NCBI GenBank assembly: GCA_900473175.1 | Contig: UCKM01000014.1 | Location: 62,001 to 126,000, forward strand | Origin: Hyphomicrobiales bacterium | GTDB lineage: Bacteria > Pseudomonadota > Alphaproteobacteria > Rhizobiales > Rhizobiaceae | Reading direction: 5' to 3' | DNA: 64,000 bases | In this document: positions 1-64,000 of the stretch, piece after piece | Position numbering within the stretch: the first letter of the stretch is position 1 | Layout: the number at the start of each line of letters is the position of its first letter | Translations under genes and position numbers: made by a program | Notes under the pieces: model-generated | What the model was told of the DNA's origin: nothing | What the model saw: the letters and a program-made list of their open reading frames with translations, nothing else | Databases searched by the model: none

Positions 1-330
1 GTTCTCGCGACCATCGGTTCCACCGCGCCTTTTGTCGGGCTGTTCGGGACTGTATGGGGCATCATGAATGCCTTCATCGGCATTTCAGAATCGCAGACGA
101 CCAATCTCGCCATCGTTGCGCCGGGCATTGCCGAAGCGCTGCTCGCAACCGCCATCGGCCTTGTCGCCGCTATTCCCGCCGTCGTCATCTACAACGTATT
201 TGCACGGTCGATCACTGGCTATCGGCAATTGCTGGCGGATGCAACGGCCGGTGTCGAGCGGCTCGTCAGCCGCGATGCGGACTATGCATTGGTGCCGAAA
301 ACGCAGCACTCACGCGCAGCAGCAGAGTAG
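1..330 (+). CDS. exbB: ExbB, C-terminal part (truncated by window edge)
   Basis: This is the last 109 residues of an ExbB/TolQ/MotA-type proton channel subunit, which with ExbD energises TonB from the inner-membrane proton gradient. The reading frame is open from base 1, so the start lies outside the window. The fragment opens with the GLFGTVWGI stretch typical of ExbB. A long hydrophobic helix follows ([17 protein letters not shown]), and the end is hydrophilic and cytoplasmic. ExbD follows 12 bases after the stop and TonB after that, which favours ExbB over TolQ or MotA. Confidence 0.93.
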
Positions 331-342
331 GCGATCAGGACC

Positions 343-795
343 ATGGCCGGCGGCATCAGGCACAATAGCTCCGACGACGAACTCCACGAGAACCACGAAA
401 TCAACGTGACGCCGTTCATCGACGTCGTGCTGGTGCTGCTCATCATCTTCATGGTGGCGGCTCCACTCGCGACCGTCGACATCAATGTGGACCTTCCGGC
501 ATCGACTGCAACCAAGGCACCGCGACCCGACCAGCCAGTCTATGTGACCCTCAAGGACGACAAGACCATCGCGATCGGCGATGACACGGTAACGCGCGAT
601 ACGCTCGGCAGTTTTCTCGACCAACATACCAAGAGCAACAGGGAAACGCGCATCTTCCTGCGCGCTGACAGGGCAGTCGATTATGGTGCGCTGATGGATC
701 TGATGAACACGCTACGTGACAGCGGCTATCTCAAGATAGCGCTGGTCGGGCTTGAGAGCGTACCCGCAGCCACCCCGAGCGGAAGCATAGAATAA
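343..795 (+). CDS. exbD: ExbD, TonB-system proton channel subunit
   Basis: This 150-residue protein has the ExbD/TolR layout: a short cytoplasmic N terminus, one membrane segment at about residues 26-43, and a periplasmic domain. The segment NVTPFIDVVLVLLIIF carries Asp27, matching the family's conserved proton-carrying aspartate. The start has a weak AGGA site five bases upstream. The stop overlaps the tonB start by one base (TAATG), which indicates translational coupling. No TonB-dependent receptor is present in the window, so the transported ligand is unknown. Confidence 0.95.
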   Translation: MAGGIRHNSSDDELHENHEINVTPFIDVVLVLLIIFMVAAPLATVDINVDLPASTATKAPRPDQPVYVTLKDDKTIAIGDDTVTRDTLGSFLDQHTKSNRETRIFLRADRAVDYGALMDLMNTLRDSGYLKIALVGLESVPAATPSGSIE

Positions 796-1679
796 TGTTC
801 GCCGGCCCAAGCGCAGCGAGGGGAGGGTGGATCGATTGGCGCGAGATCGGTCTTTGGTCGGCAGCCGGACTTGTCGTCGCAAGTCTCCACGCCGGCAGCG
901 CCTGGTATGTACAGAACTATCAACCCGTTGACAGGGGCGGTGATATCGCAGCCACGGTCGTGATCGACATGGAGCCGCTCCCTGCGCCAGTGGTGGCCGA
1001 GCCGGTCAAGGAAGAAGTTGCGCCCGTCGAACCGCAGCCGGTAAAACTTGACCCCGTACCGCAGGAAGCCACTGCGCCCGAGCCCGTTGAGGACATTCAA
1101 CCGGAGCCGGAACAGGTTCAGCCAGCCGAAGAGGCGATGAAACAACCCGAGCCCGATATGGCCGATGCGGTCACGCCGGAGCCAGAAGCGGTCGAAGAAG
1201 TGGTGGAGGAGACTGTCGAACTCCCCAAAGCGGAGGTACCTCTGCCTGTTGTAAGGCCGACGCCGGAGACTCCCGATGTGCCAAAAAAGCGGGTCGCCAA
1301 GAAGGCTGATCCCAAGCCGGTGCAACAAAAACCAACTGCACGTGCAGTGGATACGCAGGTGACAGAAGCCAAACAGCCACCGAGCGTCTCCAGCGCGGCA
1401 TCCGCCCGGCAAGCGGAACGTTGGTCGACGCGCATTCAATCCTATCTCACTCGCCGCACAAGAGGAGCGCGGACGGCTGGCAAAGGAACTGTGAGCGTGC
1501 GCTTCGTCGTCACGCGGGACGGGAATATCATATCGGCGAGCGTCGCAGGCAGTTCTGGTTCACCTCAGCTTGATCAAACCGTCGTCGATGCCGTTCGGCG
1601 CGCATCGCCGGTTCCATCCGCCCCCGCGGAGGTCGCGGTGTCCAGGCAGAGCTTTACCGTCCCGTTCGAAATCCGGTAG
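795..1679 (+). CDS. tonB: TonB energy transducer
   Basis: The 294-residue product has the classic TonB order. A single N-terminal membrane anchor lies at about residues 16-37. A long spacer rich in Pro, Glu, Lys and Val covers about residues 60-200 and spans the periplasm. A C-terminal TonB domain (about 205-294) contains GKGTVSVRFVVTRDGNI and VVDAVRRASP. It transmits energy from ExbB-ExbD to outer-membrane receptors. Its stop codon directly abuts the stop codon of the convergent GMC dehydrogenase gene, so no intergenic terminator fits between them. Confidence 0.94.
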   Translation: MFAGPSAARGGWIDWREIGLWSAAGLVVASLHAGSAWYVQNYQPVDRGGDIAATVVIDMEPLPAPVVAEPVKEEVAPVEPQPVKLDPVPQEATAPEPVEDIQPEPEQVQPAEEAMKQPEPDMADAVTPEPEAVEEVVEETVELPKAEVPLPVVRPTPETPDVPKKRVAKKADPKPVQQKPTARAVDTQVTEAKQPPSVSSAASARQAERWSTRIQSYLTRRTRGARTAGKGTVSVRFVVTRDGNIISASVAGSSGSPQLDQTVVDAVRRASPVPSAPAEVAVSRQSFTVPFEIR

Positions 1680-3272
1680 CTATCCGCCCGCGATCATCTG
1701 CGCGGCCTTCTCGGCGATCATGAGGGTCGGGGAATTGGTGTTGCCGGAGGTGATCGATGGCATGATCGATGCGTCCGCCACCCTCAGCCCCTCGATGCCG
1801 CGCACACGCAGTTGTGGATCAACCACCGACTCCGGATCGGCGCCCATGCGGCAGGTGCCGACCGGATGAAAGATGGTGGTGCCAATGGCTCCAGCGGCTT
1901 CAATCAATTCCGTTTCGGTTTGATAGCCTGGGCCCGGCTTGAACTCCTCCGGATGGAAGCGCTGCAGCGGTTCTTGCGCCACGATATTGCGCGTGATGCG
2001 AATTGAATCCGCCGCGACGTGCCGGTCATTTGCCGTCGTAAGGTAATTGGGCCGGATTGCTGGCTGCACACGGTGATCAGGCGATTTTACGTGGACGGAC
2101 CCCCGGCTTTCCGGACGCAGATTGCACACGCTCGCGGTAAAGGCCGGGAAAGCATGGACGTTCTCACCGAACTTCTCCAGCGAAAGCGGCTGCACGTGAT
2201 ATTGCAGATTGGGTGTGGCAAAAGATGGATCGGACCGGGTGAAGACGCCAAGCTGGCTTGGGGCCATCGACATCGGGCCGGACTGGTTCAGGACATATTC
2301 GAATGCGATTGACGCTTTGCCGAGCAGCCGGTTAGCCTTCTCGTTGAGCGTTGGAATGCCGGTAACCTTGTAAGCGCAGCGCAATTGCAGATGATCCTGC
2401 AGGTTCTCGCCGACGCTTCGCCGTTCAAGGACGGTCTCGATACCCGCGTCCTGCAGCACGTCGCCTCGCCCGATGCCCGACAGTTCCAGAATATGCGGCG
2501 AGCCGACCGAACCTGCTGTAAGAATCACTTCGCGCCGGCACTGCGCCGACCGGATCGTTCCTGCCTGTTCAAACTCGACGCCTTTGACCTTGAGTCCCTC
2601 GAAAACCAGCCTGCGCACCTGCGCGCCGGTCTCGACGAAAAGGTTTTTCCGCTTGAGGGCAGGGCGCAGGAATGCCTTGGCGGTATTCCATCTGATGCCG
2701 CGCTTCTGGTTCACCTTGAAATATGAGGAGCCTTCATTGTCGCCGCGATTGAAGTCATCGGTGCGCGGTATCCCGGCCGCTTCCGCCGCATCGCGGAATG
2801 CGTCGAGGATATCCCAGTGGAGCCGCGCTTCCTCGACACGCCATTCGCCGCCGGCGCCGTGGAAATCATCCGCGCCAAGGTAATAGTCTTCCGACTTCTT
2901 GAAATAAGGCAAGACATCGTCCCAGCCCCAGCCGGTGCACCCATCCTGACGCCATAGATCATAGTCGCGCGACTGGCCGCGCATATAGATCATGCCATTG
3001 ATCGATGAGCAGCCACCGAGCACCTTGCCGCGCGGATAATTCAGCATCCGGCCATTCAGTCCGGGCTCCGCCTCGGTAGAAAAACACCAGTCGGTACGCG
3101 GGTTCGAGATGCAGTAAAGATATCCGACTGGGATATGGATCCACGGATAATTATCCTTGCCGCCCGCCTCAAGCAGCAGCACCGAGACGTCCCGGTTTTC
3201 AGAGAGGCGATTGGCGAGCGTACAGCCGGCCGTACCCGCGCCGACGATGATATAATCATAGTTCGCCATCAT
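1680..3272 (-). CDS. GMC-family FAD-dependent alcohol/choline dehydrogenase
   Basis: This 530-residue flavoprotein belongs to the glucose-methanol-choline oxidoreductase family. The ADP-binding motif VGAGTAGCTLANRLSE is near the N terminus. Signature 1 (GKVLGGCSSINGMIYMRG) and signature 2 (GSVGSPHILELSGIG) are present. The C-terminal block HPVGTCRMG...SGNTNSPTLMIAEKAA carries the active-site His and Asn. Two adjacent Met codons lie just beyond the livM stop, so I start at 3272; a longer frame upstream overlaps livM and is unlikely. It is the last gene of the liv-type operon, suggesting it oxidises an alcohol that the transporter brings in. The exact substrate cannot be read from sequence. Confidence 0.9.
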   Translation of the reverse strand: MMANYDYIIVGAGTAGCTLANRLSENRDVSVLLLEAGGKDNYPWIHIPVGYLYCISNPRTDWCFSTEAEPGLNGRMLNYPRGKVLGGCSSINGMIYMRGQSRDYDLWRQDGCTGWGWDDVLPYFKKSEDYYLGADDFHGAGGEWRVEEARLHWDILDAFRDAAEAAGIPRTDDFNRGDNEGSSYFKVNQKRGIRWNTAKAFLRPALKRKNLFVETGAQVRRLVFEGLKVKGVEFEQAGTIRSAQCRREVILTAGSVGSPHILELSGIGRGDVLQDAGIETVLERRSVGENLQDHLQLRCAYKVTGIPTLNEKANRLLGKASIAFEYVLNQSGPMSMAPSQLGVFTRSDPSFATPNLQYHVQPLSLEKFGENVHAFPAFTASVCNLRPESRGSVHVKSPDHRVQPAIRPNYLTTANDRHVAADSIRITRNIVAQEPLQRFHPEEFKPGPGYQTETELIEAAGAIGTTIFHPVGTCRMGADPESVVDPQLRVRGIEGLRVADASIMPSITSGNTNSPTLMIAEKAAQMIAGG

Positions 3273-3276
3273 CGGA

Positions 3277-4257
3277 TCAGCTCTCGGATTTGCTCTCGAG
3301 CTTCTTGCCGAGGCGCGAGGCATAGAGTTCGCCGATAATGCCGCGCCGGAAGACAAGGACGCAAACCATGAAAATGATCCCGGTGACGACCGTTACAGGA
3401 AATTCGGATGTGGCGAGATAGTTTTCGAGCGTTGAAATCAGCGCCGCACCGAAGATCGGCCCGACCAGCGTTCCAATGCCTCCAAGCAAGGTCATCAGCA
3501 CGACCTCGCCGGACATTTGCCAGCTTACGTCGGTGAGCGTGGCGAACTGGAAGACGATGGCTTTCAGTCCGCCCGCAAGGCCGGTCAGGGCAGCGGACAT
3601 GACGAAGGCGGCCAGCTTGTAACGGGCAACGGAATAGCCGAGCGATATGGCGCGGTTTTCATTCTCGCGCACGGATTTCAGGATCATGCCAAAGGGCGAA
3701 TTGATGATCCGCCAGATGATGAACATGCCGGCCAGAAAGACGGCGAGGACGAAGAAATACATGTTGAGCGGCTGCTCAAGATCGATAAAGCCGAAAAGGT
3801 GTCCGCGCGGCACCCCCTGAATTCCGTCCTCGCCATGGGTGAAGGAGGCCTGCAAGCAGAAGAAAGCGAACATCTGTGCCATGGCAAGGGTGATCATCGT
3901 CGAATAGATGCCCTGCCGCCGGATGGCGAGAAAGCCTATGACGAGCCCGAGGATCGCGGCTCCGGCGACTCCTGTCAGAATGCCCAATTCCGGCGAAAAC
4001 CCCCACTCCTTGACTGAATGCGCGGTGAAATAGGCAGCGCCGCCAAAAAACGCCGCATGACCGAACGAGAGAATGCCGGCATAGCCGAGCAGCAGGTTGA
4101 AGGCGCAGGCGAACAGCGCAAAGCATAGGACCTTCATAAGAAAGACCGGGTAGAAGTGAAACGGCGCGAGGATCAACAGGACAATGCCGATGAGGATCAG
4201 CGTCGTTTCCAGCGTGAGAAACCGCGGCTTCGGGGCGGAAATGGTGGCTTCAGTCAC
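3277..4257 (-). CDS. livM: Branched-chain-type ABC permease (LivM-like)
   Basis: This 326-residue, highly hydrophobic protein is of the LivM type. The family stretch LLLGYAGILSFGHAAFFGGAAYF is present in its middle, and GIGTLVGPIFGAALISTLEN sits in the cytoplasmic loop. I choose a GTG start because a strong AAGGAGGT ribosome site precedes it by about five bases and it begins one base after the livH stop. An upstream in-frame start would run into livH. It forms the inner-membrane channel with LivH. It sits third from the end in livK-livG-livF-livH-livM-GMC. Confidence 0.92.
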   Translation of the reverse strand: MTEATISAPKPRFLTLETTLILIGIVLLILAPFHFYPVFLMKVLCFALFACAFNLLLGYAGILSFGHAAFFGGAAYFTAHSVKEWGFSPELGILTGVAGAAILGLVIGFLAIRRQGIYSTMITLAMAQMFAFFCLQASFTHGEDGIQGVPRGHLFGFIDLEQPLNMYFFVLAVFLAGMFIIWRIINSPFGMILKSVRENENRAISLGYSVARYKLAAFVMSAALTGLAGGLKAIVFQFATLTDVSWQMSGEVVLMTLLGGIGTLVGPIFGAALISTLENYLATSEFPVTVVTGIIFMVCVLVFRRGIIGELYASRLGKKLESKSES

Positions 4258-4258
4258 G

Positions 4259-5152
4259 TCAGACCTCCTTACCGAACAGGCCCGCGGGGCGAACAAGCAG
4301 CACAATCGCCATGATGACAAATATGACGATGCTCGAAGCTTCCGGATAGAACACCTTGGTCAATCCCTCGAAGATCCCGAGCAGATAGCCGGTAACGATG
4401 GCGCCGAGAATCGAGCCCATGCCGCCGACGACGACGACGGCGAACACAATGATGATCATGTTGGATCCCATGAGCGGACTGACCTGATAGATCGGTGCCG
4501 CCATGATGCCGGCGAGTCCGGCCAGACCGGCGCCGAGGCCATAGGTAAACGTCAGGAGCAAGGGCACGTTGATGCCGAAGGCCCGCACGAGGGTCGGGTT
4601 CTCAGTCGCGGCGCGCAGGTAGGAACCGAGCCGTGTCTTCTCGATCAGAAGCCAGGTTCCGAGGCATATCACGAGTGAGGCGACGACCACCCAGGCGCGA
4701 TATTTCGGCAGGAACATGAAACCGAGATTGACGCCGCCGGCAAGCGCGGCTGGCACGGCATAGGGCTGGCCTGCAGCGCCGTAATAATAACGGAACGTGC
4801 CTTCGATCACGAGCGCGAGCCCGAATGTGAACAGCAGTCCGTAAAGATGATCGAGATTATAGAGGCGGGAGAGGGCGATGCGTTCGATGAAGGCACCGGC
4901 AAGGCCCACCACCAAGGGAGCCAGGATCAGGGCAGGCCAGTAGCCAATTCCAAGCTGCGCCAGCAGAAGGTAACCGACGAAAGCCCCGAGCATATATTGG
5001 GCGCCGTGGGCGAAATTGATGACGCGCAACAGGCCGAAAATAATGGCAAGGCCGAGGCTGAGCATGGCGTAGAACGAGCCGTTGATCAGGCCGATCAGCA
5101 ACTGTCCGAGAAAAGCCTGGAGCGGAACACCGAAAACCATTGTCATGTTCAT
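4259..5152 (-). CDS. livH: Branched-chain-type ABC permease (LivH-like)
   Basis: The 297-residue membrane protein has about eight hydrophobic segments. The LivH signature LLRVINFAHGAQYMLGAFVG lies near residues 43-62 and GGMGSILGAIVTGYLLG in the C-terminal half. With LivM it forms the channel of a HAAT-family importer. Its ATG overlaps the livF stop by one base. The substrate class ranges from branched-chain amino acids to amides, urea and aromatic acids, so the name describes family only. Confidence 0.92.
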   Translation of the reverse strand: MNMTMVFGVPLQAFLGQLLIGLINGSFYAMLSLGLAIIFGLLRVINFAHGAQYMLGAFVGYLLLAQLGIGYWPALILAPLVVGLAGAFIERIALSRLYNLDHLYGLLFTFGLALVIEGTFRYYYGAAGQPYAVPAALAGGVNLGFMFLPKYRAWVVVASLVICLGTWLLIEKTRLGSYLRAATENPTLVRAFGINVPLLLTFTYGLGAGLAGLAGIMAAPIYQVSPLMGSNMIIIVFAVVVVGGMGSILGAIVTGYLLGIFEGLTKVFYPEASSIVIFVIMAIVLLVRPAGLFGKEV

Positions 5153-5856
5153 CAGACCCCCAGTGCTTCATTGAGCATCGACATGCGGCCGGGCAATTCC
5201 CTTACATGGAAATTGTCGATGATCTTGCCGTGGTCTACCACGTAGAAGCGGTCCGCAACCTTACTGGCGAAACGGAAATTCTGTTCAACCAGAAGCACGG
5301 TCATGCCCCGCCGTTTCAGCGTTATCAGCACTTCGCCGATGCGCTGGACAATAACAGGCGCGAGACCTTCAGTCGGCTCGTCGAGAAGCAGGAGCTTGAC
5401 GCCGGTGCGCAGGATCCGCGCAATCGCCAGCATCTGCTGTTCGCCGCCGGAGAGCTTGGTGCCGGGGCTGTTGCGCCGTTCCTTGAGATTCGGGAACAGC
5501 TCGTAAATTTCGGCAATCGACATGCCGCCCTTGGCAACAACCGGGGGTAAATTGAGGTTTTCATCAACCGAAAGCGTCGCGAAGATGCCGCGCTCTTCGG
5601 GGACAAACCCAATCCCGGCATGGGCGGTGCGATGCAGCGGCACCCGCATCATGTCCTTGCCGTCGAAATTGATCGTGCCGGTGCGTTTGCGAATAATTCC
5701 CATGATGGAACGCAGGGTCGTCGTCTTGCCAACGCCATTGCGGCCGAGCAACGTAACTGTCTCACCTTCATTGATATCGAGATTGATGCCGTGCAGCGCG
5801 TGGCCTTCCCCGTACCAGGCATGCAGATCGCGGACGGATAGCAAGGGACTACTCAT
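5152..5856 (-). CDS. livF: Branched-chain-type ABC ATPase (LivF-like)
   Basis: This 234-residue ABC ATPase has Walker A GRNGVGKTT, signature LSGGEQQMLAIARIL, and Walker B LLLLDEPTEGLAP. The TEGLAPVIV wording is characteristic of the LivF subfamily. It pairs with LivG as a heterodimeric motor for LivH-LivM. The gene overlaps livG by 8 bases upstream and livH by one base downstream, so the block is translationally coupled. Confidence 0.93.
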   Translation of the reverse strand: MSSPLLSVRDLHAWYGEGHALHGINLDINEGETVTLLGRNGVGKTTTLRSIMGIIRKRTGTINFDGKDMMRVPLHRTAHAGIGFVPEERGIFATLSVDENLNLPPVVAKGGMSIAEIYELFPNLKERRNSPGTKLSGGEQQMLAIARILRTGVKLLLLDEPTEGLAPVIVQRIGEVLITLKRRGMTVLLVEQNFRFASKVADRFYVVDHGKIIDNFHVRELPGRMSMLNEALGV

Positions 5857-6670
5857 GTTCAGTCCCCATATAGGCGACCCGGACGCGCTCGTCCTGGCTG
5901 ACCGTGCGATAGTCGCCGGAGGTGAGGATTTCGCCGCGCTGCAGCACGGTTACCTGATCGCAGAGGTCCGCAACCACTTTCAGATTGTGCTCGACCATGA
6001 GGATCGCACGGTCCTTTGCCACACCACGAATAATGTCGGAGACGATGTGCACGTCCTCGTGTCCCATCCCGGCCATCGGTTCATCCAGGAGAAGAACCTT
6101 CGGGTCGAGTGCCAGCGTAGTGGCAATCTCGAGCACGCGTTTGCGCCCGTAGGAGAGATCTGCAGCGAGGCTATGGCGTGCATCCTGCAAACCGACGGCT
6201 TCGATCAGCTTCAGCGCCGCCTCGTTGAGCCGGTTCAGCGCCCGCATCGACAACCAGAACTGGGTGGATAGGCCGCCGGGACGTTGCAGTGCGACGCGAA
6301 CATTGTCGAGCACGGTCAAATGCGGGAACACGGCAGATATCTGGAAGGAGCGGACAAGACCCATGCGGGCCACCTTGGCCGGATCGGTTCTTGTTATGTC
6401 ATGGCCAAGTAGTGTGATCGTCCCGCTCGAAGGCTGCAGGAATTTCGTCAGGAGATTGAAGACCGTGGTCTTGCCGGCACCGTTGGGGCCGATCAGGGCA
6501 TGCACCTTGGCATGGTGAACATCAAGGTCGACGTTGTTGACCGCAATGAAGCCGCCGAAGTCACGGCGCAGGCCGCGCGCCGACAGGACCACGGACGCGC
6601 CCTGGTCGATGGCAGCGCCGGGAGAGGAAAGTCCTCCCCCGAACGCCGGATTGGTCACTGATGCGGTCAT
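5849..6670 (-). CDS. livG: Branched-chain-type ABC ATPase (LivG-like)
   Basis: This 273-residue ABC ATPase has Walker A GPNGAGKTT, signature LSYGRKRVLEIATTLA and Walker B LLLDEPMAGMGHED. The LSYG...RVLEIA signature and the C-terminal EHNLKVVADLCD are typical of LivG-type proteins. An extra N-terminal arm of about 25 residues precedes the nucleotide-binding domain. Its ATG lies three bases after the livK stop. Confidence 0.93.
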   Translation of the reverse strand: MTASVTNPAFGGGLSSPGAAIDQGASVVLSARGLRRDFGGFIAVNNVDLDVHHAKVHALIGPNGAGKTTVFNLLTKFLQPSSGTITLLGHDITRTDPAKVARMGLVRSFQISAVFPHLTVLDNVRVALQRPGGLSTQFWLSMRALNRLNEAALKLIEAVGLQDARHSLAADLSYGRKRVLEIATTLALDPKVLLLDEPMAGMGHEDVHIVSDIIRGVAKDRAILMVEHNLKVVADLCDQVTVLQRGEILTSGDYRTVSQDERVRVAYMGTEHE

Positions 6671-6673
6671 GCG

Positions 6674-7879
6674 TTACTGGACCAGCGGGCAGCCGCTTTC
6701 TTCCGGTTTCATATAGGCTTCGGCACCCGGAACCGTAGCAAGTACCTTGTAATAGTCCCAAGGCGCCTTGCTCTCCTCCGGCTTCTTGACTTCCATCAGG
6801 TAGACATCGCTGATCAGGCGGCCATTGGGGCCGACCTTGGCACCGCGCCCGAACACATCATCAACCGGCATTTCATGCATTGCCGCCGCAACCTTTTCGG
6901 TGTCGTCGGTACCGGCTTTCTGAATGGCCTTCAGATATTGCGTGACGCCCGAATAGGTCGCAGCCTGGATCATGTTCGGCATGCGGCCAGTGCGCTTGAA
7001 GAACTTCTGGCCGAACTCACGCGATTGGTCGTCCCGGTCCCAGTAGAAGCTTTCGGTAAGGGTCAGGCCCTGCGCCGCTTCAAGCCCGAGGCCATTAACT
7101 TCTGATAGCGTGAAGAGCAGGGCAGCCAGACGCTGACCACCGGAGACGATGCCGAACTCCGCTGCCTGCTTGATGGCATTGGCAGTGTCGAGACCGGCAT
7201 TGGCGAGACCGATGACCTTGGCGCCGGACGATTGCGCCTGCAAGAGGAACGAAGAATAATCGGTCGTTGCCAGTGGATGGCGGACTGAGCCGATCACCTT
7301 GCCGCCCTTGGAGGTTACGAACTTGCTGGTCTGTTCCTCCAGCGAATAGCCAAACGCATAATCGGCCGTAAGGAAGAACCAGCTATCGCCGCCTTGGGCG
7401 ACAAGCGCGCCGCCGGTACCGACGGCGAGCGCGTGTGTGTCATAGGCCCAATGAAACCCGTAAGGCGAGCATTGCTTGCCGGTGAGTTCGGTTGTTGCTG
7501 CGCCGGTTACAAGGTTGATTTTCTTCTTTTCCTTGGAGATACCCTGCACCGCGAGGGCCACTGACGAGGTGGTGAGCTCCATGATGGAATCGACCTGTTC
7601 CGTATCATACCACTGGCGGGCGATGTTGGAGGCAATGTCCGGCTTGTTCTGATGATCGGCCGAAATGACTTCGATCGGGGCATCGAGCACCTTGCCGCCG
7701 AAATCTTCCGCAGCCATCTTGGCGGCTTCGAACGACCACTTGCCGCCGAAGTCGGCATAGACGCCCGACTGGTCGTTCAGTATTCCGATCTTGACCTTGC
7801 CATCGGAAATCTCGGCGCTCGCCGCCGGAATGACGGTCGCGGCCATCAGGGCTGCAGTTGCAATTGCCAGAAGTCTCAT
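6674..7879 (-). CDS. livK: Periplasmic substrate-binding protein of the liv-type importer
   Basis: The 401-residue product is a leucine-binding-protein-type receptor (Peripla_BP_6). It starts with a clear secretion signal, MRLLAIATAALMAATVIPAA, cleaved near SA|EI. The mature part begins with VKIGILNDQSGVYADFGG, the usual first strand and ligand loop of this family. I start at the Met preceded by GGAGGAG; an ATG-less extension of five codons is ignored. It is the first gene of the operon and is divergent from a LysR gene. The ligand is unknown. The linked GMC dehydrogenase hints at an alcohol or an N-containing compound rather than plain leucine. Confidence 0.91.
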   Translation of the reverse strand: MRLLAIATAALMAATVIPAASAEISDGKVKIGILNDQSGVYADFGGKWSFEAAKMAAEDFGGKVLDAPIEVISADHQNKPDIASNIARQWYDTEQVDSIMELTTSSVALAVQGISKEKKKINLVTGAATTELTGKQCSPYGFHWAYDTHALAVGTGGALVAQGGDSWFFLTADYAFGYSLEEQTSKFVTSKGGKVIGSVRHPLATTDYSSFLLQAQSSGAKVIGLANAGLDTANAIKQAAEFGIVSGGQRLAALLFTLSEVNGLGLEAAQGLTLTESFYWDRDDQSREFGQKFFKRTGRMPNMIQAATYSGVTQYLKAIQKAGTDDTEKVAAAMHEMPVDDVFGRGAKVGPNGRLISDVYLMEVKKPEESKAPWDYYKVLATVPGAEAYMKPEESGCPLVQ

Positions 7880-8112
7880 TCGTATCTCCTCCAAAGATTA
7901 AACGCTCACAGGATCATCGCATGATGAACTGTCGCGCACGGAATGGTTCAATAGAAAATGCCCGAAAGAGATCACGCGAATATGTCCGCGCTCCCTGGGT
8001 TCGAAACTCCTCCTCAATCCGGCAATGTCTTTCAGCCGGACAATATTCATCCCATGATTGCCCTGTTTCTCCCGACCGGCAACCATGATGTTGAAAAAAC
8101 TGTAACATTGAC

Positions 8113-8154
8113 AAATAGGTACACAAACACCTATTTTTGCACATAATAGGTACA
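8113..8154. promoter_or_regulatory. Candidate operator between livK and lysR
   Basis: The 302-base gap between the divergent livK and lysR genes holds a perfect 8-base dyad, AAATAGGT at 8113-8120 and ACCTATTT at 8129-8136, separated by 8 bases. A third copy of the half, ATAGGTACA, is at 8146-8154, a direct repeat of 8116-8124. A TTGACA hexamer sits at 8108-8113 on the plus strand, touching the dyad. The arrangement suits a LysR-type site controlling both promoters. The rest of the gap shows no gene. Confidence 0.55.
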
Positions 8155-8181
8155 GAAATGTACAGAACATAATGCGAGGCG

Positions 8182-9096
8182 ATGCGACAGTTTACCTGGG
8201 ACGATCTTCAATATTTTCTGGCTGTTGCCCGCACCGGACAATTGACCACTGCGGCGCGCAGATTGCGCACCAATCACGTCACGGTCTCGCGGCGCATCGA
8301 CCGGTTGGAAGAAGCTTTGTCGGCACGCTTGTTCGAACGCAACCCGCGCGGCTATATCCTGACTGCGCTCGGCGAAAAGCTGATCGAGTCCGCCGAAATC
8401 ATGGAACGGGAGGCGGATCGCTTTCAGAACGAGGCTACGGGAGGCACCATTTCGCTCACAGGCGTGGTTCGCCTCAGCATATTGGAAGGGTTCGCAAACT
8501 TCTTCCTGGCGGACCGGCTACCGCGCATCGCGCAGTCCTATCCCGGCCTTTCCATTGAAATGGTGACGATCCAGCAGATCGTGTCGCTCTCACGGCGCGA
8601 GGCGGATCTGTCGATCACGCTGCATGCGACGCGAACCGGCCCTTATCATCAGGAAAAGCTGATGCCCTATCGTCTGTTTATCTACGGTTCGCAAAACTAT
8701 CTCGCCCGCAACCCAGCGATCAGACAGCAGGCCGACCTCGCCAGCCATCGCTTCATCGGCTATATCGAAGACATGATCTTCACACCGGGCCTCGATTACA
8801 TGCGCGAGATCCTGCCGGGCCTGCACCCGTCCTACCAGAGCTCCAGCATCTTCGCCCAACTCAGCGCGACGCGGTCAGGCTTCGGATTGTGCATCCTGCC
8901 GTACTTCATCGCCTGCAACTATCCGGAACTCGTGCCGGTAATGCCGAAGGAACTGCACCTTAACCGCGACTATTGGCTGATCTGCCACGAGGATATTGTC
9001 AGCACGCCGCGCATCCGCGCCCTGAGCAACTTCATCAAGTCGGAACTTGAAAGCCAAACGACGATCTTTGCCGGCCAAGCGCTTCTGGATAATTAG
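8182..9096 (+). CDS. LysR-family transcriptional regulator
   Basis: The 304-residue protein starts with a LysR winged-helix domain at about residues 4-62. The wording FTWDDLQYFLAVARTGQLTT is followed by NHVTVSRRIDRLEEALSARL as the recognition region. A substrate-sensing domain fills the rest. It is divergent from livK, with a dyad in the gap, so control of the liv-GMC operon is the simplest reading. Its stop codon overlaps the convergent flavoenzyme stop by two bases, so it could also answer to that locus. The start has only a close-set GAGG. Confidence 0.9.
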   Translation: MRQFTWDDLQYFLAVARTGQLTTAARRLRTNHVTVSRRIDRLEEALSARLFERNPRGYILTALGEKLIESAEIMEREADRFQNEATGGTISLTGVVRLSILEGFANFFLADRLPRIAQSYPGLSIEMVTIQQIVSLSRREADLSITLHATRTGPYHQEKLMPYRLFIYGSQNYLARNPAIRQQADLASHRFIGYIEDMIFTPGLDYMREILPGLHPSYQSSSIFAQLSATRSGFGLCILPYFIACNYPELVPVMPKELHLNRDYWLICHEDIVSTPRIRALSNFIKSELESQTTIFAGQALLDN

Positions 9097-10205
9097 CCAA
9101 AACGCGCCGGGGAGAGCTTTGGTAGCAGCGATTCGATAATGGCATCGGGCGCCACGCCTCGGATAAGTGCTGCGGCAAGGGCCGAGAGGGCAGGGGAGGT
9201 CTGGATACCATACCCGCCTTGTCCGGCAAGCCAGAAGAAGCCATCGACAGCCCCGTCGAAACCTGCCACCGGCGTCCGGTCCGGCGCGAAGGTTCGTAAT
9301 CCGGCCCAGCTGTGCTCGACCCGCGTTACGGGAACGGTCACCGCCTGCTCGTAGCGGTAAAGTCCTTCGGCCAGGACCATGTCATCTGCAAAGGCATCAT
9401 GCGGATCGACCGGCGTCTCATCGCAAGGCGAGACGAAGAGCCGTCCTCCATCGGGCTTCATGTACCAGGCCTCATTGACATCATCGACGAGCGGCCAGCC
9501 TCTCGTGTCGTATCCGTCAGGGGCGGGAAGCACGGCGATGGACCGTCGCATGGGCGTCAGGCCAAGCCGCTTTGCCCCAAAAAGGCTGGCAGTCGTATCG
9601 GCCCAGCCACCTGAGGCATTGACCACGATCCTGGCATGATAAGTACGACCGGCGGTGCGAACATGCCATTGGCCGGCAACACGCTCGGCGCCTGTGACCT
9701 CCGATTTCGTATGGAGTTGCACCCCGAGGGTCGCGGCCTTGCGCAGCCATCCCTGGTGCAATGCGTTCACATCGATATCCCAGGCGCCGGCCTGATAGCA
9801 CGCGGCCTTGATGTAGTCGCGGTTGAGGATGGGGACCATATCGAGCGCTTGGTCGAGACCGATTGCGACGACCCCTTCATGGTTGCGGACGAAATCCTCC
9901 ATGTCCGCGACGCCACTTTCGTCGGCAACCGTCAGGGAGCCGCGCGGTGTCAGGAGCGGCGCGGGGAAAAGATTGATGTCGCGGTGCTCGAACAGCGGAG
10001 CACTTGCGCGGTTCAGGCCGCGAATGACATCATTGCCGTAGTTCGGAAGGAAAATCGCGGCGGAACGGCCCGTCGAATGATAGCCGGGCTGGTCCTCGCG
10101 CTCGAGGAGCACGACCTTGTGGGTGTCAGCCAGGGCAGCTGCGACGCCAACGCCAGCAATGCCTGCACCGATTACAAGAACGTCCGTTTTGATTGCATCA
10201 GTCAT
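9093..10205 (-). CDS. FAD-dependent amino-acid dehydrogenase, D-arginine dehydrogenase-like
   Basis: This 370-residue DAO-family flavoenzyme has the FAD motif VLVIGAGIAGVGVAAALA at residues 9-26. Several blocks resemble, from memory, the Pseudomonas D-arginine dehydrogenase DauA: EREDQPGYHSTGRSAA at 35-50, ID(V/T)NALHQGWLR, HSWAGLRTFAPD, and FFWLAGQGGYGIQTSPAL near the C terminus. Such enzymes oxidise D-amino acids to 2-oxo acids and ammonia. The gene ends a minus-strand operon with a ureohydrolase and two importers of basic or amino compounds, which supports a guanidino or basic amino acid substrate. Other D-amino acids or glycine-like substrates remain possible. Confidence 0.78.
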   Translation of the reverse strand: MTDAIKTDVLVIGAGIAGVGVAAALADTHKVVLLEREDQPGYHSTGRSAAIFLPNYGNDVIRGLNRASAPLFEHRDINLFPAPLLTPRGSLTVADESGVADMEDFVRNHEGVVAIGLDQALDMVPILNRDYIKAACYQAGAWDIDVNALHQGWLRKAATLGVQLHTKSEVTGAERVAGQWHVRTAGRTYHARIVVNASGGWADTTASLFGAKRLGLTPMRRSIAVLPAPDGYDTRGWPLVDDVNEAWYMKPDGGRLFVSPCDETPVDPHDAFADDMVLAEGLYRYEQAVTVPVTRVEHSWAGLRTFAPDRTPVAGFDGAVDGFFWLAGQGGYGIQTSPALSALAAALIRGVAPDAIIESLLPKLSPARFG

Positions 10206-10981
10206 GCTGACCCCAGGTCTCTCAGATAGGTATTGTCATCGATCGAAGCGGCAAACGCGGCAGGATCCACGTCGGCGAACATCAGCGTTTCGCCGGCATT
10301 GTCGCCGACCGCAAGCAGGCTGCCATCGGGTGCGGCGATACGGGAGAGACCGGCAAATGTAAAGCGTTCATCCGCGCCAGCATGGTTGACGTAGGCGACA
10401 AAAATCTGGTTCTCGAAGGCCCGGACCTGAATCATATGGTTGGCGATGAAGGTACCTGACGGACCAGCGGGAAGGGCGGTCGGGACAAGAACCATGTCAG
10501 CGCCACCAAGGGCAAGACGGCGAACGTTCTCGGGAAACTCCACGTCATAGCAGATGAGAATGCCGAGCTTCAGCCCACCCATCCCGACAATGCAGTTGGC
10601 AGGCTTGGCAGGCTTGAACAACGACCTTTCATAGTCGCCATAGAGATGCGATTTGCGATAGATCGCGGCGGGCGCATCGCCATTGACGAATGCGGCGCTG
10701 TTGTAGATATCGGCCCCAGCCCGTTCGGCAAAACCGGCGATGAGGGCGATGCCGGTTGCCCGCGAAATCGCCTGCAGCGCATGGATCACATCCCCGTCGG
10801 CGGGCTCGGCAAGGTTCCTGATGGCCTCGCCCGCGCCATAGCCGGTGACACAGAGTTCCGGCGTGATCAGCAGCGCTGCGCCTCCCTTTGCGGCGTCGGC
10901 GGCCGCGCGTTCAATTCGCGCAAGATTGGCGCAAACATCGCCACAGGCCGATTGCATTTGCAGGGCGGCGATCCGCATCAT
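10202..10981 (-). CDS. Carbon-nitrogen hydrolase (nitrilase superfamily amidase)
   Basis: The 259-residue protein has the full Glu-Lys-Cys catalytic set of the nitrilase superfamily: Glu42 in ITPELCVTGYG, Lys110 in IYRKSHLYGDYE, and Cys144 in LICYDVEFPENVR. It hydrolyses an amide or carbamoyl group, not necessarily a nitrile. The gene overlaps its neighbours on both sides in ATGA style, so it belongs to the polyamine-type transport operon. Candidate reactions fitting the neighbours are N-carbamoylputrescine amidase or guanidinobutyramide amidase; neither can be chosen from sequence alone. Confidence 0.88.
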   Translation of the reverse strand: MMRIAALQMQSACGDVCANLARIERAAADAAKGGAALLITPELCVTGYGAGEAIRNLAEPADGDVIHALQAISRATGIALIAGFAERAGADIYNSAAFVNGDAPAAIYRKSHLYGDYERSLFKPAKPANCIVGMGGLKLGILICYDVEFPENVRRLALGGADMVLVPTALPAGPSGTFIANHMIQVRAFENQIFVAYVNHAGADERFTFAGLSRIAAPDGSLLAVGDNAGETLMFADVDPAAFAASIDDNTYLRDLGSA

Positions 10982-11778
10982 TTGTCATCCGATGCCATGG
11001 CACCCAAGAGCTTGGGCAGGTCGCCGAACTTTGCAACCAGGGAGAAGATGACGGCAGCGGTGACAACGAAAAGGATGGTCACCGAGGCCATCGTTGGCGT
11101 GTAGCCATAGCGTAGCGCGTTGAAAATCTTGATCGGCAGCGTCTCCAGCGTGAAGCCTACTGTCATGTAGGCGACGATATATTCGTTGAGCGACAGCACG
11201 AAGGCGAAGGCATAGCCGGAAACCAGATAGGGCAGGATCAATGGCAGGACGACCGTACGGAAAATGGTGCGGTCGCTGGCGCCCATGGTGGCCGCGGCCT
11301 CGACAAAGGACCGGTCGATGGCGGAAAACCCGAGCGAGAGCGTCACCAGCGGCAGGGTGACGAAGAAGATCGCGTGGCCGATGACTGCGGTCCAGGGCGC
11401 GCCATAGAAACCCGTGGTTGCCCAGAAGATGAGCAGGCCAAGCGCCGTGATGACGGGGGGCAGGGTGAATGGGGCGATGCCGAGCACCTGGAAGATGTTG
11501 GCCCAGGGCGCGATGCGGCGCCAGAGAAACCACGACAGGGGAAGCGCTATCGACACTGCAAGCGCAGCTGAGGTCGTCGCCAGCAGAACGGAGGCGATGA
11601 GCGCGCTGCGCCATTCGGGATTGGCGAAGATCTCGCCGTACCAGCTGAGCGAAAAGCCCTGCGGCGGGAATGCCAGGGTCTGCTTTGCATTGACCGAGAC
11701 ACCGGCCACGACGATTAGCGGCAGGCTGAGAAAGAGCCCGATCAGCAGGAAATAAAAGCGCCTGAACCAGTGGATCAT
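10978..11778 (-). CDS. ABC permease, spermidine/putrescine type (PotC-like)
   Basis: This 266-residue inner-membrane permease has about six hydrophobic segments. The binding-protein-dependent transport (EAA) loop is FVEAAATMGASDRTIFRTVVLPLILP. A Met that overlaps the preceding permease stop (ATGA) is the natural start; a longer frame upstream merely overlaps that gene. It resembles PotC/PotI-type permeases. It forms the channel with the next gene for the PotA-like ATPase and Tat-exported receptor of this operon. Confidence 0.88.
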   Translation of the reverse strand: MIHWFRRFYFLLIGLFLSLPLIVVAGVSVNAKQTLAFPPQGFSLSWYGEIFANPEWRSALIASVLLATTSAALAVSIALPLSWFLWRRIAPWANIFQVLGIAPFTLPPVITALGLLIFWATTGFYGAPWTAVIGHAIFFVTLPLVTLSLGFSAIDRSFVEAAATMGASDRTIFRTVVLPLILPYLVSGYAFAFVLSLNEYIVAYMTVGFTLETLPIKIFNALRYGYTPTMASVTILFVVTAAVIFSLVAKFGDLPKLLGAMASDDK

Positions 11779-12629
11779 GCCTTTTCTCCCTTGCGTCCGA
11801 TGAGCAAAGTCAGCCCCACGAGCCCGAGCGTGACGAGCACAAGGAACACTGCCATCGCCGCGGCGAAGGGCATGTTGGACTGGTAGATCGCCTGGTCGGT
11901 GATGAGTACGGAAAGGGTCCAATGCTGCGGGCGGCCGAGAATCTGCGGCAAGAGGTAGGAGCCGAGAGCAAAGATGAACACCATGATCAGCGTCGCCATG
12001 ATCGTATTGCGCAGCGCCGGTACGAGCACGTTGAAAAAGGCGCGGATCGGTGAGGAGCCCAGCGTTCGCGCCGCCTCCATCAACGTCGGATCAAGCCTCA
12101 CGATGGCTGGATAGAGGACGAGGATCGTATAGGGCAGGGCCTGATAGACCATGCCGGTGAGCACGGCGCCGAAACTCGGAAACAGTGCGACAGGCTGGCC
12201 GAGGATCCCGATTGCAACAAGCAGGTTGCTGAGACCGGCCGTTCGCGACAGCAATGTCGACCAGGCAAAGCCGATGATGACCTCGGACAAGGACAGGACG
12301 GAGAGAAGCGCCACGAGCCATATCACCTGCAGGCGGCGGGGCAGGCGCGACAGAAGATAGGTGAAGGGCAACCCAAGTACCACGCAGCAAACTGCAACCG
12401 TTATGGCAAGCATCAGCGAAAAACCGAGGACACCGCCGAAGAAAGCGCTGAGAAAGCGCTCATAGTTCGAGAACACGAAGGCAGGCGTATAGAACCCACC
12501 CTCCTGGCGCTGGAAGAAGCTGACGGCGATCATCGTGCCAAAGGGCACGACGAAGAAGACGAGCAGCATGCCCGCCGGGAAGAACAGCGGCCCATAGTCG
12601 GCGATGGATTGCGGTGGCTCGCGCTTCAT
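11775..12629 (-). CDS. ABC permease, spermidine/putrescine type (PotB-like)
   Basis: The 284-residue membrane protein starts with a hydrophobic segment (GPLFFPAGMLLVFFVVPFGT). It carries the EAA-type loop LMEAARTLGSSPIRAFFNVLVP in its second half. Start chosen at the Met overlapping the ATPase stop (ATGA), giving tight coupling. It pairs with the PotC-like permease. Polyamines, gamma-aminobutyrate and opines are all known cargo of this family, so the ligand is open. Confidence 0.88.
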   Translation of the reverse strand: MKREPPQSIADYGPLFFPAGMLLVFFVVPFGTMIAVSFFQRQEGGFYTPAFVFSNYERFLSAFFGGVLGFSLMLAITVAVCCVVLGLPFTYLLSRLPRRLQVIWLVALLSVLSLSEVIIGFAWSTLLSRTAGLSNLLVAIGILGQPVALFPSFGAVLTGMVYQALPYTILVLYPAIVRLDPTLMEAARTLGSSPIRAFFNVLVPALRNTIMATLIMVFIFALGSYLLPQILGRPQHWTLSVLITDQAIYQSNMPFAAAMAVFLVLVTLGLVGLTLLIGRKGEKA

Positions 12630-13663
12630 TGTTTCAGCACCACGCACACGTCGGGAGAAAGCGAAATGCCCACGGTTTGACCGGCAACAACGTCGGGCCG
12701 TTCGCGCGGGGTCGAGACGGCGATGATCTGCTTGCCGCCCGCTTCGACGAAGGTCTCGATCGTGCCGCCGAGATCACGGACGAAAGTCACCGTGCCGTCG
12801 ATCGCGCCATTGCCGGGCGCAGTCAGATGAACATCTTCCGGGCGCACCGAGATCGTCGCCTTCTGCGATCCGTCCGGAAGGTTCAGGCCCTTCACGCGAT
12901 GGCCGAATATGGTGGCAGCGCCGGAGCCATCGGCCTGCATGTCGAGCAGATTTGTGGAACCGATGAAATCGGCGACGAACGTGTCGGCCGGCTTGCGGTA
13001 GATCTCGATGGGCGGTGCAGCCTGACGGATGTGACCGCCATTCATGACAACCACCGTGTCGGCCATGGTCATCGCCTCGCGCTGGTCGTGGGTGACGACG
13101 ATGGTGGTGATACCGAGCTTCTGCTGGAGCTGGCGCAGTTCGACCTGCATCGCTTCGCGCAGTTTTGCATCGAGCGCCGAGAGGGGCTCGTCCAGCAGGA
13201 AGAGCCGCGGCGAGAGTGCGAGCGCCCGGGCGATCGCAACGCGCTGGCGCTGTCCGCCCGACAGCTTGGATACGGGCCGGTCGCCGTAACCGGGCAGGTG
13301 AATGAGGGCGAGCAATTCGTCGACGCGCTTCTTCTGGTCCTCGCGCGGTGCACCGCGAATGCGCAGCGGGTAGGCGATGTTCTCGCCCACGCTCAAATGC
13401 GGAAACAACGCCAGCGACTGAAACACCATGCCGAGATTGCGCTTGTGCGTCGGAACCCCGGTAATGTCCGCGCCGTCGAGCAGGATTGCGCCGTTGGACG
13501 GATCTTCCAGTCCGGCGATCATGCGCAGCAGTGTGGTCTTGCCGCAACCTGACGGCCCGAGCAGACAGACGAACGTGCCGTGCGGCACGGAAAGATGCAC
13601 GTTCTCGACGGCGGTGAATGCCCCAAATTGCTTGGTGACATTGTTCAATACCAGTCCGGACAT
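12626..13663 (-). CDS. ABC ATPase, PotA type
   Basis: The 345-residue ATPase has Walker A LLGPSGCGKTTLLR, signature LSGGQRQRVAIARAL, Walker B LFLLDEPLSALD, the H-loop VVTHDQREAMTMAD and a C-terminal TOBE-like regulatory domain (about 270-345). This length and layout match PotA/FbpC-type subunits. The start is placed at MSGLVLNN with a GAGGGG site. It is the only ATPase encoded among the two importers of this locus, so it may serve both sets of permeases. Confidence 0.9.
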   Translation of the reverse strand: MSGLVLNNVTKQFGAFTAVENVHLSVPHGTFVCLLGPSGCGKTTLLRMIAGLEDPSNGAILLDGADITGVPTHKRNLGMVFQSLALFPHLSVGENIAYPLRIRGAPREDQKKRVDELLALIHLPGYGDRPVSKLSGGQRQRVAIARALALSPRLFLLDEPLSALDAKLREAMQVELRQLQQKLGITTIVVTHDQREAMTMADTVVVMNGGHIRQAAPPIEIYRKPADTFVADFIGSTNLLDMQADGSGAATIFGHRVKGLNLPDGSQKATISVRPEDVHLTAPGNGAIDGTVTFVRDLGGTIETFVEAGGKQIIAVSTPRERPDVVAGQTVGISLSPDVCVVLKQ

Positions 13664-13691
13664 CGGCCCCTCATATTTTTCGCTTGGGATC

Positions 13692-13725
13692 GCACCACCC
13701 CTTTCCATGAGGAAAAGGGTGGTGC
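13692..13725 (-). other. Intercistronic stem-loop between binding-protein and ATPase genes
   Basis: A 15-base inverted repeat with one mismatch (GCACCACCC...GGGTGGTGC, 4-base loop) fills most of the 77-base gap between the binding-protein gene and the ATPase gene. It is not followed by a T run in the direction of transcription. A role in mRNA processing or stability, keeping the receptor message more abundant than the membrane part, fits better than full termination. Confidence 0.6.
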
Positions 13726-13740
13726 CTTATCTGGTGGCTG

Positions 13741-14829
13741 TCAGCCGACAATCAGTTCGGTCCATTTCTGGTTCAGCCAGTCGGCCTTGGTCGTATAGAG
13801 GTCATAGCGGGGGATGATCGGCTCGATATCCGAAGAGACCGCCGCAAACTCTTTTTCGTTGAGATCGAGCAGTTCCCGCTTGACCGTCGGCGACGTGCCG
13901 ACCTTGCGCGAAAGCGTTGCCTGGATGGAAGGCTGGCTCATGTAGTTGATGAAGATATGAGCTTCCTCGACCTTTTTCGATGCACGCGACAATGCCCAGC
14001 AACCGGAATCCTGCACGCCGCCTTCCTTCGGGAAGGTGGAGCGGACGGGGTGGCCTTCAGAGGCAGCAAGTCCGGTTACGTCGTGATAGTACTGGCCCAT
14101 CGGGATTTCGCCGGATTTGAGCGACTGTTCGAATTGGGCCTCGTCGCGATACCACAACCGAACGTTAGGCTTGACTTCGGCAAGCTTGTCGAAGGCCTTC
14201 AACAGTCCCTCTTCCGTATCGAGGGCATTTGTGCCGCCGAAGAACGTCTTTGCCGTGATCTCCAGCAGGAACGAGTTGGATACGAGGGCAAGCAAACCAA
14301 GCTTGTCGGCATTGGCCTTGTCCCAGAACGCTGCCCAGGATGTCGGCGCTTCCTTGTAGACGTCCGTATTGGTCACCAGCGTGATGTACCACGCGACGGC
14401 ACCGATACCGGCAACGCCGCCATCCGGATATTTGTTGACGAAGCGGTCGAGCAGGTTCTTTGCGTTCGGAATCTTCGCCGTGTCGAGCGGGGTCCAGAGC
14501 TTGGTCGTCTGGCCCTTGAGCATCGCCACCTGTGACATCATCGAAACGTCAGCGGGAGCCGCGCCCGCCTTTGCTGCCTGTTCGAGCTGAACCAGCCATG
14601 CTTCGCCGGTCGGCTCGGCAACGGACTCGATCGCGATGCCGGTCGCCTTGGTGAATTCCGGGAAGATGTTCTTGTCGAAGGAATCCTTGAAGTAGCCACC
14701 ATAGACGCCGACTTTCAGCGACTTGTCCTGCGCGTGCAGAATGCCCGGCATTGCCAGCACACCGGCTGCCATGGCACCCGTGCCCAGCACCGTGCGGCGG
14801 CTGACGCCTTTCTTGAAGATATTGTCCAT
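13741..14829 (-). CDS. Extracellular binding protein, polyamine/opine type, Tat signal
   Basis: The 362-residue product is a PotD/PotF-type solute receptor (family 1/13). Its N terminus holds a twin-arginine signal, SRRTVLGTGAMAAGVLAMP, at about residues 9-27, with likely cleavage after LHAQ. Tat export suggests folding or cofactor binding before export, which is unusual for this family. Two ATG codons occur after an AAGGAG site; only the second has proper spacing, so it is taken as start. Downstream genes encode its ATPase and permeases. Confidence 0.86.
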   Translation of the reverse strand: MDNIFKKGVSRRTVLGTGAMAAGVLAMPGILHAQDKSLKVGVYGGYFKDSFDKNIFPEFTKATGIAIESVAEPTGEAWLVQLEQAAKAGAAPADVSMMSQVAMLKGQTTKLWTPLDTAKIPNAKNLLDRFVNKYPDGGVAGIGAVAWYITLVTNTDVYKEAPTSWAAFWDKANADKLGLLALVSNSFLLEITAKTFFGGTNALDTEEGLLKAFDKLAEVKPNVRLWYRDEAQFEQSLKSGEIPMGQYYHDVTGLAASEGHPVRSTFPKEGGVQDSGCWALSRASKKVEEAHIFINYMSQPSIQATLSRKVGTSPTVKRELLDLNEKEFAAVSSDIEPIIPRYDLYTTKADWLNQKWTELIVG

Positions 14830-14902
14830 TATCATTCTCCTTATTTGACGCCAGTATGCTGGCGTTTTTCCCACTCTTGTTTGTCCAACGGCTGCAAGTC
14901 AC

Positions 14903-15553
14903 TCAACGATGGGTCGCAGCGCGAAGCTCCAATATCTTGGTATAGCGCGTCAGCGGATAGCACAGAACAAAATAGATCAATGCGACCAGTCCGTAGACGG
15001 TGAAAGGTTCGAAAGTCGCGTTGTTGATCGCGTTCGAGGTCCGAACCAATTCCTCGAAACCGATGATCGACGTCAACGCCGTGCTCTTGATCAGCTGCAC
15101 CAGGAATCCAACTGTCGGCGCGCGCGTAATGGCAAAGGCCTGCGGCAGGATGATGAGGCGCAACTGCGCAACATAGTGCAGGCCGAGACTGCTTCCCGCG
15201 TCCCACTGGCCGCTCGGCAGCGACTGCACGCCGCCGCGCCAGATCTCGGCAAGAAAGGCGCTGGCGCAGAGCGTGAGCCCGAGCACCGCCGCCGTCCATG
15301 CCTCGATGCGGAAGCCGAGCAGCGGCAGCCCGAAGAACAACAGGAAGAGCTGCATCAACAGCGGCGTGCCCTGGAAAAGGCCGATATAATATTCGGCGGC
15401 GCGCCTGAGCCAGCGCCGCTTCGAGATGCGCAACAGGAGAATTGCCACACCGGCGATGGAGCCGCCGACAAAGGCAACGATCGACAGCAAGATCGTCCAG
15501 CGAGCGGCCAGAAGCAAATTGCGCAATATGTCCCAGAAGGTAAACTCGATCAT
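14903..15553 (-). CDS. ABC permease, polar amino acid (HisMQ) family
   Basis: The 216-residue permease shows the HisMQ-family block YYIGLFQGTPLLMQLFLLFFGLP at about residues 55-77, and a second cytoplasmic loop with LGLHYVAQLRLIILPQA. Members transport arginine, histidine, glutamine, opines and similar compounds. It overlaps the previous permease gene by four bases. No HisP/ArtP-type ATPase gene follows it; the next gene, 73 bases on, is a Tat-exported receptor of another transporter family. Confidence 0.9.
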   Translation of the reverse strand: MIEFTFWDILRNLLLAARWTILLSIVAFVGGSIAGVAILLLRISKRRWLRRAAEYYIGLFQGTPLLMQLFLLFFGLPLLGFRIEAWTAAVLGLTLCASAFLAEIWRGGVQSLPSGQWDAGSSLGLHYVAQLRLIILPQAFAITRAPTVGFLVQLIKSTALTSIIGFEELVRTSNAINNATFEPFTVYGLVALIYFVLCYPLTRYTKILELRAATHR

Positions 15554-16224
15554 GCCATGCCTCCGGCGATTGCACGCCGCCCGGCAGCAAACAGAAGCCT
15601 GCGCAAGCCGATGCTCATGACAAGATAGACCATCGTCACGACGAAATAGGTCTCGAATGCCCGGAAAGTCCGCGCCTGCAACATGTCCGCCTCATAGGTG
15701 AGTTCGCGCACGGCGATCTGTGAGACGACGGCCGATTCGAGCATCATGATGACAATCTGGCTGGTGAGGGCAGCGAAGATAACCTTGAGTGCCTGTGGCA
15801 GCACGATCTTGACGAAGACCAGCCATGGTTGCAGGCCGAGCGCCGCAGCCGCTTCCCTCTGGCCCTTGGGCACGGCATCGAGGCCGGCGCCAACGATCTC
15901 CGTGGTGTACGCGGTCATGTTCAATGTCATGGCCAGCATGGCGGCAACGACCGGATCGAGGCGGATGCCAAGCCGCGGCAGGCCGAAGAAGATGAAGAAG
16001 AGTTGCACCAGAAATGGTGTGTTGCGGACGAGCTCGACATAGGCGGCAATGGCCTTGCGCACGATCGGGTAGCGGCTGCGTTTCGCAGCCGCGCCGAAAA
16101 TGCTCAAAATGACACCCAAGACCGACGTGACGGCGATCAGGAAGATCGTCATGGCGGCGCCACTGGCGATCATCCCAACCGCGCCGGTCAACCAGCCAAA
16201 GTCGAGCGCGTAGCCCACCGTCAA
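15550..16224 (-). CDS. ABC permease, polar amino acid (HisMQ) family
   Basis: This 224-residue permease has the block IAAYVELVRNTPFLVQLFFIFFGLP that marks the HisMQ family, followed by AAALGLQPWLVFVKIVLPQALK as the ATPase-contact loop. It forms a heterodimeric channel with the next gene. Start and stop overlap its neighbours in ATGA fashion, placing it in one transcript with the receptor gene upstream. Confidence 0.9.
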   Translation of the reverse strand: MTVGYALDFGWLTGAVGMIASGAAMTIFLIAVTSVLGVILSIFGAAAKRSRYPIVRKAIAAYVELVRNTPFLVQLFFIFFGLPRLGIRLDPVVAAMLAMTLNMTAYTTEIVGAGLDAVPKGQREAAAALGLQPWLVFVKIVLPQALKVIFAALTSQIVIMMLESAVVSQIAVRELTYEADMLQARTFRAFETYFVVTMVYLVMSIGLRRLLFAAGRRAIAGGMA

Positions 16225-17030
16225 TCCTTCAGATTGGCCGGATCAAGCGATGTCTTCAGCCAGGCTTCCGAGCTCTTGTTCAGGCTTCCGTCGGAAAGCA
16301 TTTTCGCAACCGTATCGTTGATTGCCTGCTTGAGCCGATCCTCCTTCTTGTTGAGCGCGATGTGGGACGGCGAGGTGAGGAGCTGGAACTTCTGTTCCGG
16401 CGCAAGGGCTTCCTGGCGGGCGAGGACCTGGGCACCGACGTCATTGCCGACGACCATCAACTGGGTCTGGCCGGAAATGAAGGCCTGGATGACCGAGTTG
16501 TAGTTGTCGAAACGCTTCACATCGGCAGAGGCCGGTACCACCGCGGTCAAGGATGTATCTTCGAGCGTACCGCGATTAACGGCAATGCTCTTGCCGGCAA
16601 GGTCATCCTTGCCCTTCACCTCAAGTGCTTTCGGCCCGATGACAGCGATGTAATAAGGTGCGTAGGCGGCCGCGAAATCGATGACCTGTTCGCGTTCCTT
16701 GCTGTAGCCGACGCTCATCAGCAGATCGACGCGGTGTTCGGTCAAGTAGGGAATACGGTTCTGCCCGGTTACGGCGACCGGATTGAGCTTGACCTTGAGC
16801 GCGTCGGCCAAAGCCTGTGCCACGTCCATGTCATAGCCCTTGAGCGACATGTCGGCACTTGCCGAGGAGAAGGGCGGAAAATCGGCAAAGACGCCAACAT
16901 TAAGGACACCGGCCTTGGTAATGTCGTCAACCGCATCGGCATGGGCGGCGTTTGTGGCGATGCCGAGCGTTGTGCTGCCGAGCAGCAGAACGGCGGCAAA
17001 GGATGATCGAAGCGTGTTGTAGATTGTCAT
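16221..17030 (-). CDS. Family 3 amino-acid binding protein
   Basis: The 269-residue protein has a Sec signal peptide (about residues 1-30, ending AAHADA) and a bilobed family 3 receptor domain. It begins VLNVGVFADFPPFSSASADMSLKGYD in outline, with the GYDMD motif that usually contacts the ligand's amino group. An AAGGGG site six bases before the Met at 17030 decides the start. It delivers an amino-acid-like ligand to the two HisMQ permeases; the neighbouring ureohydrolase points to a guanidino or basic amino acid. Confidence 0.9.
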   Translation of the reverse strand: MTIYNTLRSSFAAVLLLGSTTLGIATNAAHADAVDDITKAGVLNVGVFADFPPFSSASADMSLKGYDMDVAQALADALKVKLNPVAVTGQNRIPYLTEHRVDLLMSVGYSKEREQVIDFAAAYAPYYIAVIGPKALEVKGKDDLAGKSIAVNRGTLEDTSLTAVVPASADVKRFDNYNSVIQAFISGQTQLMVVGNDVGAQVLARQEALAPEQKFQLLTSPSHIALNKKEDRLKQAINDTVAKMLSDGSLNKSSEAWLKTSLDPANLKD

Positions 17031-17129
17031 TTTATTCCCCTTCATTGTTATTGTGTGAGCGATGAAGACAATCCGGCTGTTACGCCATATGACGCCTCAT
17101 CGTTCGTTGGCTTGGTAGTTCCATGCGCA

Positions 17130-18191
17130 TCAGCGTTTGCCCTGAACGAATGGACTGAACACCATCAGGCTGAGAATCTCGAATAGTACCTGCGCGCCGG
17201 CATGGGCAGTGTTGGTCGTCGCGTCATATTGGGGCGCGACTTCGACCACATCGCCACCAACAAGGTTGACGCCCTTGAGGCCGCGCAGAAGCTCGAGGAC
17301 CTCGCGGGTCGTCAAACCGCCCACTTCCGGCGTGCCGGTGCCTGGCGCGAAACTCGGGTCCAGACTGTCGACATCGAAGGAAAGATAGGTGGGGCCATCG
17401 CCGACGATCGCCCTTGCCTTCTCGATGATGGCCGGGATACCGAGACCCGTCACCTCTTCGGCATGGATGACGGTCATGCCGGATTCATAGGAGAACTCCC
17501 AGAGATATTCTGCCGAGCCGCGAATACCGATCTGGATGGTGCGGCTCGGGTCGAGCACGCCGTCAAGCACTGCGTTGCGGAATGGACCGCCATGATGAAA
17601 CTTGGTGTGGTCGAAAGCGCCGCCAGTATCGCAATGGGCATCGATATGGATCAAGCCGACCGGGCGATTCTTGCCAACGGCTTTCAGGATCGGATGCGTG
17701 ATCGAATGGTCGCCGCCAACCGAAAGTGGCACAACGCCCGCGTCGACAATCTGGTTGATGCGCCGTTCGATATCATCATGGCTCTGTTCGAGCCGGTAGC
17801 GGCTGGCAAAGGGCACATCACCGATATCGGCCACCCGCAGGTCGAAGACTGGCGCGCATTCGAGAACATGATTGTAGGGGCCGATCCGTTCGATCGTGCG
17901 CAGCGCCCGCGGGCCAAAGCGCGAGCCCGTACGGTTGGTAACGCCAAGATCCATCGGCACGCCAACCATGGCCACTTGCAGATTGCCAAAATCCGGATTG
18001 CCGGCATCAACTGGCATGTGGGGAGCCGTCAGGAAGGTGGGCATGCCCGCATAGGGTGCAAGTCGCGTTCCGGCCTTGGAGAATATCTTGTCGGCAACCT
18101 TGCGAAACGTCGGATCGAATAGCTCGCCGCCATGGCTCTCGCCGTATTTGGCGCGCAGTTCGTTGAGCTTGTCCTCATCCCATGATGCCAT
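17130..18191 (-). CDS. Ureohydrolase family enzyme (agmatinase / guanidinobutyrase-like)
   Basis: The 353-residue product is an arginase-family binuclear manganese hydrolase. The metal ligands are all present: His162 in VGGDHSIT, Asp184, His186 and Asp188 in DAHCD, and Asp273 and Asp275 in SFDVDSLDPSFAPGTGTPE. These enzymes release urea from a guanidino compound. Agmatinase, guanidinobutyrase and guanidinopropionase share this fold and cannot be separated safely by eye. It heads the minus-strand operon with two ABC importers, an amidase and a D-arginine-dehydrogenase-like flavoenzyme, so a guanidino acid substrate is attractive. It is divergent from a GcvA-like LysR regulator. Confidence 0.9.
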   Translation of the reverse strand: MASWDEDKLNELRAKYGESHGGELFDPTFRKVADKIFSKAGTRLAPYAGMPTFLTAPHMPVDAGNPDFGNLQVAMVGVPMDLGVTNRTGSRFGPRALRTIERIGPYNHVLECAPVFDLRVADIGDVPFASRYRLEQSHDDIERRINQIVDAGVVPLSVGGDHSITHPILKAVGKNRPVGLIHIDAHCDTGGAFDHTKFHHGGPFRNAVLDGVLDPSRTIQIGIRGSAEYLWEFSYESGMTVIHAEEVTGLGIPAIIEKARAIVGDGPTYLSFDVDSLDPSFAPGTGTPEVGGLTTREVLELLRGLKGVNLVGGDVVEVAPQYDATTNTAHAGAQVLFEILSLMVFSPFVQGKR

Positions 18192-18352
18192 GACCGTATC
18201 CCATCATCTAATTGCACGGGGTCGATAGACGCGGATTCAATTTATGCGTTGGTCAGATGATCCGCTTGGTCAGTTCCCCGGGCATTTTGCCTCTTTGAAC
18301 CTATTATCGGTACAAAACGAATGGAAAAGCAATTGACATTGTTATAGCATGG

Positions 18353-18373
18353 CATGTGAATAAATCTCACATG
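18353..18373. promoter_or_regulatory. Perfect dyad operator candidate between ureohydrolase and LysR genes
   Basis: A perfect 7-7-7 inverted repeat, CATGTGA and TCACATG with seven bases between, lies in the 214-base divergent gap, 32 bases before the LysR start. A TTGACA hexamer is at 18333-18338. The dyad recalls a CRP-like TGTGA/TCACA site but with a 7-base rather than 6-base spacer. It could be the LysR binding site. Nothing else was recognised in this gap. Confidence 0.55.
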
Positions 18374-18405
18374 ACTTTCTCGCATCCAACCGCTAATGGA
18401 ATCGA

Positions 18406-19452
18406 ATGACGCCAGGCCGCTTGCCCCCTCTGAACCCGTTGCGCGCCTTTGAGGCAACGGCGCGGCACGGCTCCGTCACCGCAGCCGCACGCGAGCTCAA
18501 CGTCACGCACGGGGCGATCAGCCACCAGATCAAGGCATTGGAGGCGATACTCGACGTCCAGCTTTTCGAACGCGGGGCCCAGCGGCTGAAGCTGAGCCCG
18601 CAAGGCGCATTGCTGCTCCCGACGGTTTCGAAGGCATTCGAGGATATCGCGACCACGACGGCTTTGATCAAGCGCCCGACGACGAGCGGTGAGCTGACGG
18701 TTACCTGTGTGCCGGCGCTCCTGTCGCTGTGGCTCATCCCGCGCATGAACCAGTTCACTGAACAATATCCGGATATCAGACTGACGCTGATTGCGTCGAA
18801 CGAATCCAGCCATCTGTTTTCCGCCGATGTGGATGTCTGCGTGCTCTATGGTCATGGCAACTGGACTGATTGCTGGACGCGGCTTTGGACCACGCTGAAG
18901 CTCTTTCCCGTTGCAAGCCCGACACTGCTCAACATGCGCCCGCTCCGATCCGTGCGCGACCTGCGCAATCATGTGCTGCTGCATGGCGATGACGGCCGCG
19001 AATGGAACACCTGGCTTGCCGCTGCCGATGCGACCGAGCATGCCCGCGGCGCACAGCACTTCATGAGTGATGCACGGCTTTCAACCGAGGCGGCGCTTTA
19101 CGGGCAGGGCGTAGCGCTGGGAGATACCATCACTGCGAGCAATCTCATCGCCAAGGGCGAACTGATCGTGCCGTTCGATCTGACTGTTCCGGCCAATGAT
19201 GCGTTCTATGTCGCCTGCCGCAACGAAGTGCGCAACGCGCCCATCGTCAAGGTGTTCATCGACTGGCTGTTTGCCTCGCTTGAAGCCGACACGATCACCG
19301 AGCCGCAGACCTCGGCGCGCCGGATCATTCGCCGGCGCAGCGGCAAGGTCAGCGCGCCGGAACGTCTGACTGAAACGCTTCCCTTGCCGACCGTTCGTCC
19401 GCGGCGCCCCGACCGCTCCCAGAAACGCCGGGCCAAGATTGATATCCGATAG
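18406..19452 (+). CDS. LysR-family regulator, GcvA-like
   Basis: The 348-residue regulator has a GcvA-type winged-helix domain (residues 5-65): PLNPLRAFEATARHGSVTAA, then VTHGAISHQIKALE as the recognition helix region. It is about 45 residues longer than a usual LysR protein. The extra part is a basic, Arg-rich tail (about 305-348, RRIIRRRSGK... and RPRRPDRSQKRRAK) of unknown role. It is divergent from the ureohydrolase operon and nine bases upstream of an aminotransferase, so it probably controls both. Confidence 0.9.
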   Translation: MTPGRLPPLNPLRAFEATARHGSVTAAARELNVTHGAISHQIKALEAILDVQLFERGAQRLKLSPQGALLLPTVSKAFEDIATTTALIKRPTTSGELTVTCVPALLSLWLIPRMNQFTEQYPDIRLTLIASNESSHLFSADVDVCVLYGHGNWTDCWTRLWTTLKLFPVASPTLLNMRPLRSVRDLRNHVLLHGDDGREWNTWLAAADATEHARGAQHFMSDARLSTEAALYGQGVALGDTITASNLIAKGELIVPFDLTVPANDAFYVACRNEVRNAPIVKVFIDWLFASLEADTITEPQTSARRIIRRRSGKVSAPERLTETLPLPTVRPRRPDRSQKRRAKIDIR

Positions 19453-19461
19453 GACTTTGCC

Positions 19462-20637
19462 ATGACCGCTGCTTCGCTGAATTCGCTCGTCACCCGCCTT
19501 TCGCCGCCACCGATACCCGCCGTCCAGGCTTGGGGCAAATCCTACGGCGGAGCACATGGCCCGCTGATCGATCTGTCACAGGCGGTCCCGGGCTATCCGA
19601 CGCATCCGGACATGCTGCGCTGGCTCGGGGAAGCGGCTTCGTCACTGGCCTACACGAATTATGGCCCTATCGAAGGTGAGACCCCGTTGCGCGAGGCCTA
19701 TGCCGAGCATGTGTCTGGCCTCTACGACGCCAGGATTGGCAGCGGCAATATTCACATAACGTCCGGCTGCAACCAGGCCTTTATCTGCGCGGCCATGGCC
19801 GTGGCTGCCGCGGGCGATACGGTTCTGATGAGCGACCCGTTCTACTTCAACCACGAAACGACACTGGCGATGTTGGGCATCAAGACAGGTTTCGTGCCCT
19901 GTACGTCCGCCAATGGTTTCATTCCGACCATCGAGGCTGTAGAGGCAGCGTTGCACCAGGGCGTGCGCGCGCTGGCGCTGGTAACGCCCAACAACCCGAC
20001 CGGAGCCATTTATCCGCCCGAGCAGCTCAAGGCGATATTCGACGTGTGCAGGCGGAACGGTATCTGGCTCATCCTGGATGAGACATATCGCGATTTCTTG
20101 CCAGAGAATTACGGCGCGCCGCACGGTCTGCTGCGGGAAGCACACTGGCAGGACAATCTGATCCAGCTCTATAGTTTCTCGAAATCTTTCTGCATACCGG
20201 GCCACCGGCTCGGAGCTCTTACCGCAGGCGAAACCGTCGTCGAGGAAATCGCCAAGATCATGGACAATTTGCAGATTTGCGCGCCGCGTGCCGCCCAGGG
20301 CGCCGTCGCTCGGGCTTTGCCGGCGCTTGCCGAATGGCGGGCGGGCAACCGCCACGAGATCGAGGCCCGCACAATTGCACTGCGTGAGGTGATGACTGAT
20401 CTTGAAGGCTGGAAGCTTGAAGCGATCGGCGCTTATTTCGCTTTCGTCCGCCATCCGTTCGAAGGACGGACATCAACCGACGTCGCGGAACATCTGGCGA
20501 AGCGCGCCGGAATACTCGCCATACCAGGCGAATATTTTGGTGCCGGCCATACGCGCTTCCTGCGTTTCGCCTTCGCCAATGCCGACGTTACCACGATCAG
20601 GCAATTGCGCGGGCGGATGGTTGATTTTGGACGTTGA
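19462..20637 (+). CDS. Class I/II PLP-dependent aminotransferase
   Basis: The 391-residue enzyme is a fold-type I aminotransferase. Visible motifs are VTPNNPTGA (Asn178), the cofactor Asp206 with Tyr209 in LILDETYRDF, the Schiff-base Lys241 in YSFSKSFCIPGHRLG, and a C-terminal Arg in RFLRFAFAN. It lies nine bases after the LysR gene on the same strand. Next to arginine-like catabolic genes it could act as an arginine:pyruvate-type transaminase or on a downstream aldehyde or oxo acid; specificity is inferred only from context. Confidence 0.9.
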   Translation: MTAASLNSLVTRLSPPPIPAVQAWGKSYGGAHGPLIDLSQAVPGYPTHPDMLRWLGEAASSLAYTNYGPIEGETPLREAYAEHVSGLYDARIGSGNIHITSGCNQAFICAAMAVAAAGDTVLMSDPFYFNHETTLAMLGIKTGFVPCTSANGFIPTIEAVEAALHQGVRALALVTPNNPTGAIYPPEQLKAIFDVCRRNGIWLILDETYRDFLPENYGAPHGLLREAHWQDNLIQLYSFSKSFCIPGHRLGALTAGETVVEEIAKIMDNLQICAPRAAQGAVARALPALAEWRAGNRHEIEARTIALREVMTDLEGWKLEAIGAYFAFVRHPFEGRTSTDVAEHLAKRAGILAIPGEYFGAGHTRFLRFAFANADVTTIRQLRGRMVDFGR

Positions 20638-20673
20638 TAATTTTGCTGCGGAAACACTGTGGGTGGTCCGATG

Positions 20674-20772
20674 GGGCTCACCATGAGGGAGGTTAGTGGG
20701 CTGCAACCATAGTCGAAACGACACCGTTGCTTGCCTGCGTTGCAATCAGCCTATCTCCCTCATGGTGAGCTC
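20674..20772. repeat. Palindromic repeat element with long arms
   Basis: Between the aminotransferase and ggt stop codons lie two 18-base arms, 20674-20691 and 20755-20772, complementary with one mismatch; the core is CTCACCATGAGGGAG and its complement. About 63 bases separate them. The core CCCTCATGGTGAG resembles, from memory, a motif scattered between genes in many Rhizobiales. The element sits between convergent genes and could also act as a two-way terminator. The intergenic stretch shows no gene. Confidence 0.55.
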
Positions 20773-20821
20773 CGTCGAACCACGCACAACGATAATGCCA
20801 AGCTGATACGCGGGACCTAGC

Positions 20822-22567
20822 TCAATACCCCAGCGCCGCGCCTGATCCCGACCGGCTGTCCATGGCGCCGTAATAACGCGCCCCACCGCCCTTCTCGATT
20901 TCGGCAAGGCTCTCGCCGCCGACAAGAATCCCGGCCGCCTGGCCCCAGATGGTCCAATCCTTGTCGATATCGACGTCGTGGCCCATCTCCGACAATATTT
21001 TGCGTGTGTCGGACGACAGGGCATAGGGCTCCATATAGACCCGGTCGGGTAGCCATTGGTGGTGGATGCGCGGCGCGTCGATCGCCTCCTGGATGTTCAT
21101 GCCGTGGTCGATGACGTTGATGATCGCCTCGAGCGTGATTGTGATGATGCGCGCGCCACCAGGACTGCCGATGACCATGAAAGGTTTGCCGTCTTTGGAA
21201 ATTATGGTCGGGCTCATCGATGAGAGCGGCGTTTTCTTCGGCTGGATGGCATTGGCTTCACCCTGTACCAGCCCGTATAGATTTGGCGCGCCGGGCTTGG
21301 CGGTGAAATCGTCCATTTCATTATTGAGCAGCACGCCGGTTCCGGGCGCGACCACCCCGGCACCGAAGGAGCCGTTGAGCGTATAGGTCACCGCGACCGC
21401 ATTGCCTTCATCATCAATGATGGAATAGTGCGTGGTCTCCTTGCTCTCGCCGAAACCCTTCGGCATCAGTTGCTGCGACACGCCAGCCTTGAAGGGGCTG
21501 ATCTTGCCACGGATTTCCTTGGCATATTGCTTGTCGAGCAGTTTGCTCACCGGGTTGTCGACAAATTCCGGGTCACCGAGCGAGGTATTGCGGTCGACAT
21601 AGGCATAACGCATCGCCTCGATCATGGCATGGACCGTTTCGGCGGAACCATAGCCGAGATAGCCGAGCGGGTAACCTTCGAGAATGTTGAGGATCTCGCA
21701 GATGATCACACCGCCCGAGCTTGGCGGCGGCGAGGACACGATATCATAGCCGCGATAATTGCATTTGACCGGTTCGAGTTCGCGCACAAAATATTGCTCG
21801 AAGTCGCCCTTGGCGAGAATACCGCCGCCTGCCTCGCTCGCCTTGACGATCGCGTCAGCGGTTGCTCCCTTGTAGAACGCATCCGGACCTTTCTCCGAAA
21901 TGCTCGAAAGCGTTGCCGCGAGATCAGGCTGCACCAGCGTCTCACCAATGGCATAAGTCTTGCCGTCAGGCTTCAGGAAAATTGCCGATGCCGACGGGTT
22001 CTTCGCAAGTTTCTTGGCGCCATTCTGCAGCGATGCGACGTCGCCCTGATCGAGCACGAAACCGTCGCGGGCAAAGCGGATCGCCGGACCCATCAGCTCT
22101 TCGCGCGACTTGGTGCCATATTTGGTTCTCGCGGTCTCGAGGCCGAGGACCGATCCCGGCACGCCGACTGCCTTATAGCCGTCAGTGCTCAGCCCCTTGA
22201 CCATGTTGCCCTTGTCGTCGAGATACATCGTCTTCGTCGACGCAAGCGGCGCGCGCTCGCGGAAATCGAGGAATGTCGTCTTGCCATCCTTGAGGCGTAT
22301 GGTCATGAAGCCGCCGCCACCAATGTTGCCGGCGGTCGGGTAGACCACGGCCATCGCATAGCCAACGGCAACCGCCGCATCGACGGCATTGCCGCCCTTC
22401 TTCAAGACGTCGACCCCGACTTCGGATGCAAGATGCTGCGCGGTAACAACCATGCCGTGGTCGGCCTTGACCGGCTCGGGTGACGCTGCGAAGGCGGCTG
22501 TGGCCGCCGCAATGCCGACGCTCAGCGCGACGGCAAAACCGCCAGATTTCATAGAGCGATATGCCAT
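20822..22567 (-). CDS. ggt: Gamma-glutamyltransferase (glutathione hydrolase)
   Basis: The 581-residue precursor has a Sec signal peptide (about 1-28) and the whole GGT fold. The self-cleavage site lies at ETTHYSIIDDEGNAVAVTYT; Thr378 would become the N-terminal nucleophile of the small subunit. Also visible are RERAPLAS (substrate Arg), SSPPPSSGG and GSPGGARIITITLE. It removes the gamma-glutamyl group from glutathione in the periplasm. A GGAGG site seven bases upstream fixes the start. A glutathione S-transferase gene lies about 100 bases upstream on the same strand. Confidence 0.95.
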   Translation of the reverse strand: MAYRSMKSGGFAVALSVGIAAATAAFAASPEPVKADHGMVVTAQHLASEVGVDVLKKGGNAVDAAVAVGYAMAVVYPTAGNIGGGGFMTIRLKDGKTTFLDFRERAPLASTKTMYLDDKGNMVKGLSTDGYKAVGVPGSVLGLETARTKYGTKSREELMGPAIRFARDGFVLDQGDVASLQNGAKKLAKNPSASAIFLKPDGKTYAIGETLVQPDLAATLSSISEKGPDAFYKGATADAIVKASEAGGGILAKGDFEQYFVRELEPVKCNYRGYDIVSSPPPSSGGVIICEILNILEGYPLGYLGYGSAETVHAMIEAMRYAYVDRNTSLGDPEFVDNPVSKLLDKQYAKEIRGKISPFKAGVSQQLMPKGFGESKETTHYSIIDDEGNAVAVTYTLNGSFGAGVVAPGTGVLLNNEMDDFTAKPGAPNLYGLVQGEANAIQPKKTPLSSMSPTIISKDGKPFMVIGSPGGARIITITLEAIINVIDHGMNIQEAIDAPRIHHQWLPDRVYMEPYALSSDTRKILSEMGHDVDIDKDWTIWGQAAGILVGGESLAEIEKGGGARYYGAMDSRSGSGAALGY

Positions 22568-22669
22568 GGTCGTTCCTCCGAAATAAGACTGGTAGGACAA
22601 TGGAACCTGTCGGGATGACATGTCCAGCAAAAGTGACGCATATGGAATGCAAGCGTAATTATGGTCTGA

Positions 22670-23392
22670 TCAAGCGTCTTGATCGAGTTCGGGATAGTGG
22701 CGGAAAATGCCGGATTCATTGAAGTCGAGCCGGCGTCCCGAGGCAAGATATTTACGGATATTAGGCCGCGCCTCAACCCTATCATGCAGTGCGGCGAGCG
22801 CAGGATAGTGTTCGCCAAGGGTGCGCGTAGCGCGTGGGAAGGCGTAGCGCAGGCCTTCGAACACCTGAAACAGGGAGAGATCGACATAGGTCAGGTCGCC
22901 GCCGACAGCATATTTGCTGCCGTGCGGATTTTGTTCCAGCACACGCTCGAAATAACCCATGAACTTCGGGATCCGGTGCTCGATGAATGCCTGGGAGCGC
23001 TGTTTGGCGGCCTCCTTCTGGTCTTCGTAATAGAGCTCCGTCGCGAGGGGGTGGTGCGTGTCATGCACCTCGGCGACGAAATCGGTGATGGTCAACTGCA
23101 AGCCATTGGCAACAAATCGCAAGGCCTCGTCCTTCGGAGCCAGCCCCAGCTTCGGCCCGAGGTAGAACAGGATGTTGGCGACATGCGAGACGATCAGCTC
23201 GCCATCCTTCAAGAACGGCGGCGCAAACGGGATATTGGGCTCCGTCTTGCTCTTGAGCAGCTTCATCATCGCAGCCATGCCATTTGAGCCACGAGCAATA
23301 TCGACATAGTCCGCGCCGGCCTCCTCCAGCACGAGCCGGACGAATTCGCCGCGCCCCTGCAAACCGTCCCAGTAATAGAGTTCGTAAGGCAT
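22670..23392 (-). CDS. Glutathione S-transferase family protein
   Basis: The 240-residue protein has an N-terminal thioredoxin-like domain (about 1-85: YELYYWDGLQGRGEFVRLVL, PFAPPFLKDGELIVSHVANI) and a helical C-terminal domain. Its N terminus, GRGEF, resembles sigma/alpha-type GSTs. Two ATGs follow an AAAGGAG site; only the second has workable spacing and is used. It is followed by ggt on the same strand, which makes a glutathione-handling pair. Substrate unknown. Confidence 0.85.
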   Translation of the reverse strand: MPYELYYWDGLQGRGEFVRLVLEEAGADYVDIARGSNGMAAMMKLLKSKTEPNIPFAPPFLKDGELIVSHVANILFYLGPKLGLAPKDEALRFVANGLQLTITDFVAEVHDTHHPLATELYYEDQKEAAKQRSQAFIEHRIPKFMGYFERVLEQNPHGSKYAVGGDLTYVDLSLFQVFEGLRYAFPRATRTLGEHYPALAALHDRVEARPNIRKYLASGRRLDFNESGIFRHYPELDQDA

Positions 23393-23544
23393 CAGCATCT
23401 CCTTTGATTCGGCCGGCTTTATGCAGCCAAGCAGGGGAATATGGCAGCAATTTTCTTGACGCGCATCGTTGTCTAGGAACTTGTCGTGAAACCGACAACC
23501 AGTCATTCTATGTTGGCTGCCGACATGGCACCAAAGGATCGACA

Positions 23545-24468
23545 ATGAGCACAGACCCGATCATTTCTTCCGTGGGCTTCTGCACCCATACGGGTGAGGG
23601 TGGCAATTTCAGCACGCTTGAAGGCTCGCTTCGCACGATCAGCGAGCTTGGCACCACCGCAGCCGAGTTGTCGCTCTATGGGGAAGAGCTCATTTCCGGT
23701 GGGCGAATCATGCCCGGGCGGGCGGAACGATTGACGAGCATCACGCGCCAGTTCGACCTACGCTACAGCGTACACGGGCAGATCGTTTCCAACTTCATGG
23801 ACAGGGATCACCTGCAACGCCAGAAGGCCGTCGTTCGCGCCATGCTCGAACTCTGCAACCGGGTCGGGGCCGGCATTCTCGTGCACCATTCCGGCCAGGC
23901 CAAAATGCCGGCGCTGGAGAACTGCAGTGAACTCGACCAGATGGAGCGTGACGCGCTGGCTGAGATGGCCGAGGTCGGCAAGACCTATGGTGTGCGGATC
24001 GCCCTCGAAAATATTTTTGCGCTCAGCGATGCGGAATACCGCCAGACGCCGGCGAAGGTTGGCGAAACGGTTGCCGCGGTGAACAGCCCGAGCGTCTGCG
24101 CCCTTTTGGATTTCAGCCACGCCTATATTGAATGCACGCGGCGTGGTCTCGACTGGCGTGAACAGATCGCCGCGATGGCGCCCGTTGCCGGACACCTTCA
24201 CGTGCATGACAGCTTCGGCCAGCCCTACAGCATGACAAAATTCTATCACCCGGCGGAAGCGACGGCGCTCGGTATCGGCGATCTGCACCTGCCGATCGGC
24301 TGGGGTGATATTCCCTGGGACGAGATATTCGCCGAACTGACGTTTCTGCCCGATACGATGCTGATCCTGGAGATCACCGAAGACCGCTTCGCCACCGAGC
24401 AGGCCGACAGCCTTGCCCGCGCCTTCAGGCTGGCGGAACTGGTGAACAGCCGCCGCCGCGCGGCGTAA
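23545..24468 (+). CDS. Sugar phosphate isomerase/epimerase (xylose isomerase-like TIM barrel)
   Basis: The 307-residue protein has the AP-endonuclease-2 / xylose-isomerase TIM-barrel pattern with likely metal ligands in turn: HHSGQ, IALENIF (Glu), LLDFSHAY (Asp, His), HLHVHDSFG (His, Asp) and LILEITED (Glu). The start ATG has AAAGGA seven bases ahead; a longer upstream frame has no support. It is divergent from the GST gene and single in its transcript. Its reaction cannot be told from sequence. Confidence 0.82.
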   Translation: MSTDPIISSVGFCTHTGEGGNFSTLEGSLRTISELGTTAAELSLYGEELISGGRIMPGRAERLTSITRQFDLRYSVHGQIVSNFMDRDHLQRQKAVVRAMLELCNRVGAGILVHHSGQAKMPALENCSELDQMERDALAEMAEVGKTYGVRIALENIFALSDAEYRQTPAKVGETVAAVNSPSVCALLDFSHAYIECTRRGLDWREQIAAMAPVAGHLHVHDSFGQPYSMTKFYHPAEATALGIGDLHLPIGWGDIPWDEIFAELTFLPDTMLILEITEDRFATEQADSLARAFRLAELVNSRRRAA

Positions 24469-24493
24469 AAGCGTCACGCGCGGCGACGCTTTT
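24467..24493. terminator. Bidirectional terminator
   Basis: A perfect 9-base hairpin, AAAAGCGTC and GACGCTTTT with a 9-base loop, overlaps the isomerase stop codon. It ends in four T residues on each strand and lies between two convergent genes, so it can stop both. Confidence 0.75.
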
Positions 24494-24497
24494 CGTC

Positions 24498-25484
24498 TCA
24501 GCGAATGGTGAAGGGGTCGAACGCGGTATAGGCCGCGTCGGGCACCTTGACCTGCATGAGCTCCATGTTACGGGTGAGGCTCGACGGCTTTGCCGTTCCG
24601 ATCAGCACATTTGCAACGACCGGTTCACGCAACGGGAATTGCATGGCAGCAGCGGCAAGCGGAATGGAATTGGCTTCGGCAACGTCCTGCATCGAGCGAA
24701 CCCGGCCGAGTATATCTTCCGAGGCAGGACCGTAGTCGAAATTGGCGCCCGGAACAGGTCCCGTTGCGAGAATGCCGGAATTGAAAACGCCGCCGACAAC
24801 CAGTGAAATCTGCTGTTTGCGGCACACATCGAGCAGGCCGCGCTCGGCCGAGCGGTCAAGAAGCGAATAGCGTCCGGCAAGAAGGATACAATCGATCGGT
24901 GCTCGCGCGATCACGTCGAGACAAACCTCGACCTCATTGACGCCAAGACCATAGGCCGAGATCGCCCCGGATGATTTGAGTTCCGCCAGAGCCCGCATGC
25001 CGCCATCGAGAAGCTGACGCTGGTAGACAGCATTTTTCTCAGCGCCGTGGGTATAAGCCCCGATATCATGAACATAGAGAATGTCGATATTGTTGAGGCC
25101 GAGGCGGGCGAAGCTGAACTCGAACGACCGCATGATGCCGTCATAGGAGTAATCGTAATCCACAGCAAACGGCAGCGGATTGACATATGAGTGGTCGGGC
25201 ACCTGATCTTCGGGGACGGGCCGGAGGAGACGCCCGACCTTTGTCGAGAGCGCGTAGCTATCACGCGGTTTGCTGCGCAGAAAATCGCCCGTCCGCCGTT
25301 CCGACAGGCCGAAGCCATAGAATGGCGCGGTATCGAAATAGCGCATGCCGGCATCCCAGGCCGCTTGCATTGTCTGCATGGCGGCATCGTAGGTGCATTC
25401 CCTGTAGAGCCCGCCGATAGCGGCCCCGCCAAATCCGAGCGCGGTAACACTTAGCTGCGTCTCGCCTATTTTCCGTATATCCAA
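24498..25484 (-). CDS. Aldo/keto reductase, aldose 1-dehydrogenase type
   Basis: The 328-residue enzyme has the aldo/keto reductase catalytic tetrad Asp51, Tyr56, Lys82 and His139 in YFDTAPFYGFG, LSTKVGR and ILYVHDIG. The sequence resembles D-threo-aldose (L-fucose) dehydrogenase and pyridoxal 4-dehydrogenase members, which oxidise with NAD. I prefer a TTG start because AAGGAG lies seven bases upstream; the alternative ATG at 25511 overlaps the tex stop as ATGA. It is cotranscribed behind tex. Confidence 0.86.
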   Translation of the reverse strand: MDIRKIGETQLSVTALGFGGAAIGGLYRECTYDAAMQTMQAAWDAGMRYFDTAPFYGFGLSERRTGDFLRSKPRDSYALSTKVGRLLRPVPEDQVPDHSYVNPLPFAVDYDYSYDGIMRSFEFSFARLGLNNIDILYVHDIGAYTHGAEKNAVYQRQLLDGGMRALAELKSSGAISAYGLGVNEVEVCLDVIARAPIDCILLAGRYSLLDRSAERGLLDVCRKQQISLVVGGVFNSGILATGPVPGANFDYGPASEDILGRVRSMQDVAEANSIPLAAAAMQFPLREPVVANVLIGTAKPSSLTRNMELMQVKVPDAAYTAFDPFTIR

Positions 25485-25507
25485 AATATTCTCCTTGAAA
25501 TCGCGGC

Positions 25508-27835
25508 TCATTTCTTTCGCAATGCGTCGGCCAAAGCCGCACCGAATGCACCCTGCGGTGCACCCTGCGACTTTCCTGGCGGTGACTGCAAGCGCGGCTT
25601 CGGGGCGGCGGCCTCGTTTGCACGTGGTCCCCTGGCCGGCTGCGCACCCCCATCCTTACGCATCGTCAGACCGATGCGGTTGCGTTTGACATCCACCTCA
25701 ACGACCCGGACTTTCACCACGTCACCAGCTTTCACCACCTCGTGCGCATCCTTCACGAAGCGATCGGCCAGTTGCGACAGGTGCACGAGGCCGTCCTGAT
25801 GCACGCCAATATCGACGAAGGCGCCAAAGGCGGCAACGTTGGTCACCGTGCCTTCGAGCAGCATTCCCGGCTTCAGATCCTTGATATTGTCGATGCCATC
25901 GGCAAAAGCTGCGGTCCTGAACTCCGGTCGCGGATCACGGCCGGGTTTTTCAAGCTCGGCGAGGATATCCCGAACAGTGGGCAGACCGAACCGTTCATCA
26001 ACGAAGACCCTTGGATCGAGCGCACGCAGTGCGGAGGGGTCGTTCATCAGCGCCCGCACATCGCGGCCGCAAGCACTGACGATCTTCTTGGCAACGCCGT
26101 AGGCTTCCGGATGGACAGCGGACGCATCGAGCGGCTCGCTGCCGTCCGGTATGCGCAGGAATCCGGCGCATTGCTCGAAAGCGCGCGGCCCGAGACGTGC
26201 AACCTTCAGCAGATCGCGCCTGGTCCTGAATGGACCGATATCATTGCGATAGGCGATGATCGCTTCGGCAAGCGAATTACCGAGGCCGGAAATGCGGGCG
26301 AGCAGGGACGCCGATGCGGTGTTGAGATCGACGCCTACGGCATTGACCGCATCCTCGACTACGCCCTCCAGCGAGCGGGCGAGGCGGTACTGGTCCACAT
26401 CGTGCTGGTACTGGCCGACGCCAATGGACTTGGGCTCGATCTTGACCAGTTCCGCCAGCGGGTCCTGCAGGCGGCGGGCGATCGATACAGCCCCGCGCAA
26501 CGACACGTCGAGGCCGGGGAATTCGGCGGCAGCGGTCGCCGAAGCGGAGTAGACCGAAGCACCAGCCTCGCTGACGATCACTTTCAGCGGCTTGGGCGAC
26601 GACATGTCGGCAAGCATATCCGCCACGAGACGCTCGGTTTCACGGCTGCCGGTGCCATTGCCGATGGCGATGAGTTCGACCTTGTGGCGGATGATGAGTT
26701 TTGCCAACTCGCCTTGCGTTCCACGCACGTCATTGCGCGGCGGGAAGGGGTAGACGGTCGTCGTGTCGAGAAGCTTGCCGGTGCCATCGATAATGGCAAC
26801 CTTGACGCCGGTGCGGATACCGGGGTCGAGCCCCATGGTGGCGCGCGAGCCGGCCGGGGCTGCAAGCAAAAGATCCTTGAGGTTGCGGGCAAAGACCTTG
26901 ATCGCCTCCTCCTCGGCGCGCTCGCGCAAGTCCGTCATCAAATCAATCGACAGGTTGAGCGACAGGCGAATGCGCCAGGTCCAGCGTGCCACCTCCATTA
27001 GCCAGCTATCGGCTGCGTTGCCGTTCAGAGCAATCGAATAGGCGTCCGCAATCATGCGCTCGACCGGTTTGATTTGCGCTGTGTCGTCAGCATCGACTTC
27101 TATTTCCAGCGACAGTACTTCCTCGTTGCGCCCGCGCAACATGGCGAGAGCACGGTGGCTCGGAACGGCAGCCCAGCGCTCGAAATGATTGAAGTAGTCG
27201 GAAAACTTGGCGCCTGCTTCTTCCTTGCCTTCGACGACCTTGGCGCGAAGGATGGCGCGATCCTTCATGTAGTTGCGCAGACGCCCCACCAGATCGGCGT
27301 TCTCCGAGAAGGTTTCGACCAGGATGTCGCGCGCGCCATCGAGTGCGGCCTTCACGTCGGGAACATCGCCGGAAAGAAAGTTCTGCGCCAGATCGAGCGG
27401 GATCGTGCGCCGGTCGGAAAGGATTGCCTCCGCCAGTGGGCCAAGGCCGCGTTCGCGTGCAATCTCCGCGCGCGTGCGCCGCTTGGGCTTGTAGGGCAGG
27501 TAGATGTCTTCGAGTTCCGCTTTGGTGACGGCGCCGGCAATCTTGCCTTCAAGCTCGTCGGTGAGCTTTCCTTGACCACGGATCGACTCGATGATCGTAT
27601 CGCGGCGCGCATCGAGTTCACGCAGATAGACCAGGCGTTCATCAAGGGTCCGCAACTGGGTGTCATCCAGTCCGCCGGTCACTTCCTTGCGATAACGCGC
27701 GATAAAGGGAACCGTGGCGCCGCCATCAAGAAGTTCGATCGCCGCATTGGCCTGTTCAGGCCTCGCATCGATCTCGGCAGCGATGAGACGGGCAATGCGG
27801 GCGGTGTTGGCACGAGCAGTCACAGGCATTTCCAT
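25508..27835 (-). CDS. tex: RNA-binding protein Tex
   Basis: The 775-residue protein matches Tex throughout. There is a helix-turn-helix N-terminal part with [21 protein letters not shown], a YqgF/RuvC-like domain starting [19 protein letters not shown], a helix-hairpin-helix part ([16 protein letters not shown]), and a C-terminal S1 domain ([21 protein letters not shown]). The S1 domain is followed by a low-complexity Pro/Ala/Lys tail. Tex is a nucleic-acid-binding protein linked to transcription and stress tolerance. Length is normal. No clear ribosome site precedes the chosen ATG; another ATG follows two codons on. Confidence 0.96.
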
Positions 27836-27838
27836 AAT

Positions 27839-27877
27839 TCATGATCGGGCGGCGACAATAGGACCGTCCGATCATGA
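27839..27877 (-). other. Inverted repeat upstream of tex
   Basis: A perfect 10-base dyad, TCATGATCGG and CCGATCATGA with a 19-base loop, occupies the 66-base gap between the Gfo/Idh/MocA gene and tex. It may end the sugar operon, form a tex leader structure, or be an operator. No T run follows. Confidence 0.5.
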
Positions 27878-27901
27878 CTGCAATTAGCCGAACGTTGCGA
27901 G

Positions 27902-29041
27902 TCAGCTCTTTTTCAACAGCGATTTGGCTTCCCTTATCCCGAGGGCTTCCGGCCTCGAGCACCTTGTCTTGATGTCGATGAACTTCCTCTCTTCGCCGGA
28001 TCGCAGGATCGAGACCATCACATCGACGCCGTGCAAGGCACGTTCCAGGGAGCAGCGTATGTCCCGCCCTTCCAGAATTGCGGCGGCCATGTCGGCAAGG
28101 CCCGCGGTCCGATAGTTGGCCATCATGCCAGTTGCATGTTTCTGGTTGGGAATGCCGAAAGGATGCGCCCAGGCTTTGACCGGTTTGACTTTCTTGCCGG
28201 CCTTGGCCAGCTTGACCTCGCCGCCGAAGAAATTCGGATCGGGAAGGAAGAGCGAACCGTCCGTGCCGTAGAGTTCCATATTGGGATGGTGATGGGCCCA
28301 GACATCCCAGCTTGCAGACAAGGTGATCGACGCGCCGCTTTCGAATTCGAGCAGCGCCTGGATCGTGGTCGGCGTCGTCACCGCGATAGTCTCGCCCTTG
28401 CGGGGCAGGCTCGAGATCGTACGGGTTGGCGTCGCCATCGATGTCAGAGCCGCGACCCGTCGCACCGGACCGATCAGATTGACCAGATTGGCGATGTAAT
28501 AGGGTCCGAGATCAAGGATCGGTCCGCCGCCCGGGCGAAAGAAGAAATCCGGGTTCGGATGCCAGTGTTCCATGCCATGGCTCATGACATGGGCCGTTCC
28601 CGAGGTAATAGTGCCGACCTCACCCTCATCGACGAGCTTGCGCGCCAGCTGATGGGCGCCGCCAAGATAGGTGTCCGGTGCGCATCCGGCCTTCAGCCCC
28701 TTCCTCTCGGCGAGCTTTTGCAATTCGAGCCCGTCCTTGAGCGACAGCGTCAGCGGCTTTTCCGAATAGAGATGCTTGCCAGCGCCAAGGATCCGTTTGG
28801 AGACGTCGAAATGCGCATCGGGAACAGTCAGATTGACGATGAGATCAATGTCGTCGCTGGCAAGAAGTGCGTCGATGGTCCGCGCCTCAATACCGTATTC
28901 GGAAGCGCGCGCGCTGGCGGCGCTGCTGTTGATGTCCGCGATCGCACGGATTTTGATACCCTTGAAGAGCGGCGCAAGCTTCAGATAGGTCGATGATATG
29001 TTGCCGGCACCGATAATGCCGATGCCCAATGTCCTTGCCAT
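27902..29041 (-). CDS. Gfo/Idh/MocA-family NAD(P)-dependent sugar oxidoreductase
   Basis: The 379-residue protein has the N-terminal Rossmann motif GIGIIGAGNISSTYLKLAP and the family motif SEKPLTLS, whose Lys helps catalysis. A C-terminal beta-sheet domain follows, with HLMSHGMEHW-like residues near VMSHGMEHWHPNP. The ATG with AGGA upstream is used; a TTG seven codons earlier overlaps the upstream gene. It is the last gene of the LacI-linked sugar ABC operon, where it probably oxidises the imported sugar or polyol. Confidence 0.88.
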   Translation of the reverse strand: MARTLGIGIIGAGNISSTYLKLAPLFKGIKIRAIADINSSAASARASEYGIEARTIDALLASDDIDLIVNLTVPDAHFDVSKRILGAGKHLYSEKPLTLSLKDGLELQKLAERKGLKAGCAPDTYLGGAHQLARKLVDEGEVGTITSGTAHVMSHGMEHWHPNPDFFFRPGGGPILDLGPYYIANLVNLIGPVRRVAALTSMATPTRTISSLPRKGETIAVTTPTTIQALLEFESGASITLSASWDVWAHHHPNMELYGTDGSLFLPDPNFFGGEVKLAKAGKKVKPVKAWAHPFGIPNQKHATGMMANYRTAGLADMAAAILEGRDIRCSLERALHGVDVMVSILRSGEERKFIDIKTRCSRPEALGIREAKSLLKKS

Positions 29042-29058
29042 GATTTTCCTGTCTTTCT

Positions 29059-29805
29059 TCAATATGCCTTGACGCTGGCGATGGAGCGGCGGGCGAAGCG
29101 TTCATCGTCGGATGGATTATCGTGTTCCATGATGAAATAGCGCACCGGCGTATCCCTTAGCGCCGCCATCAGGGCCTTCCAGTCCACGGTTCCGTGGCCG
29201 ACATCGGCCCAGCCATCCTCATTGGTGTTCTCGCCTGCAGGCGCGATGTCCTTGACGTGGACGGCGCTGATGCGCCGGCCGTAATCCCTGACCCACTGAA
29301 ACGGGTCGCCGCCGCCGCGGATGATCCAGGCAATGTCGGCTTCCCAGGATATGCTCGGAGCCGCGTCGAAGATCAGCTTCTGCGGCAAGGAGCCATCCTC
29401 GAGCGCCTTGAACTCGAAGTCGTGATTGTGCCAGCCGAAAATGTAGCCGGCCTTGCTGTATGTCGCGTGCGCAGCCTCAAGACGCTCACCGAAAGCCGTC
29501 CAGCCGGCACTGCCGGTCGGGCGCAGATCGGCGGCGAGATGCGGGCAATAGATCGCCTTCATGCCGAGCGTTCCGGCAATATCGAGCACTTTCTGCGGCT
29601 CGTTCTCCAAAAGGTCGATGCTGAAATGACCCGAAGGCATGGCAAGGCCTTCGGCGTCGAGCGCCGCCCGCGTCGCTTGCGGATCAGCATAGACGCCGCC
29701 ATAGCCCTCGACTTGCGCATAGCCATTGCGCTTGAGCATTGCCAGGGTCTGGTCAAGCGGTGGAAAGTTGCGCGAACTGTAGAGCTGATAGGAAAGGTCG
29801 GTCAC
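29059..29805 (-). CDS. Sugar phosphate isomerase/epimerase (TIM barrel)
   Basis: This 248-residue TIM-barrel protein of the xylose-isomerase-like superfamily shows likely ligands in GWHNHDFEF, WEADIAWI, ISAVHVKDIAP and YFIMEHDNPSD. It belongs with the dehydrogenase that follows; the pair is often found in operons for inositol-like or unusual sugars. It lies 65 bases after the ATPase gene. Confidence 0.85.
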   Translation of the reverse strand: MTDLSYQLYSSRNFPPLDQTLAMLKRNGYAQVEGYGGVYADPQATRAALDAEGLAMPSGHFSIDLLENEPQKVLDIAGTLGMKAIYCPHLAADLRPTGSAGWTAFGERLEAAHATYSKAGYIFGWHNHDFEFKALEDGSLPQKLIFDAAPSISWEADIAWIIRGGGDPFQWVRDYGRRISAVHVKDIAPAGENTNEDGWADVGHGTVDWKALMAALRDTPVRYFIMEHDNPSDDERFARRSIASVKAY

Positions 29806-29870
29806 TTGATTACTCCATGATGCTTGAATGGCCGGGGGTCACAACCAGATAATCTGGTCGCAACGGTACC

Positions 29871-30959
29871 CTAGAGCCGGTTTTCGGTTTCGGCGTCGAA
29901 GAGCGAGGCCATTGCCGGGTTGAAAGTCAGGAACACTTTTTCGCCGGGCTGGTAGCGCCTGCCGGAGTCGACCCTGACCGAGACTGGCTTGCCTGCCAGC
30001 TTGAACCAGACGAGGCTGTCGGCACCCATCGGCTCTTCGAGATCGACGGTGGCTGCGCAGGAACGGCCATCTGGTCTGGGTTGATCGCTGATCGTGATAT
30101 GCTCGGGCCGAAGGCCAAGTATGACTGAATGGCCGGATGCGGGCCGTTGTTGCGCTTCATAAGACGCCAGCGATATATCGAGCTCGCTGGCACGGAACAC
30201 AAGCGTGCCGTCCTTTTCCACAATCTTGCCTTTGATGAAGTTCATGGCCGGGGAGCCGATGAAGCTGGCGACGAAAAGATTGCGCGGCCTGTTATAGATT
30301 GTCAGTGGCTCGTCGAGCTGCTGGATCAGCCCGCCCTTCATCACCGCGATCCGGTCGGCAAGCGTGAGCGCCTCTATCTGGTCGTGCGTGACATAGATCA
30401 TCGTATTGGCGAGCTGCTGGTGCAGCCGCTTGATCTCGACCCTCAGCTCCGAGCGCAGCTTGGCGTCGAGATTGGACAACGGCTCGTCGAACAGGAAGAC
30501 GTCGACATCGCGCACCAGCGCCCGCCCGATGGCGACGCGCTGCCGCTGGCCGCCGGAAAGCTGGCCCGGCCTGCGGTCCAGCAGCGGCTCGATCTGCAGT
30601 ATATTGGCCGCGCGCTCGATGCGCCGCGCGATCTCGTCGCGTGGCACGCCGGCATTCTTCAGACCGAATGTCAGATTACCGCGCACGCTCATCTGCGGGT
30701 AAAGCGCATAGGACTGGAACACCATGCCGATGCCGCGATCCTTCGGCTCTTCCCAGGTGACGTTCTTGCCCTTGATGAAGATCTGGCCATCGGTAATATC
30801 AAGCAGGCCGGCGATACAGTTCAACAAGGTCGACTTGCCGCAACCCGATGGCCCGAGCAGCACCAGGAACTCACCGTCACCGACATCGAGATTGAGATCC
30901 TTCAGCACCGATACGGCACCGAATTCGAGGCTGAGATCCTTGATCGAGACGCTCGTCAT
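29871..30959 (-). CDS. Sugar ABC ATPase (MsmX/UgpC type)
   Basis: The 362-residue ATPase has Walker A LLGPSGCGKSTLLN, signature LSGGQRQRVAIGRAL, Walker B DVFLFDEPLSNLD and H-loop IYVTHDQIEALTLAD. A C-terminal MalK-like TOBE domain follows (VILGLRPEHITI). The true start is the ATG two bases after the permease stop; the frame is open far upstream only by chance. It drives the carbohydrate importer of this operon. Confidence 0.92.
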   Translation of the reverse strand: MTSVSIKDLSLEFGAVSVLKDLNLDVGDGEFLVLLGPSGCGKSTLLNCIAGLLDITDGQIFIKGKNVTWEEPKDRGIGMVFQSYALYPQMSVRGNLTFGLKNAGVPRDEIARRIERAANILQIEPLLDRRPGQLSGGQRQRVAIGRALVRDVDVFLFDEPLSNLDAKLRSELRVEIKRLHQQLANTMIYVTHDQIEALTLADRIAVMKGGLIQQLDEPLTIYNRPRNLFVASFIGSPAMNFIKGKIVEKDGTLVFRASELDISLASYEAQQRPASGHSVILGLRPEHITISDQPRPDGRSCAATVDLEEPMGADSLVWFKLAGKPVSVRVDSGRRYQPGEKVFLTFNPAMASLFDAETENRL

Positions 30960-30961
30960 CG

Positions 30962-31879
30962 TCAGCCTTTCACCGCGCCGGCGGCGATGCCGCGCACGAA
31001 CAGGCGCCCGGAGACGAAGTAGACGATCAGCGGCACCAGGCCGGTGAGGATGGTTGCGGCCATGTTGACGTTGTACTCCTTCACGCCCTGCACTGAATTG
31101 ACGATGTTGTTGAGCTGTACGGTCATCGGATAGGTGTCGGGCCGCGTGTAGACGACGCCGAACAGGAAGTCGTTCCAGATGCCTGTCGTCTGGAGGATGA
31201 TCGCCACGACGAAGATCGGCAGCGACATGGGCAGCATGATCTTGAGGTAGATTGCCCAGAACCCGGCGCCGTCGACGCGTGCCGCCTTGAACAACTCCTC
31301 TGGCACCGAGGCGAAATAGTTGCGAAAGAGCAGCGTCATGATCGGCATGCCGAAGATCGCATGCACCAGCACCAGCCCCGACAGCGAACCATAAATGCCG
31401 ATTTCGCGCAGCAGGATGACGATCGGATAGATCATCACCTGATAGGGGATGAAGGCGCCAACGATAAGGATCGTGAAGAAAATGTCGGCACCCTTGAAGC
31501 GCCAATTGGCGAGCGCGTAGCCATTTACCGAGGCGATCGCGATCGACAGGATGACCGAGGGCACGGTGATACGCACCGAGTTCCAGAAGCCGCGGGACAA
31601 CCCGTCGCAATTCAGCCCCGTGCAGGCACTCGACCAAGCCTTTACCCATGGTTCGAAGGTGATCTCCATCGGCGGCGAGAAAATGTTGCCAAGCCTGACC
31701 TCGGGCATGCCCTTCAGCGAGGTCACGACCATCACGTAGAGCGGGATGAGGTAGTAGACTGCAACCAGAATCAGCGTGCCATAGATGAAGATATTGCGCC
31801 GGCTGAACCTGTGGCGTGGGCGCGCGCCACGCGGCTCCATCGCGGCCTGCAGCTTGGATCTTTCCGCAATGTCAGCCAT
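30962..31879 (-). CDS. Sugar ABC permease (MalG type)
   Basis: The 305-residue permease has six membrane segments and the loop ELFKAARVDGAGFWAIYLKIMLP for ATPase contact. A periplasmic loop holds two close cysteines, SACTGLNC at residues 85-91, which might form a disulfide. It overlaps the frameshifted partner permease gene by eight bases. Confidence 0.9.
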   Translation of the reverse strand: MADIAERSKLQAAMEPRGARPRHRFSRRNIFIYGTLILVAVYYLIPLYVMVVTSLKGMPEVRLGNIFSPPMEITFEPWVKAWSSACTGLNCDGLSRGFWNSVRITVPSVILSIAIASVNGYALANWRFKGADIFFTILIVGAFIPYQVMIYPIVILLREIGIYGSLSGLVLVHAIFGMPIMTLLFRNYFASVPEELFKAARVDGAGFWAIYLKIMLPMSLPIFVVAIILQTTGIWNDFLFGVVYTRPDTYPMTVQLNNIVNSVQGVKEYNVNMAATILTGLVPLIVYFVSGRLFVRGIAAGAVKG

Positions 31880-32764
31880 GCCGGCGCCTCCCGAATTCGA
31901 GATAGGCCCAGGGCACCACGACGATGGCGACCGACAGCAGCATCATCGTCGAGGCGGCGAAGCCCTGGCCAAGGTTCTGCGCGTGGAACATGTAGTCGTA
32001 GACGTATTTCGCCGGTACTTCCGAGGCGATGCCCGGCCCGCCGCCTGTCTGCGCAACCACGAGGTCATAGACGCGCACAATGCCTGATGCGATGATCACC
32101 AGCGTCGTGATGAAGACCGGCCGCATCATCGGGATAACGATGAACAGATAGGTTTTCCAGGTTGGAATACCGTCGACGCGCGCGGCCTTCCAGATGTCTT
32201 CGTCGATCCCGCGCAGGCCGGCAAGCATCAGGCACATGATCAGCCCCGTGCCTTGCCACAGCGCCGCGATGAGGATGCCGAAGATGACGATATCGGCATC
32301 ATAGAGCGGGTTGAATTCGAAGCTCGTCCAGCCAAGGCTGCGCACCACCGACTGAACGCCGAAATCGGGGTTGAGAATCCATTGCCAGACCAGCCCGGTG
32401 ACCACGAAGGAAAGCGCGAAAGGATAAAGGAAGATCGTCCGGAACGTGTCCTCGAAGCGGATCTTCTGATCGAGAAGCGCCGCCAGCAGGAATCTATGAC
32501 GAACTGGAAAATCAGCGACAAGGCGCCATAGATGAAGAGGTTTTCGACCGCGACGTTCCAGCGGGGTGCGGCCCACAGGCGCTCATACTGCTCGACGCCG
32601 ACGAAGCTGAAGCGCGGCAGCAGCTTCGAACTGGTGAAGGAATAGAGCACCGTCCAGAGGCTGCCCCCGGCGAACACGAAGGTCGCCGTGAGCATCATTG
32701 GTACAGCGGCAATCTTCGCGCTGAGGTTGCGCAAGAGACGAATGGGACGCTTTTGCTGGGGCAT
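31872..32764 (-). pseudogene. Sugar ABC permease (MalF type), one-base frameshift
   Basis: The two halves of this MalF-type permease lie in different frames. The N-terminal part runs from the ATG at 32764 to LSLIFQFVI; the C-terminal part resumes at FLLAALLDQKIRFED in the next frame. Adding one base near 32494, where family members have Gly between these halves, restores a continuous 297-residue permease with the EAA loop IWKAARVDGIPTWKTYLFIVIP. Read literally, translation makes a 174-residue product without the ATPase-contact loop. Everything else in the operon is intact, so a sequencing error or a very recent mutation are both plausible. Confidence 0.85.
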
Positions 32765-32805
32765 TGGAACCGGTTGCTGGAGCTGAAAGGGACCAGAGAG
32801 ACGGA

Positions 32806-32823
32806 CCGGCCCCGCACGGCCGG
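32806..32823 (-). other. Small hairpin between binding-protein and permease genes
   Basis: CCGGCC and GGCCGG pair around a 6-base loop in the 75-base gap after the binding-protein gene. It occupies the same place in the operon as stem-loops in two other ABC operons of this window and may set the receptor to permease ratio. Confidence 0.4.
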
Positions 32824-32839
32824 CCTAAATCGCCTGTGT

Positions 32840-34075
32840 TCAGTCGGCCGTGGCGACGATCTTGGCGAAGCGCTTCTGCGCGTCCTCGGTCGTCATTGCG
32901 GTGGCGAAGAATTCGGAGAACAGGTCTTCGAACTGCTTCTGCGTGTCCTGCGACACGAGTTGATCGGTCCAGGAGACGATGTCGCCTTTGCCGAGAATGT
33001 CGATCCCCTTCTTCATGCAGTCATTGGCGGAATTGAGATCGACGTCGCCACGCACCGGTACCGAGCCCTTCTTCAGGTTGAACGCCACTTGCGTCTTGGG
33101 ATCGAGCAAGGTCGAGGCCAGCACTTCCTGTGCCTTTGCCTTTTCCGGGTCCTTCTGCAGCGGGAAGTAAAAGGCGTCACCGCCTGTCGCGAGCGTCGGG
33201 TTCATGCCGAGGCCGGGCAGGCAGGTATAGTCAGTGCCTGCAACCTTGCCAGCAAGCTGGAACTCACCCTGCGCCCAGTCGCCCATGATCTGACCGCCGG
33301 CCTTGCCATTGATGACCATGGCGGTCGCCTGGTTCCACTCCTGGACATTGGCGCTCTTTGACAGGCGACGCGCGTCGTCAGCGGCCTTGAAAACCTTGGC
33401 GACCTCCGGTCCAGCCGCGACCGTCTTGTCCTTGTCGCCATAGACTTTCTGAAAGAGGTCCTTGCCGCCGATCGCGAGCATCAGCACGGAGAAGGTGTTA
33501 TTGACCTGCCAGGCCTGTCCGCCCTGAGCGAAAGGCACAATGCCTGCCTTCTCAAGCGCCGGCGCAGCGGCAACGAATTCATCCCAGTTCTTGGGGATCG
33601 GCACGCCAGCCGTCTCGAACGCCTTGTTGGAAAGCCAAAGCCACTGCCAGGAATGGATGTTCACCGGCACGCAATAGATCTTGCCGTCAAGCGTGCAGCT
33701 ATCGAGCAAGCTCTTCGGCCGTATGATCTCCGTCCACTTCTCCTTGGTGGCAAGGTCCGTCAAATCGCGCATCAGTCCTGCCTGGACCAGTTCCTCGGCC
33801 TGGCGTCCGTGATTGAATTGCGTGGCGCCCATCGGATCGCCACCGGTAATGCGGCTGATCATGATGGGGCGCGCCGTGCTGCCGGAACCGGCAATGGCGC
33901 CATCGACCCAATGATTGCCGGTCGCGTCGAAGGCCTTGGCGAACTCGGCGACCGCAGCCGCCTCGCCGCCCGAGGTCCACCAATGCGTGACTTCAAGGTC
34001 GGTTGCCGAGGCGGCGCCGACAGCGGCGAGAAAAGTGGACGTGGCCAAAACGGCAAGAACTGAATGGTAACGCAT
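32840..34075 (-). CDS. Sugar-binding protein (family 1) of ABC importer
   Basis: The 411-residue receptor has a Sec signal (about 1-25, ending GAASA) and mature start TDLEVTHWWTSGGEAAAVAEF, the common opening of family 1 carbohydrate receptors. A GGGAGG site before the Met fixes the start. It is the first gene of the sugar operon, with a LacI-type operator just upstream. The ligand is probably a mono- or disaccharide, but not named. Confidence 0.92.
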   Translation of the reverse strand: MRYHSVLAVLATSTFLAAVGAASATDLEVTHWWTSGGEAAAVAEFAKAFDATGNHWVDGAIAGSGSTARPIMISRITGGDPMGATQFNHGRQAEELVQAGLMRDLTDLATKEKWTEIIRPKSLLDSCTLDGKIYCVPVNIHSWQWLWLSNKAFETAGVPIPKNWDEFVAAAPALEKAGIVPFAQGGQAWQVNNTFSVLMLAIGGKDLFQKVYGDKDKTVAAGPEVAKVFKAADDARRLSKSANVQEWNQATAMVINGKAGGQIMGDWAQGEFQLAGKVAGTDYTCLPGLGMNPTLATGGDAFYFPLQKDPEKAKAQEVLASTLLDPKTQVAFNLKKGSVPVRGDVDLNSANDCMKKGIDILGKGDIVSWTDQLVSQDTQKQFEDLFSEFFATAMTTEDAQKRFAKIVATAD

Positions 34076-34091
34076 CGCATCCTCCCAAATC

Positions 34092-34105
34092 TGAAACGTT
34101 ACAGG
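34092..34105. promoter_or_regulatory. LacI-type operator, sugar operon side
   Basis: CTGAAACGTTACAG is a near-perfect 14-base palindrome with central CG, the hallmark of LacI-family operators. It lies 17 bases before the binding-protein start, so binding would block the operon promoter or early transcription. Confidence 0.7.
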
Positions 34106-34335
34106 TAGGCTAGTGCAAAGTTCGAACGGATGCAATTCCCCAAGATCAGTTTTTTACAGATACGGTCTTACAGGAGGTCTCTTCTCATCACTAATCGTTA
34201 TTATTCAATGATTTCGCTCAAATCTGATGTAGAACTTTGTTGATGAAAGAAGTGGTTCAAAGTCCTATTGCCTCATCCTAAGATCGCATTGGGTGCCATT
34301 TTGTCGGGAAAAGTTCTGTACATTTCGTTCAATTT

Positions 34336-34349
34336 TTGAAACGATACAA
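34336..34349. promoter_or_regulatory. LacI-type operator, lacI side
   Basis: TTGAAACGATACAA shares the TGAAACG half and TACA ending of the first site, 244 bases away. It lies 23 bases before the LacI start. Two matching sites bracketing the 296-base divergent gap suggest autoregulation and possibly looping. Nothing else was recognised in the gap. Confidence 0.65.
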
Positions 34350-34371
34350 CTAAGGTAGTATTTCGCGCAAG

Positions 34372-35457
34372 ATGGCTTTGGACAGCCCGTTGACCATGAA
34401 GAACAAGACAAGCAATCAAATACTGGAGGCCGCCGCCACAGCACCTGCCGAGGCCGAGCGGCCGACGCTGAAGACGATCGCCTTCATGGCGGGCCTTGGC
34501 GTCACCACGGTTTCCCGGGCGCTCAAGGACGCGCCTGAAATAGGGCAGGCAACGAAGAACCGCGTTCAGCTGATCGCCAAGCAGATCGGCTACCGGCCCA
34601 ACCGCGCAGGGGTGAGACTGCGCACTGGCAAGACCAATGTCATAAGCCTTGTCCTCAATGCGCAATCGGAAATCATGGGTCTCACGTCGAACATGGTCTA
34701 CGGTATCTCCGAGATATTGTCGCAGACACCCTACCATCTCACGGTCACGCCCTATTCGGTCGAGAACGACCCGATGCAGCCGATCCGCTACATCGTCGAG
34801 ACGGGCTCTGCCGACGGGATCATCATGTCGCGTACCGAGCCCAACGACGCGCGCGTCCGCTACCTGACCGAACATGGCATTCCGTTTGCAACCCATGGTC
34901 GCACGGAAATGGGCATAGAGCACCCGTTTCATGACTTCGACAACGAGGCTTTTGCCTATCTTTCCGTCAGGAGCCTTCTGGCGAAGGGTAGGCGCAAGAT
35001 TGCCATGCTGGCGGGGCCTTCGCCGTCGGTCACCTATTCCCGGCATCTCGAACGCGGCTTCTCACGCGGGATTGCCGAGGGCGGCGCCGGCGCGGTCACG
35101 GTTTCGGGCATCGAGGTCGACACCTCGCTCAGCCGCATCCGCGATCGGATGGAGGAGATCATGTCGGGATCCAATCGCCCGGATGGCATTGTCTGCTGCA
35201 GCGGCAGTGCAGCGATTGCGCTTGTTGCCGGTATCGAAGCGGCAGGATTGAAGATCGGAGAGGATGTCGATCTTGTCTCGAAACAATCGACCGACGTCCT
35301 GCAATGGTTCCGTCCGCAGATCATCGTTTTCAACGAGGATGTTCGCCATGCCGGGCGCGAACTGGCGCGAGCAGTGCTGAAGCGGATCGCCGGTACGGAT
35401 CCGCGGGAATTGCAGAGCCTCAGCTATCCCGATGAAAACAGGCGCGACGCTCTCTGA
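34372..35457 (+). CDS. LacI-family transcriptional repressor
   Basis: The 361-residue regulator has a LacI DNA-binding domain at about residues 31-85: TLKTIAFMAGLGVTTVSRAL with hinge region NRAGVRLRTGKTNVISLVL. It is followed by a periplasmic-binding-protein-like sensor domain (for example YSRHLERGFSRGIAE and VSKQSTDVLQ). An extra N-terminal arm of about 30 residues precedes the helix-turn-helix. It is divergent from the sugar operon, and both ends of the gap carry matching operators. Confidence 0.93.
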   Translation: MALDSPLTMKNKTSNQILEAAATAPAEAERPTLKTIAFMAGLGVTTVSRALKDAPEIGQATKNRVQLIAKQIGYRPNRAGVRLRTGKTNVISLVLNAQSEIMGLTSNMVYGISEILSQTPYHLTVTPYSVENDPMQPIRYIVETGSADGIIMSRTEPNDARVRYLTEHGIPFATHGRTEMGIEHPFHDFDNEAFAYLSVRSLLAKGRRKIAMLAGPSPSVTYSRHLERGFSRGIAEGGAGAVTVSGIEVDTSLSRIRDRMEEIMSGSNRPDGIVCCSGSAAIALVAGIEAAGLKIGEDVDLVSKQSTDVLQWFRPQIIVFNEDVRHAGRELARAVLKRIAGTDPRELQSLSYPDENRRDAL

Positions 35458-35463
35458 CGCTGC

Positions 35464-36318
35464 TCAAGCTTCTTCGAGGCAGAGCTCGAATGTTATGCAA
35501 ACGGGATTTTCACCGGGCAAAAGTTGTCCTTCTGTGATGTTGCCCCTTGTATCGACCATGGCGATTTCGAGATGAGTTCGCCCTTGCCGTGCCGATACAT
35601 GGCCAAGGGTCACGAAGACTTCAGTCGCAATATCGTCAACCTTCGTTCCGTCCGCATAGCGGGCCCCGATGAGGCTACCGATGCCGCCGCGCACGACTGC
35701 CTCCTCCATGCCGTGCTTGCGGCAGATGGCTTCGAGGCTCTCAACGATATCCTCATTCGGCCCGACACGAGCAATCACGGTACGGGGTCCCGTGCCAGCA
35801 ACCGGCGCCGCGCACGCAACAGGATGAAACAAGGTGAATGCCGTTTCCTCGTCGGGCTCCGAGACCATCCGTACATCCGGCACGCCCCACGCGGTCGCAC
35901 GAATGGGATGATCGACAACTGTCTCGTGCGGGAGGATATGCCCGGCACAGCGCTTGCCACCATCCTCGATCCAGATCGCGTGACAGTGGATAAAAGGCGC
36001 GCCGTCCCTTTCGCCGAAGGTGACATTGCCGCGTTCGAGCCGTATTGCGCCCGCCGGCGCGAATGGCTCGCTGTACCACGCCGCATGATAATCATCGAGG
36101 GAAAGCGCCGGCATCAAATACCGGAACGGGCGAAAGGCGCCGCCTTCGAGAACAACTGCTGCTGCCTTGATTTTGGCTGTGCAGAGCGTGCGGGCGACGG
36201 CGTCGTTGAGGCTGAGGCCCGGTTCGAGGGTGAAATCGAACCTGCGGCCGACGCCTTCGAAGCTCTCATGGCGCTCCAAGGCGACCGGACCCGGCTGGTG
36301 CAAGCGGCGTTCAGCCAC
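35464..36318 (-). CDS. Tandem PPC/DUF296-domain protein
   Basis: The 284-residue product has two PPC (DUF296) domains. Domain 1 (about 25-138) keeps the metal-binding pattern His111, His113 and His127 in FIHCHAIWIEDGGKRCAGHIL. Domain 2 (about 165-284) has the same fold pattern, but two of the three ligands are changed: His249, Glu251 and Gln265 in THLEIAMVDTRGNITEGQLL. The start is a GTG, because an in-frame stop lies two codons upstream. It is divergent from an IclR gene. The function of such bacterial proteins is unknown; it ends six bases from the convergent lacI stop. Confidence 0.75.
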   Translation of the reverse strand: MAERRLHQPGPVALERHESFEGVGRRFDFTLEPGLSLNDAVARTLCTAKIKAAAVVLEGGAFRPFRYLMPALSLDDYHAAWYSEPFAPAGAIRLERGNVTFGERDGAPFIHCHAIWIEDGGKRCAGHILPHETVVDHPIRATAWGVPDVRMVSEPDEETAFTLFHPVACAAPVAGTGPRTVIARVGPNEDIVESLEAICRKHGMEEAVVRGGIGSLIGARYADGTKVDDIATEVFVTLGHVSARQGRTHLEIAMVDTRGNITEGQLLPGENPVCITFELCLEEA

Positions 36319-36374
36319 GGATCATCGCCCGAGATTGCCGTTCGTTCGCTGTGGGAAGCATCATATCGTCGTCC

Positions 36375-36387
36375 ATATGGTCCATAT
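36375..36387. promoter_or_regulatory. Palindrome upstream of the PPC gene
   Basis: ATATGGTCCATAT is a perfect 6-1-6 palindrome in the 198-base gap between the divergent PPC and IclR genes. The shape suits an IclR-family operator. Confidence 0.45.
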
Positions 36388-36480
36388 TATAGAATGAAAC
36401 TTCCCGCTCAAGCGGCAAAAGCGCAAAGATATGTGGGTTGTTTGCAATCGATTTTGCCTGTGGTTTCATAGGATGGTACG

Positions 36481-36501
36481 CTGATCCACAATATGGATCA
36501 G
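36481..36501. promoter_or_regulatory. Palindrome just before the IclR start
   Basis: CTGATCCA and TGGATCAG pair across a 5-base spacer. The site ends 15 bases before the chosen IclR start and includes an alternative ATG at 36493. It may be an autoregulatory site. Confidence 0.45.
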
Positions 36502-36516
36502 CAAAGGCACGGACCC

Positions 36517-37344
36517 ATGGAACAGCGTGTTACGCCGGCGACTGGCCTGTCCGGCTCACAAAGCGTCGACAGGGCACTCAGTCTTTTGAGCCTCGTCAGC
36601 TATTTCGGCGACGAGGGTGGAGCGCTCAGTGAAATCGTCACTGAAAGCCGGCTGAACAAACCGACGGTTCGCCGTCTCCTGCTGGCGCTCATTCGCTCCG
36701 GGCTGCTCGAACAGGATGCGTTGACGCGCCGCTACTATCTCGGTCAGGAAGCCTATGTGCTCGGAACCCTCGCCACACGTCGGTATGGGCTGCTGCAGAT
36801 TTCCCGTGACAGCCTCAGTTTCCTGTCCGAAAAAACCCAGGACACCAGTTTCCTTTCCATCCAGCGCGATCATCATGCGGTCTGCCTCCACCGTGAGGAG
36901 GGCACCTATCCGATCCGAACCCACGCGCTTCAGGCGGGCTATCGCCACCCGCTTGGCGTCGGCGCGGGGTCGCTTGCGATCCTTGCGGCGATGGAGGATG
37001 ACGAGATCGATGTCATTCTTGCGGCCAATGAGGCAGAACTTCTGGCTGACTATCCGAACCTTGCACCGCCGCAGATTCGTGACGACATCGCCGTTGCGCG
37101 AGCGAGCGGCTTTTCGCTCAATCCGGGACGCATCCTTGCCAATTCCTGGGGCATCGGCCTTGCCATCCGTTATCCGAATGGGCGTCCTGCCGGTGCACTC
37201 AGCATCGCCGCAATCGACAGCCGCATGCAGCCGGCGCGGCAAGTGGAACTTGCGGCTTTGATGCGCGCGGAAGTAAAGAAGATCGAGGCGCGGCTGGCGC
37301 ACTTGCAGCCGCATGCACATGCAAAGAGGACCAAGACCCGGTAA
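36517..37344 (+). CDS. IclR-family transcriptional regulator
   Basis: The 275-residue regulator has the N-terminal IclR winged helix (SQSVDRALSLLSLVSYFGDE and LNKPTVRRLLLALIRSGLLEQD) and a GAF-like effector domain (HPLGVGAGSLAILAAM, NSWGIGLAIRYPNGRPAGALSIA). I use the second in-frame Met, which has AAAGG nine bases ahead; the first, at 36493, has no ribosome site and lies inside a palindrome. The acyl-CoA synthetase gene follows 32 bases on, so aromatic or carboxylic acid metabolism is a likely target. Confidence 0.92.
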   Translation: MEQRVTPATGLSGSQSVDRALSLLSLVSYFGDEGGALSEIVTESRLNKPTVRRLLLALIRSGLLEQDALTRRYYLGQEAYVLGTLATRRYGLLQISRDSLSFLSEKTQDTSFLSIQRDHHAVCLHREEGTYPIRTHALQAGYRHPLGVGAGSLAILAAMEDDEIDVILAANEAELLADYPNLAPPQIRDDIAVARASGFSLNPGRILANSWGIGLAIRYPNGRPAGALSIAAIDSRMQPARQVELAALMRAEVKKIEARLAHLQPHAHAKRTKTR

Positions 37345-37376
37345 CTATCAACGCGGCGCGACAAAAGGGGGAAGGC

Positions 37377-38966
37377 ATGGAACGCATGTCCAGACGGGTT
37401 ATGAATCTTGGCGGCTTTCTCACGCAGACCGCGGGGCGCTTTGCTGATGAAACCGGCCTCGTATGGCGCGACCAATCATGGAGCTGGGGCGAGATGGAGC
37501 GCAGGGTCAATGCCATGGCGGCGGCGCTTGCGACCGAATTCGGCGTGGTCAAGGGCGACCGGATTCTCGTGCAGTCGCAAAATTGCAACCAGATGCTGGA
37601 GTCGATGTTCGTCTGCTTTCGGCTGGGTGCCGTGTGGGTGCCGACCAATTTCCGCCAGACGCCGGCCGAAGTCGCCTATCTGGCCAAGGCAAGCGGCGCG
37701 AAGGGCATGATCTGTGGTCATCTTTTCCCCGAGCATGCCGCCGCCTGCCGCGAGGCAAGCGCTGATCTGTCATTCGTCATCGCCATCGGCGATGCGGAAT
37801 TCGGCGAAGACTACGATGCGATCGTCCGACGCTTCGACGGTGAAGCGGCTCCGGCAGCGCCGGTCGACCATGACGATCCGTGCTGGTTCTTTTTCACCTC
37901 AGGAACGACGGGGCGACCGAAGGCGGCGGTGCTTACCCATGGCCAGATGGCGTTCGTCGTCACCAATCACCTCTGCGATCTGATGCCGGGCACAACCCAC
38001 GACGACGCTTCGCTTGTGGTCGCACCCCTGTCGCACGGTGCGGGCATCCACCAATTGACCCAGGTGGCGCGCGGTGCAAAGACAATCCTGCTGCCGACTG
38101 AGAAACTTGACGTTGCCGAAGCGTGGCGGCTCGTCGAGAAACGGCGCGTGAGCAACATGTTCACCGTGCCGACGATCCTCAAGCTCCTGTGCGAACATCC
38201 GTCCGTCCATGAGAGGGACTGTTCTTCGCTGCGTTACGTCATCTACGCCGGCGCCCCTATGTACCGGACGGACCAGGTAAACGCCCTGAAAGTGTTGGGG
38301 CCGGTCATCGTGCAGTATTTCGGCCTCGGCGAGGTCACCGGTAACATCACAGTGCTGCCGCCATCCGAACATCATCTCGACGACAGCGCAGATGCACGTC
38401 CCGGAACCTGCGGCTATGCGCGCACCGGCATGCAGATCTCCATTCAGGACGATAATGGCAATGAACTTTCGCCCGGGATGACTGGCGAGATCTGTGTCAT
38501 TGGCCCCGCGGTCTTTGCCGGCTATTACGACAACGCGGAGGCGAATGCCAAAGCCTTCCGCAACGGCTGGTTCCGCACCGGCGATCTCGGCACCGTGGAT
38601 GCGGCCGGGTATTTGTTCATCACCGGCCGCGCGTCGGACATGTATATTTCCGGCGGCTCCAACATCTATCCGCGTGAAATCGAAGAAAAAATCCTGACGC
38701 ATCCGGACATCAGCGAAGTGGCGGTACTCGGGATTCCGGACCCCGTCTGGGGTGAGGTGGGACTTGCGGTCTGCGTCCCTCGTGCGGGAAGCACGCCAGA
38801 CGGCGACGAAATCCGGGCATGGATCGACGGGACGCTTGCCCGCTACAAATTGCCGAAACGCTTTGTCTTTTGGCCGGAAATGCCGAAATCCGCCTATGGC
38901 AAAATCGCCAAGAAACTGATCCGCGAAGAACTGATCAGGCGCAACGAACTGGACAATCCGGGCTGA
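37377..38966 (+). CDS. AMP-forming acyl-CoA synthetase
   Basis: The 529-residue enzyme belongs to the ANL superfamily. The P-loop is FFFTSGTTGRPKAAVLTHGQ at about residue 170. It also has YFGLGEVTGNI, the hinge block GWFRTGDLGTVDAAGYLFITGR, and a C-terminal Lys in PKSAYGKIAKKLIR. It activates a carboxylate to acyl-CoA through an acyl-AMP. GGGGGAAGG precedes the start. It is controlled presumably by the IclR gene just upstream. Acid specificity (fatty, aromatic or dicarboxylic) cannot be read. Confidence 0.93.
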   Translation: MERMSRRVMNLGGFLTQTAGRFADETGLVWRDQSWSWGEMERRVNAMAAALATEFGVVKGDRILVQSQNCNQMLESMFVCFRLGAVWVPTNFRQTPAEVAYLAKASGAKGMICGHLFPEHAAACREASADLSFVIAIGDAEFGEDYDAIVRRFDGEAAPAAPVDHDDPCWFFFTSGTTGRPKAAVLTHGQMAFVVTNHLCDLMPGTTHDDASLVVAPLSHGAGIHQLTQVARGAKTILLPTEKLDVAEAWRLVEKRRVSNMFTVPTILKLLCEHPSVHERDCSSLRYVIYAGAPMYRTDQVNALKVLGPVIVQYFGLGEVTGNITVLPPSEHHLDDSADARPGTCGYARTGMQISIQDDNGNELSPGMTGEICVIGPAVFAGYYDNAEANAKAFRNGWFRTGDLGTVDAAGYLFITGRASDMYISGGSNIYPREIEEKILTHPDISEVAVLGIPDPVWGEVGLAVCVPRAGSTPDGDEIRAWIDGTLARYKLPKRFVFWPEMPKSAYGKIAKKLIREELIRRNELDNPG

Positions 38967-38986
38967 CAGCGAGGTCTCATACGATT

Positions 38987-39005
38987 GAAGCGCTAACTGC
39001 GCTTC
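38987..39005. terminator. Hairpin between convergent genes
   Basis: GAAGCGC and GCGCTTC form a 7-base stem with a 5-base loop between the convergent synthetase and methyltransferase genes, overlapping the latter's stop. There is no long T run, so termination strength is uncertain. Confidence 0.45.
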
Positions 39006-39820
39006 TGTCCGGTCACGACGTTCATGACAATCTTGCTGACGATGTTGCCGTTAGTCGCAGATGCGGTCACTTCCGCTTCGAATTCTGCTCGGATGCGGCG
39101 GAGCGCTCCAGCCGGAACATTCGTCAGTTCAAACCAGGCGGGATGTGCGATGCTTTTGTCCCAGACTGCCAAAGCGTCCTCAAGTTGCATCGGGTGCTCC
39201 TGCATCAGTTCAGGACTAATATCCAAGACGTCAAATCCTGAACTTTCGAGCAGATTGCGGCATTTGTCGATCGTATTGGCGACTTGAGCATAGGGAAGGT
39301 TAATACCATGGTTCGACGCGATCGCAGCGATGATCGTGTTGATGCCGAAGGGCTCGCCCGGCGCATCAAAACTGACAATGCCCTGTGGTCTCAACCAGAG
39401 ATTCCAGGTCTTCAGGGCTTTCAACGGGTCCGCGAGCAGGACAAAGGCCGAGGAGCAGAGGATTCGGTCAAACGACGCATCTTCAAATTCGGTGGCCTCG
39501 ATGTCACCTTGTATGAACTGGATGTTCGTCAGGCTGTCCATGCCAGCCTTGAAATGGGCTTGGGTGAGCATCTCCGAAGAAAGGTCGATGGCAATGACCG
39601 ACCCTTCATTACCGATCGTCTTGGCCGCCTGCAGGGCAAGTCGCCCTGTACCGGTTCCAATATCTAGGACAGAAAGCCCTTGCTGCAGGTTTGCATGCTT
39701 AAGAATGACGAATGCAAGCTTGGGGAACAGGGCGTCCTGATCATAGGTCTCGCTGCGGCGATCGAAATAGTCGGCGGTAAGACCTTTGAAATCGGGGCTA
39801 TCCTCGGTCTCGTTACGCAT
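38993..39820 (-). CDS. SAM-dependent methyltransferase (class I)
   Basis: The 275-residue protein shows motif I VLDIGTGTGRLALQAAKTIG, the acidic loop VIAIDLSSEML, and the motif FIQGDIEATEFEDASFDRILC. These are typical of UbiE/COQ5-like class I methyltransferases. The Met chosen has only a weak ribosome site; a longer frame reaches 39871. It stands alone, next to a gene-poor stretch, and reads slightly less GC-rich than its neighbours. The substrate is unknown. Confidence 0.8.
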   Translation of the reverse strand: MRNETEDSPDFKGLTADYFDRRSETYDQDALFPKLAFVILKHANLQQGLSVLDIGTGTGRLALQAAKTIGNEGSVIAIDLSSEMLTQAHFKAGMDSLTNIQFIQGDIEATEFEDASFDRILCSSAFVLLADPLKALKTWNLWLRPQGIVSFDAPGEPFGINTIIAAIASNHGINLPYAQVANTIDKCRNLLESSGFDVLDISPELMQEHPMQLEDALAVWDKSIAHPAWFELTNVPAGALRRIRAEFEAEVTASATNGNIVSKIVMNVVTGQKRS

Positions 39821-40351
39821 CGGCCACGGTCCGCAAGGCGGTTGACACAGTGACCGGGATTGCATTGCCATTTCGCTCGTGGCAGTGCCAGGGTGTTCTC
39901 TTGGCTTTCAGTCGAACGCATGACGCATTTGACAAGGTTTCGTTCGCCTTTCTCCTGCGCAGCATAACTGATTTCGGTAAACAGACCATACATCTTAACG
40001 CCCGCCGGCGCCGGCGGTTCCAGCAGTCGGCTAAAGACTTCGACCGTTCAACCGGGTTGTTTTGCCAAGGGGAAATGCGCGGCAGGCAAGGAAGAAGCGC
40101 TCGCGTGCTTCGCCCTCTCGATCCGGCGAAGCAAATTCAGCAAGTTTCGCCAAATTGGCCTCCAACTGAGCGCAGCAACTCCTCCAATATAGCAGGCGAT
40201 GGCCGCAGTGTGACTCGGCGTAGCGAGGGCGCGAGAGGAGGTTGCTCGCGCGATCAACCTGTCGGCGATAATTGAGCCAGTTCTGCTTGCATCATGTCGG
40301 GTTTCAAGGCTAGGACAGGGGATCGAAATAACGCCCTTCTCAGGTAACATC
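39821..40351. other. Gene-poor stretch of about 530 bases
   Basis: Short frames exist on both strands, but none shows a known family, a ribosome site or a sensible protein composition. A perfect 16-base palindrome, CCGCCGGCGCCGGCGG, is at 40003-40018. The stretch may hold decayed coding sequence or the promoters of the flanking divergent genes. Confidence 0.4.
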
Positions 40352-41359
40352 TTGCCCAGCGCCTCAAGGCTCGACATCGCGTCGTACATATTGTCGTTCA
40401 TCGCGCTCGCCGCTGTGCTTGAGCTCGGTTTGCTTTCGGCCCTCCTCGCAGGCCTCCTGGTGTATAATGTCGTACACCTTGCCGCGCCTTCGCTTGGCAA
40501 ACTCGGCGTCGACGGCCGGATCGCCAAGACCGTCGCGCTGGCTCTCTTTGCGCTGGTCTTCATCCTGTTGATCGTGGCCGCGGTCGTAAGCGGCCTGGCT
40601 CTCCTGACCGACGGATCGGAAGGCATTGCCTCGCTACTCAAAAAGATGGCCGAGATCATTGATACGACGCAGGTTCACCTGCCGGGCTGGGCCCGCGATT
40701 ATTTTCCGTCCAACCTCGAAGAACTCGAATCGCTGGCCGCCAGGTGGTTGCGGGAACATGCCGGCCAGCTGCAGCTCGTCGGCCGCGACTTTGGTATTCT
40801 CCTGGTCCGGATTGTCATTGGAATGATCATCGGCGGGATGATCGCCTTGAGTTCCGTCGCCCCGTCGCGAAAGCCGGGCCCTCTGGCGACGGCTCTGGCA
40901 CAGCGCATCGACCGCTTCAGCGATGCCTTTCGCAACATTGTTTTCTCGCAACTGCGAATCTCGGCACTGAACACGGTCTTTACCGGGATTTATCTCGTCG
41001 TCGTTCTGCCCTTCTTCGGCGTTGATCTGCCCCTCGTCAAAACCCTGATTGCCGTGACGTTCGTTGCAGGCCTTCTTCCGGTCATCGGCAATCTGATCTC
41101 CAACACGATCATCGTCATCGTTGCCCTGAGCGTCTCGCTGACGGCAGCAATCGGATCGCTCGCCTTCCTTATCATCATTCACAAGCTAGAATATTTCCTC
41201 AATGCCAAGATCATCGGCTCACGCATCAAATCAGGGGCCTGGGAGCTTCTGCTGGCGATGATCGTGCTTGAGGCATGGTACGGGATCGCCGGTCTTGTCG
41301 CAGCCCCGATCTACTACGCCTATCTCAAGGACGAGCTGAAACAAAAGGGCCTGATCTGA
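40352..41359 (+). CDS. AI-2E family transporter-like membrane protein
   Basis: The 335-residue membrane protein has the layout of the AI-2 exporter (TqsA/PerM/YdiK) family: paired N-terminal helices, a mid-protein amphipathic loop (about 90-145), and C-terminal helices. The family-like stretch LPVIGNLISNTIIVIVALS is followed by LEYFLNAKIIGSRIKSGAWELL. The start is a TTG with AGGT eight bases ahead; no ATG fits. Members export varied small molecules, and AI-2 transport should not be assumed. Confidence 0.82.
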   Translation: MPSASRLDIASYILSFIALAAVLELGLLSALLAGLLVYNVVHLAAPSLGKLGVDGRIAKTVALALFALVFILLIVAAVVSGLALLTDGSEGIASLLKKMAEIIDTTQVHLPGWARDYFPSNLEELESLAARWLREHAGQLQLVGRDFGILLVRIVIGMIIGGMIALSSVAPSRKPGPLATALAQRIDRFSDAFRNIVFSQLRISALNTVFTGIYLVVVLPFFGVDLPLVKTLIAVTFVAGLLPVIGNLISNTIIVIVALSVSLTAAIGSLAFLIIIHKLEYFLNAKIIGSRIKSGAWELLLAMIVLEAWYGIAGLVAAPIYYAYLKDELKQKGLI

Positions 41360-41549
41360 TCTGCCCGGTTAGCGTAGAAACGCCGCGCCTTCCCCAACAC
41401 CGACGTAGAGATGTGCCACCTTCGCCTAATTTGGTATTGCGGTTGCGGCGCAAATCTGAGATCGTTTGGGCAGCCCTGAATAGCAAACAAAAAAGAATGG
41501 GGTAACAAGGAGGAAACATAGTTCGCAATTCTCGTTGAGGAGTTCAACT

Positions 41550-41669
41550 ATGGTTTCACATTCCAGACATGCCGACATCCTTTCCTGGACCGCGGGTGGC
41601 TATCCGCAGGTTACGGCGATGCGCTTTGGTGCAGGGCGGACTGAGGGGGGAGGTCGCGATGAACGATAA
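41550..41669 (+). CDS. Small ORF (39 residues) coupled to the DUF982 gene
   Basis: An ATG with an excellent GAGGAG site seven bases upstream opens a 39-codon frame (MVSHSRHADILSWTAGGYPQ... ending GGGRDER). Its stop overlaps the DUF982 start by 11 bases, the arrangement of a translationally coupled leader. No family is recognised. It may be a leader peptide or a small protein. Confidence 0.45.
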   Translation: MVSHSRHADILSWTAGGYPQVTAMRFGAGRTEGGGRDER

Positions 41670-41916
41670 GACATTTTCATCACCGGTACGGATAAGCCTT
41701 GGCGCCATGGGGCTGCGATTGGTCGCTTCCGCATGGGAAGCGCTGGAGTGCTTGCGAAACCAGTGGCCGCAACAGGACGGACTGGAATATAAACGCGCCG
41801 TTCGCATCAATCGCGACGCGCTTGAGGGGTGGATGCCACCCGCCAAGGCGCGGCAGGCTTTTGTCAAGGCAGCTCAGCGCGCAGGTGTCTTCATCGACGA
41901 TCGGTCGAACAAGTAA
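41659..41916 (+). CDS. DUF982-domain protein
   Basis: This 85-residue protein has the DUF982 pattern: an opening strand (SSPVRISLGAMGLRLVASAWEAL), a Trp-Pro in LRNQWP, then YKRAVRINRDALEGWMPPAKARQAFVKAAQRAGV in outline. Such proteins are small, occur mostly in Rhizobiales, and have no known function. A GGGAGG site five bases before the Met fixes the start; a longer frame upstream lacks one. Confidence 0.8.
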   Translation: MNDKTFSSPVRISLGAMGLRLVASAWEALECLRNQWPQQDGLEYKRAVRINRDALEGWMPPAKARQAFVKAAQRAGVFIDDRSNK

Positions 41917-42231
41917 GCCTGAACGCAGCAGCCACTGACAGACCAGCGCTGCGACATACCTTAAGCGCGGCAATGAGGCCGCGCCGCAGCATGTGTGTGA
42001 CGCTCGGCGTCCTTGTCCCAAAGCCATCCCGGCCTTCGACGGTACAAATTCCCGTTCAACGTAACCGGCATTCTCTGTGTGCAGTGCAGCGACGAATCAT
42101 ACTTGATTTGTTTAGTAGAATGCGCATTACTCAACAACATTACTCAACATGATGGGAGAGATCATGCGGGTAACACGGGAACAACCACTTTTTGGGCGGC
42201 GCGACGTCGCTTAGGTATCTGGGAGGAAAGC
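41917..42231. other. Upstream region of the polyol-like operon
   Basis: The 315 bases before the binding-protein gene hold no convincing gene. Two 12-base copies of CATTACTCAACA lie at 42125-42136 and 42138-42149, a 13-base period. They could be binding sites for a regulator of the operon. A weak TTGATT sits at 42103. The operon's own ribosome site, GGGAGGAAAG, is just before 42232. Confidence 0.5.
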
Positions 42232-43557
42232 ATGCAGACGATAAAGCAAGCCCTGCTCGGGGCGACCTCGGCGCTGGTATTGTTCATGGCGCCAAGCCTG
42301 GCGAAGGCAGACGAACTGACATTGTGCTGGGCGGCCTGGGATCCGGCCAACGCCCTGGTTGAACTGTCCAAGGATTTTACTGCCAAGAGCGGTACTCAAA
42401 TGAAGTTCGAGTTCGTGCCATGGCCCAATTTTGCTGACCGTATTCTCAATGAACTCAATTCAGGCGGAAAACTTTGCGATCTTCTGATCGGCGACAGCCA
42501 GTGGATCGGCGGCTCCGCTGAAAATGGCTATTATGTGAAGCTCAATGATTTCTTCGACAAGGAAGGGATCAAGATGAGCGATTTCGCCGACGCAGCGGTC
42601 AACGCCTATTCGACCTGGCCGAAAGGCACGCCGAACTATTGGGCGCTGCCTGCCATGGGCGACGCCAATGCCTGGTTCTACCGCAAGGACTGGTTTGCCA
42701 AGCCCGAGATACAGGCTGAATTCAAGCAGAAGCACGGACGCGATCTTGCTCCTCCAAAGACCTGGGATGAGTTGAAGGAGGTCGCCGAATTCTTCAACGG
42801 TCGTGAGATCGATGGAAAGAAGGTCTATGGCGCCGCGATCTTCACCGAGCGCGCATCCGAAGGCATCACAATGGGCGCATCATCGGCGCTCTATTCCTAC
42901 GGTTTCAAGTATGAAAACACCCCCGGCAAATACGACATGGAGGGCGCCGTCAATTCGCCCGACGCTGTTGCCGGCCTTGAAGCATACAAGGAACTCTACA
43001 AATGCTGCACACCGCCCGGCTATACCGACGCCTATATGAGCGAAAGCCTCGATGCCTTCAAATCGGGCCAGGTTGCCATGGCGATGAACTGGTTCGCCTT
43101 CTTCCCGGGTCTCTACAAGGATGAAAAGGTGGGCGGTGACAAGATCGGATTCTTCGTCAATCCGAAGGAAAAAGTCGCCGCATCGACCCTCGGCGGACAG
43201 GGAATATCGGTCGTCTCCAACACGGATAACATGAAAGGCGCGCTGGCCTACATCAAATGGTTCGCCCAGCCGGATGTTCAAAAGAAGTGGTGGTCGCTTG
43301 GCGGCTATTCCGTGCACAAGGCGGTTCTGACCGACCCGTCCTTCCCGGAAAGTCAGCCTTTTGCCGCCGACTTCCTGGTGGCGATGAATCAGGTTCAGGA
43401 TTTCTGGCAGGAGCCATCCTATGCCATCCTGCTGCAAGCGATGCAGAAACGCCTCCACGATTATGTCGTCGCTGACAAGGGCACAGCCAAAGAAGCGCTC
43501 GACGGTCTGGTCAAGGATTGGACCGAAGTCTTCAAGGACGATGGGAAGCTCAACTAG
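42232..43557 (+). CDS. ABC importer binding protein (carbohydrate/polyol, family 1)
   Basis: The 441-residue receptor has a Sec signal (about 1-26, LFMAPSLAKA) and mature start DELTLCWAAWDPANALVELS. It is of the family 1 sugar-receptor type with many Trp and Phe residues (WPNFADRILN, MNWFAFFPG, VQKKWWSLGG). GGGAGG lies at proper spacing; a longer frame upstream is unsupported. It opens the cluster of two permeases, two ATPases and dihydroxyacetone-type kinases. From memory the set resembles rhizobial glycerol/polyol importers, so a small polyol or ketose is a fair guess. Confidence 0.9.
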   Translation: MQTIKQALLGATSALVLFMAPSLAKADELTLCWAAWDPANALVELSKDFTAKSGTQMKFEFVPWPNFADRILNELNSGGKLCDLLIGDSQWIGGSAENGYYVKLNDFFDKEGIKMSDFADAAVNAYSTWPKGTPNYWALPAMGDANAWFYRKDWFAKPEIQAEFKQKHGRDLAPPKTWDELKEVAEFFNGREIDGKKVYGAAIFTERASEGITMGASSALYSYGFKYENTPGKYDMEGAVNSPDAVAGLEAYKELYKCCTPPGYTDAYMSESLDAFKSGQVAMAMNWFAFFPGLYKDEKVGGDKIGFFVNPKEKVAASTLGGQGISVVSNTDNMKGALAYIKWFAQPDVQKKWWSLGGYSVHKAVLTDPSFPESQPFAADFLVAMNQVQDFWQEPSYAILLQAMQKRLHDYVVADKGTAKEALDGLVKDWTEVFKDDGKLN

Positions 43558-43573
43558 TTCGTCCTGAAATGAC

Positions 43574-43602
43574 TGCCCGGATAGGGTACTATACCGGGCA
43601 GC
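43574..43602 (+). other. Stem-loop between binding-protein and permease genes
   Basis: CTGCCCGG and CCGGGCAG pair across a 13-base loop in the 46-base gap. The stem ends one base before the permease ATG at 43604. It may slow permease translation or mark an mRNA processing point, as seen in two other ABC operons here. Confidence 0.55.
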
Positions 43603-43603
43603 C

Positions 43604-44596
43604 ATGCCAAAGTTCCGCAAAGAAACTCAGGTGACGTCTGTGACCGATACAAGTTCCTCCATTCTGGGGAAGGCCGCTCAGGCGACTCCGGCACCCCTCG
43701 CTTCGCGAATTCGCGGCATATCCGATCGGACCATGGCATGGCTGTTCATCACGCCTGCAATCGTCCTTTTGCTCGCAATCAATATTTTTCCGCTGATCTG
43801 GGCGGTCTATCTCTCGTTCACCAATTATCGGGCAAACCGCCCGAACGCTCCGCTCGAAAACGTCGGGCTCAGCAATTATAGCCGCGTCCTGAGCGACCCG
43901 AATATCTGGCAGGCGATGCAGACGACGGCGCATTTCGTCTTCTGGACGATTTTTCTGCAAACACTGATCGGGTTTTCGCTCGCCTATCTGATCGACCGGA
44001 AGTTCCGCGGCCATGCATTCTGGACAACCGTCATCCTCGTTCCGATGATGCTGTCACCCGCCGTCGTCGGCAATTTCTGGCGTTTTCTCTACCAACCGCA
44101 GATCGGCCTTTTCAACTATATCGTCTCCTTCCTCACCGGTATTCCGCCGTCCTCATTCGAGATGCTGGGTTCGGTCCAGCTTTCGCCATGGGCCATCATC
44201 ATCGTCGATACCTGGATGTGGACGCCCTATGTCATGCTGATCTGCCTGGCCGGTCTGCGGTCGATCCCCGACTATATCTATGAGGCTGCCGAAGTGGATC
44301 GCGCATCGCTGTGGCGCCAGTTCTGGTCGATTACCCTGCCCATGGCACTTCCCTTCATAATGCTGGCAGTGCTCTTCCGTGGCATCGAAAACTTCAAGAT
44401 GTTCGACATGGTAACGCTTCTGACCGGCGGCGGTCCGGGATCAACGACCGAAGTCGCCTCTATCACGCTGAAGCGGGAAGCGTTTGAAAGCTGGCGCACG
44501 GGACGGGCATCCGCCTTCGCCATCATTCTGTTCGTTGCGGTGTTTGGCCTTGCCAACATCTATGTGAAAGCACTCAACAAGGTGAAGCAGCGATGA
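43604..44596 (+). CDS. ABC permease (MalF type) of the polyol-like importer
   Basis: The 330-residue permease has six membrane segments after a cytoplasmic arm of about 45 residues. The ATPase-contact loop is YIYEAAEVDRASLWRQFWSITLP. The ATG at 43604 follows a hairpin without a good ribosome site; a GTG at 43631 is a possible alternative start. It pairs with the next gene, with which it overlaps by four bases. Confidence 0.9.
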   Translation: MPKFRKETQVTSVTDTSSSILGKAAQATPAPLASRIRGISDRTMAWLFITPAIVLLLAINIFPLIWAVYLSFTNYRANRPNAPLENVGLSNYSRVLSDPNIWQAMQTTAHFVFWTIFLQTLIGFSLAYLIDRKFRGHAFWTTVILVPMMLSPAVVGNFWRFLYQPQIGLFNYIVSFLTGIPPSSFEMLGSVQLSPWAIIIVDTWMWTPYVMLICLAGLRSIPDYIYEAAEVDRASLWRQFWSITLPMALPFIMLAVLFRGIENFKMFDMVTLLTGGGPGSTTEVASITLKREAFESWRTGRASAFAIILFVAVFGLANIYVKALNKVKQR

Positions 44597-45546
44597 GTTC
44601 TGTCAATTCTGCCCATTCCGTCGTTGAGCCGGGCGCCATGTCGAAACGCATCGCGGCAAGCATCGTCATCGCCTATGCGGTGATCACGATGATCCCGCTG
44701 GTCTGGATCTTCATGACAAGCTTCAAGTCGCCGCCCGATTCGATCAGCTACCCGCCGAAGATCATGTTTCAGCCGACGCTTGAAGGCTATTGCAACCTGT
44801 TTACGACGCGCACCCGCCAAACGTCCGAATACATAGCCTCGCTCGGTACTCCGACAAGCACTTGCGATGAAACCACACGTAGCCGCAATATGGTGATTGC
44901 AGGTCCGTCGAATTATTGGCCGCGTTTCAAGAATTCGCTGTTGATCGCGTTCGGCTCGACCTTTCTTGCCGTGTCGCTCGGAACGCTCGCGGCCTACGGG
45001 TTCTCGCGCTTCAGGGTGCCGCTCGCCGACGACCTTCTGTTTTTCATTCTGTCGACGCGCATGATGCCGCCTATCGCCGTCGCGATCCCCATCTATCTGA
45101 TGTATCGCCAGCTTGGCCTGTCAGACACGGCGCTCGGGATGATCCTCCTCTATACGGCCGTCAATGTTTCACTCGCAGTCTGGCTCCTCAAGGGTTTCAT
45201 CGACGAGATACCGCGCGAGTATGAAGAGGCGGCCATGATCGACGGCTATACGCGCATGCAGGCATTCTTCAAGGTTGTCCTGCCGCAGGCGACCACAGGC
45301 ATCGCCGCGACCGCAATCTTCTGCCTGATCTTTGCGTGGAACGAATATGCCTTTGCCGTATTGCTGACCTCGGGCGAAGCCCAGACGGCGCCACCTTTCA
45401 TTCCAACAATCATCGGCGAGGGCGGTCAGGATTGGCCCGCCGTTGCAGCCGCAACCACGATCTTCCTCGTTCCCATACTGGTTTTCACGATCCTTCTGCG
45501 CAAGCAGCTGCTGCGTGGCATCACCTTTGGAGCTGTACGGAAATGA
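44593..45546 (+). CDS. ABC permease (MalG type) with a large periplasmic loop
   Basis: The 317-residue permease carries the loop EYEEAAMIDGYTRMQAFFKVVLP for ATPase contact. A long first periplasmic loop (about residues 50-110) holds two cysteines, Cys67 and Cys91, that could bond. Its stop overlaps the ATG of the following small membrane protein (ATGA). Confidence 0.9.
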   Translation: MSSVNSAHSVVEPGAMSKRIAASIVIAYAVITMIPLVWIFMTSFKSPPDSISYPPKIMFQPTLEGYCNLFTTRTRQTSEYIASLGTPTSTCDETTRSRNMVIAGPSNYWPRFKNSLLIAFGSTFLAVSLGTLAAYGFSRFRVPLADDLLFFILSTRMMPPIAVAIPIYLMYRQLGLSDTALGMILLYTAVNVSLAVWLLKGFIDEIPREYEEAAMIDGYTRMQAFFKVVLPQATTGIAATAIFCLIFAWNEYAFAVLLTSGEAQTAPPFIPTIIGEGGQDWPAVAAATTIFLVPILVFTILLRKQLLRGITFGAVRK

Positions 45547-45749
45547 CTGTCCAGGCACCTCACACGTCAAAGCAGAAGCGGCCTTTCTTCCTGAGGCGGG
45601 GGCCGATGGAAAACATCGCGACGGCGATCATTGGCCTTGGCTTTCTGATGCTGTTCCAGCCATTCCTTCTCGTCCTTTACACCTGGTCGCTCGTCACGCT
45701 GCTGACGGGAACCGTCCTCTTCATCATTGTTTCGAAGTTCCCGGAGTAG
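45543..45749 (+). CDS. Small membrane protein of the importer operon
   Basis: This 68-residue protein has a basic N terminus (SKQKRPFFLRRGP) and two hydrophobic helices at about residues 25-44 and 46-64. It sits between the permease and ATPase genes, with an ATGA overlap upstream and three bases downstream. Small hydrophobic proteins of this kind occur in glycerol-type importer operons, but its role is unknown. It could stabilise the permeases or the ATPase heterodimer. Confidence 0.7.
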   Translation: MTVQAPHTSKQKRPFFLRRGPMENIATAIIGLGFLMLFQPFLLVLYTWSLVTLLTGTVLFIIVSKFPE

Positions 45750-45752
45750 GCG

Positions 45753-46850
45753 ATGGCGGAGATCAGAATAGAAAATCTGCGCAAGGAATTTGGTGCCTTT
45801 GTCGCGGTGGAGGATTCGAGCTTTGTCGTACGAGACGGCGAATTTCTGGCGCTGCTTGGGCCCTCCGGTTGTGGCAAGACAACGACATTGCGCATGATTG
45901 CCGGTCTGGAACTTCCGACCAGCGGCAGGATTTTCCTTGGCGGCGAAGATGTCACGCTCAATCGGGCGAGGGAGCGCGATATCGCCTTTGTCTTTCAGCT
46001 CTTTGCCCTCTATCCGCACATGAACGTGCGCAAGAACATCGGCTTTCCGCTGGTCGCCCAAGGCGTCTCCAAGGCAGAAATCCGCTCCCGTGTCGAGGAG
46101 ACGGCAAGGCTTTTGCAGATCAACAATATTCTGGATCGATCGGTATCCGGGCTTGCCGGCGGGGACCGCCAGCGCGTGGCGCTTGGCCGTGCGATCGTCC
46201 GTCGGCCGAAATGCTTCCTCATGGACGAACCGCTTGGCACGCTGGATGCAGAATTCCGCGATCTGATGGTGCGGGAGCTGCGCGAACTGCACAACCGGAT
46301 CCACGCAACCACTGTTTACGTCACCCATGATCAACTTGAGGCAATGGCGATGGCTGACAAGATCGCTGTAATGAACCATGGGATCATCGAGCAGTTCGGC
46401 ACGCCTCAGGAAATCTATAACCGGCCGGCCACCATGTATGTCGCCGACTTCATCGGTTCCCCGCCGATGAATTTTCTGCGGTTCCGATCGAGCCTGCAGA
46501 AGGGCGTCCGTTCCGTGTCGGTGGATGGCGTGGCTATTGCCGTGCCGGAAGTTCATCAGGATATGGCGGAGGGCGAACTCGCGCTCGGTGTGCGTCCCGA
46601 GGATATTCGTTTCAGTGACGCTTCAGCCCTGCGCGGCGCGGTCTATGGAAGCGAATATCACGGGACCAACCAGATCGTCGCAGTCGAGATGGGAAATGGG
46701 TTGGTCAAGGCGCGGGTTCCGGCTGACCAGAATTTTCAGATCGGTGAAACGGTCGGACTTGAACTCAACCACAGCAAGCTGTCGCTTTTCGACTGCGCGT
46801 CGGGACGCGCAGTCGCGTCATCCCGCTATGCGGAGGCTCATCATGGCTGA
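45753..46850 (+). CDS. ABC ATPase 1, degenerate signature motif
   Basis: The 365-residue MalK-type ATPase has Walker A LLGPSGCGKTTTLR, Walker B CFLMDEPLGTLD, and H-loop VYVTHDQLEAMAMAD. The signature is LAGGDRQRVALGRAI instead of LSGGQ. The Q-loop reads VFQLFALYPH. A TOBE-like C-terminal domain follows. It is encoded directly before a second, canonical ATPase, so the motor is probably a heterodimer with one altered site. It overlaps the next gene by eight bases. Confidence 0.9.
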   Translation: MAEIRIENLRKEFGAFVAVEDSSFVVRDGEFLALLGPSGCGKTTTLRMIAGLELPTSGRIFLGGEDVTLNRARERDIAFVFQLFALYPHMNVRKNIGFPLVAQGVSKAEIRSRVEETARLLQINNILDRSVSGLAGGDRQRVALGRAIVRRPKCFLMDEPLGTLDAEFRDLMVRELRELHNRIHATTVYVTHDQLEAMAMADKIAVMNHGIIEQFGTPQEIYNRPATMYVADFIGSPPMNFLRFRSSLQKGVRSVSVDGVAIAVPEVHQDMAEGELALGVRPEDIRFSDASALRGAVYGSEYHGTNQIVAVEMGNGLVKARVPADQNFQIGETVGLELNHSKLSLFDCASGRAVASSRYAEAHHG

Positions 46851-47850
46851 AGTCATACTCAAAGGGATCAGCAAGAGCTTCGGGGAAACCCGGGCCGTTT
46901 CGAATCTCGACCTGATTATCGCAGACGGGGAGTGCGTGGTGCTGCTCGGCCCGACAGGGGCGGGCAAGACCACAACGCTGCGCCTGATCGCGGGACTGGA
47001 GCGGGCCGACAGCGGCCGCATTACCATCGGCGGCTACGATGTGGCGCAAGAAGCTCCGGCGGGCCGGGATGTGGCCTTCGTGTTTCAGCAGTACTCGCTC
47101 TATCCGCATCTCTCCGTCTACGAGAACCTTGCCTTTCCGCTCCGCTCACCCGCCCGCCGCCTTGGCAAGGACGAGATCGACCGGCGCGTTCGCGACGTGG
47201 CCCGCATGGTGCGCATCGACCACAAGCTCGAGAACCGCTCGACCCGCCTTTCGGGTGGGGAGATGCAGCGTGTCGCTATTGGCCGGGCGCTGGTGCGGCG
47301 GCCTTCGATCTTTCTGATGGATGAGCCGCTCTCGTCGCTCGACGCCAAACTGCGGGCGGAACTGCGCCTCGAACTGAAACGCATCCAGAAAGAACTCGGA
47401 GCGACGCTGCTTTACGTGACGCATGACCAGATAGAAGCGATGACCATGGCGGACCGCATTGGCATTCTGGCCGAGGGCCGCTTGGTGCAGATCGGAACTC
47501 CACGCGACATCTACAGCAACCCGGCCAACACCCACGTGGCGGCCCGGCTTGGGCAACCGCATATCAACCTCATTCCTGTCGATGTGCTTCCCGATGGCAG
47601 GGCCCCGGCCGGAACACGTACTGTCGGAGCACGCACCGAACATCTGGAAATATCGTTGGGCGGTAATGCCAATGCGCAGATCGACTGGGTCGAACATCTC
47701 GGCGATCAGAATCACCTGCACATCAGGGTCGGCGATTGCAAACTCATAACCCTGGCCAATCCCTATCTTCCGGTGAAACCAGGAGACAAGATAGGACTTG
47801 CACTCAAGAACCCGCTTTATTTTGGTGCTGACGGAAACAGGATGTACTGA
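46843..47850 (+). CDS. ABC ATPase 2, canonical
   Basis: The 335-residue MalK-type ATPase has Walker A LLGPTGAGKTTTLR, signature LSGGEMQRVAIGRAL, Walker B IFLMDEPLSSLD, H-loop LYVTHDQIEAMTMAD, and a shorter TOBE domain. The ATG within the first ATPase's last codons, preceded by CGGAGG, is the start. It is the likely partner of ATPase 1 with a complete signature. Confidence 0.92.
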   Translation: MAEVILKGISKSFGETRAVSNLDLIIADGECVVLLGPTGAGKTTTLRLIAGLERADSGRITIGGYDVAQEAPAGRDVAFVFQQYSLYPHLSVYENLAFPLRSPARRLGKDEIDRRVRDVARMVRIDHKLENRSTRLSGGEMQRVAIGRALVRRPSIFLMDEPLSSLDAKLRAELRLELKRIQKELGATLLYVTHDQIEAMTMADRIGILAEGRLVQIGTPRDIYSNPANTHVAARLGQPHINLIPVDVLPDGRAPAGTRTVGARTEHLEISLGGNANAQIDWVEHLGDQNHLHIRVGDCKLITLANPYLPVKPGDKIGLALKNPLYFGADGNRMY

Positions 47851-47914
47851 CCTTATCGGTCCGCGCCACGTTGGTTCGGGCCCATGAAACGAAGCAATAG
47901 ACTGGAAGATGCCG

Positions 47915-49594
47915 ATGAAACACTTTTTCAACCGTAGGGAAAATATCGTCACCGAGGCGCTTGACGGTCTCCTGCAGACCAGCCGCCCGGGGATGCTTGC
48001 GCGGCTGGACAGCTATCCGGACATCAAGGTGATCCTTCGTGCAGATTGGGACAAGTCGAGGGTTGCGGTCATATCGGGTGGCGGCGCCGGCCACGAACCC
48101 TCCCATGCCGGCTTTGTCGGAAAGGGAATGCTCACTGCGGCAGTATCTGGTGAAATCTTCGCCTCTCCCAGCGTCGATGCGGTTCTCACCGCCATTCGGG
48201 CGGTGACGGGCCCGGAAGGTTGCCTGCTGGTGGTGAAGAATTATACCGGCGACCGGTTGAATTTCGGCCTTGCCGCCGAACGGGCCCGGGCCAAAGGGTT
48301 CAAAGTGGAAATGGTCATCGTCGCGGACGACATCGCGCTGCCAGATCTCGCCCAGCCGCGCGGCATTGCGGGCACATTGTTCATCCACAAGATCGCAGGG
48401 TTCCTTGCTGAACGGGGTGACGCACTCGAAGACATCGCCGCCAAAGCTGCCGCTGCCGCGCGAGAAATCGTATCGCTCGGCGTTTCCCTCTCCACCTGTT
48501 CCATCCCTGGACAGGCACATGAATCGCGCCTCGGTGCCGAAGAGGGCGAACTCGGCCTTGGCATTCATGGCGAGCCCGGCGCCGAACGTTTCCCGGTCCA
48601 GGCTTCGGGCAAGATCGTTGGGGTCATGGCGGAACGGCTTGCGGCGGTGTTGCCGGGCACCGGCGACTACGCGCTGTTGATCAACAATCTCGGAGCGGTA
48701 CCGCCGCTCGAAATGAGCCTGATCGCGCACGACGTTCTGGCATCGTCGCTAGCCGACCGCGTGAAATTTGTCGTCGGCCCGTCACCGATGATGACAGCGC
48801 TCAACATGAACGGCTTTTCGCTATCGCTCATACGCCTCGATGCGGAGCGTGAGGCCGCACTTGTCTCATCGGTCGAACCGCATGCGTGGGTTCCTCCGGT
48901 GGTGCGTCATGGCGCGAACATTGTTCCGGCCCCGGCGCCCGTCATTGGTGAAGCGCTTGCTCCAGCCAGCCCGGACCCGTTCACCGAGACGATCGTGACC
49001 GCCATTTGCCAACACCTCGTTGCGCTCGAAGCCGAACTCAATCGTCTGGATGCCCGTACAGGCGACGGCGATACCGGTTCAACGGTTGCCGCTGGCGCCC
49101 GCGGAATTCTCAGCCAGATCAAGTCATTACCCCTTGCCGATACGGCCGGCACGCTTGCGGCGATTGGCGGAAGCCTCGCGACCAGTATGGGCGGCTCGAG
49201 CGGCGTGCTGCTTTCCATATTCTTCACCGCAGCCGCCAAGGCGATGGCTGGTACCGGCAATCTGCCGGGAGCTCTGTCGGCAGGTCTTGACCGCATGACG
49301 TTTTACGGCGGCGCGGGGCCGGGCGACCGGACGATGGTCGATGCCCTCGATCCCGCATTGCGAGCGCTGGCGACTGGCGGGATTGCGGCCGCGGCCAGGG
49401 CGGCCCGCGCTGGCGCCACCGCGACAAGCGCGATGACCAAGGCAAATGCCGGCCGCTCATCCTATGTAGGCGAAAGGGACCTCGACGGCGTTGCCGATCC
49501 GGGTGCGATCGCCGTCGCAGAGACGTTCGAGATCGTGGCCACGGTGCTTTCAGGTGAACAGGCGCGCGGGGAGGCTTCATTCGTTGCAGACTGA
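47915..49594 (+). CDS. Dihydroxyacetone kinase, DhaK-DhaL fusion (ATP-dependent type)
   Basis: This 559-residue protein fuses a DhaK substrate domain (about 1-330) to a DhaL nucleotide domain (about 350-559), as in single-chain ATP-dependent kinases. DhaK shows SGGGAGHEPSHAG and, near residue 218, LGLGIHGEPG, whose His binds the keto group. DhaL shows RTGDGDTGST (metal-binding Asp residues) and SMGGSSGVL. Substrates in the family include dihydroxyacetone, glyceraldehyde and erythrulose. The ATG six bases after GGAAG is used. Downstream genes encode a second, PTS-type set. Confidence 0.9.
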   Translation: MKHFFNRRENIVTEALDGLLQTSRPGMLARLDSYPDIKVILRADWDKSRVAVISGGGAGHEPSHAGFVGKGMLTAAVSGEIFASPSVDAVLTAIRAVTGPEGCLLVVKNYTGDRLNFGLAAERARAKGFKVEMVIVADDIALPDLAQPRGIAGTLFIHKIAGFLAERGDALEDIAAKAAAAAREIVSLGVSLSTCSIPGQAHESRLGAEEGELGLGIHGEPGAERFPVQASGKIVGVMAERLAAVLPGTGDYALLINNLGAVPPLEMSLIAHDVLASSLADRVKFVVGPSPMMTALNMNGFSLSLIRLDAEREAALVSSVEPHAWVPPVVRHGANIVPAPAPVIGEALAPASPDPFTETIVTAICQHLVALEAELNRLDARTGDGDTGSTVAAGARGILSQIKSLPLADTAGTLAAIGGSLATSMGGSSGVLLSIFFTAAAKAMAGTGNLPGALSAGLDRMTFYGGAGPGDRTMVDALDPALRALATGGIAAAARAARAGATATSAMTKANAGRSSYVGERDLDGVADPGAIAVAETFEIVATVLSGEQARGEASFVAD

Positions 49595-50198
49595 CCGGAC
49601 GCTCATCCTAGGATTGATCGAAACATGCAGGGAGGTGATCGCTGCCCATGCCGATCACCTGTGCGAACTCGATCGGGCAATAGGGGATGGCGATCACGGC
49701 ACAAACATGCGGCGCGGCTGCGATGCGGTCTATGTCGATCGTGATCGCTTGAGCGGCATGCCACTGGCGCAGGCGCTCGAAAAGATCGGACTGACACTGG
49801 TCATGAATATCGGCGGCGCATCCGGCCCGCTTTATGGAACGCTGCTGATCGAGATGGGACGAAAGCTTGGGTCGAATGCGCACAAAACCAACTTTGCTGC
49901 CATCGTCGGGGAAGCGATTGATGCCGTCGCGAGGCGCGGGCGTTCCCAAGAGGGTGACAAGACACTGCTCGATGTGCTCTATCCAGTTCACACTGAAATG
50001 GTCAGACAGTCTGCCCTTGTCCGTATAGCCGATACGGCAAAGGAATCCGCTCAACTGACCGCTGGCATGAGGGCCATGCGGGGGCGAGCGTCCTTTCTTG
50101 GAGATCGGTCCATCGGCCATGTCGATCCCGGGGCATCGAGCTGTGCCCTCCTGGCAACGGCCATCTGCCACTATCTGAAGGAGTACCGTCCGGCATGA
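49584..50198 (+). CDS. dhaL: DhaL-type kinase subunit
   Basis: This 204-residue protein matches DhaL: LDRAIGDGDHGTNMRRG near residues 27-43 supplies the metal-binding aspartates, and MNIGGASGPLYGTLL the nucleotide loop. In the PTS-dependent system it holds ADP/ATP and transfers phosphate to DhaK's substrate. The start is a TTG nine bases after GGGGAGG; no ATG fits. It overlaps the fusion kinase by 11 bases and dhaM by four. Confidence 0.88.
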   Translation: MQTDRTLILGLIETCREVIAAHADHLCELDRAIGDGDHGTNMRRGCDAVYVDRDRLSGMPLAQALEKIGLTLVMNIGGASGPLYGTLLIEMGRKLGSNAHKTNFAAIVGEAIDAVARRGRSQEGDKTLLDVLYPVHTEMVRQSALVRIADTAKESAQLTAGMRAMRGRASFLGDRSIGHVDPGASSCALLATAICHYLKEYRPA

Positions 50199-50596
50199 AC
50201 GGCAAGATCGCAAACGTCGGAATTGTGATTGTCTCACACTCACCGCTCGTGGCAAAAGGCACGGCCGATATGGTCCGCCAAATGGTTGGTGATGGTGTGC
50301 CTCTCTCATGGTGTGGCGGCAATGCCGAGGGCGGTCTCGGCACCAATACTGCGGGTATTCTCGAGGCTATCGAGGCGGCCTGGTCGGATCACGGCGTTGC
50401 TGTCTTCGTCGATCTTGGCGGCGCAGAAACGAATAGTGAGATGGCAATCGAGATGCTGGGCCAACCGCGCTCGGGGCTCGTCGCCATCTGCAACGCCCCG
50501 ATCGTGGAGGGTGCAGTCATTGCCGCGGCAGAGGCATCCGGTGGGGCGTCGCTTGCCAAGGTGGTCGCCACGGCGGAGGAACTCTCGCCCTCATGA
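50195..50596 (+). CDS. dhaM: DhaM-like PTS EIIA protein
   Basis: The 133-residue protein is an EIIA-mannose-type domain as in DhaM. The phospho-accepting His15 sits in VGIVIVSHSPLVAKG. It lacks the HPr and EI-like domains that E. coli DhaM carries; HPr is encoded separately by the next gene. It relays phosphate from HPr to the nucleotide on DhaL. Confidence 0.88.
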   Translation: MNGKIANVGIVIVSHSPLVAKGTADMVRQMVGDGVPLSWCGGNAEGGLGTNTAGILEAIEAAWSDHGVAVFVDLGGAETNSEMAIEMLGQPRSGLVAICNAPIVEGAVIAAAEASGGASLAKVVATAEELSPS

Positions 50597-50958
50597 GCAA
50601 CAAGCGCGATGCAACCCTCAAGGACCACACAAAGCTGTCGGCGGAGTGGCAGACCGAAATCGAGGTCCAGCATGGAATCGGCTTCCACGCGCGGCCATCG
50701 GTAATCTTCACCCGCCTTGCTAAATCGTTCCCCTGCACGATCGAGATCGAGGTCAACGGCAGCAGCGTCTGGCTGAATGGCAAAAGCATCGTGAAGGTGA
50801 TGGGAGCCAAGATCCGCAAGGGTTCCATTCTCAAGATCCGCGCCGACGGAATCCGGGCGGCGGAGGCGATCGCCGCATTGAAAGAACTGGTCGAAGGCAA
50901 TTTCGACGAGGCGAAAACCCATCCGCGCAACCCAGGCGGTCCCAAGGCGGAGACATAG
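50593..50958 (+). CDS. HPr-family phosphocarrier
   Basis: The 121-residue protein has a HPr domain with the phosphorylation site GIGFHARPS (His32) and the second site NGKSIVKVM (Ser65), which matches the regulatory Ser region. Extra segments of about 20 residues at each end make it longer than usual HPr (about 88). It is encoded between dhaM and a small regulator-like gene. No EI gene is in the window, so its phosphate donor must lie elsewhere, perhaps a nitrogen-PTS EI. Confidence 0.9.
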   Translation: MSNKRDATLKDHTKLSAEWQTEIEVQHGIGFHARPSVIFTRLAKSFPCTIEIEVNGSSVWLNGKSIVKVMGAKIRKGSILKIRADGIRAAEAIAALKELVEGNFDEAKTHPRNPGGPKAET

Positions 50959-50959
50959 A

Positions 50960-51370
50960 ATGGCACGGGAGCCCATGGAAGACGCCATTGTCGGTTACAA
51001 GACGATTCTCGCCCAGATCATCGACAACCGCCCCTCCGGGACGCGCCAGCGCCTTGCCGCAGCGCTCGGCAAGCACCGCAGTTTCGTTACCCAGATTACA
51101 AGTCCGGCCTATTCCACCCCACTGCCGGCGCGTCATCTCGCGACGATTTTCAGGGTCTGTCACTTCAGTCCCGCTGAACAGGAGCGGTTTGTCGAAGTCT
51201 ATCACGCAGCGCATCCGGGAAAACTGCCGGACTTCGGCAGTACTGACGGATTGCGGCCACTGTCGCTGATGGTCCCCGACCTTGGGGATGCAAAGAAAAA
51301 TCATCTGCTGGATGAGGCCATTACTGATTTTGTCCAGAAGATTGCGATGCTCCTGAGCAACACGGATTAG
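50960..51370 (+). CDS. Small HTH-like protein, unrecognised family
   Basis: The 136-residue protein starts with a helical part, TRQRLAAALGKHRSFVTQIT, that looks like a phage-repressor-type helix-turn-helix at about residues 28-47. An acidic, helical C-terminal part follows (about 85-136). I cannot name a family. It lies one base after the HPr gene and just before a nested palindrome and a dhaK gene, so a regulator sensing kinase or PTS state is plausible. GGAG lies about eight bases ahead of the start. Confidence 0.6.
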   Translation: MAREPMEDAIVGYKTILAQIIDNRPSGTRQRLAAALGKHRSFVTQITSPAYSTPLPARHLATIFRVCHFSPAEQERFVEVYHAAHPGKLPDFGSTDGLRPLSLMVPDLGDAKKNHLLDEAITDFVQKIAMLLSNTD

Positions 51371-51414
51371 GCGGTACACGCATGAATAGGGCGCTATTCA
51401 TGCATTTGCCGCCT
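51369..51414. promoter_or_regulatory. Nested palindrome between the HTH gene and dhaK
   Basis: An inner dyad GCATGAATAG / CTATTCATGC with a GGCG centre (51380-51403) is enclosed, after 5-base spacers on each side, by AGGCGG and CCGCCT (51369-51374, 51409-51414). The 46 bases are symmetric about one point. It fits an operator for the adjacent HTH protein, or a strong RNA hairpin stopping transcription before dhaK. TATATGAT just downstream could be a -10 element for dhaK. Confidence 0.65.
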
Positions 51415-51456
51415 AGTATATGATCAGGCGATAATCGCTGCCGGAGGAGGGGCGCG

Positions 51457-52446
51457 ATGAAGAAATTCATGAACAAGGCCGAGTCCATGGTCGCGGAAAG
51501 CCTGGAAGGCTTTGTCTTGGCCAATGAACGCCTGGTCATGTTCGGGTCGGACCGGAAATTTGTCCGGCGGCGCCATCTTGTGCCGGGAAAAGTCGCCATC
51601 ATCTCCGGAGGCGGGGCGGGTCATGAGCCCCTGCATGTCGGCTTTGTCGGTCAGGGGATGCTGGATGCCGCCTGTACCGGCCATATCTTTACCTCCCCGA
51701 CACCTGACCAGATCATTGCCGCCATCGAAGAAACCGACACCGGCGCGGGATGCCTGCTGATCGTCAAAAACTATGACGGCGATGTGATGAATTTCGAAAT
51801 GGCCGCCGAGACATTGGCGGGCCGCCATCGCATCGAAATTGTGATCGTGAGTGATGATGCTGCAGCCTATGGCGCGGCGCGAAGTTCTGGCCGCAGGGGC
51901 GTTGCCGGGACATTGATTGTCGAGAAGGTACTTGGCGCAGCCGCCGAAGCAGGGGTGGGTCTTGTCGACCTAAAGCAACTCGGCGAGCGGCTGGGCAAGC
52001 AAATTCGCACTATCGGCGTCGCGCTCGGCGGCGTTACCGTTCCGGACACGGCGCGGGCGACTTTCTTGCTCGAACCTGACGAGATGGAAGTAGGGGTAGG
52101 GATTCACGGCGAGCCGGGGGTTTCCCGCCAAAGATTGGCCGATGCTGACGCCATCGCCGCAATGCTCTGCGACACGATCCTCGCGGATCAGGGGATGCGA
52201 AATGCGGGCGTACCGGCCTTGCTCCTGGTGAATGGCTTCGGCGGAACCCCAACGCCGGAATTATACCTGATCTACAATGTGGCCCGCCGCCTGATTGAGG
52301 CGCGTGGCATCAGGATTGTCAGATCGCTGGTGGGAACCTATGTGACATCGCTCGATATGGCAGGGTTATCGGTTACCTTGTCCTTTCTGGACGATGAGAC
52401 GCTTCGACTTTGGGACGCGCCGGTATTGACGGCCGCCCTGCGCTGA
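51457..52446 (+). CDS. dhaK: DhaK-type dihydroxyacetone kinase subunit
   Basis: The 329-residue protein is a standalone DhaK: ISGGGAGHEPLHVG near residue 50 and VGVGIHGEPG near residue 216, whose His would hold the ketone as a hemiaminal. It is the natural partner of the separate DhaL and DhaM genes, giving a PTS-type kinase. GGAGGAGG lies ahead of the ATG. Substrate specificity (dihydroxyacetone, erythrulose or similar) cannot be read. Confidence 0.9.
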   Translation: MKKFMNKAESMVAESLEGFVLANERLVMFGSDRKFVRRRHLVPGKVAIISGGGAGHEPLHVGFVGQGMLDAACTGHIFTSPTPDQIIAAIEETDTGAGCLLIVKNYDGDVMNFEMAAETLAGRHRIEIVIVSDDAAAYGAARSSGRRGVAGTLIVEKVLGAAAEAGVGLVDLKQLGERLGKQIRTIGVALGGVTVPDTARATFLLEPDEMEVGVGIHGEPGVSRQRLADADAIAAMLCDTILADQGMRNAGVPALLLVNGFGGTPTPELYLIYNVARRLIEARGIRIVRSLVGTYVTSLDMAGLSVTLSFLDDETLRLWDAPVLTAALR

Positions 52447-52538
52447 TAACCCGTTTTGCCCCCACGCTTGGCGAGGCTTGCGAATGATGCAAGTAATGGT
52501 CACCGTTTCACCGTTGGCAAGCAGGATCGACAGCCCGG

Positions 52539-53309
52539 ATGAAGATCGCCACCTATAACATCAACAACATCAACAAGCGCCTTTCAAACCTGTTGCAGTG
52601 GCTGGAGGATTCCAGACCTGATGTCGTATGCCTGCAGGAATTGAAGTGCGAGGATGCTAAGTTTCCTGCCGCTCAATTGAGCGACGCTGGATACGAGGCC
52701 GTCTGGAAAGGTCAAAGATCGTGGAACGGGGTTGCCATTCTGGCTAAGGGCAAGGAGCCAATTCTGACACGCGACCGGCTCCCGGGCGACGAGGACGATT
52801 TGCAGAGCCGCTACATCGAGGCAGCTGTCAACGGCGTCCTCATAGCAAGCATCTATCTGCCGAACGGCAATCCGCAACCGGGCCCCAAGTTCAACTACAA
52901 GCTCGCCTGGTTCAAGCGTCTGCACAAGCACGCCGCAGATCTCTTCCAATTGGAGGTCCCAGCCGTGCTCGCAGGGGATTTAAACGTCGTGCCAACGGAT
53001 TTTGACATCTACAATACCCGCTCGTGGAAAGACAACGCCCTGCTTCAACCGGAAAGCCGGGCGGCGTTTCGCAAACTCGTCCAGCAGGGCTGGGTCGATG
53101 CCGTGCGCGAATTCCATCCGAAGGACCCGATGTATTCGTTCTGGCACTATATGCGCAATGCGTGGGAGCGGGATGCGGGCCTGCGACTGGATATGCTACT
53201 GCTCTCGCCATCGAGCGCCGCACGTCTGCAGGGTGCCGGGGTGGAACGGAATGAACGCGCAAAGTTCAACGCCAGCGATCATGCGCCAACCTGGATTGAA
53301 CTGAGTTAA
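52539..53309 (+). CDS. xth: Exodeoxyribonuclease III / AP endonuclease
   Basis: The 256-residue enzyme has the EEP-fold catalytic set: Glu34 in VCLQELKCED, Asp147 and Asn149 in AGDLNVVPTDFD, and Asp247 and His248 at SDHAPTW. It repairs abasic and damaged 3-prime ends. Length is normal for the family. It is a single gene following the kinase cluster. Confidence 0.93.
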   Translation: MKIATYNINNINKRLSNLLQWLEDSRPDVVCLQELKCEDAKFPAAQLSDAGYEAVWKGQRSWNGVAILAKGKEPILTRDRLPGDEDDLQSRYIEAAVNGVLIASIYLPNGNPQPGPKFNYKLAWFKRLHKHAADLFQLEVPAVLAGDLNVVPTDFDIYNTRSWKDNALLQPESRAAFRKLVQQGWVDAVREFHPKDPMYSFWHYMRNAWERDAGLRLDMLLLSPSSAARLQGAGVERNERAKFNASDHAPTWIELS

Positions 53310-53315
53310 GTCCCG

Positions 53316-53951
53316 TTATGGCCAACTGGCGAAATTGCGTTTCAGCGCCCCCCTGAAAATCGGATCGCCAGCGATCGTCTCAGCGATCTGCGTGAGCTTG
53401 GGACAATGTCTTGCAAAGGCCTTCTTCCCCGGCCGCCAGTGACACATCACCGCTACATAGAGATCGATTGCGCTGAAGTTCTCGCCGAGGAAATACGGTG
53501 CATCCGCCACTTCCTCCATGTGTCCCCACAGCGTCATTCGATATTCGTCGACAGTAACCTTATACGCCTTCCCGATCGCTTCGGGCAGTTGCCAGCGCGC
53601 GGGATCGTCGCTGAAGGTGGTCGTCGGATAAATCTCGCTGACGATATAGAGAAGCCACCTGAGGAATGCCGTTCTTTGGGGCGCATTCGGAGCCGGGGCA
53701 AGCTGTGCGTCAGCAAAGACATCGGCAAGGTGAGGAATGATCGCCGCGCTTTCGGTCATGACATTGCCGTCCGGCATGATCAGCGTCGGTACCTGCCCGA
53801 GCGGGTTGAGCTCCAGCAGGCGGTCGCGTTCGGCTCCGGGTTGGAGATAGGGTATCTCGTGAAGCTCGAACTGCGCGCCTGCCTTCAGCATGGCCAGTTC
53901 GACAATCGCCGATCCGCACCCCTCCGATCCGATCAGGACGTATTTGCTCAT
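53316..53951 (-). CDS. Glutathione S-transferase family protein
   Basis: The 211-residue protein has a GST thioredoxin-like N-terminal domain (YVLIGSEGCGSAIVELAML, LNPLGQVPTLIMPDGNVMTE; Glu-Ser glutathione site in TESAAI) and helical C-terminal domain (about 88-211). GGAAGG lies upstream. It ends six bases from the convergent exonuclease stop and is followed upstream by small stress-associated genes. Confidence 0.87.
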   Translation of the reverse strand: MSKYVLIGSEGCGSAIVELAMLKAGAQFELHEIPYLQPGAERDRLLELNPLGQVPTLIMPDGNVMTESAAIIPHLADVFADAQLAPAPNAPQRTAFLRWLLYIVSEIYPTTTFSDDPARWQLPEAIGKAYKVTVDEYRMTLWGHMEEVADAPYFLGENFSAIDLYVAVMCHWRPGKKAFARHCPKLTQIAETIAGDPIFRGALKRNFASWP

Positions 53952-53966
53952 CTTGCCTTCCGCGTT

Positions 53967-54212
53967 CTAGTCGGCATCATCCTCAACATCGACTTCCGGC
54001 CTGTCGCTTCCCTTGATCGATTCCTCGCGCCACATGCCATCGGCAGATTCATAACTGATCTGAGCGTCTTCGCCACCTATTTGCTGGCGCTTCGCCGCGC
54101 TTACTGCCGCGCTCAGCGCCTCTTCGTGCGTAGGAAATGTCTCCGACCAGACATCACCCAGTTTGTAGGCCCAGCCGCCATCATGAGCATCGACATGATA
54201 GGTAAGTTTCAT
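53967..54212 (-). CDS. DUF2188-domain protein
   Basis: This 81-residue protein has the DUF2188 pattern: YHVDAHDGGWAYKLG, a repeated-strand motif with a Trp and a Phe-Pro-Thr-His-Glu-Glu-Ala helix start, then QISYESADGMWREES. A very acidic tail ends the protein. Function unknown; it often neighbours stress genes. GGAG lies seven bases ahead of the ATG. Confidence 0.75.
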   Translation of the reverse strand: MKLTYHVDAHDGGWAYKLGDVWSETFPTHEEALSAAVSAAKRQQIGGEDAQISYESADGMWREESIKGSDRPEVDVEDDAD

Positions 54213-54258
54213 GAGAGTTCTCCGTTTTGTGTCAAATCATTCGATTGCAGCGAGATCT

Positions 54259-56355
54259 CTACGCCAATGTGCGCACCTTGGGTTCGCGGTCCCAATAGCG
54301 CATGGCTGCCGCCGTCACAAAGCCGTCGTCAAGCAGGACGACGCCCTCATCAGGAACAATGCCGGCCTTGTCGAGCAGCGCCTTGGCTTCCGGCACATAC
54401 CCGATCGCCTTGAGATGCGCGAAGGCGTCCATCACCCACTGGACCGCGGCTCCTTCGTGAACCAGCTTGTCTGTGGCCTCCCTGGAAAGAAGCACGGCGA
54501 CCGCGTCGAACAATTGTGAGGGCGATCCCATCAACTGGCCGTCGGCTTTCATCATCTTGCCGTCGGAAAGTTTTGCCCCGCCGACCTTTGGCGCAATGAT
54601 CTTGGCTGTCGCTCCAGCGCCCTTGATAGCCGTTGTCAGTTTTGCCAGGGGAGAAGCTTCGGAGCCATCGGCGATGAGGATGCCCACGGTCCGCCCGTCA
54701 AGGGTCGGCTTCATGTTCTTGTGGATGCTCAGGGCAGGGGACGGCTCCATATCGAATGGCGGGCGGGCAGCGGGCGACGTTTTCGGCAACTCTATGCCCA
54801 GCCCATTTGCGACACGCTTTGCAAGGTCCTCATCGACGTTGCGCAGATTGCCGACCATGCGCGGGGGCACTTGCGCGAGGCCCACCTTTGAAAGCTCGAA
54901 CACGAAGGAAGAGGCAATGTGCGCCTGTTCCGACGGATCCTGCGAGCGCCAGAACAGTCTTGCCTGACTGTAGTGATCCGCAAAGAGCTCGGCGCGAACC
55001 CGCAGTTTCTCGCCCTGCTCCTCATTCTCGGAACGACCGTCGAACGTGCTGAACCCGGTGACCGGACACTCGCGCGGTCCGCCTTCCTCGCCATGCGCGG
55101 CGAGGCTGTTTGGTTCATAATTGGCGCGGCCCTTGGGCACGTTCATCTGCATCTGCCCGTCGCGCTGAAAATTCATCACGGGGCATTTGGGAGCATTGAT
55201 CGGCAATTGATGGAAGTTCGCTGTGCCGAGGCGCGATTTCTGCGTATCGAGATAGCTGAACAATCGCCCCTGCAGCAGCGGATCATTGGTGAAATCGACG
55301 CCGGGAACGATGTTTGCCGGACAATAGGCGACCTGTTCTGTCTCCGCGAAAAAATTGTCGGGGTTGCGGTCGAGGACCATGCGGCCGACGATTCGAACCG
55401 GAATGACCTCTTCTGGAATGATCTTGGTCGCGTCGAGCACATCGTAAGGCTGGGCATCAGCGAAGGCCTGATCGAACAGCTGCAGGCCGAGTTCCCATTC
55501 CGGGAAATTACCGGACTGGATAGATTCCCAAAGATCGCGACGGTGATAGTCGTTATCGGCTGCCTGGAGCTTCAGTGCTTCGTCCCAAACGGTCGACTGC
55601 AATCCGAGCTTTGGCTTCCAGTGGAATTTGACGAAGGTCGACTTTCCCGTGGCATTGACCAGTCGGAACGTGTGGATGCCAAATCCCTCGATCGTCCGCA
55701 GCGCACGCGGAATGGTGCGGTCCGACATTGCCCACATCAACATGTGCGTGCTTTCCGGCATCAGGGATGCCCAATCCCAAAATGTATCATGGGCGCTGCC
55801 CGCCTGCGGAAAGGCCCGATCCGCTTCCATTTTCACGGCATGGACGAGGTCCGGAAACTTGATCGCGTCCTGGATGAAGAAGATCGGGATATTGTTGCCG
55901 ACCAGATCCCAATTGCCTTCCTTGGTGTAGAATTTGACGGCAAATCCGCGCACGTCCCGAGGCGTATCGACAGAGCCCGCCCCGCCAGCGACCGTCGAAA
56001 AGCGGGTGAACACGGGCGTCTTTTCGCCGGCCCGCTGGAACAGGTCGGCTTTGGTGATATCGGACAAGGATTCGTAGAGTTCAAAGTAACCGTGCGCTGC
56101 CGAACCTCGCGCGTGGACGATGCGTTCCGGAATGCGCTCGTGGTCAAAATGAAAGATCTTCTCGCGAAGAACGAAATCCTCCAGCAGGGTCGGCCCACGT
56201 TCGCCTGAGCGCAGACTGTTCTGGTTGTCGCTGACGTGGATACCCTGATTGGTGGTCAGGTGATTGGTCCCGTCATGGGGGCCTTTTTCAGGTACGTGCT
56301 GGTGCGTTTCACCGCCGTTACCTCGATCGGTGTCAAAACTATCTTCGGTCGCCAT
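54259..56355 (-). CDS. katE: Large-subunit catalase (KatE/HPII type)
   Basis: The 698-residue enzyme is a clade 2, large-subunit catalase. It has His81 in [14 protein letters not shown] as the distal catalytic His, the Asn region [21 protein letters not shown], and heme ligand Tyr368 in [14 protein letters not shown]. It also has the extra C-terminal flavodoxin/DJ-1-like domain (about 550-698, [18 protein letters not shown]). It decomposes hydrogen peroxide in the cytoplasm. The start has GAGGA upstream. It sits in a group of stress genes. Confidence 0.95.
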
Positions 56356-56476
56356 CGTACCGTCCTCGCTGTTGGTGGATAAAGGGCCTAACGAGGGATC
56401 GCGGGAGAAGGTTCCGTTAGTCGCAGCAATTGCGGCACGATTCGTTTCTGACGCACGTGCTGAGGTCGCAAGAGCC

Positions 56477-56971
56477 TTAGCCGGTCGTGCCAGAACCGGC
56501 GGCCTTGAAGCGTGTCTCGAACTCGCGTCGTAAACTGCGCCTGACTTCGGCCGCGCGCAATCGCTGCTGTTCGACGTCCGATTTTGGCTGATAGGGTGGG
56601 ACGGCCGTTGGCCGGCCTTCCGCGTCTACGGCAACCATGGTGAAATAGCACGAGTTGGTATGCCGGCGCACGCCAGTGCGAATATCTTCCGCCTCGACGC
56701 GGATGCCGACTTCCATGGAGGTGCGACCGGCCCAATTGATAGAGGCCCGGAAGGTGACCAATTCGCCTACCATGATCGGCTGGCGGAATACGACCTGATC
56801 CACCGACAAGGTCACGGCATATTCCTTCGAGTAGCGCGAGGCACAGGAGAAGGCGACGCGGTCCAAAAGGTTAAGCAGGGCGCCGCCATGGACCTTGCCG
56901 CTGAAATTGGCCATATCGGGCGTCATCAAGACAACCATCTCTACGCGACTTTTATCCGTGCCGTCGTCCAT
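56477..56971 (-). CDS. Acyl-CoA thioesterase (hotdog fold, YciA/BACH type)
   Basis: The 164-residue protein shows the YciA/BACH hotdog pattern: [22 protein letters not shown] with the catalytic Asp near the GG stretch, then [14 protein letters not shown] and [12 protein letters not shown]. It hydrolyses acyl-CoA. I use the Met preceded by GGGGG rather than the longer frame. The gene follows the same direction as the catalase gene. Confidence 0.88.
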
Positions 56972-57234
56972 CGTACCCCCGTGCAACTCGATCAAATAGC
57001 GCTTCGGATTTATGGATTTCCGGAGCAGCGAGCTCAAGGTATCAGGCAAAGCATGGAAGCATCAAACACAGAATTTGCGCTATCGAATACTAAGGACCAG
57101 CCAATCAATCTGCAGGCGCCCCGGCGCCCGAGCAAAACTCGAACGCGGCACGCGGGCAGCCCAAATGGGTTGCCCGTACGGTTGCGTCCGTCGAATGGCC
57201 CGCCAATATCAGCGCAACGCCCTGCGGCGATGGA

Positions 57235-57705
57235 TCATTTGTTGATTGATGTAACGGCGAGGTTGGTGAGCTTGTTGTTAGCGGCCTTTTCCTGGTCGAG
57301 GATTTCGCTGAGCATGACATGCGCCTCCTCATTCCCGAGCACTTTCGCCCATTCGCGCAGCGAGCCGTAGCGCGCGATCTCATAATGTTCGACCGCCTGG
57401 CAGGCGGCGAGTACCCCGGCGTCCAAGGCCACGCCCTCTGATTCTTCGATCAAGCCGTCTGCTTCCGTAAGAAGTCCGTCAGCAGCGTCACACTGCACGC
57501 CTTCCGGCTTGACGTCGATCGTCTGGAAAACCCGTTTCAGGATCTCGATCTGCCCTTTCGTTTCCTCGAGATGTTTATCGACGGCATTCTTCAGTTCGAT
57601 ATTCTTCACCGCTTTTGATACTTTCGGCAAAGCCTTGGTGATCGCATTCTCGGCGTAATAGATATCTTTCAGGGTATGTTCGAACAGCTCAGCAAGTGTT
57701 TTCAT
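57235..57705 (-). CDS. DUF892 ferritin-like protein (YciE/YciF type)
   Basis: The 156-residue protein is all-helical, with the YciF-type pattern TLAELFEHTLKDIYYAENAI, HLEETKGQIEILKRVFQ, VEHYEIARYGSLREWA and LSEILDQEKAANNKLT. Glu and His residues in these helices resemble a di-iron site. The family is induced by stress. GGAG lies six bases before the Met; an upstream extension is ignored. Confidence 0.88.
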   Translation of the reverse strand: MKTLAELFEHTLKDIYYAENAITKALPKVSKAVKNIELKNAVDKHLEETKGQIEILKRVFQTIDVKPEGVQCDAADGLLTEADGLIEESEGVALDAGVLAACQAVEHYEIARYGSLREWAKVLGNEEAHVMLSEILDQEKAANNKLTNLAVTSINK

Positions 57706-58015
57706 GGGGTTCTCCATCGTTGATCTTGCTGACCCAACGCCCCGCATAGCGGTTTCGTTCCGTTGATTGGCGGTATTGCACTGGTGCTCGAAACCCCCGG
57801 CCAAATGACCGGTATTTCAACTTTGAGTTTTGTGTTTAGCAATTTGCCAATTTCTGGACGCTATAACGACTCGCATGGAACAGTCACCCAACTACTACCG
57901 AATTGGTCTTGCCAGCATGCTGGTGTTGTGGATTTCGATCGTCTTCTTGATGCGCAGCGCCGGAATGTAGCCCAGCTAGTGATGCAACGAGCCACATCGC
58001 GTGTTCGCTGAGGGA
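57706..58015. other. Intergenic stretch with a possible 31-residue membrane peptide
   Basis: No clear gene fills this 310-base gap between a stress gene and the cellulose operon end. A small plus-strand frame at 57875-57970 encodes a 31-residue peptide with one hydrophobic stretch, GLASMLVLWISIVFLM. It lacks a ribosome site, so its reality is doubtful. Confidence 0.3.
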
Positions 58016-60316
58016 TCAGTATTCCCGCTTTCTTATAGCATTGACGGTTGCGATACCGCGCAGGCCATCCCTGTTGCCGGTGGCGGCTACGGCTTCGAAA
58101 ACGCGCAGGGCATCGGCAACCCGGTTAAGCTTCAAATAGGCATAGCCGCGCAGGATCATGAGATCGTTGCGTTCCGGGGCGATGCGCGCGCGCTGGTCAA
58201 GTGCGAGCAGGGCCTCATTGGGTCTGCCTGCGTTGAACGCCTCGGTAGCGCGGGACGCCAGCAATGCCGTGTCGAGTTCGACCTGCCGCGATGGGACCTG
58301 GCGCGCCTTCGATGCAGCGACCGCTGCCCTGTCAGCGAGCCCGACGCGCAGATAGGCGAGGCTCTGGCCGTAGGCTGCATCGCTGCGCGCCGATTCCGAA
58401 CGGCTGAGGAGCCCCCGCTCGAAGGCCGCAGCAGCCTCCAGCGGCCGATTGATGTCCATCAAACACCATCCCCGCGTGAGTGCGCTTTCCGGCGACAGCA
58501 CCTGGGGATTGATCGTGGTCGTACAGCCCGTCGGTGCCCGTGGGCCGGCGTTACCCGCTGGTCTTCGCGGGCGCTCGCGGCTCGGTGGCGGGGCCCGTTG
58601 AACCTGCAGTTCCTGCGCCTGCCGATACTGGGGCTGGCTGGCCTGCGTGCGCGCAATCGTCTCGGCAACCTGATCTGCGAGTGTGGGCCGTAATGGCGTG
58701 GACGAAATCGCTGGATTGGCCGGGCCCGGCGAGCTGGTCACCGGTTGCAATGGCAAGGGTTGCAACGTCGCCGCGCCCGGCGTGCCAAAAAGTTCGGGCG
58801 AGGGGACAAGCCCACGCTGGCGTGTATTGCGCTCTTCACCAAGGCGGGCAATTCGTTCCGAGCGTCCGGCCCAGCGGCGCTGGATCGCGGCGACACCCGT
58901 CGCGTCGCCAAGCTGCTGGCGGGTCAGGACGAGACCATAGGATGAGGGCTCATCGTCCGGCTTCCACTGCAAGGCGGTTGAAAACCAGCCTGATGCAGTT
59001 TCGAACTGGTTGAGCAGATAAGCATACCAGCCGAGCTGTTGCGCGGCATTGGCATCCTTGGCCTTGGCGACTTCCGGGACCATTCGCTGCAGGATTGCGG
59101 CCGGTATTTCGACAGGAGGGTCCTGCGCTAAAAGGTTGGCGACCGCGGCCATATAGACCGCGCGTGTACCATCCGAGCTGTCACGCCATGCATAGACCGT
59201 CGCTTCGGCTTCCGCCGGACGCTTTTGCGCGATCATGGCAAGGGCCAGCCCCTGCGCCGCGGATGCCGAATTTTCCCGCTCATGCGATAGCTTGAACCAT
59301 TTTTCCGCAGCGGAAACATCATTGCGGCGCAAATAATACCAGCCGAGGATCAACGGGTCGGAAGGCTCGGTGCCATCGTTCGCAAGTTTTTCGACGCGGC
59401 TGAGATCGGCTGGCGGCACGACCAGCTTGGGATCAGTTCCGGCGTCAGCGACGGCCTTGCGCGCCAGGTCGTTGCGAATGGAATCGAATTCCTTACCGCC
59501 ATCCGGCGTTGATTTTTCCCTGGCGAGCAATGCGTCGAGATCGGCCCGCGGCAGCAGCGGCAGCGCCTTCTGCACCGTTGCCAGCCGCTCTTCGGGCTTC
59601 GTGCAATTGTCGAGTATATAGGCGTAAGCATCCTTCGCGCGTGCGGTCCGGTCGGTCTTGGCGAAGGCCTCCGCGACGCGCCACAACACGTCCACGTCGC
59701 TACAGGTCAGAAGGCTGGTATTGGACGAACCAATGCGAATGACGGTGTCATATTGCTTGAGATTCGAGGCATTGATCAGCTGGTCGCGCGATTCCGCGAC
59801 GGCGAGCCGGTCCATGAGATCTGCCGGGGGTTTCCAGCCCGGCTCGGCGGTCTGCCGATCGCCAATAGCCTTGCGCAATTCCGGCAGCTTACCCGCCGCA
59901 AAGAGCTTCCACATCGCATCAAGCGCCGGGTCTGTCTGCGGAGCTATGGCCGTCGGATCGGCCGGCGGCGTCCAGCCCGGATAGAGCGCGCGCAGGCGGG
60001 CGATTTCGGCCTCAAGCCGGCGTTTGTCGCCCTGGCGGGCAAAGTAGCGCAGTGCGGTCTCATCCACCTTCGGCGGCGGGGTCGTCGTGGCGGGCGCAGG
60101 CGGGGTGGGTGCGGGCGTTTTCGGCGACCGCCCGGACTGGGCAACCTCATATTCGTCGTTGGCCTTGGCCGGATAAAGATCAACATCCGCGGCAAGGGAC
60201 GTCGAGCGAACAGAGCCGTTTGCCGCGGTGAAGACAGGTATATAGCCCTGTTTGATAGCAATTCCGCCGGCAATTGCGGCAATGATCGGAGCGATGATGA
60301 GCGTCGACTTCTTCAT
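58016..60316 (-). CDS. TPR-rich protein of the cellulose operon (BcsC/BcsK-like position)
   Basis: The 766-residue protein has one N-terminal membrane segment (about 5-22) and a Pro/Thr-rich linker (about 65-90). Several tetratricopeptide-like repeats follow (about 320-480 and 640-760, for example LGWYYLRRNDVSAAEKWF and LRGYAYLKLNRVADALRVF). It lacks the C-terminal outer-membrane barrel of true BcsC. Its ATG overlaps the bcsZ stop (ATGA). It may bind peptidoglycan or link the synthase to the envelope; from memory, alphaproteobacterial operons have such a protein, sometimes called BcsK. Confidence 0.75.
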   Translation of the reverse strand: MKKSTLIIAPIIAAIAGGIAIKQGYIPVFTAANGSVRSTSLAADVDLYPAKANDEYEVAQSGRSPKTPAPTPPAPATTTPPPKVDETALRYFARQGDKRRLEAEIARLRALYPGWTPPADPTAIAPQTDPALDAMWKLFAAGKLPELRKAIGDRQTAEPGWKPPADLMDRLAVAESRDQLINASNLKQYDTVIRIGSSNTSLLTCSDVDVLWRVAEAFAKTDRTARAKDAYAYILDNCTKPEERLATVQKALPLLPRADLDALLAREKSTPDGGKEFDSIRNDLARKAVADAGTDPKLVVPPADLSRVEKLANDGTEPSDPLILGWYYLRRNDVSAAEKWFKLSHERENSASAAQGLALAMIAQKRPAEAEATVYAWRDSSDGTRAVYMAAVANLLAQDPPVEIPAAILQRMVPEVAKAKDANAAQQLGWYAYLLNQFETASGWFSTALQWKPDDEPSSYGLVLTRQQLGDATGVAAIQRRWAGRSERIARLGEERNTRQRGLVPSPELFGTPGAATLQPLPLQPVTSSPGPANPAISSTPLRPTLADQVAETIARTQASQPQYRQAQELQVQRAPPPSRERPRRPAGNAGPRAPTGCTTTINPQVLSPESALTRGWCLMDINRPLEAAAAFERGLLSRSESARSDAAYGQSLAYLRVGLADRAAVAASKARQVPSRQVELDTALLASRATEAFNAGRPNEALLALDQRARIAPERNDLMILRGYAYLKLNRVADALRVFEAVAATGNRDGLRGIATVNAIRKREY

Positions 60317-61365
60317 AGGCATTCCGGATGTTGGCTGTAGGCAAAGGATAGCGACAACAAGTGGAGTGTCGATGGATAATAAAGCGTCGGTTCGAAGGTC
60401 TTGACCCGATCGGGCAGTTTCTTCCTGTCGAGCACGCAATCGATCAGCGCCGGAATGATCGCGTAGCCCGGATCGGAAAGCGTCGTGGTCGCTGTACCGC
60501 TTGGAATGTCGATAATGGCGAGATTTGTTCCGTCCGGCGACATGCCTTTGCGAAGCGGACCCAGCCTGGCGCGGTCCGTTACGCCGGCCCTCATCATGTA
60601 AAGCGGAATGCGCAGGGCGTTATACCCGAACTCCGGTGGAAAGCCCTCGGCCGGCCTCAGCCGCGTCTTTGCCGACATCCAGTCAGCCGGCAGCGAGCGT
60701 GGTCCGACGCGCGAGGCGTTAACGAGCCAAAGCCCGTCACTGCCGAGTTTTTTCCAGTCGCTCGATTGGTCAAGCGCCGCGAATTTCGGGAAGGCTTCAA
60801 AAATCCAGTAGGAGAGGTTGATTACCGGGCCATCCTCACGATCGCCTTCAGAAAAGCCTTGGGCCCCGGGAAGCAGCAACAGCCTGTCTTGCCGCTCAAT
60901 GATGTTGGATTTGCTCAAGGCCCGCATCATCGTCTCGGCGGTCTCGATAAGATCGTTGCGCCCCCATTGGGAACCGGCAAGCGCCAAGGCATAGGCGATC
61001 AATATGTCGCCGTCAGAAGCGTTATTGCTGTCGGTCACATGTGGTGTGCTGTTCGGATCCCATTTCCACACCGCCAGCCCGTCATCCCGCAGCAGAAACT
61101 CTTTGCGGGTAAATGACCAGATCAGGTCAAAATCCGCTTTGCTGCCGGCGAGAAAGGCCAGCCAAAGGCCATATCCCTGGCCTTCGCTATGGCTGATATT
61201 GCCGTTTCCGTCATCGATGACCCGGCCGCTTTCATTGACGAAGCGTGCCTTGTAGGCCTGCCAGTCTTGAGGCTTCACCGTTGGCTTCGACGCATTTTGT
61301 GCCATGACAGGTTCATGCCACGTGAAAGCCGCCAGGAGCAAGAACAACAGGATCCGCCGTTTCAT
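60313..61365 (-). CDS. bcsZ: Periplasmic endoglucanase BcsZ (glycoside hydrolase family 8)
   Basis: The 350-residue enzyme has a Sec signal (about 1-22) and the GH8 pattern: NISHSEGQGYGLWLA, with Glu61 as general acid, then TDSNNASDGDILIAYAL and PEFGYNALRIPLY. It trims or untangles nascent cellulose in the periplasm (celC of Agrobacterium). It overlaps bcsB and the TPR gene by four bases on each side. Confidence 0.93.
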   Translation of the reverse strand: MKRRILLFLLLAAFTWHEPVMAQNASKPTVKPQDWQAYKARFVNESGRVIDDGNGNISHSEGQGYGLWLAFLAGSKADFDLIWSFTRKEFLLRDDGLAVWKWDPNSTPHVTDSNNASDGDILIAYALALAGSQWGRNDLIETAETMMRALSKSNIIERQDRLLLLPGAQGFSEGDREDGPVINLSYWIFEAFPKFAALDQSSDWKKLGSDGLWLVNASRVGPRSLPADWMSAKTRLRPAEGFPPEFGYNALRIPLYMMRAGVTDRARLGPLRKGMSPDGTNLAIIDIPSGTATTTLSDPGYAIIPALIDCVLDRKKLPDRVKTFEPTLYYPSTLHLLSLSFAYSQHPECL

Positions 61366-63704
61366 ATGCGCCTCCCCAAATTGGACAGGAGCCGCGATGT
61401 CGCAATGCCGAGCAGTGCGGAAACGACGATCAGAAGCAGCGAGAATGACAATATGTTGCCCGACAGCCAGTTGGCGATGATCAGGCGCAGATTGGAGAAT
61501 GTCAGTGGTTGCGTGGGCATGAACGTGAATTCACCCACGGCCACCTTCTGCATCTCGTCCGTCGCAGCCTTGTAGATCGAGATATGGCCGCCGAGTTTCG
61601 ACCACCGGTCTTGCTGCGTAATCGCGCGAATTCCCAGCAGGAGATGTTCGTCCGTAGCCGAGGTCGCCAGCGTCCAGACGCCATTGCCTGCTGGATTTGG
61701 TTTCTGGGCGACCAGCAATGTCGCCGCCTGCTCCGGCGTATAGGGTTCCTCGCCCCCGGCATGGAAGGTGAAGGACGCCAGCGAAATATTGAAAGTGCGA
61801 TTCAACCAATCGTCGAAGGATGAGATCTGGCCGCGCCAGCCACGTCCGGCCAGGCGTTCACGCCATTGATCGAACTCCGTGCGCGTATCGGCGGCCTCGG
61901 CTGCCGGCTGTACGCCGCGTACGTCGCTCCAGACGGTCCGCGTGTTCTCGTTGATGCCTGTCTGTGTCAGCACCGTCGACTGTATCTGCGGAATGGCACC
62001 GACGAACAGGGCATTCGAGTTGACCGCCGAATTCGCGGTCGCGCGCGGATCGACCTCAAGCGGCCTGCCCGCCGCGACCGACATGCGCGCAAGCAGGGTG
62101 GCTGCGGCCGAAAGGCTTTTCTCGCCTTCATTGTTAAGCACAACCGGCAAGGGCTTGTCCGAACGGCCATAGGGGTAACTCGTACCGCTCAAACCGGCAA
62201 GGTTGGGCAATGTGCCGATCCGCGCGAACGTGGGCATGACGAATTCCGACGTGTCGAAGAGCGCAAAGCGTGTGACCGTCGAGGCTCCAGCGCCGGGTTC
62301 GCACGCCGCGTCGGACTTTGTATTGAGCACCGCCTCGAGCGTGATCATGTTGGCGCCCGGCCGGAAATGACGCATGGTAAAGTGGATCGGGAAATGCCTC
62401 AGGATCTCGCCGCCGGCTGTCGTGATGGGAAGCGTCGCGGCGATGTTGTCATTGACATAGATGTTGATCTGACTGCCTGGCAGCACGTCCTCGGAATAGG
62501 CGGCATCGAGCAGTATCGTCGCTTTGCCGTACTCATTGGCGTAGAAATCGGAAGGGACGCCGATCGCGAACTCGGTGCGCAAGCGCCGTCCGTTGAAATT
62601 GCGGGTTTCGACGCCGAGTTCGTTGAATTTCATTCGCGAGGCCCCGAGCATGAGCGGCACGTCGGGCGAACGCCAGGTCTGCGTCGCCAAGAACGATCGT
62701 GGCACCGAAACGTCCCGTTTCAATGGATCGACGACACTGGCTACCGCGTTCGTGACCGTTTGCCAGTCTGGTCCGTGCAACCGCAGCACCGAGCCGCCGG
62801 TGGCTGGATCATCGACGAAGGCTGCAAGAGCGGCGCCTGGTGTGATTGGAGTGAACGATCCGGAAATGTCCTGCAGTTCGTCATCCGTACCAAGCAGCAC
62901 CGTCAAGGCGCCCGGGGATTGCTCGTTCGGCAAACCGGCCGAGATGTTCACCAATTGATTGGGCATGTTGGCGAGCACCGCCAGTGCTCCGGCAAGGTGC
63001 AGCATCGGGGCCGTCGCGGCCATCCGGTCAACCGCCGGCACGACGATGTTGAAGGTAGTATTGCCCGAGGCATCGACTCCGACGGCCCGAATGTCATCGA
63101 TCTTGCTTAACCGCCTTGCTCCATCGTCAGCAAAGGAAAGGTAGGTTTTCGATGGTATGACCTCGGTCCAAAGCTCATAGGTCGATTGGACCGTGCAATC
63201 CGTCCGGTGCCGAAGACTGGTCGCCATCCTGAAGGTATTGAGACCTGCCTTCAATATTCCTTGCGGAATGTCGACGGTCAGCGTTTTCTGGCCCTCGGAT
63301 GATTGTACGGGTTCGGTGATGACCCTGGCATTGTTGATCGCCAACGTCAGCGATGACCACTCCGGCGCAACCACCAGGCTGTTCTGATATGTGAGGCTCA
63401 AGGACACGGGAGATGCCGCCTGTTCCTCGGTGATGAAGACCGCCCACGTCTTCTCACCATTCTCCCCGCTGAAGGAGAGGCTGTCTTGCGGGATGATGTA
63501 GCGGATTGAAGGGCCTCGCGCCGGCGAAGGTTGCGCGACAGCCGGCGCAGTCGTCTGATTTGCCGGCGACGGTGCCTGTTGCTCGGGCGAGGGCTTTGCT
63601 GTTCCCGCAGGCTTTTCCGGCGACATGTCGAACGGCGCGGTCTGCGCGTGCAGGGGCAGCGCCGAAAGGGCCGTCAGCAAACAGGCAGTGAGCAGCCGTT
63701 TCAT
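61362..63704 (-). CDS. bcsB: Cellulose synthase regulatory/periplasmic subunit BcsB
   Basis: The 780-residue protein has a Sec signal, a Pro/Ala/Gln-rich stretch, then BcsB-type beta and carbohydrate-binding domains (for example SLRHRTDCTVQSTYELWTEV and DVLPGSQINIYVNDNIAATL in outline). One C-terminal membrane anchor follows (GNILSFSLLLIVVSALLGIA). It guides the glucan through the periplasm in complex with BcsA. The ATG overlaps the bcsA stop by one base (TGATG), so I discard a longer frame upstream. Confidence 0.9.
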   Translation of the reverse strand: MKRLLTACLLTALSALPLHAQTAPFDMSPEKPAGTAKPSPEQQAPSPANQTTAPAVAQPSPARGPSIRYIIPQDSLSFSGENGEKTWAVFITEEQAASPVSLSLTYQNSLVVAPEWSSLTLAINNARVITEPVQSSEGQKTLTVDIPQGILKAGLNTFRMATSLRHRTDCTVQSTYELWTEVIPSKTYLSFADDGARRLSKIDDIRAVGVDASGNTTFNIVVPAVDRMAATAPMLHLAGALAVLANMPNQLVNISAGLPNEQSPGALTVLLGTDDELQDISGSFTPITPGAALAAFVDDPATGGSVLRLHGPDWQTVTNAVASVVDPLKRDVSVPRSFLATQTWRSPDVPLMLGASRMKFNELGVETRNFNGRRLRTEFAIGVPSDFYANEYGKATILLDAAYSEDVLPGSQINIYVNDNIAATLPITTAGGEILRHFPIHFTMRHFRPGANMITLEAVLNTKSDAACEPGAGASTVTRFALFDTSEFVMPTFARIGTLPNLAGLSGTSYPYGRSDKPLPVVLNNEGEKSLSAAATLLARMSVAAGRPLEVDPRATANSAVNSNALFVGAIPQIQSTVLTQTGINENTRTVWSDVRGVQPAAEAADTRTEFDQWRERLAGRGWRGQISSFDDWLNRTFNISLASFTFHAGGEEPYTPEQAATLLVAQKPNPAGNGVWTLATSATDEHLLLGIRAITQQDRWSKLGGHISIYKAATDEMQKVAVGEFTFMPTQPLTFSNLRLIIANWLSGNILSFSLLLIVVSALLGIATSRLLSNLGRRI

Positions 63705-64000
63705 CAAGAACGCTCCCATTCCGTCTTGTCCCTGCCCGTAAGCCGCCTGAAAAGATAGGCCAATCCGCGATAGGTCTGGAACATGGAGACACCGAAGAAC
63801 CAGATGGTCCCCTTGATCAGTCCCGGATTGCCCCGCCGGTCGAGCTGGAATTTGCTCCACTGGGCGGAATTGGCAAAGACGAGGTCGGCGATCAGCGAAT
63901 GATCCGACGGTTCATCGGGCATGAACATGCAACCGACTGACGTTTCGCCCGCCTGCTTGCGCACGTTGCGCACCTGCACCGGAAGATCGCCCATCATGCC
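63704..64000 (-). CDS. bcsA: Cellulose synthase catalytic subunit BcsA, C-terminal end (truncated)
   Basis: The last 98 residues of BcsA lie in the window; the rest is beyond the right edge. The fragment shows the end of a PilZ-like c-di-GMP domain (GCMFMPDEPSDHSLIADLVF) and the amphipathic C-terminal helix (GVSMFQTYRGLAYLFRRLTG). BcsA polymerises UDP-glucose and is activated by c-di-GMP. It heads the bcsA-bcsB-bcsZ-TPR operon. Confidence 0.85.
   Translation of the reverse strand, partial: GMMGDLPVQVRNVRKQAGETSVGCMFMPDEPSDHSLIADLVFANSAQWSKFQLDRRGNPGLIKGTIWFFGVSMFQTYRGLAYLFRRLTGRDKTEWERS

Follow-up and report, generated by a model that had tools for sequence, protein, structure and literature searches.

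A putative ketose uptake and phosphorylation operon with two kinase sets and a deleted enzyme I gene in a probable Phyllobacterium genome

The operon described here would serve the uptake and phosphorylation of a small ketose, with dihydroxyacetone (DHA) as the most likely substrate, and its PTS gene set would depend on an enzyme I (EI) encoded at another place in the genome; the proposal as a whole is considered moderately probable. An ABC importer would take up the ketose unmodified, and a DhaK-DhaL fusion would phosphorylate it at the expense of ATP. The second, PEP-powered set (DhaK, DhaL, DhaM, and HPr) would work only if another EI primed HPr or DhaM; acting in trans, this would most likely be the HPr-EI protein of the sorbitol PTS, with PtsP as the alternative. 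The HTH protein that travels with the PTS set would probably regulate the operon, taking the place of the LacI regulator found at most loci that contain only the fusion kinase.

Gene order and parts of the operon

The window, i.e., the whole stretch of 64,000 nucleotides that was analyzed, covers positions 62001-126000 of a contig from a 4.88-Mb assembly (45 contigs). The HTH protein has its best matches, among the best 80 of 353 loci, in P. sophorae and P. brassicacearum (89%), and judged from these nearest sequences the source genome is probably a Phyllobacterium. The genes named in an earlier note on this DNA were found on the plus strand between 42232 and 52446, in the order given there, and all but the small membrane protein and the HTH protein have matching Pfam or NCBIfam domains (Table 1). 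The ABC importer with two ATPases and a small membrane protein was likewise borne out (SBP_bac_1, two BPD_transp_1, and two ABC_tran domains with TOBE_2). Binding protein, two permeases, and a MalK/UgpC-like ATPase with a TOBE domain assign it to the SBP_bac_1/MalFG type of carbohydrate importers. The second ATPase and the small membrane protein are extras over that type; the latter matched no family.

Table 1. Features of the operon in window coordinates
Feature	Position	Strand	Basis
ABC binding protein (SBP_bac_1), 441 aa	42232..43557	+	family match
ABC permease 1 (MalF/UgpA-like)	43604..44596	+	family match
ABC permease 2 (MalG/UgpE-like), used to find importer orthologues	44593..45546	+	family match
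Small membrane protein, 68 aa, in the permease 2/ATPase 1 interval	45543..45749	+	annotated P. zundukense counterpart
ABC ATPase 1	45753..46850	+	family match
ABC ATPase 2	46843..47850	+	family match
DhaK-DhaL fusion kinase, homologous to the ATP-dependent type	47909..49594	+	Dak1+Dak2
DhaL, 204 aa, GDGDHG motif	49584..50198	+	Dak2
DhaM, one EIIA-Man domain, VSHS motif	50195..50596	+	family match
HPr, FHARP and GKS motifs	50593..50958	+	PTS-HPr family match
Scar of the deleted EI gene	50925..50959 (approximate, by eye)	+	comparison with relatives
HTH protein, 136 aa	50960..51370	+	predicted lambda-repressor/XRE-like domain and C-terminal helix
Hairpin	51366..51417	+	core with 10-bp arms (51380-51403) inside a longer stem
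DhaK, motifs GGGAGHEP, KNYDGD, GIHGE	51457..52446	+	Dak1

The fusion kinase contains the motifs GGGAGHEP, KNYTGD, GIHGE, and GDGDTG and matches the ATP-dependent glycerone kinase model TIGR02361 over nearly its full length, but with 523.8 bits it stays below the curated cut-off of 574.95. Of the separate proteins, DhaL scored 195.4 bits against TIGR02365 (cut-off 138.3) and DhaM 135.7 against the EIIA-man model TIGR02364 (cut-off 98.25), while DhaK, with 404.0, remained just under its NCBIfam cut-off of 406.25; DhaK, DhaL, and an EIIA-Man-type DhaM, all with catalytic motifs, are thereby present as in DhaKLM systems. The TTG start codon of dhaL, which was set by comparison, leaves an overlap of 11 nt with the fusion gene. 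Tight spacing and overlaps suggest that the genes from the binding protein through DhaK form one transcript. The promoter scan gave 4 hits (shuffled mean 3.5) and the terminator scan 12 (shuffled mean 9.1); neither was relied upon. Between 41300 and 53000, no Rfam element reached the gathering threshold.

Importer, kinase cassettes, and candidate substrate

Searching 289 class-level genomes with permease 2 (E 1e-90) yielded 18 genomes, 17 of them besides the window's own. These 17, together with 10 plasmid records from 40 listed, gave 27 importer-anchored loci, and in 27 of 27 a DHA-type kinase gene directly follows the second ATPase. The kinase sets are the fusion only (13 loci), DhaL plus DhaK (4), the PTS set (8), and both (2); at one locus (L216), DhaK is located on the opposite strand. 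In a second survey, a gene was called present at a minimum of 40% identity around 107 distinct HTH loci, comprising 32 family loci, the best 80 of 353 named loci, and the window after removal of identical HTH sequences, a choice in which close relatives are over-represented. The importer adjoins 102 of these 107 loci, and at least two of the five without it lie at contig ends.

From these counts, the importer and the kinases appear as the single unit that the earlier note had envisaged, and a scattering of kinase parts that are never kept together, which was looked for, was not observed. The contrast drawn there between ATP and PTS phosphate is also sensible, since the fusion-only loci are devoid of PTS genes. 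What did not hold is the notion of the two kinase sets as a fixed pair: as the 27 loci show, the sets are separable, and kinases as well as regulators behave as cassettes behind a constant importer. The common element of the importer loci would be the phosphorylation of a DHA-like ketose. The importer occurs in alpha- and betaproteobacteria, and its linkage to such kinases at all 27 loci defines a substrate class that can be tested.

The absence of a dehydrogenase had been taken as a sign that a ketose may be imported directly. This fits, as no gene is interposed between importer and kinase in seven annotated loci and the kinase follows the importer throughout the 27; the window's unit itself encodes no dehydrogenase, isomerase, or aldolase. 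The best solved match of the binding protein is a trehalose/maltose-binding protein, and the nearest solved homologues do not reveal its ligand. A different substrate, either another small ketose or related compound (erythrulose, apulose, hydroxyacetone) or glycerol, with kinases that are not DHA kinases in vivo, is conceivable but somewhat unlikely. Some DhaK-DhaL fusions act on erythrulose, although this activity was not found in the literature searched. The permeases resemble those for maltose and glycerol-3-phosphate, and sugar enzymes occur within a few kb of some other loci, namely two aldo/keto reductases near that of Ensifer canadensis, a sugar-phosphate isomerase and a Gfo/Idh oxidoreductase near that of Ruegeria, and an FGGY kinase with a second DhaK/DhaL pair near that of R. 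rosettiformans; a different substrate is possible there. However, these neighbours vary from locus to locus, the window's unit has no dehydrogenase, isomerase, or aldolase, and a substrate handled by one importer with different DHA-type kinase sets should suit all of them.

Loss of enzyme I and fate of the PTS branch

The description of the locus as having its own PTS relay was not confirmed, because EI, the entry point of the PTS, has been deleted from the operon; the chain from EI via HPr to DhaM is not co-encoded, and the EIs of this genome are located elsewhere. The HTH protein is present in 33 of 199 family genomes, the window's own included. Around the 32 other HTH loci, the PTS genes are arranged in identical order, with the importer at 28 of them. 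In these relatives an EI gene of about 1.6 kb is inserted between HPr and the HTH gene; the corresponding gap measures 1.6-1.9 kb in the 31 family loci with HPr resolved, and tblastn detected EI in all 32. EI is also encoded at 75 of the best 80 of 353 named loci and at 101 of the 107 distinct HTH loci, in which pool those 80 are contained. The six loci without it are the window and those of Candidatus P. onerii, P. trifolii, P. bourgognense, Phyllobacterium sp. KW56, and P. endophyticum, so that within the 107 loci, drawn in part from the best 80 of 353, the loss is confined to the genus Phyllobacterium. P. sophorae, P. brassicacearum, and P. zundukense have kept EI. Among 20 Phyllobacterium genomes, DhaM is found with at least 91% identity in 10 (window included), with weak matches in two more, and an operon-sized EI (548-551 aa) accompanies it in 3 of the 10.

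The scars left behind differ. At the other EI-less loci that were read, HPr ends at its retained stop codon, with 62-66 bp between it and the HTH gene; the window has lost the usual stop, its HPr is extended at the C-terminus by 7 residues compared with P. sophorae, and a single base lies between HPr and the HTH gene. In a tree of eight operon genes, the window falls outside a clade that unites the EI-bearing with the other EI-less species (support 100). Because of the differing scars and this tree position, two separate EI deletions are suggested as the simplest reading; a single loss followed by regain is possible instead. Relocation of the operon EI within the genome was rejected, as none of three PEP-utilizers_C matches is of the operon type (assembly completeness 97.94%). 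A narrow regular expression had raised the idea of a degenerate EI in fusion-bearing operons, which was likewise dismissed, since in an alignment all 110 distinct EIs retain the active-site residues (equivalents of His189, Arg296, Arg332, Glu431, Asn454, Arg465, and Cys502 in E. coli numbering).

Once the ATP-dependent fusion had taken over and EI was lost, DhaL, DhaM, HPr, and DhaK could be a leftover that decays without function. This explanation is considered unlikely, even though the apparent double loss of EI is in its favour, as are the rates of divergence. If the fusion is present, divergence relative to the importer is faster by a factor of about 1.6 for EI and about 2 for DhaK (median distance ratios 3.17 against 2.03 for EI and 2.32 against 1.17 for DhaK, from 27 fusion-bearing and 8 fusion-free disjoint pairs at importer distances of 0.10-0.25; the pairs share ancestry, those with and without the fusion come from different taxa, and mean importer distances are 0.184 against 0.156). 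In the same comparison the ratios are 2.23 and 1.66 for DhaL, 1.87 and 1.53 for HPr, and 1.23 and 0.97 for DhaM, while the HTH gene has the lower ratio with the fusion (1.59 against 1.93). The higher ratios imply that a second kinase goes along with weaker constraint on the PTS branch, of which the window is the extreme case. Among EI-less species, the dN/dS of DhaM is also raised (0.124 in 15 pairs against 0.024 in 3 EI-bearing pairs; 0.026 between the window and EI-bearing species), which may indicate some relaxation and slow decay. Against decay without function, HPr and DhaM are retained at every EI-less locus surveyed, and reading frames and catalytic motifs of the set are intact at the EI-less loci; over all loci, without deduplication, these motifs are kept in 125 of 125 DhaM, 125 of 125 HPr, and 128 of 128 DhaK sequences. 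Furthermore, dN/dS values of HPr (0.063 in 15 EI-less against 0.087 in 3 EI-bearing pairs) and of the HTH gene (0.089 against 0.075) stay roughly at the low level of EI-bearing species; at the level of sequence evolution, the low value for HPr after EI loss speaks for continued use. What emerges are apparently two EI deletions after which purifying selection has continued to act on an intact HPr and its acceptor.

For a PTS branch that is still in use, phosphate would have to come from another EI of the genome. An HPr-EI fusion is encoded in a sorbitol PTS operon together with GutM, EII-GUT, EIIBC-GUT, and EIIA-gut; the second match is PtsP with GAF and EI domains, and the third, of 907 aa, is probably a pyruvate phosphate dikinase (PPDK), judged by its size. 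An open-frame EI match of 649-682 aa, the size of the sorbitol HPr-EI fusion, is found in 20 of 20 Phyllobacterium genomes, with the HPr part confirmed in four. In the wider family, an extra EI above 350 bits occurs in 4 of the 32 other HTH genomes (G073, G086, G155, and G160), and a further match of 815-968 aa near 205 bits in six more; the HPr motif is absent from the two of these longer proteins that were read. All 32 genomes, including those with an extra EI, possess the operon EI. Within Phyllobacterium, the sorbitol-type EI is present also in the genomes that keep the operon EI, so it permits the loss of the latter but does not predict it. In a small tree, the operon EIs cluster with a classical EIIA-HPr-EI protein, apart from the sorbitol EI, which is therefore no close substitute. 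Cross-talk between PTS branches has been described for Pseudomonas (PMC13104625). Tentatively, and with more doubt than confidence, it may be supposed that in EI-less Phyllobacterium the sorbitol HPr-EI drives DhaM-HPr, so that both PEP-powered DHA phosphorylation and the state sensed by the HTH protein are coupled to sorbitol metabolism; acquisition of the ATP-dependent fusion would have relaxed the constraint on the operon's EI, and two lineages would have been rewired independently.

Regulation and comparison with known systems

The HTH protein matched no Pfam or NCBIfam model. Its structural model (pLDDT 83.5) comprises five helices and a C-terminal helix, and lambda cI and a restriction controller protein make up its five best PDB matches (probability 0.93-0.99 at weak E-values of 0.24-0.37), from which a lambda-repressor-like fold is predicted. 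The gene is present at 10 of 10 importer-anchored loci with the PTS set and at 0 of 17 without it. Of the 13 fusion-only loci, on the other hand, 12 have a LacI relative nearby, the thirteenth being covered by 1.6 kb of upstream sequence, against 3 of 42 PTS-bearing loci, most of which offer about 3-5 kb of upstream room (L228 and L061 have almost none). Weak LacI relatives (31-36%) occur near 2 of the 4 DhaL+DhaK loci. The earlier note's suggestion that the HTH protein might sense the PTS state would be compatible with its occurrence alongside the PTS set.

The palindrome to which the earlier note had drawn attention is indeed strong and exact, with 10-bp arms (51380-51403; 0.01 expected per window if up to 3 mismatches are allowed), and it lies at the centre of a hairpin whose fold surpasses those of all 200 shuffled sequences (z -4.76). 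Its sequence is unique in the genome. Nothing like it was found at that site in the folds of 13 relatives, and in the survey of HTH loci the repeat score between HTH gene and dhaK was equalled only at L150 and L044, by unrelated sequences. A conserved operator was therefore rejected, and the hairpin is regarded as a local element of the RNA or the DNA.

The E. coli regulator DhaR is a target of both DhaK and DhaL. By analogy, the PTS set of fusion-bearing operons could be a sensor, with the HTH protein reading the phosphorylation or ligand state of DhaL, DhaM, or DhaK to adjust operon expression and the fusion alone being catalytic. The association of the HTH gene with the PTS set at the importer-anchored loci, its retention after EI loss, and the predicted DNA binding of its product are in line with this; but the HTH gene is also found where the PTS set is the sole kinase, so that sensing need not replace catalysis, and no conserved operator was detected, the palindrome not being common to relatives. 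We deem such a sensory role quite improbable.

The E. coli DhaKLM system consists of DhaK, DhaL, and DhaM and uses PTS phosphate; its DhaM combines several domains, including HPr and EI-like parts, and it has no ABC importer. Two ATPases, as in the window, are known from the rhizobial glycerol importer GlpSTPQV. The literature search recognized the cluster in two papers (PMC5017801 and PMC2405797) and nowhere else; the portions available of PMC3333776 and PMC3599248 contain nothing on it, and those of the two former papers do not name the transported substrate. M. loti and B. japonicum possess HPr-EI-DHA-kinase clusters (PMC2405797). As in the window, the Mesorhizobium loti and Bradyrhizobium clusters have a separate ptsH in an operon with a DHA kinase, but they differ by the presence of ptsI (EI); beside them, the accessible text makes no mention of an importer or an HTH gene. 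In M. loti, as in the window's genome, a glucitol-type PTS operon encodes an HPr-EI fusion (PMC2405797). That paper grouped the glucitol HPr-EI with the EIIA-HPr-EI proteins of DHA kinases, with which our small tree disagrees.

A close counterpart is blr3566-blr3577 of Bradyrhizobium diazoefficiens, whose genes are induced together in a blr7984 mutant (4.2- to 24.3-fold for the eleven cluster genes with values) and are lower in bacteroids (PMC5017801). Binding protein, two permeases, a small hypothetical protein, and two ATPases follow each other as in the window, and so do DhaL, EIIA-Man, HPr, EI, a hypothetical protein, and DhaK, except that EI is present there and the gene list is without a fusion kinase (PMC5017801). 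Summarizing, the PTS-type cluster is already in print for Bradyrhizobium, and the dual-kinase, EI-less form is a variant of it. With one importer, exchangeable ATP- and PEP-dependent kinase cassettes, and a type of regulator for each cassette, these loci constitute a natural experiment in PTS evolution.

Divergence of the binding protein

The 80 named HTH-bearing loci (the best 80 of 353) split into two sets by how closely their binding protein matches that of the window, at 67-71% versus 86-96% identity, two of the loci being without a binding protein in this comparison, while permease 2 is 85-94% identical throughout. The binding proteins may have been swapped or retuned.

Gap between the HTH gene and dhaK

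The hairpin of the window has no counterpart in the relatives compared; the corresponding gap of R. miluonense contains an unrelated repeat with longer arms.

Inverted repeat of the window
Feature	Position	Strand	Location
Strong hairpin	51366-51417	+	gap between HTH gene and dhaK

Reduced and multidomain variants

In two very small genomes (~1.4 Mb; L222 and L224), the importer is found with adjoining DhaL and DhaK, and matches to DhaM, HPr, EI and the HTH protein are all absent from the neighbourhood.

One Phyllobacterium genome (locus L236, G201:C3) lacks a DhaM closely matching that of the operon and instead contains an 832-amino acid frame with motifs of EIIA-Man, HPr and EI, which is the arrangement of the classical multidomain DhaM.
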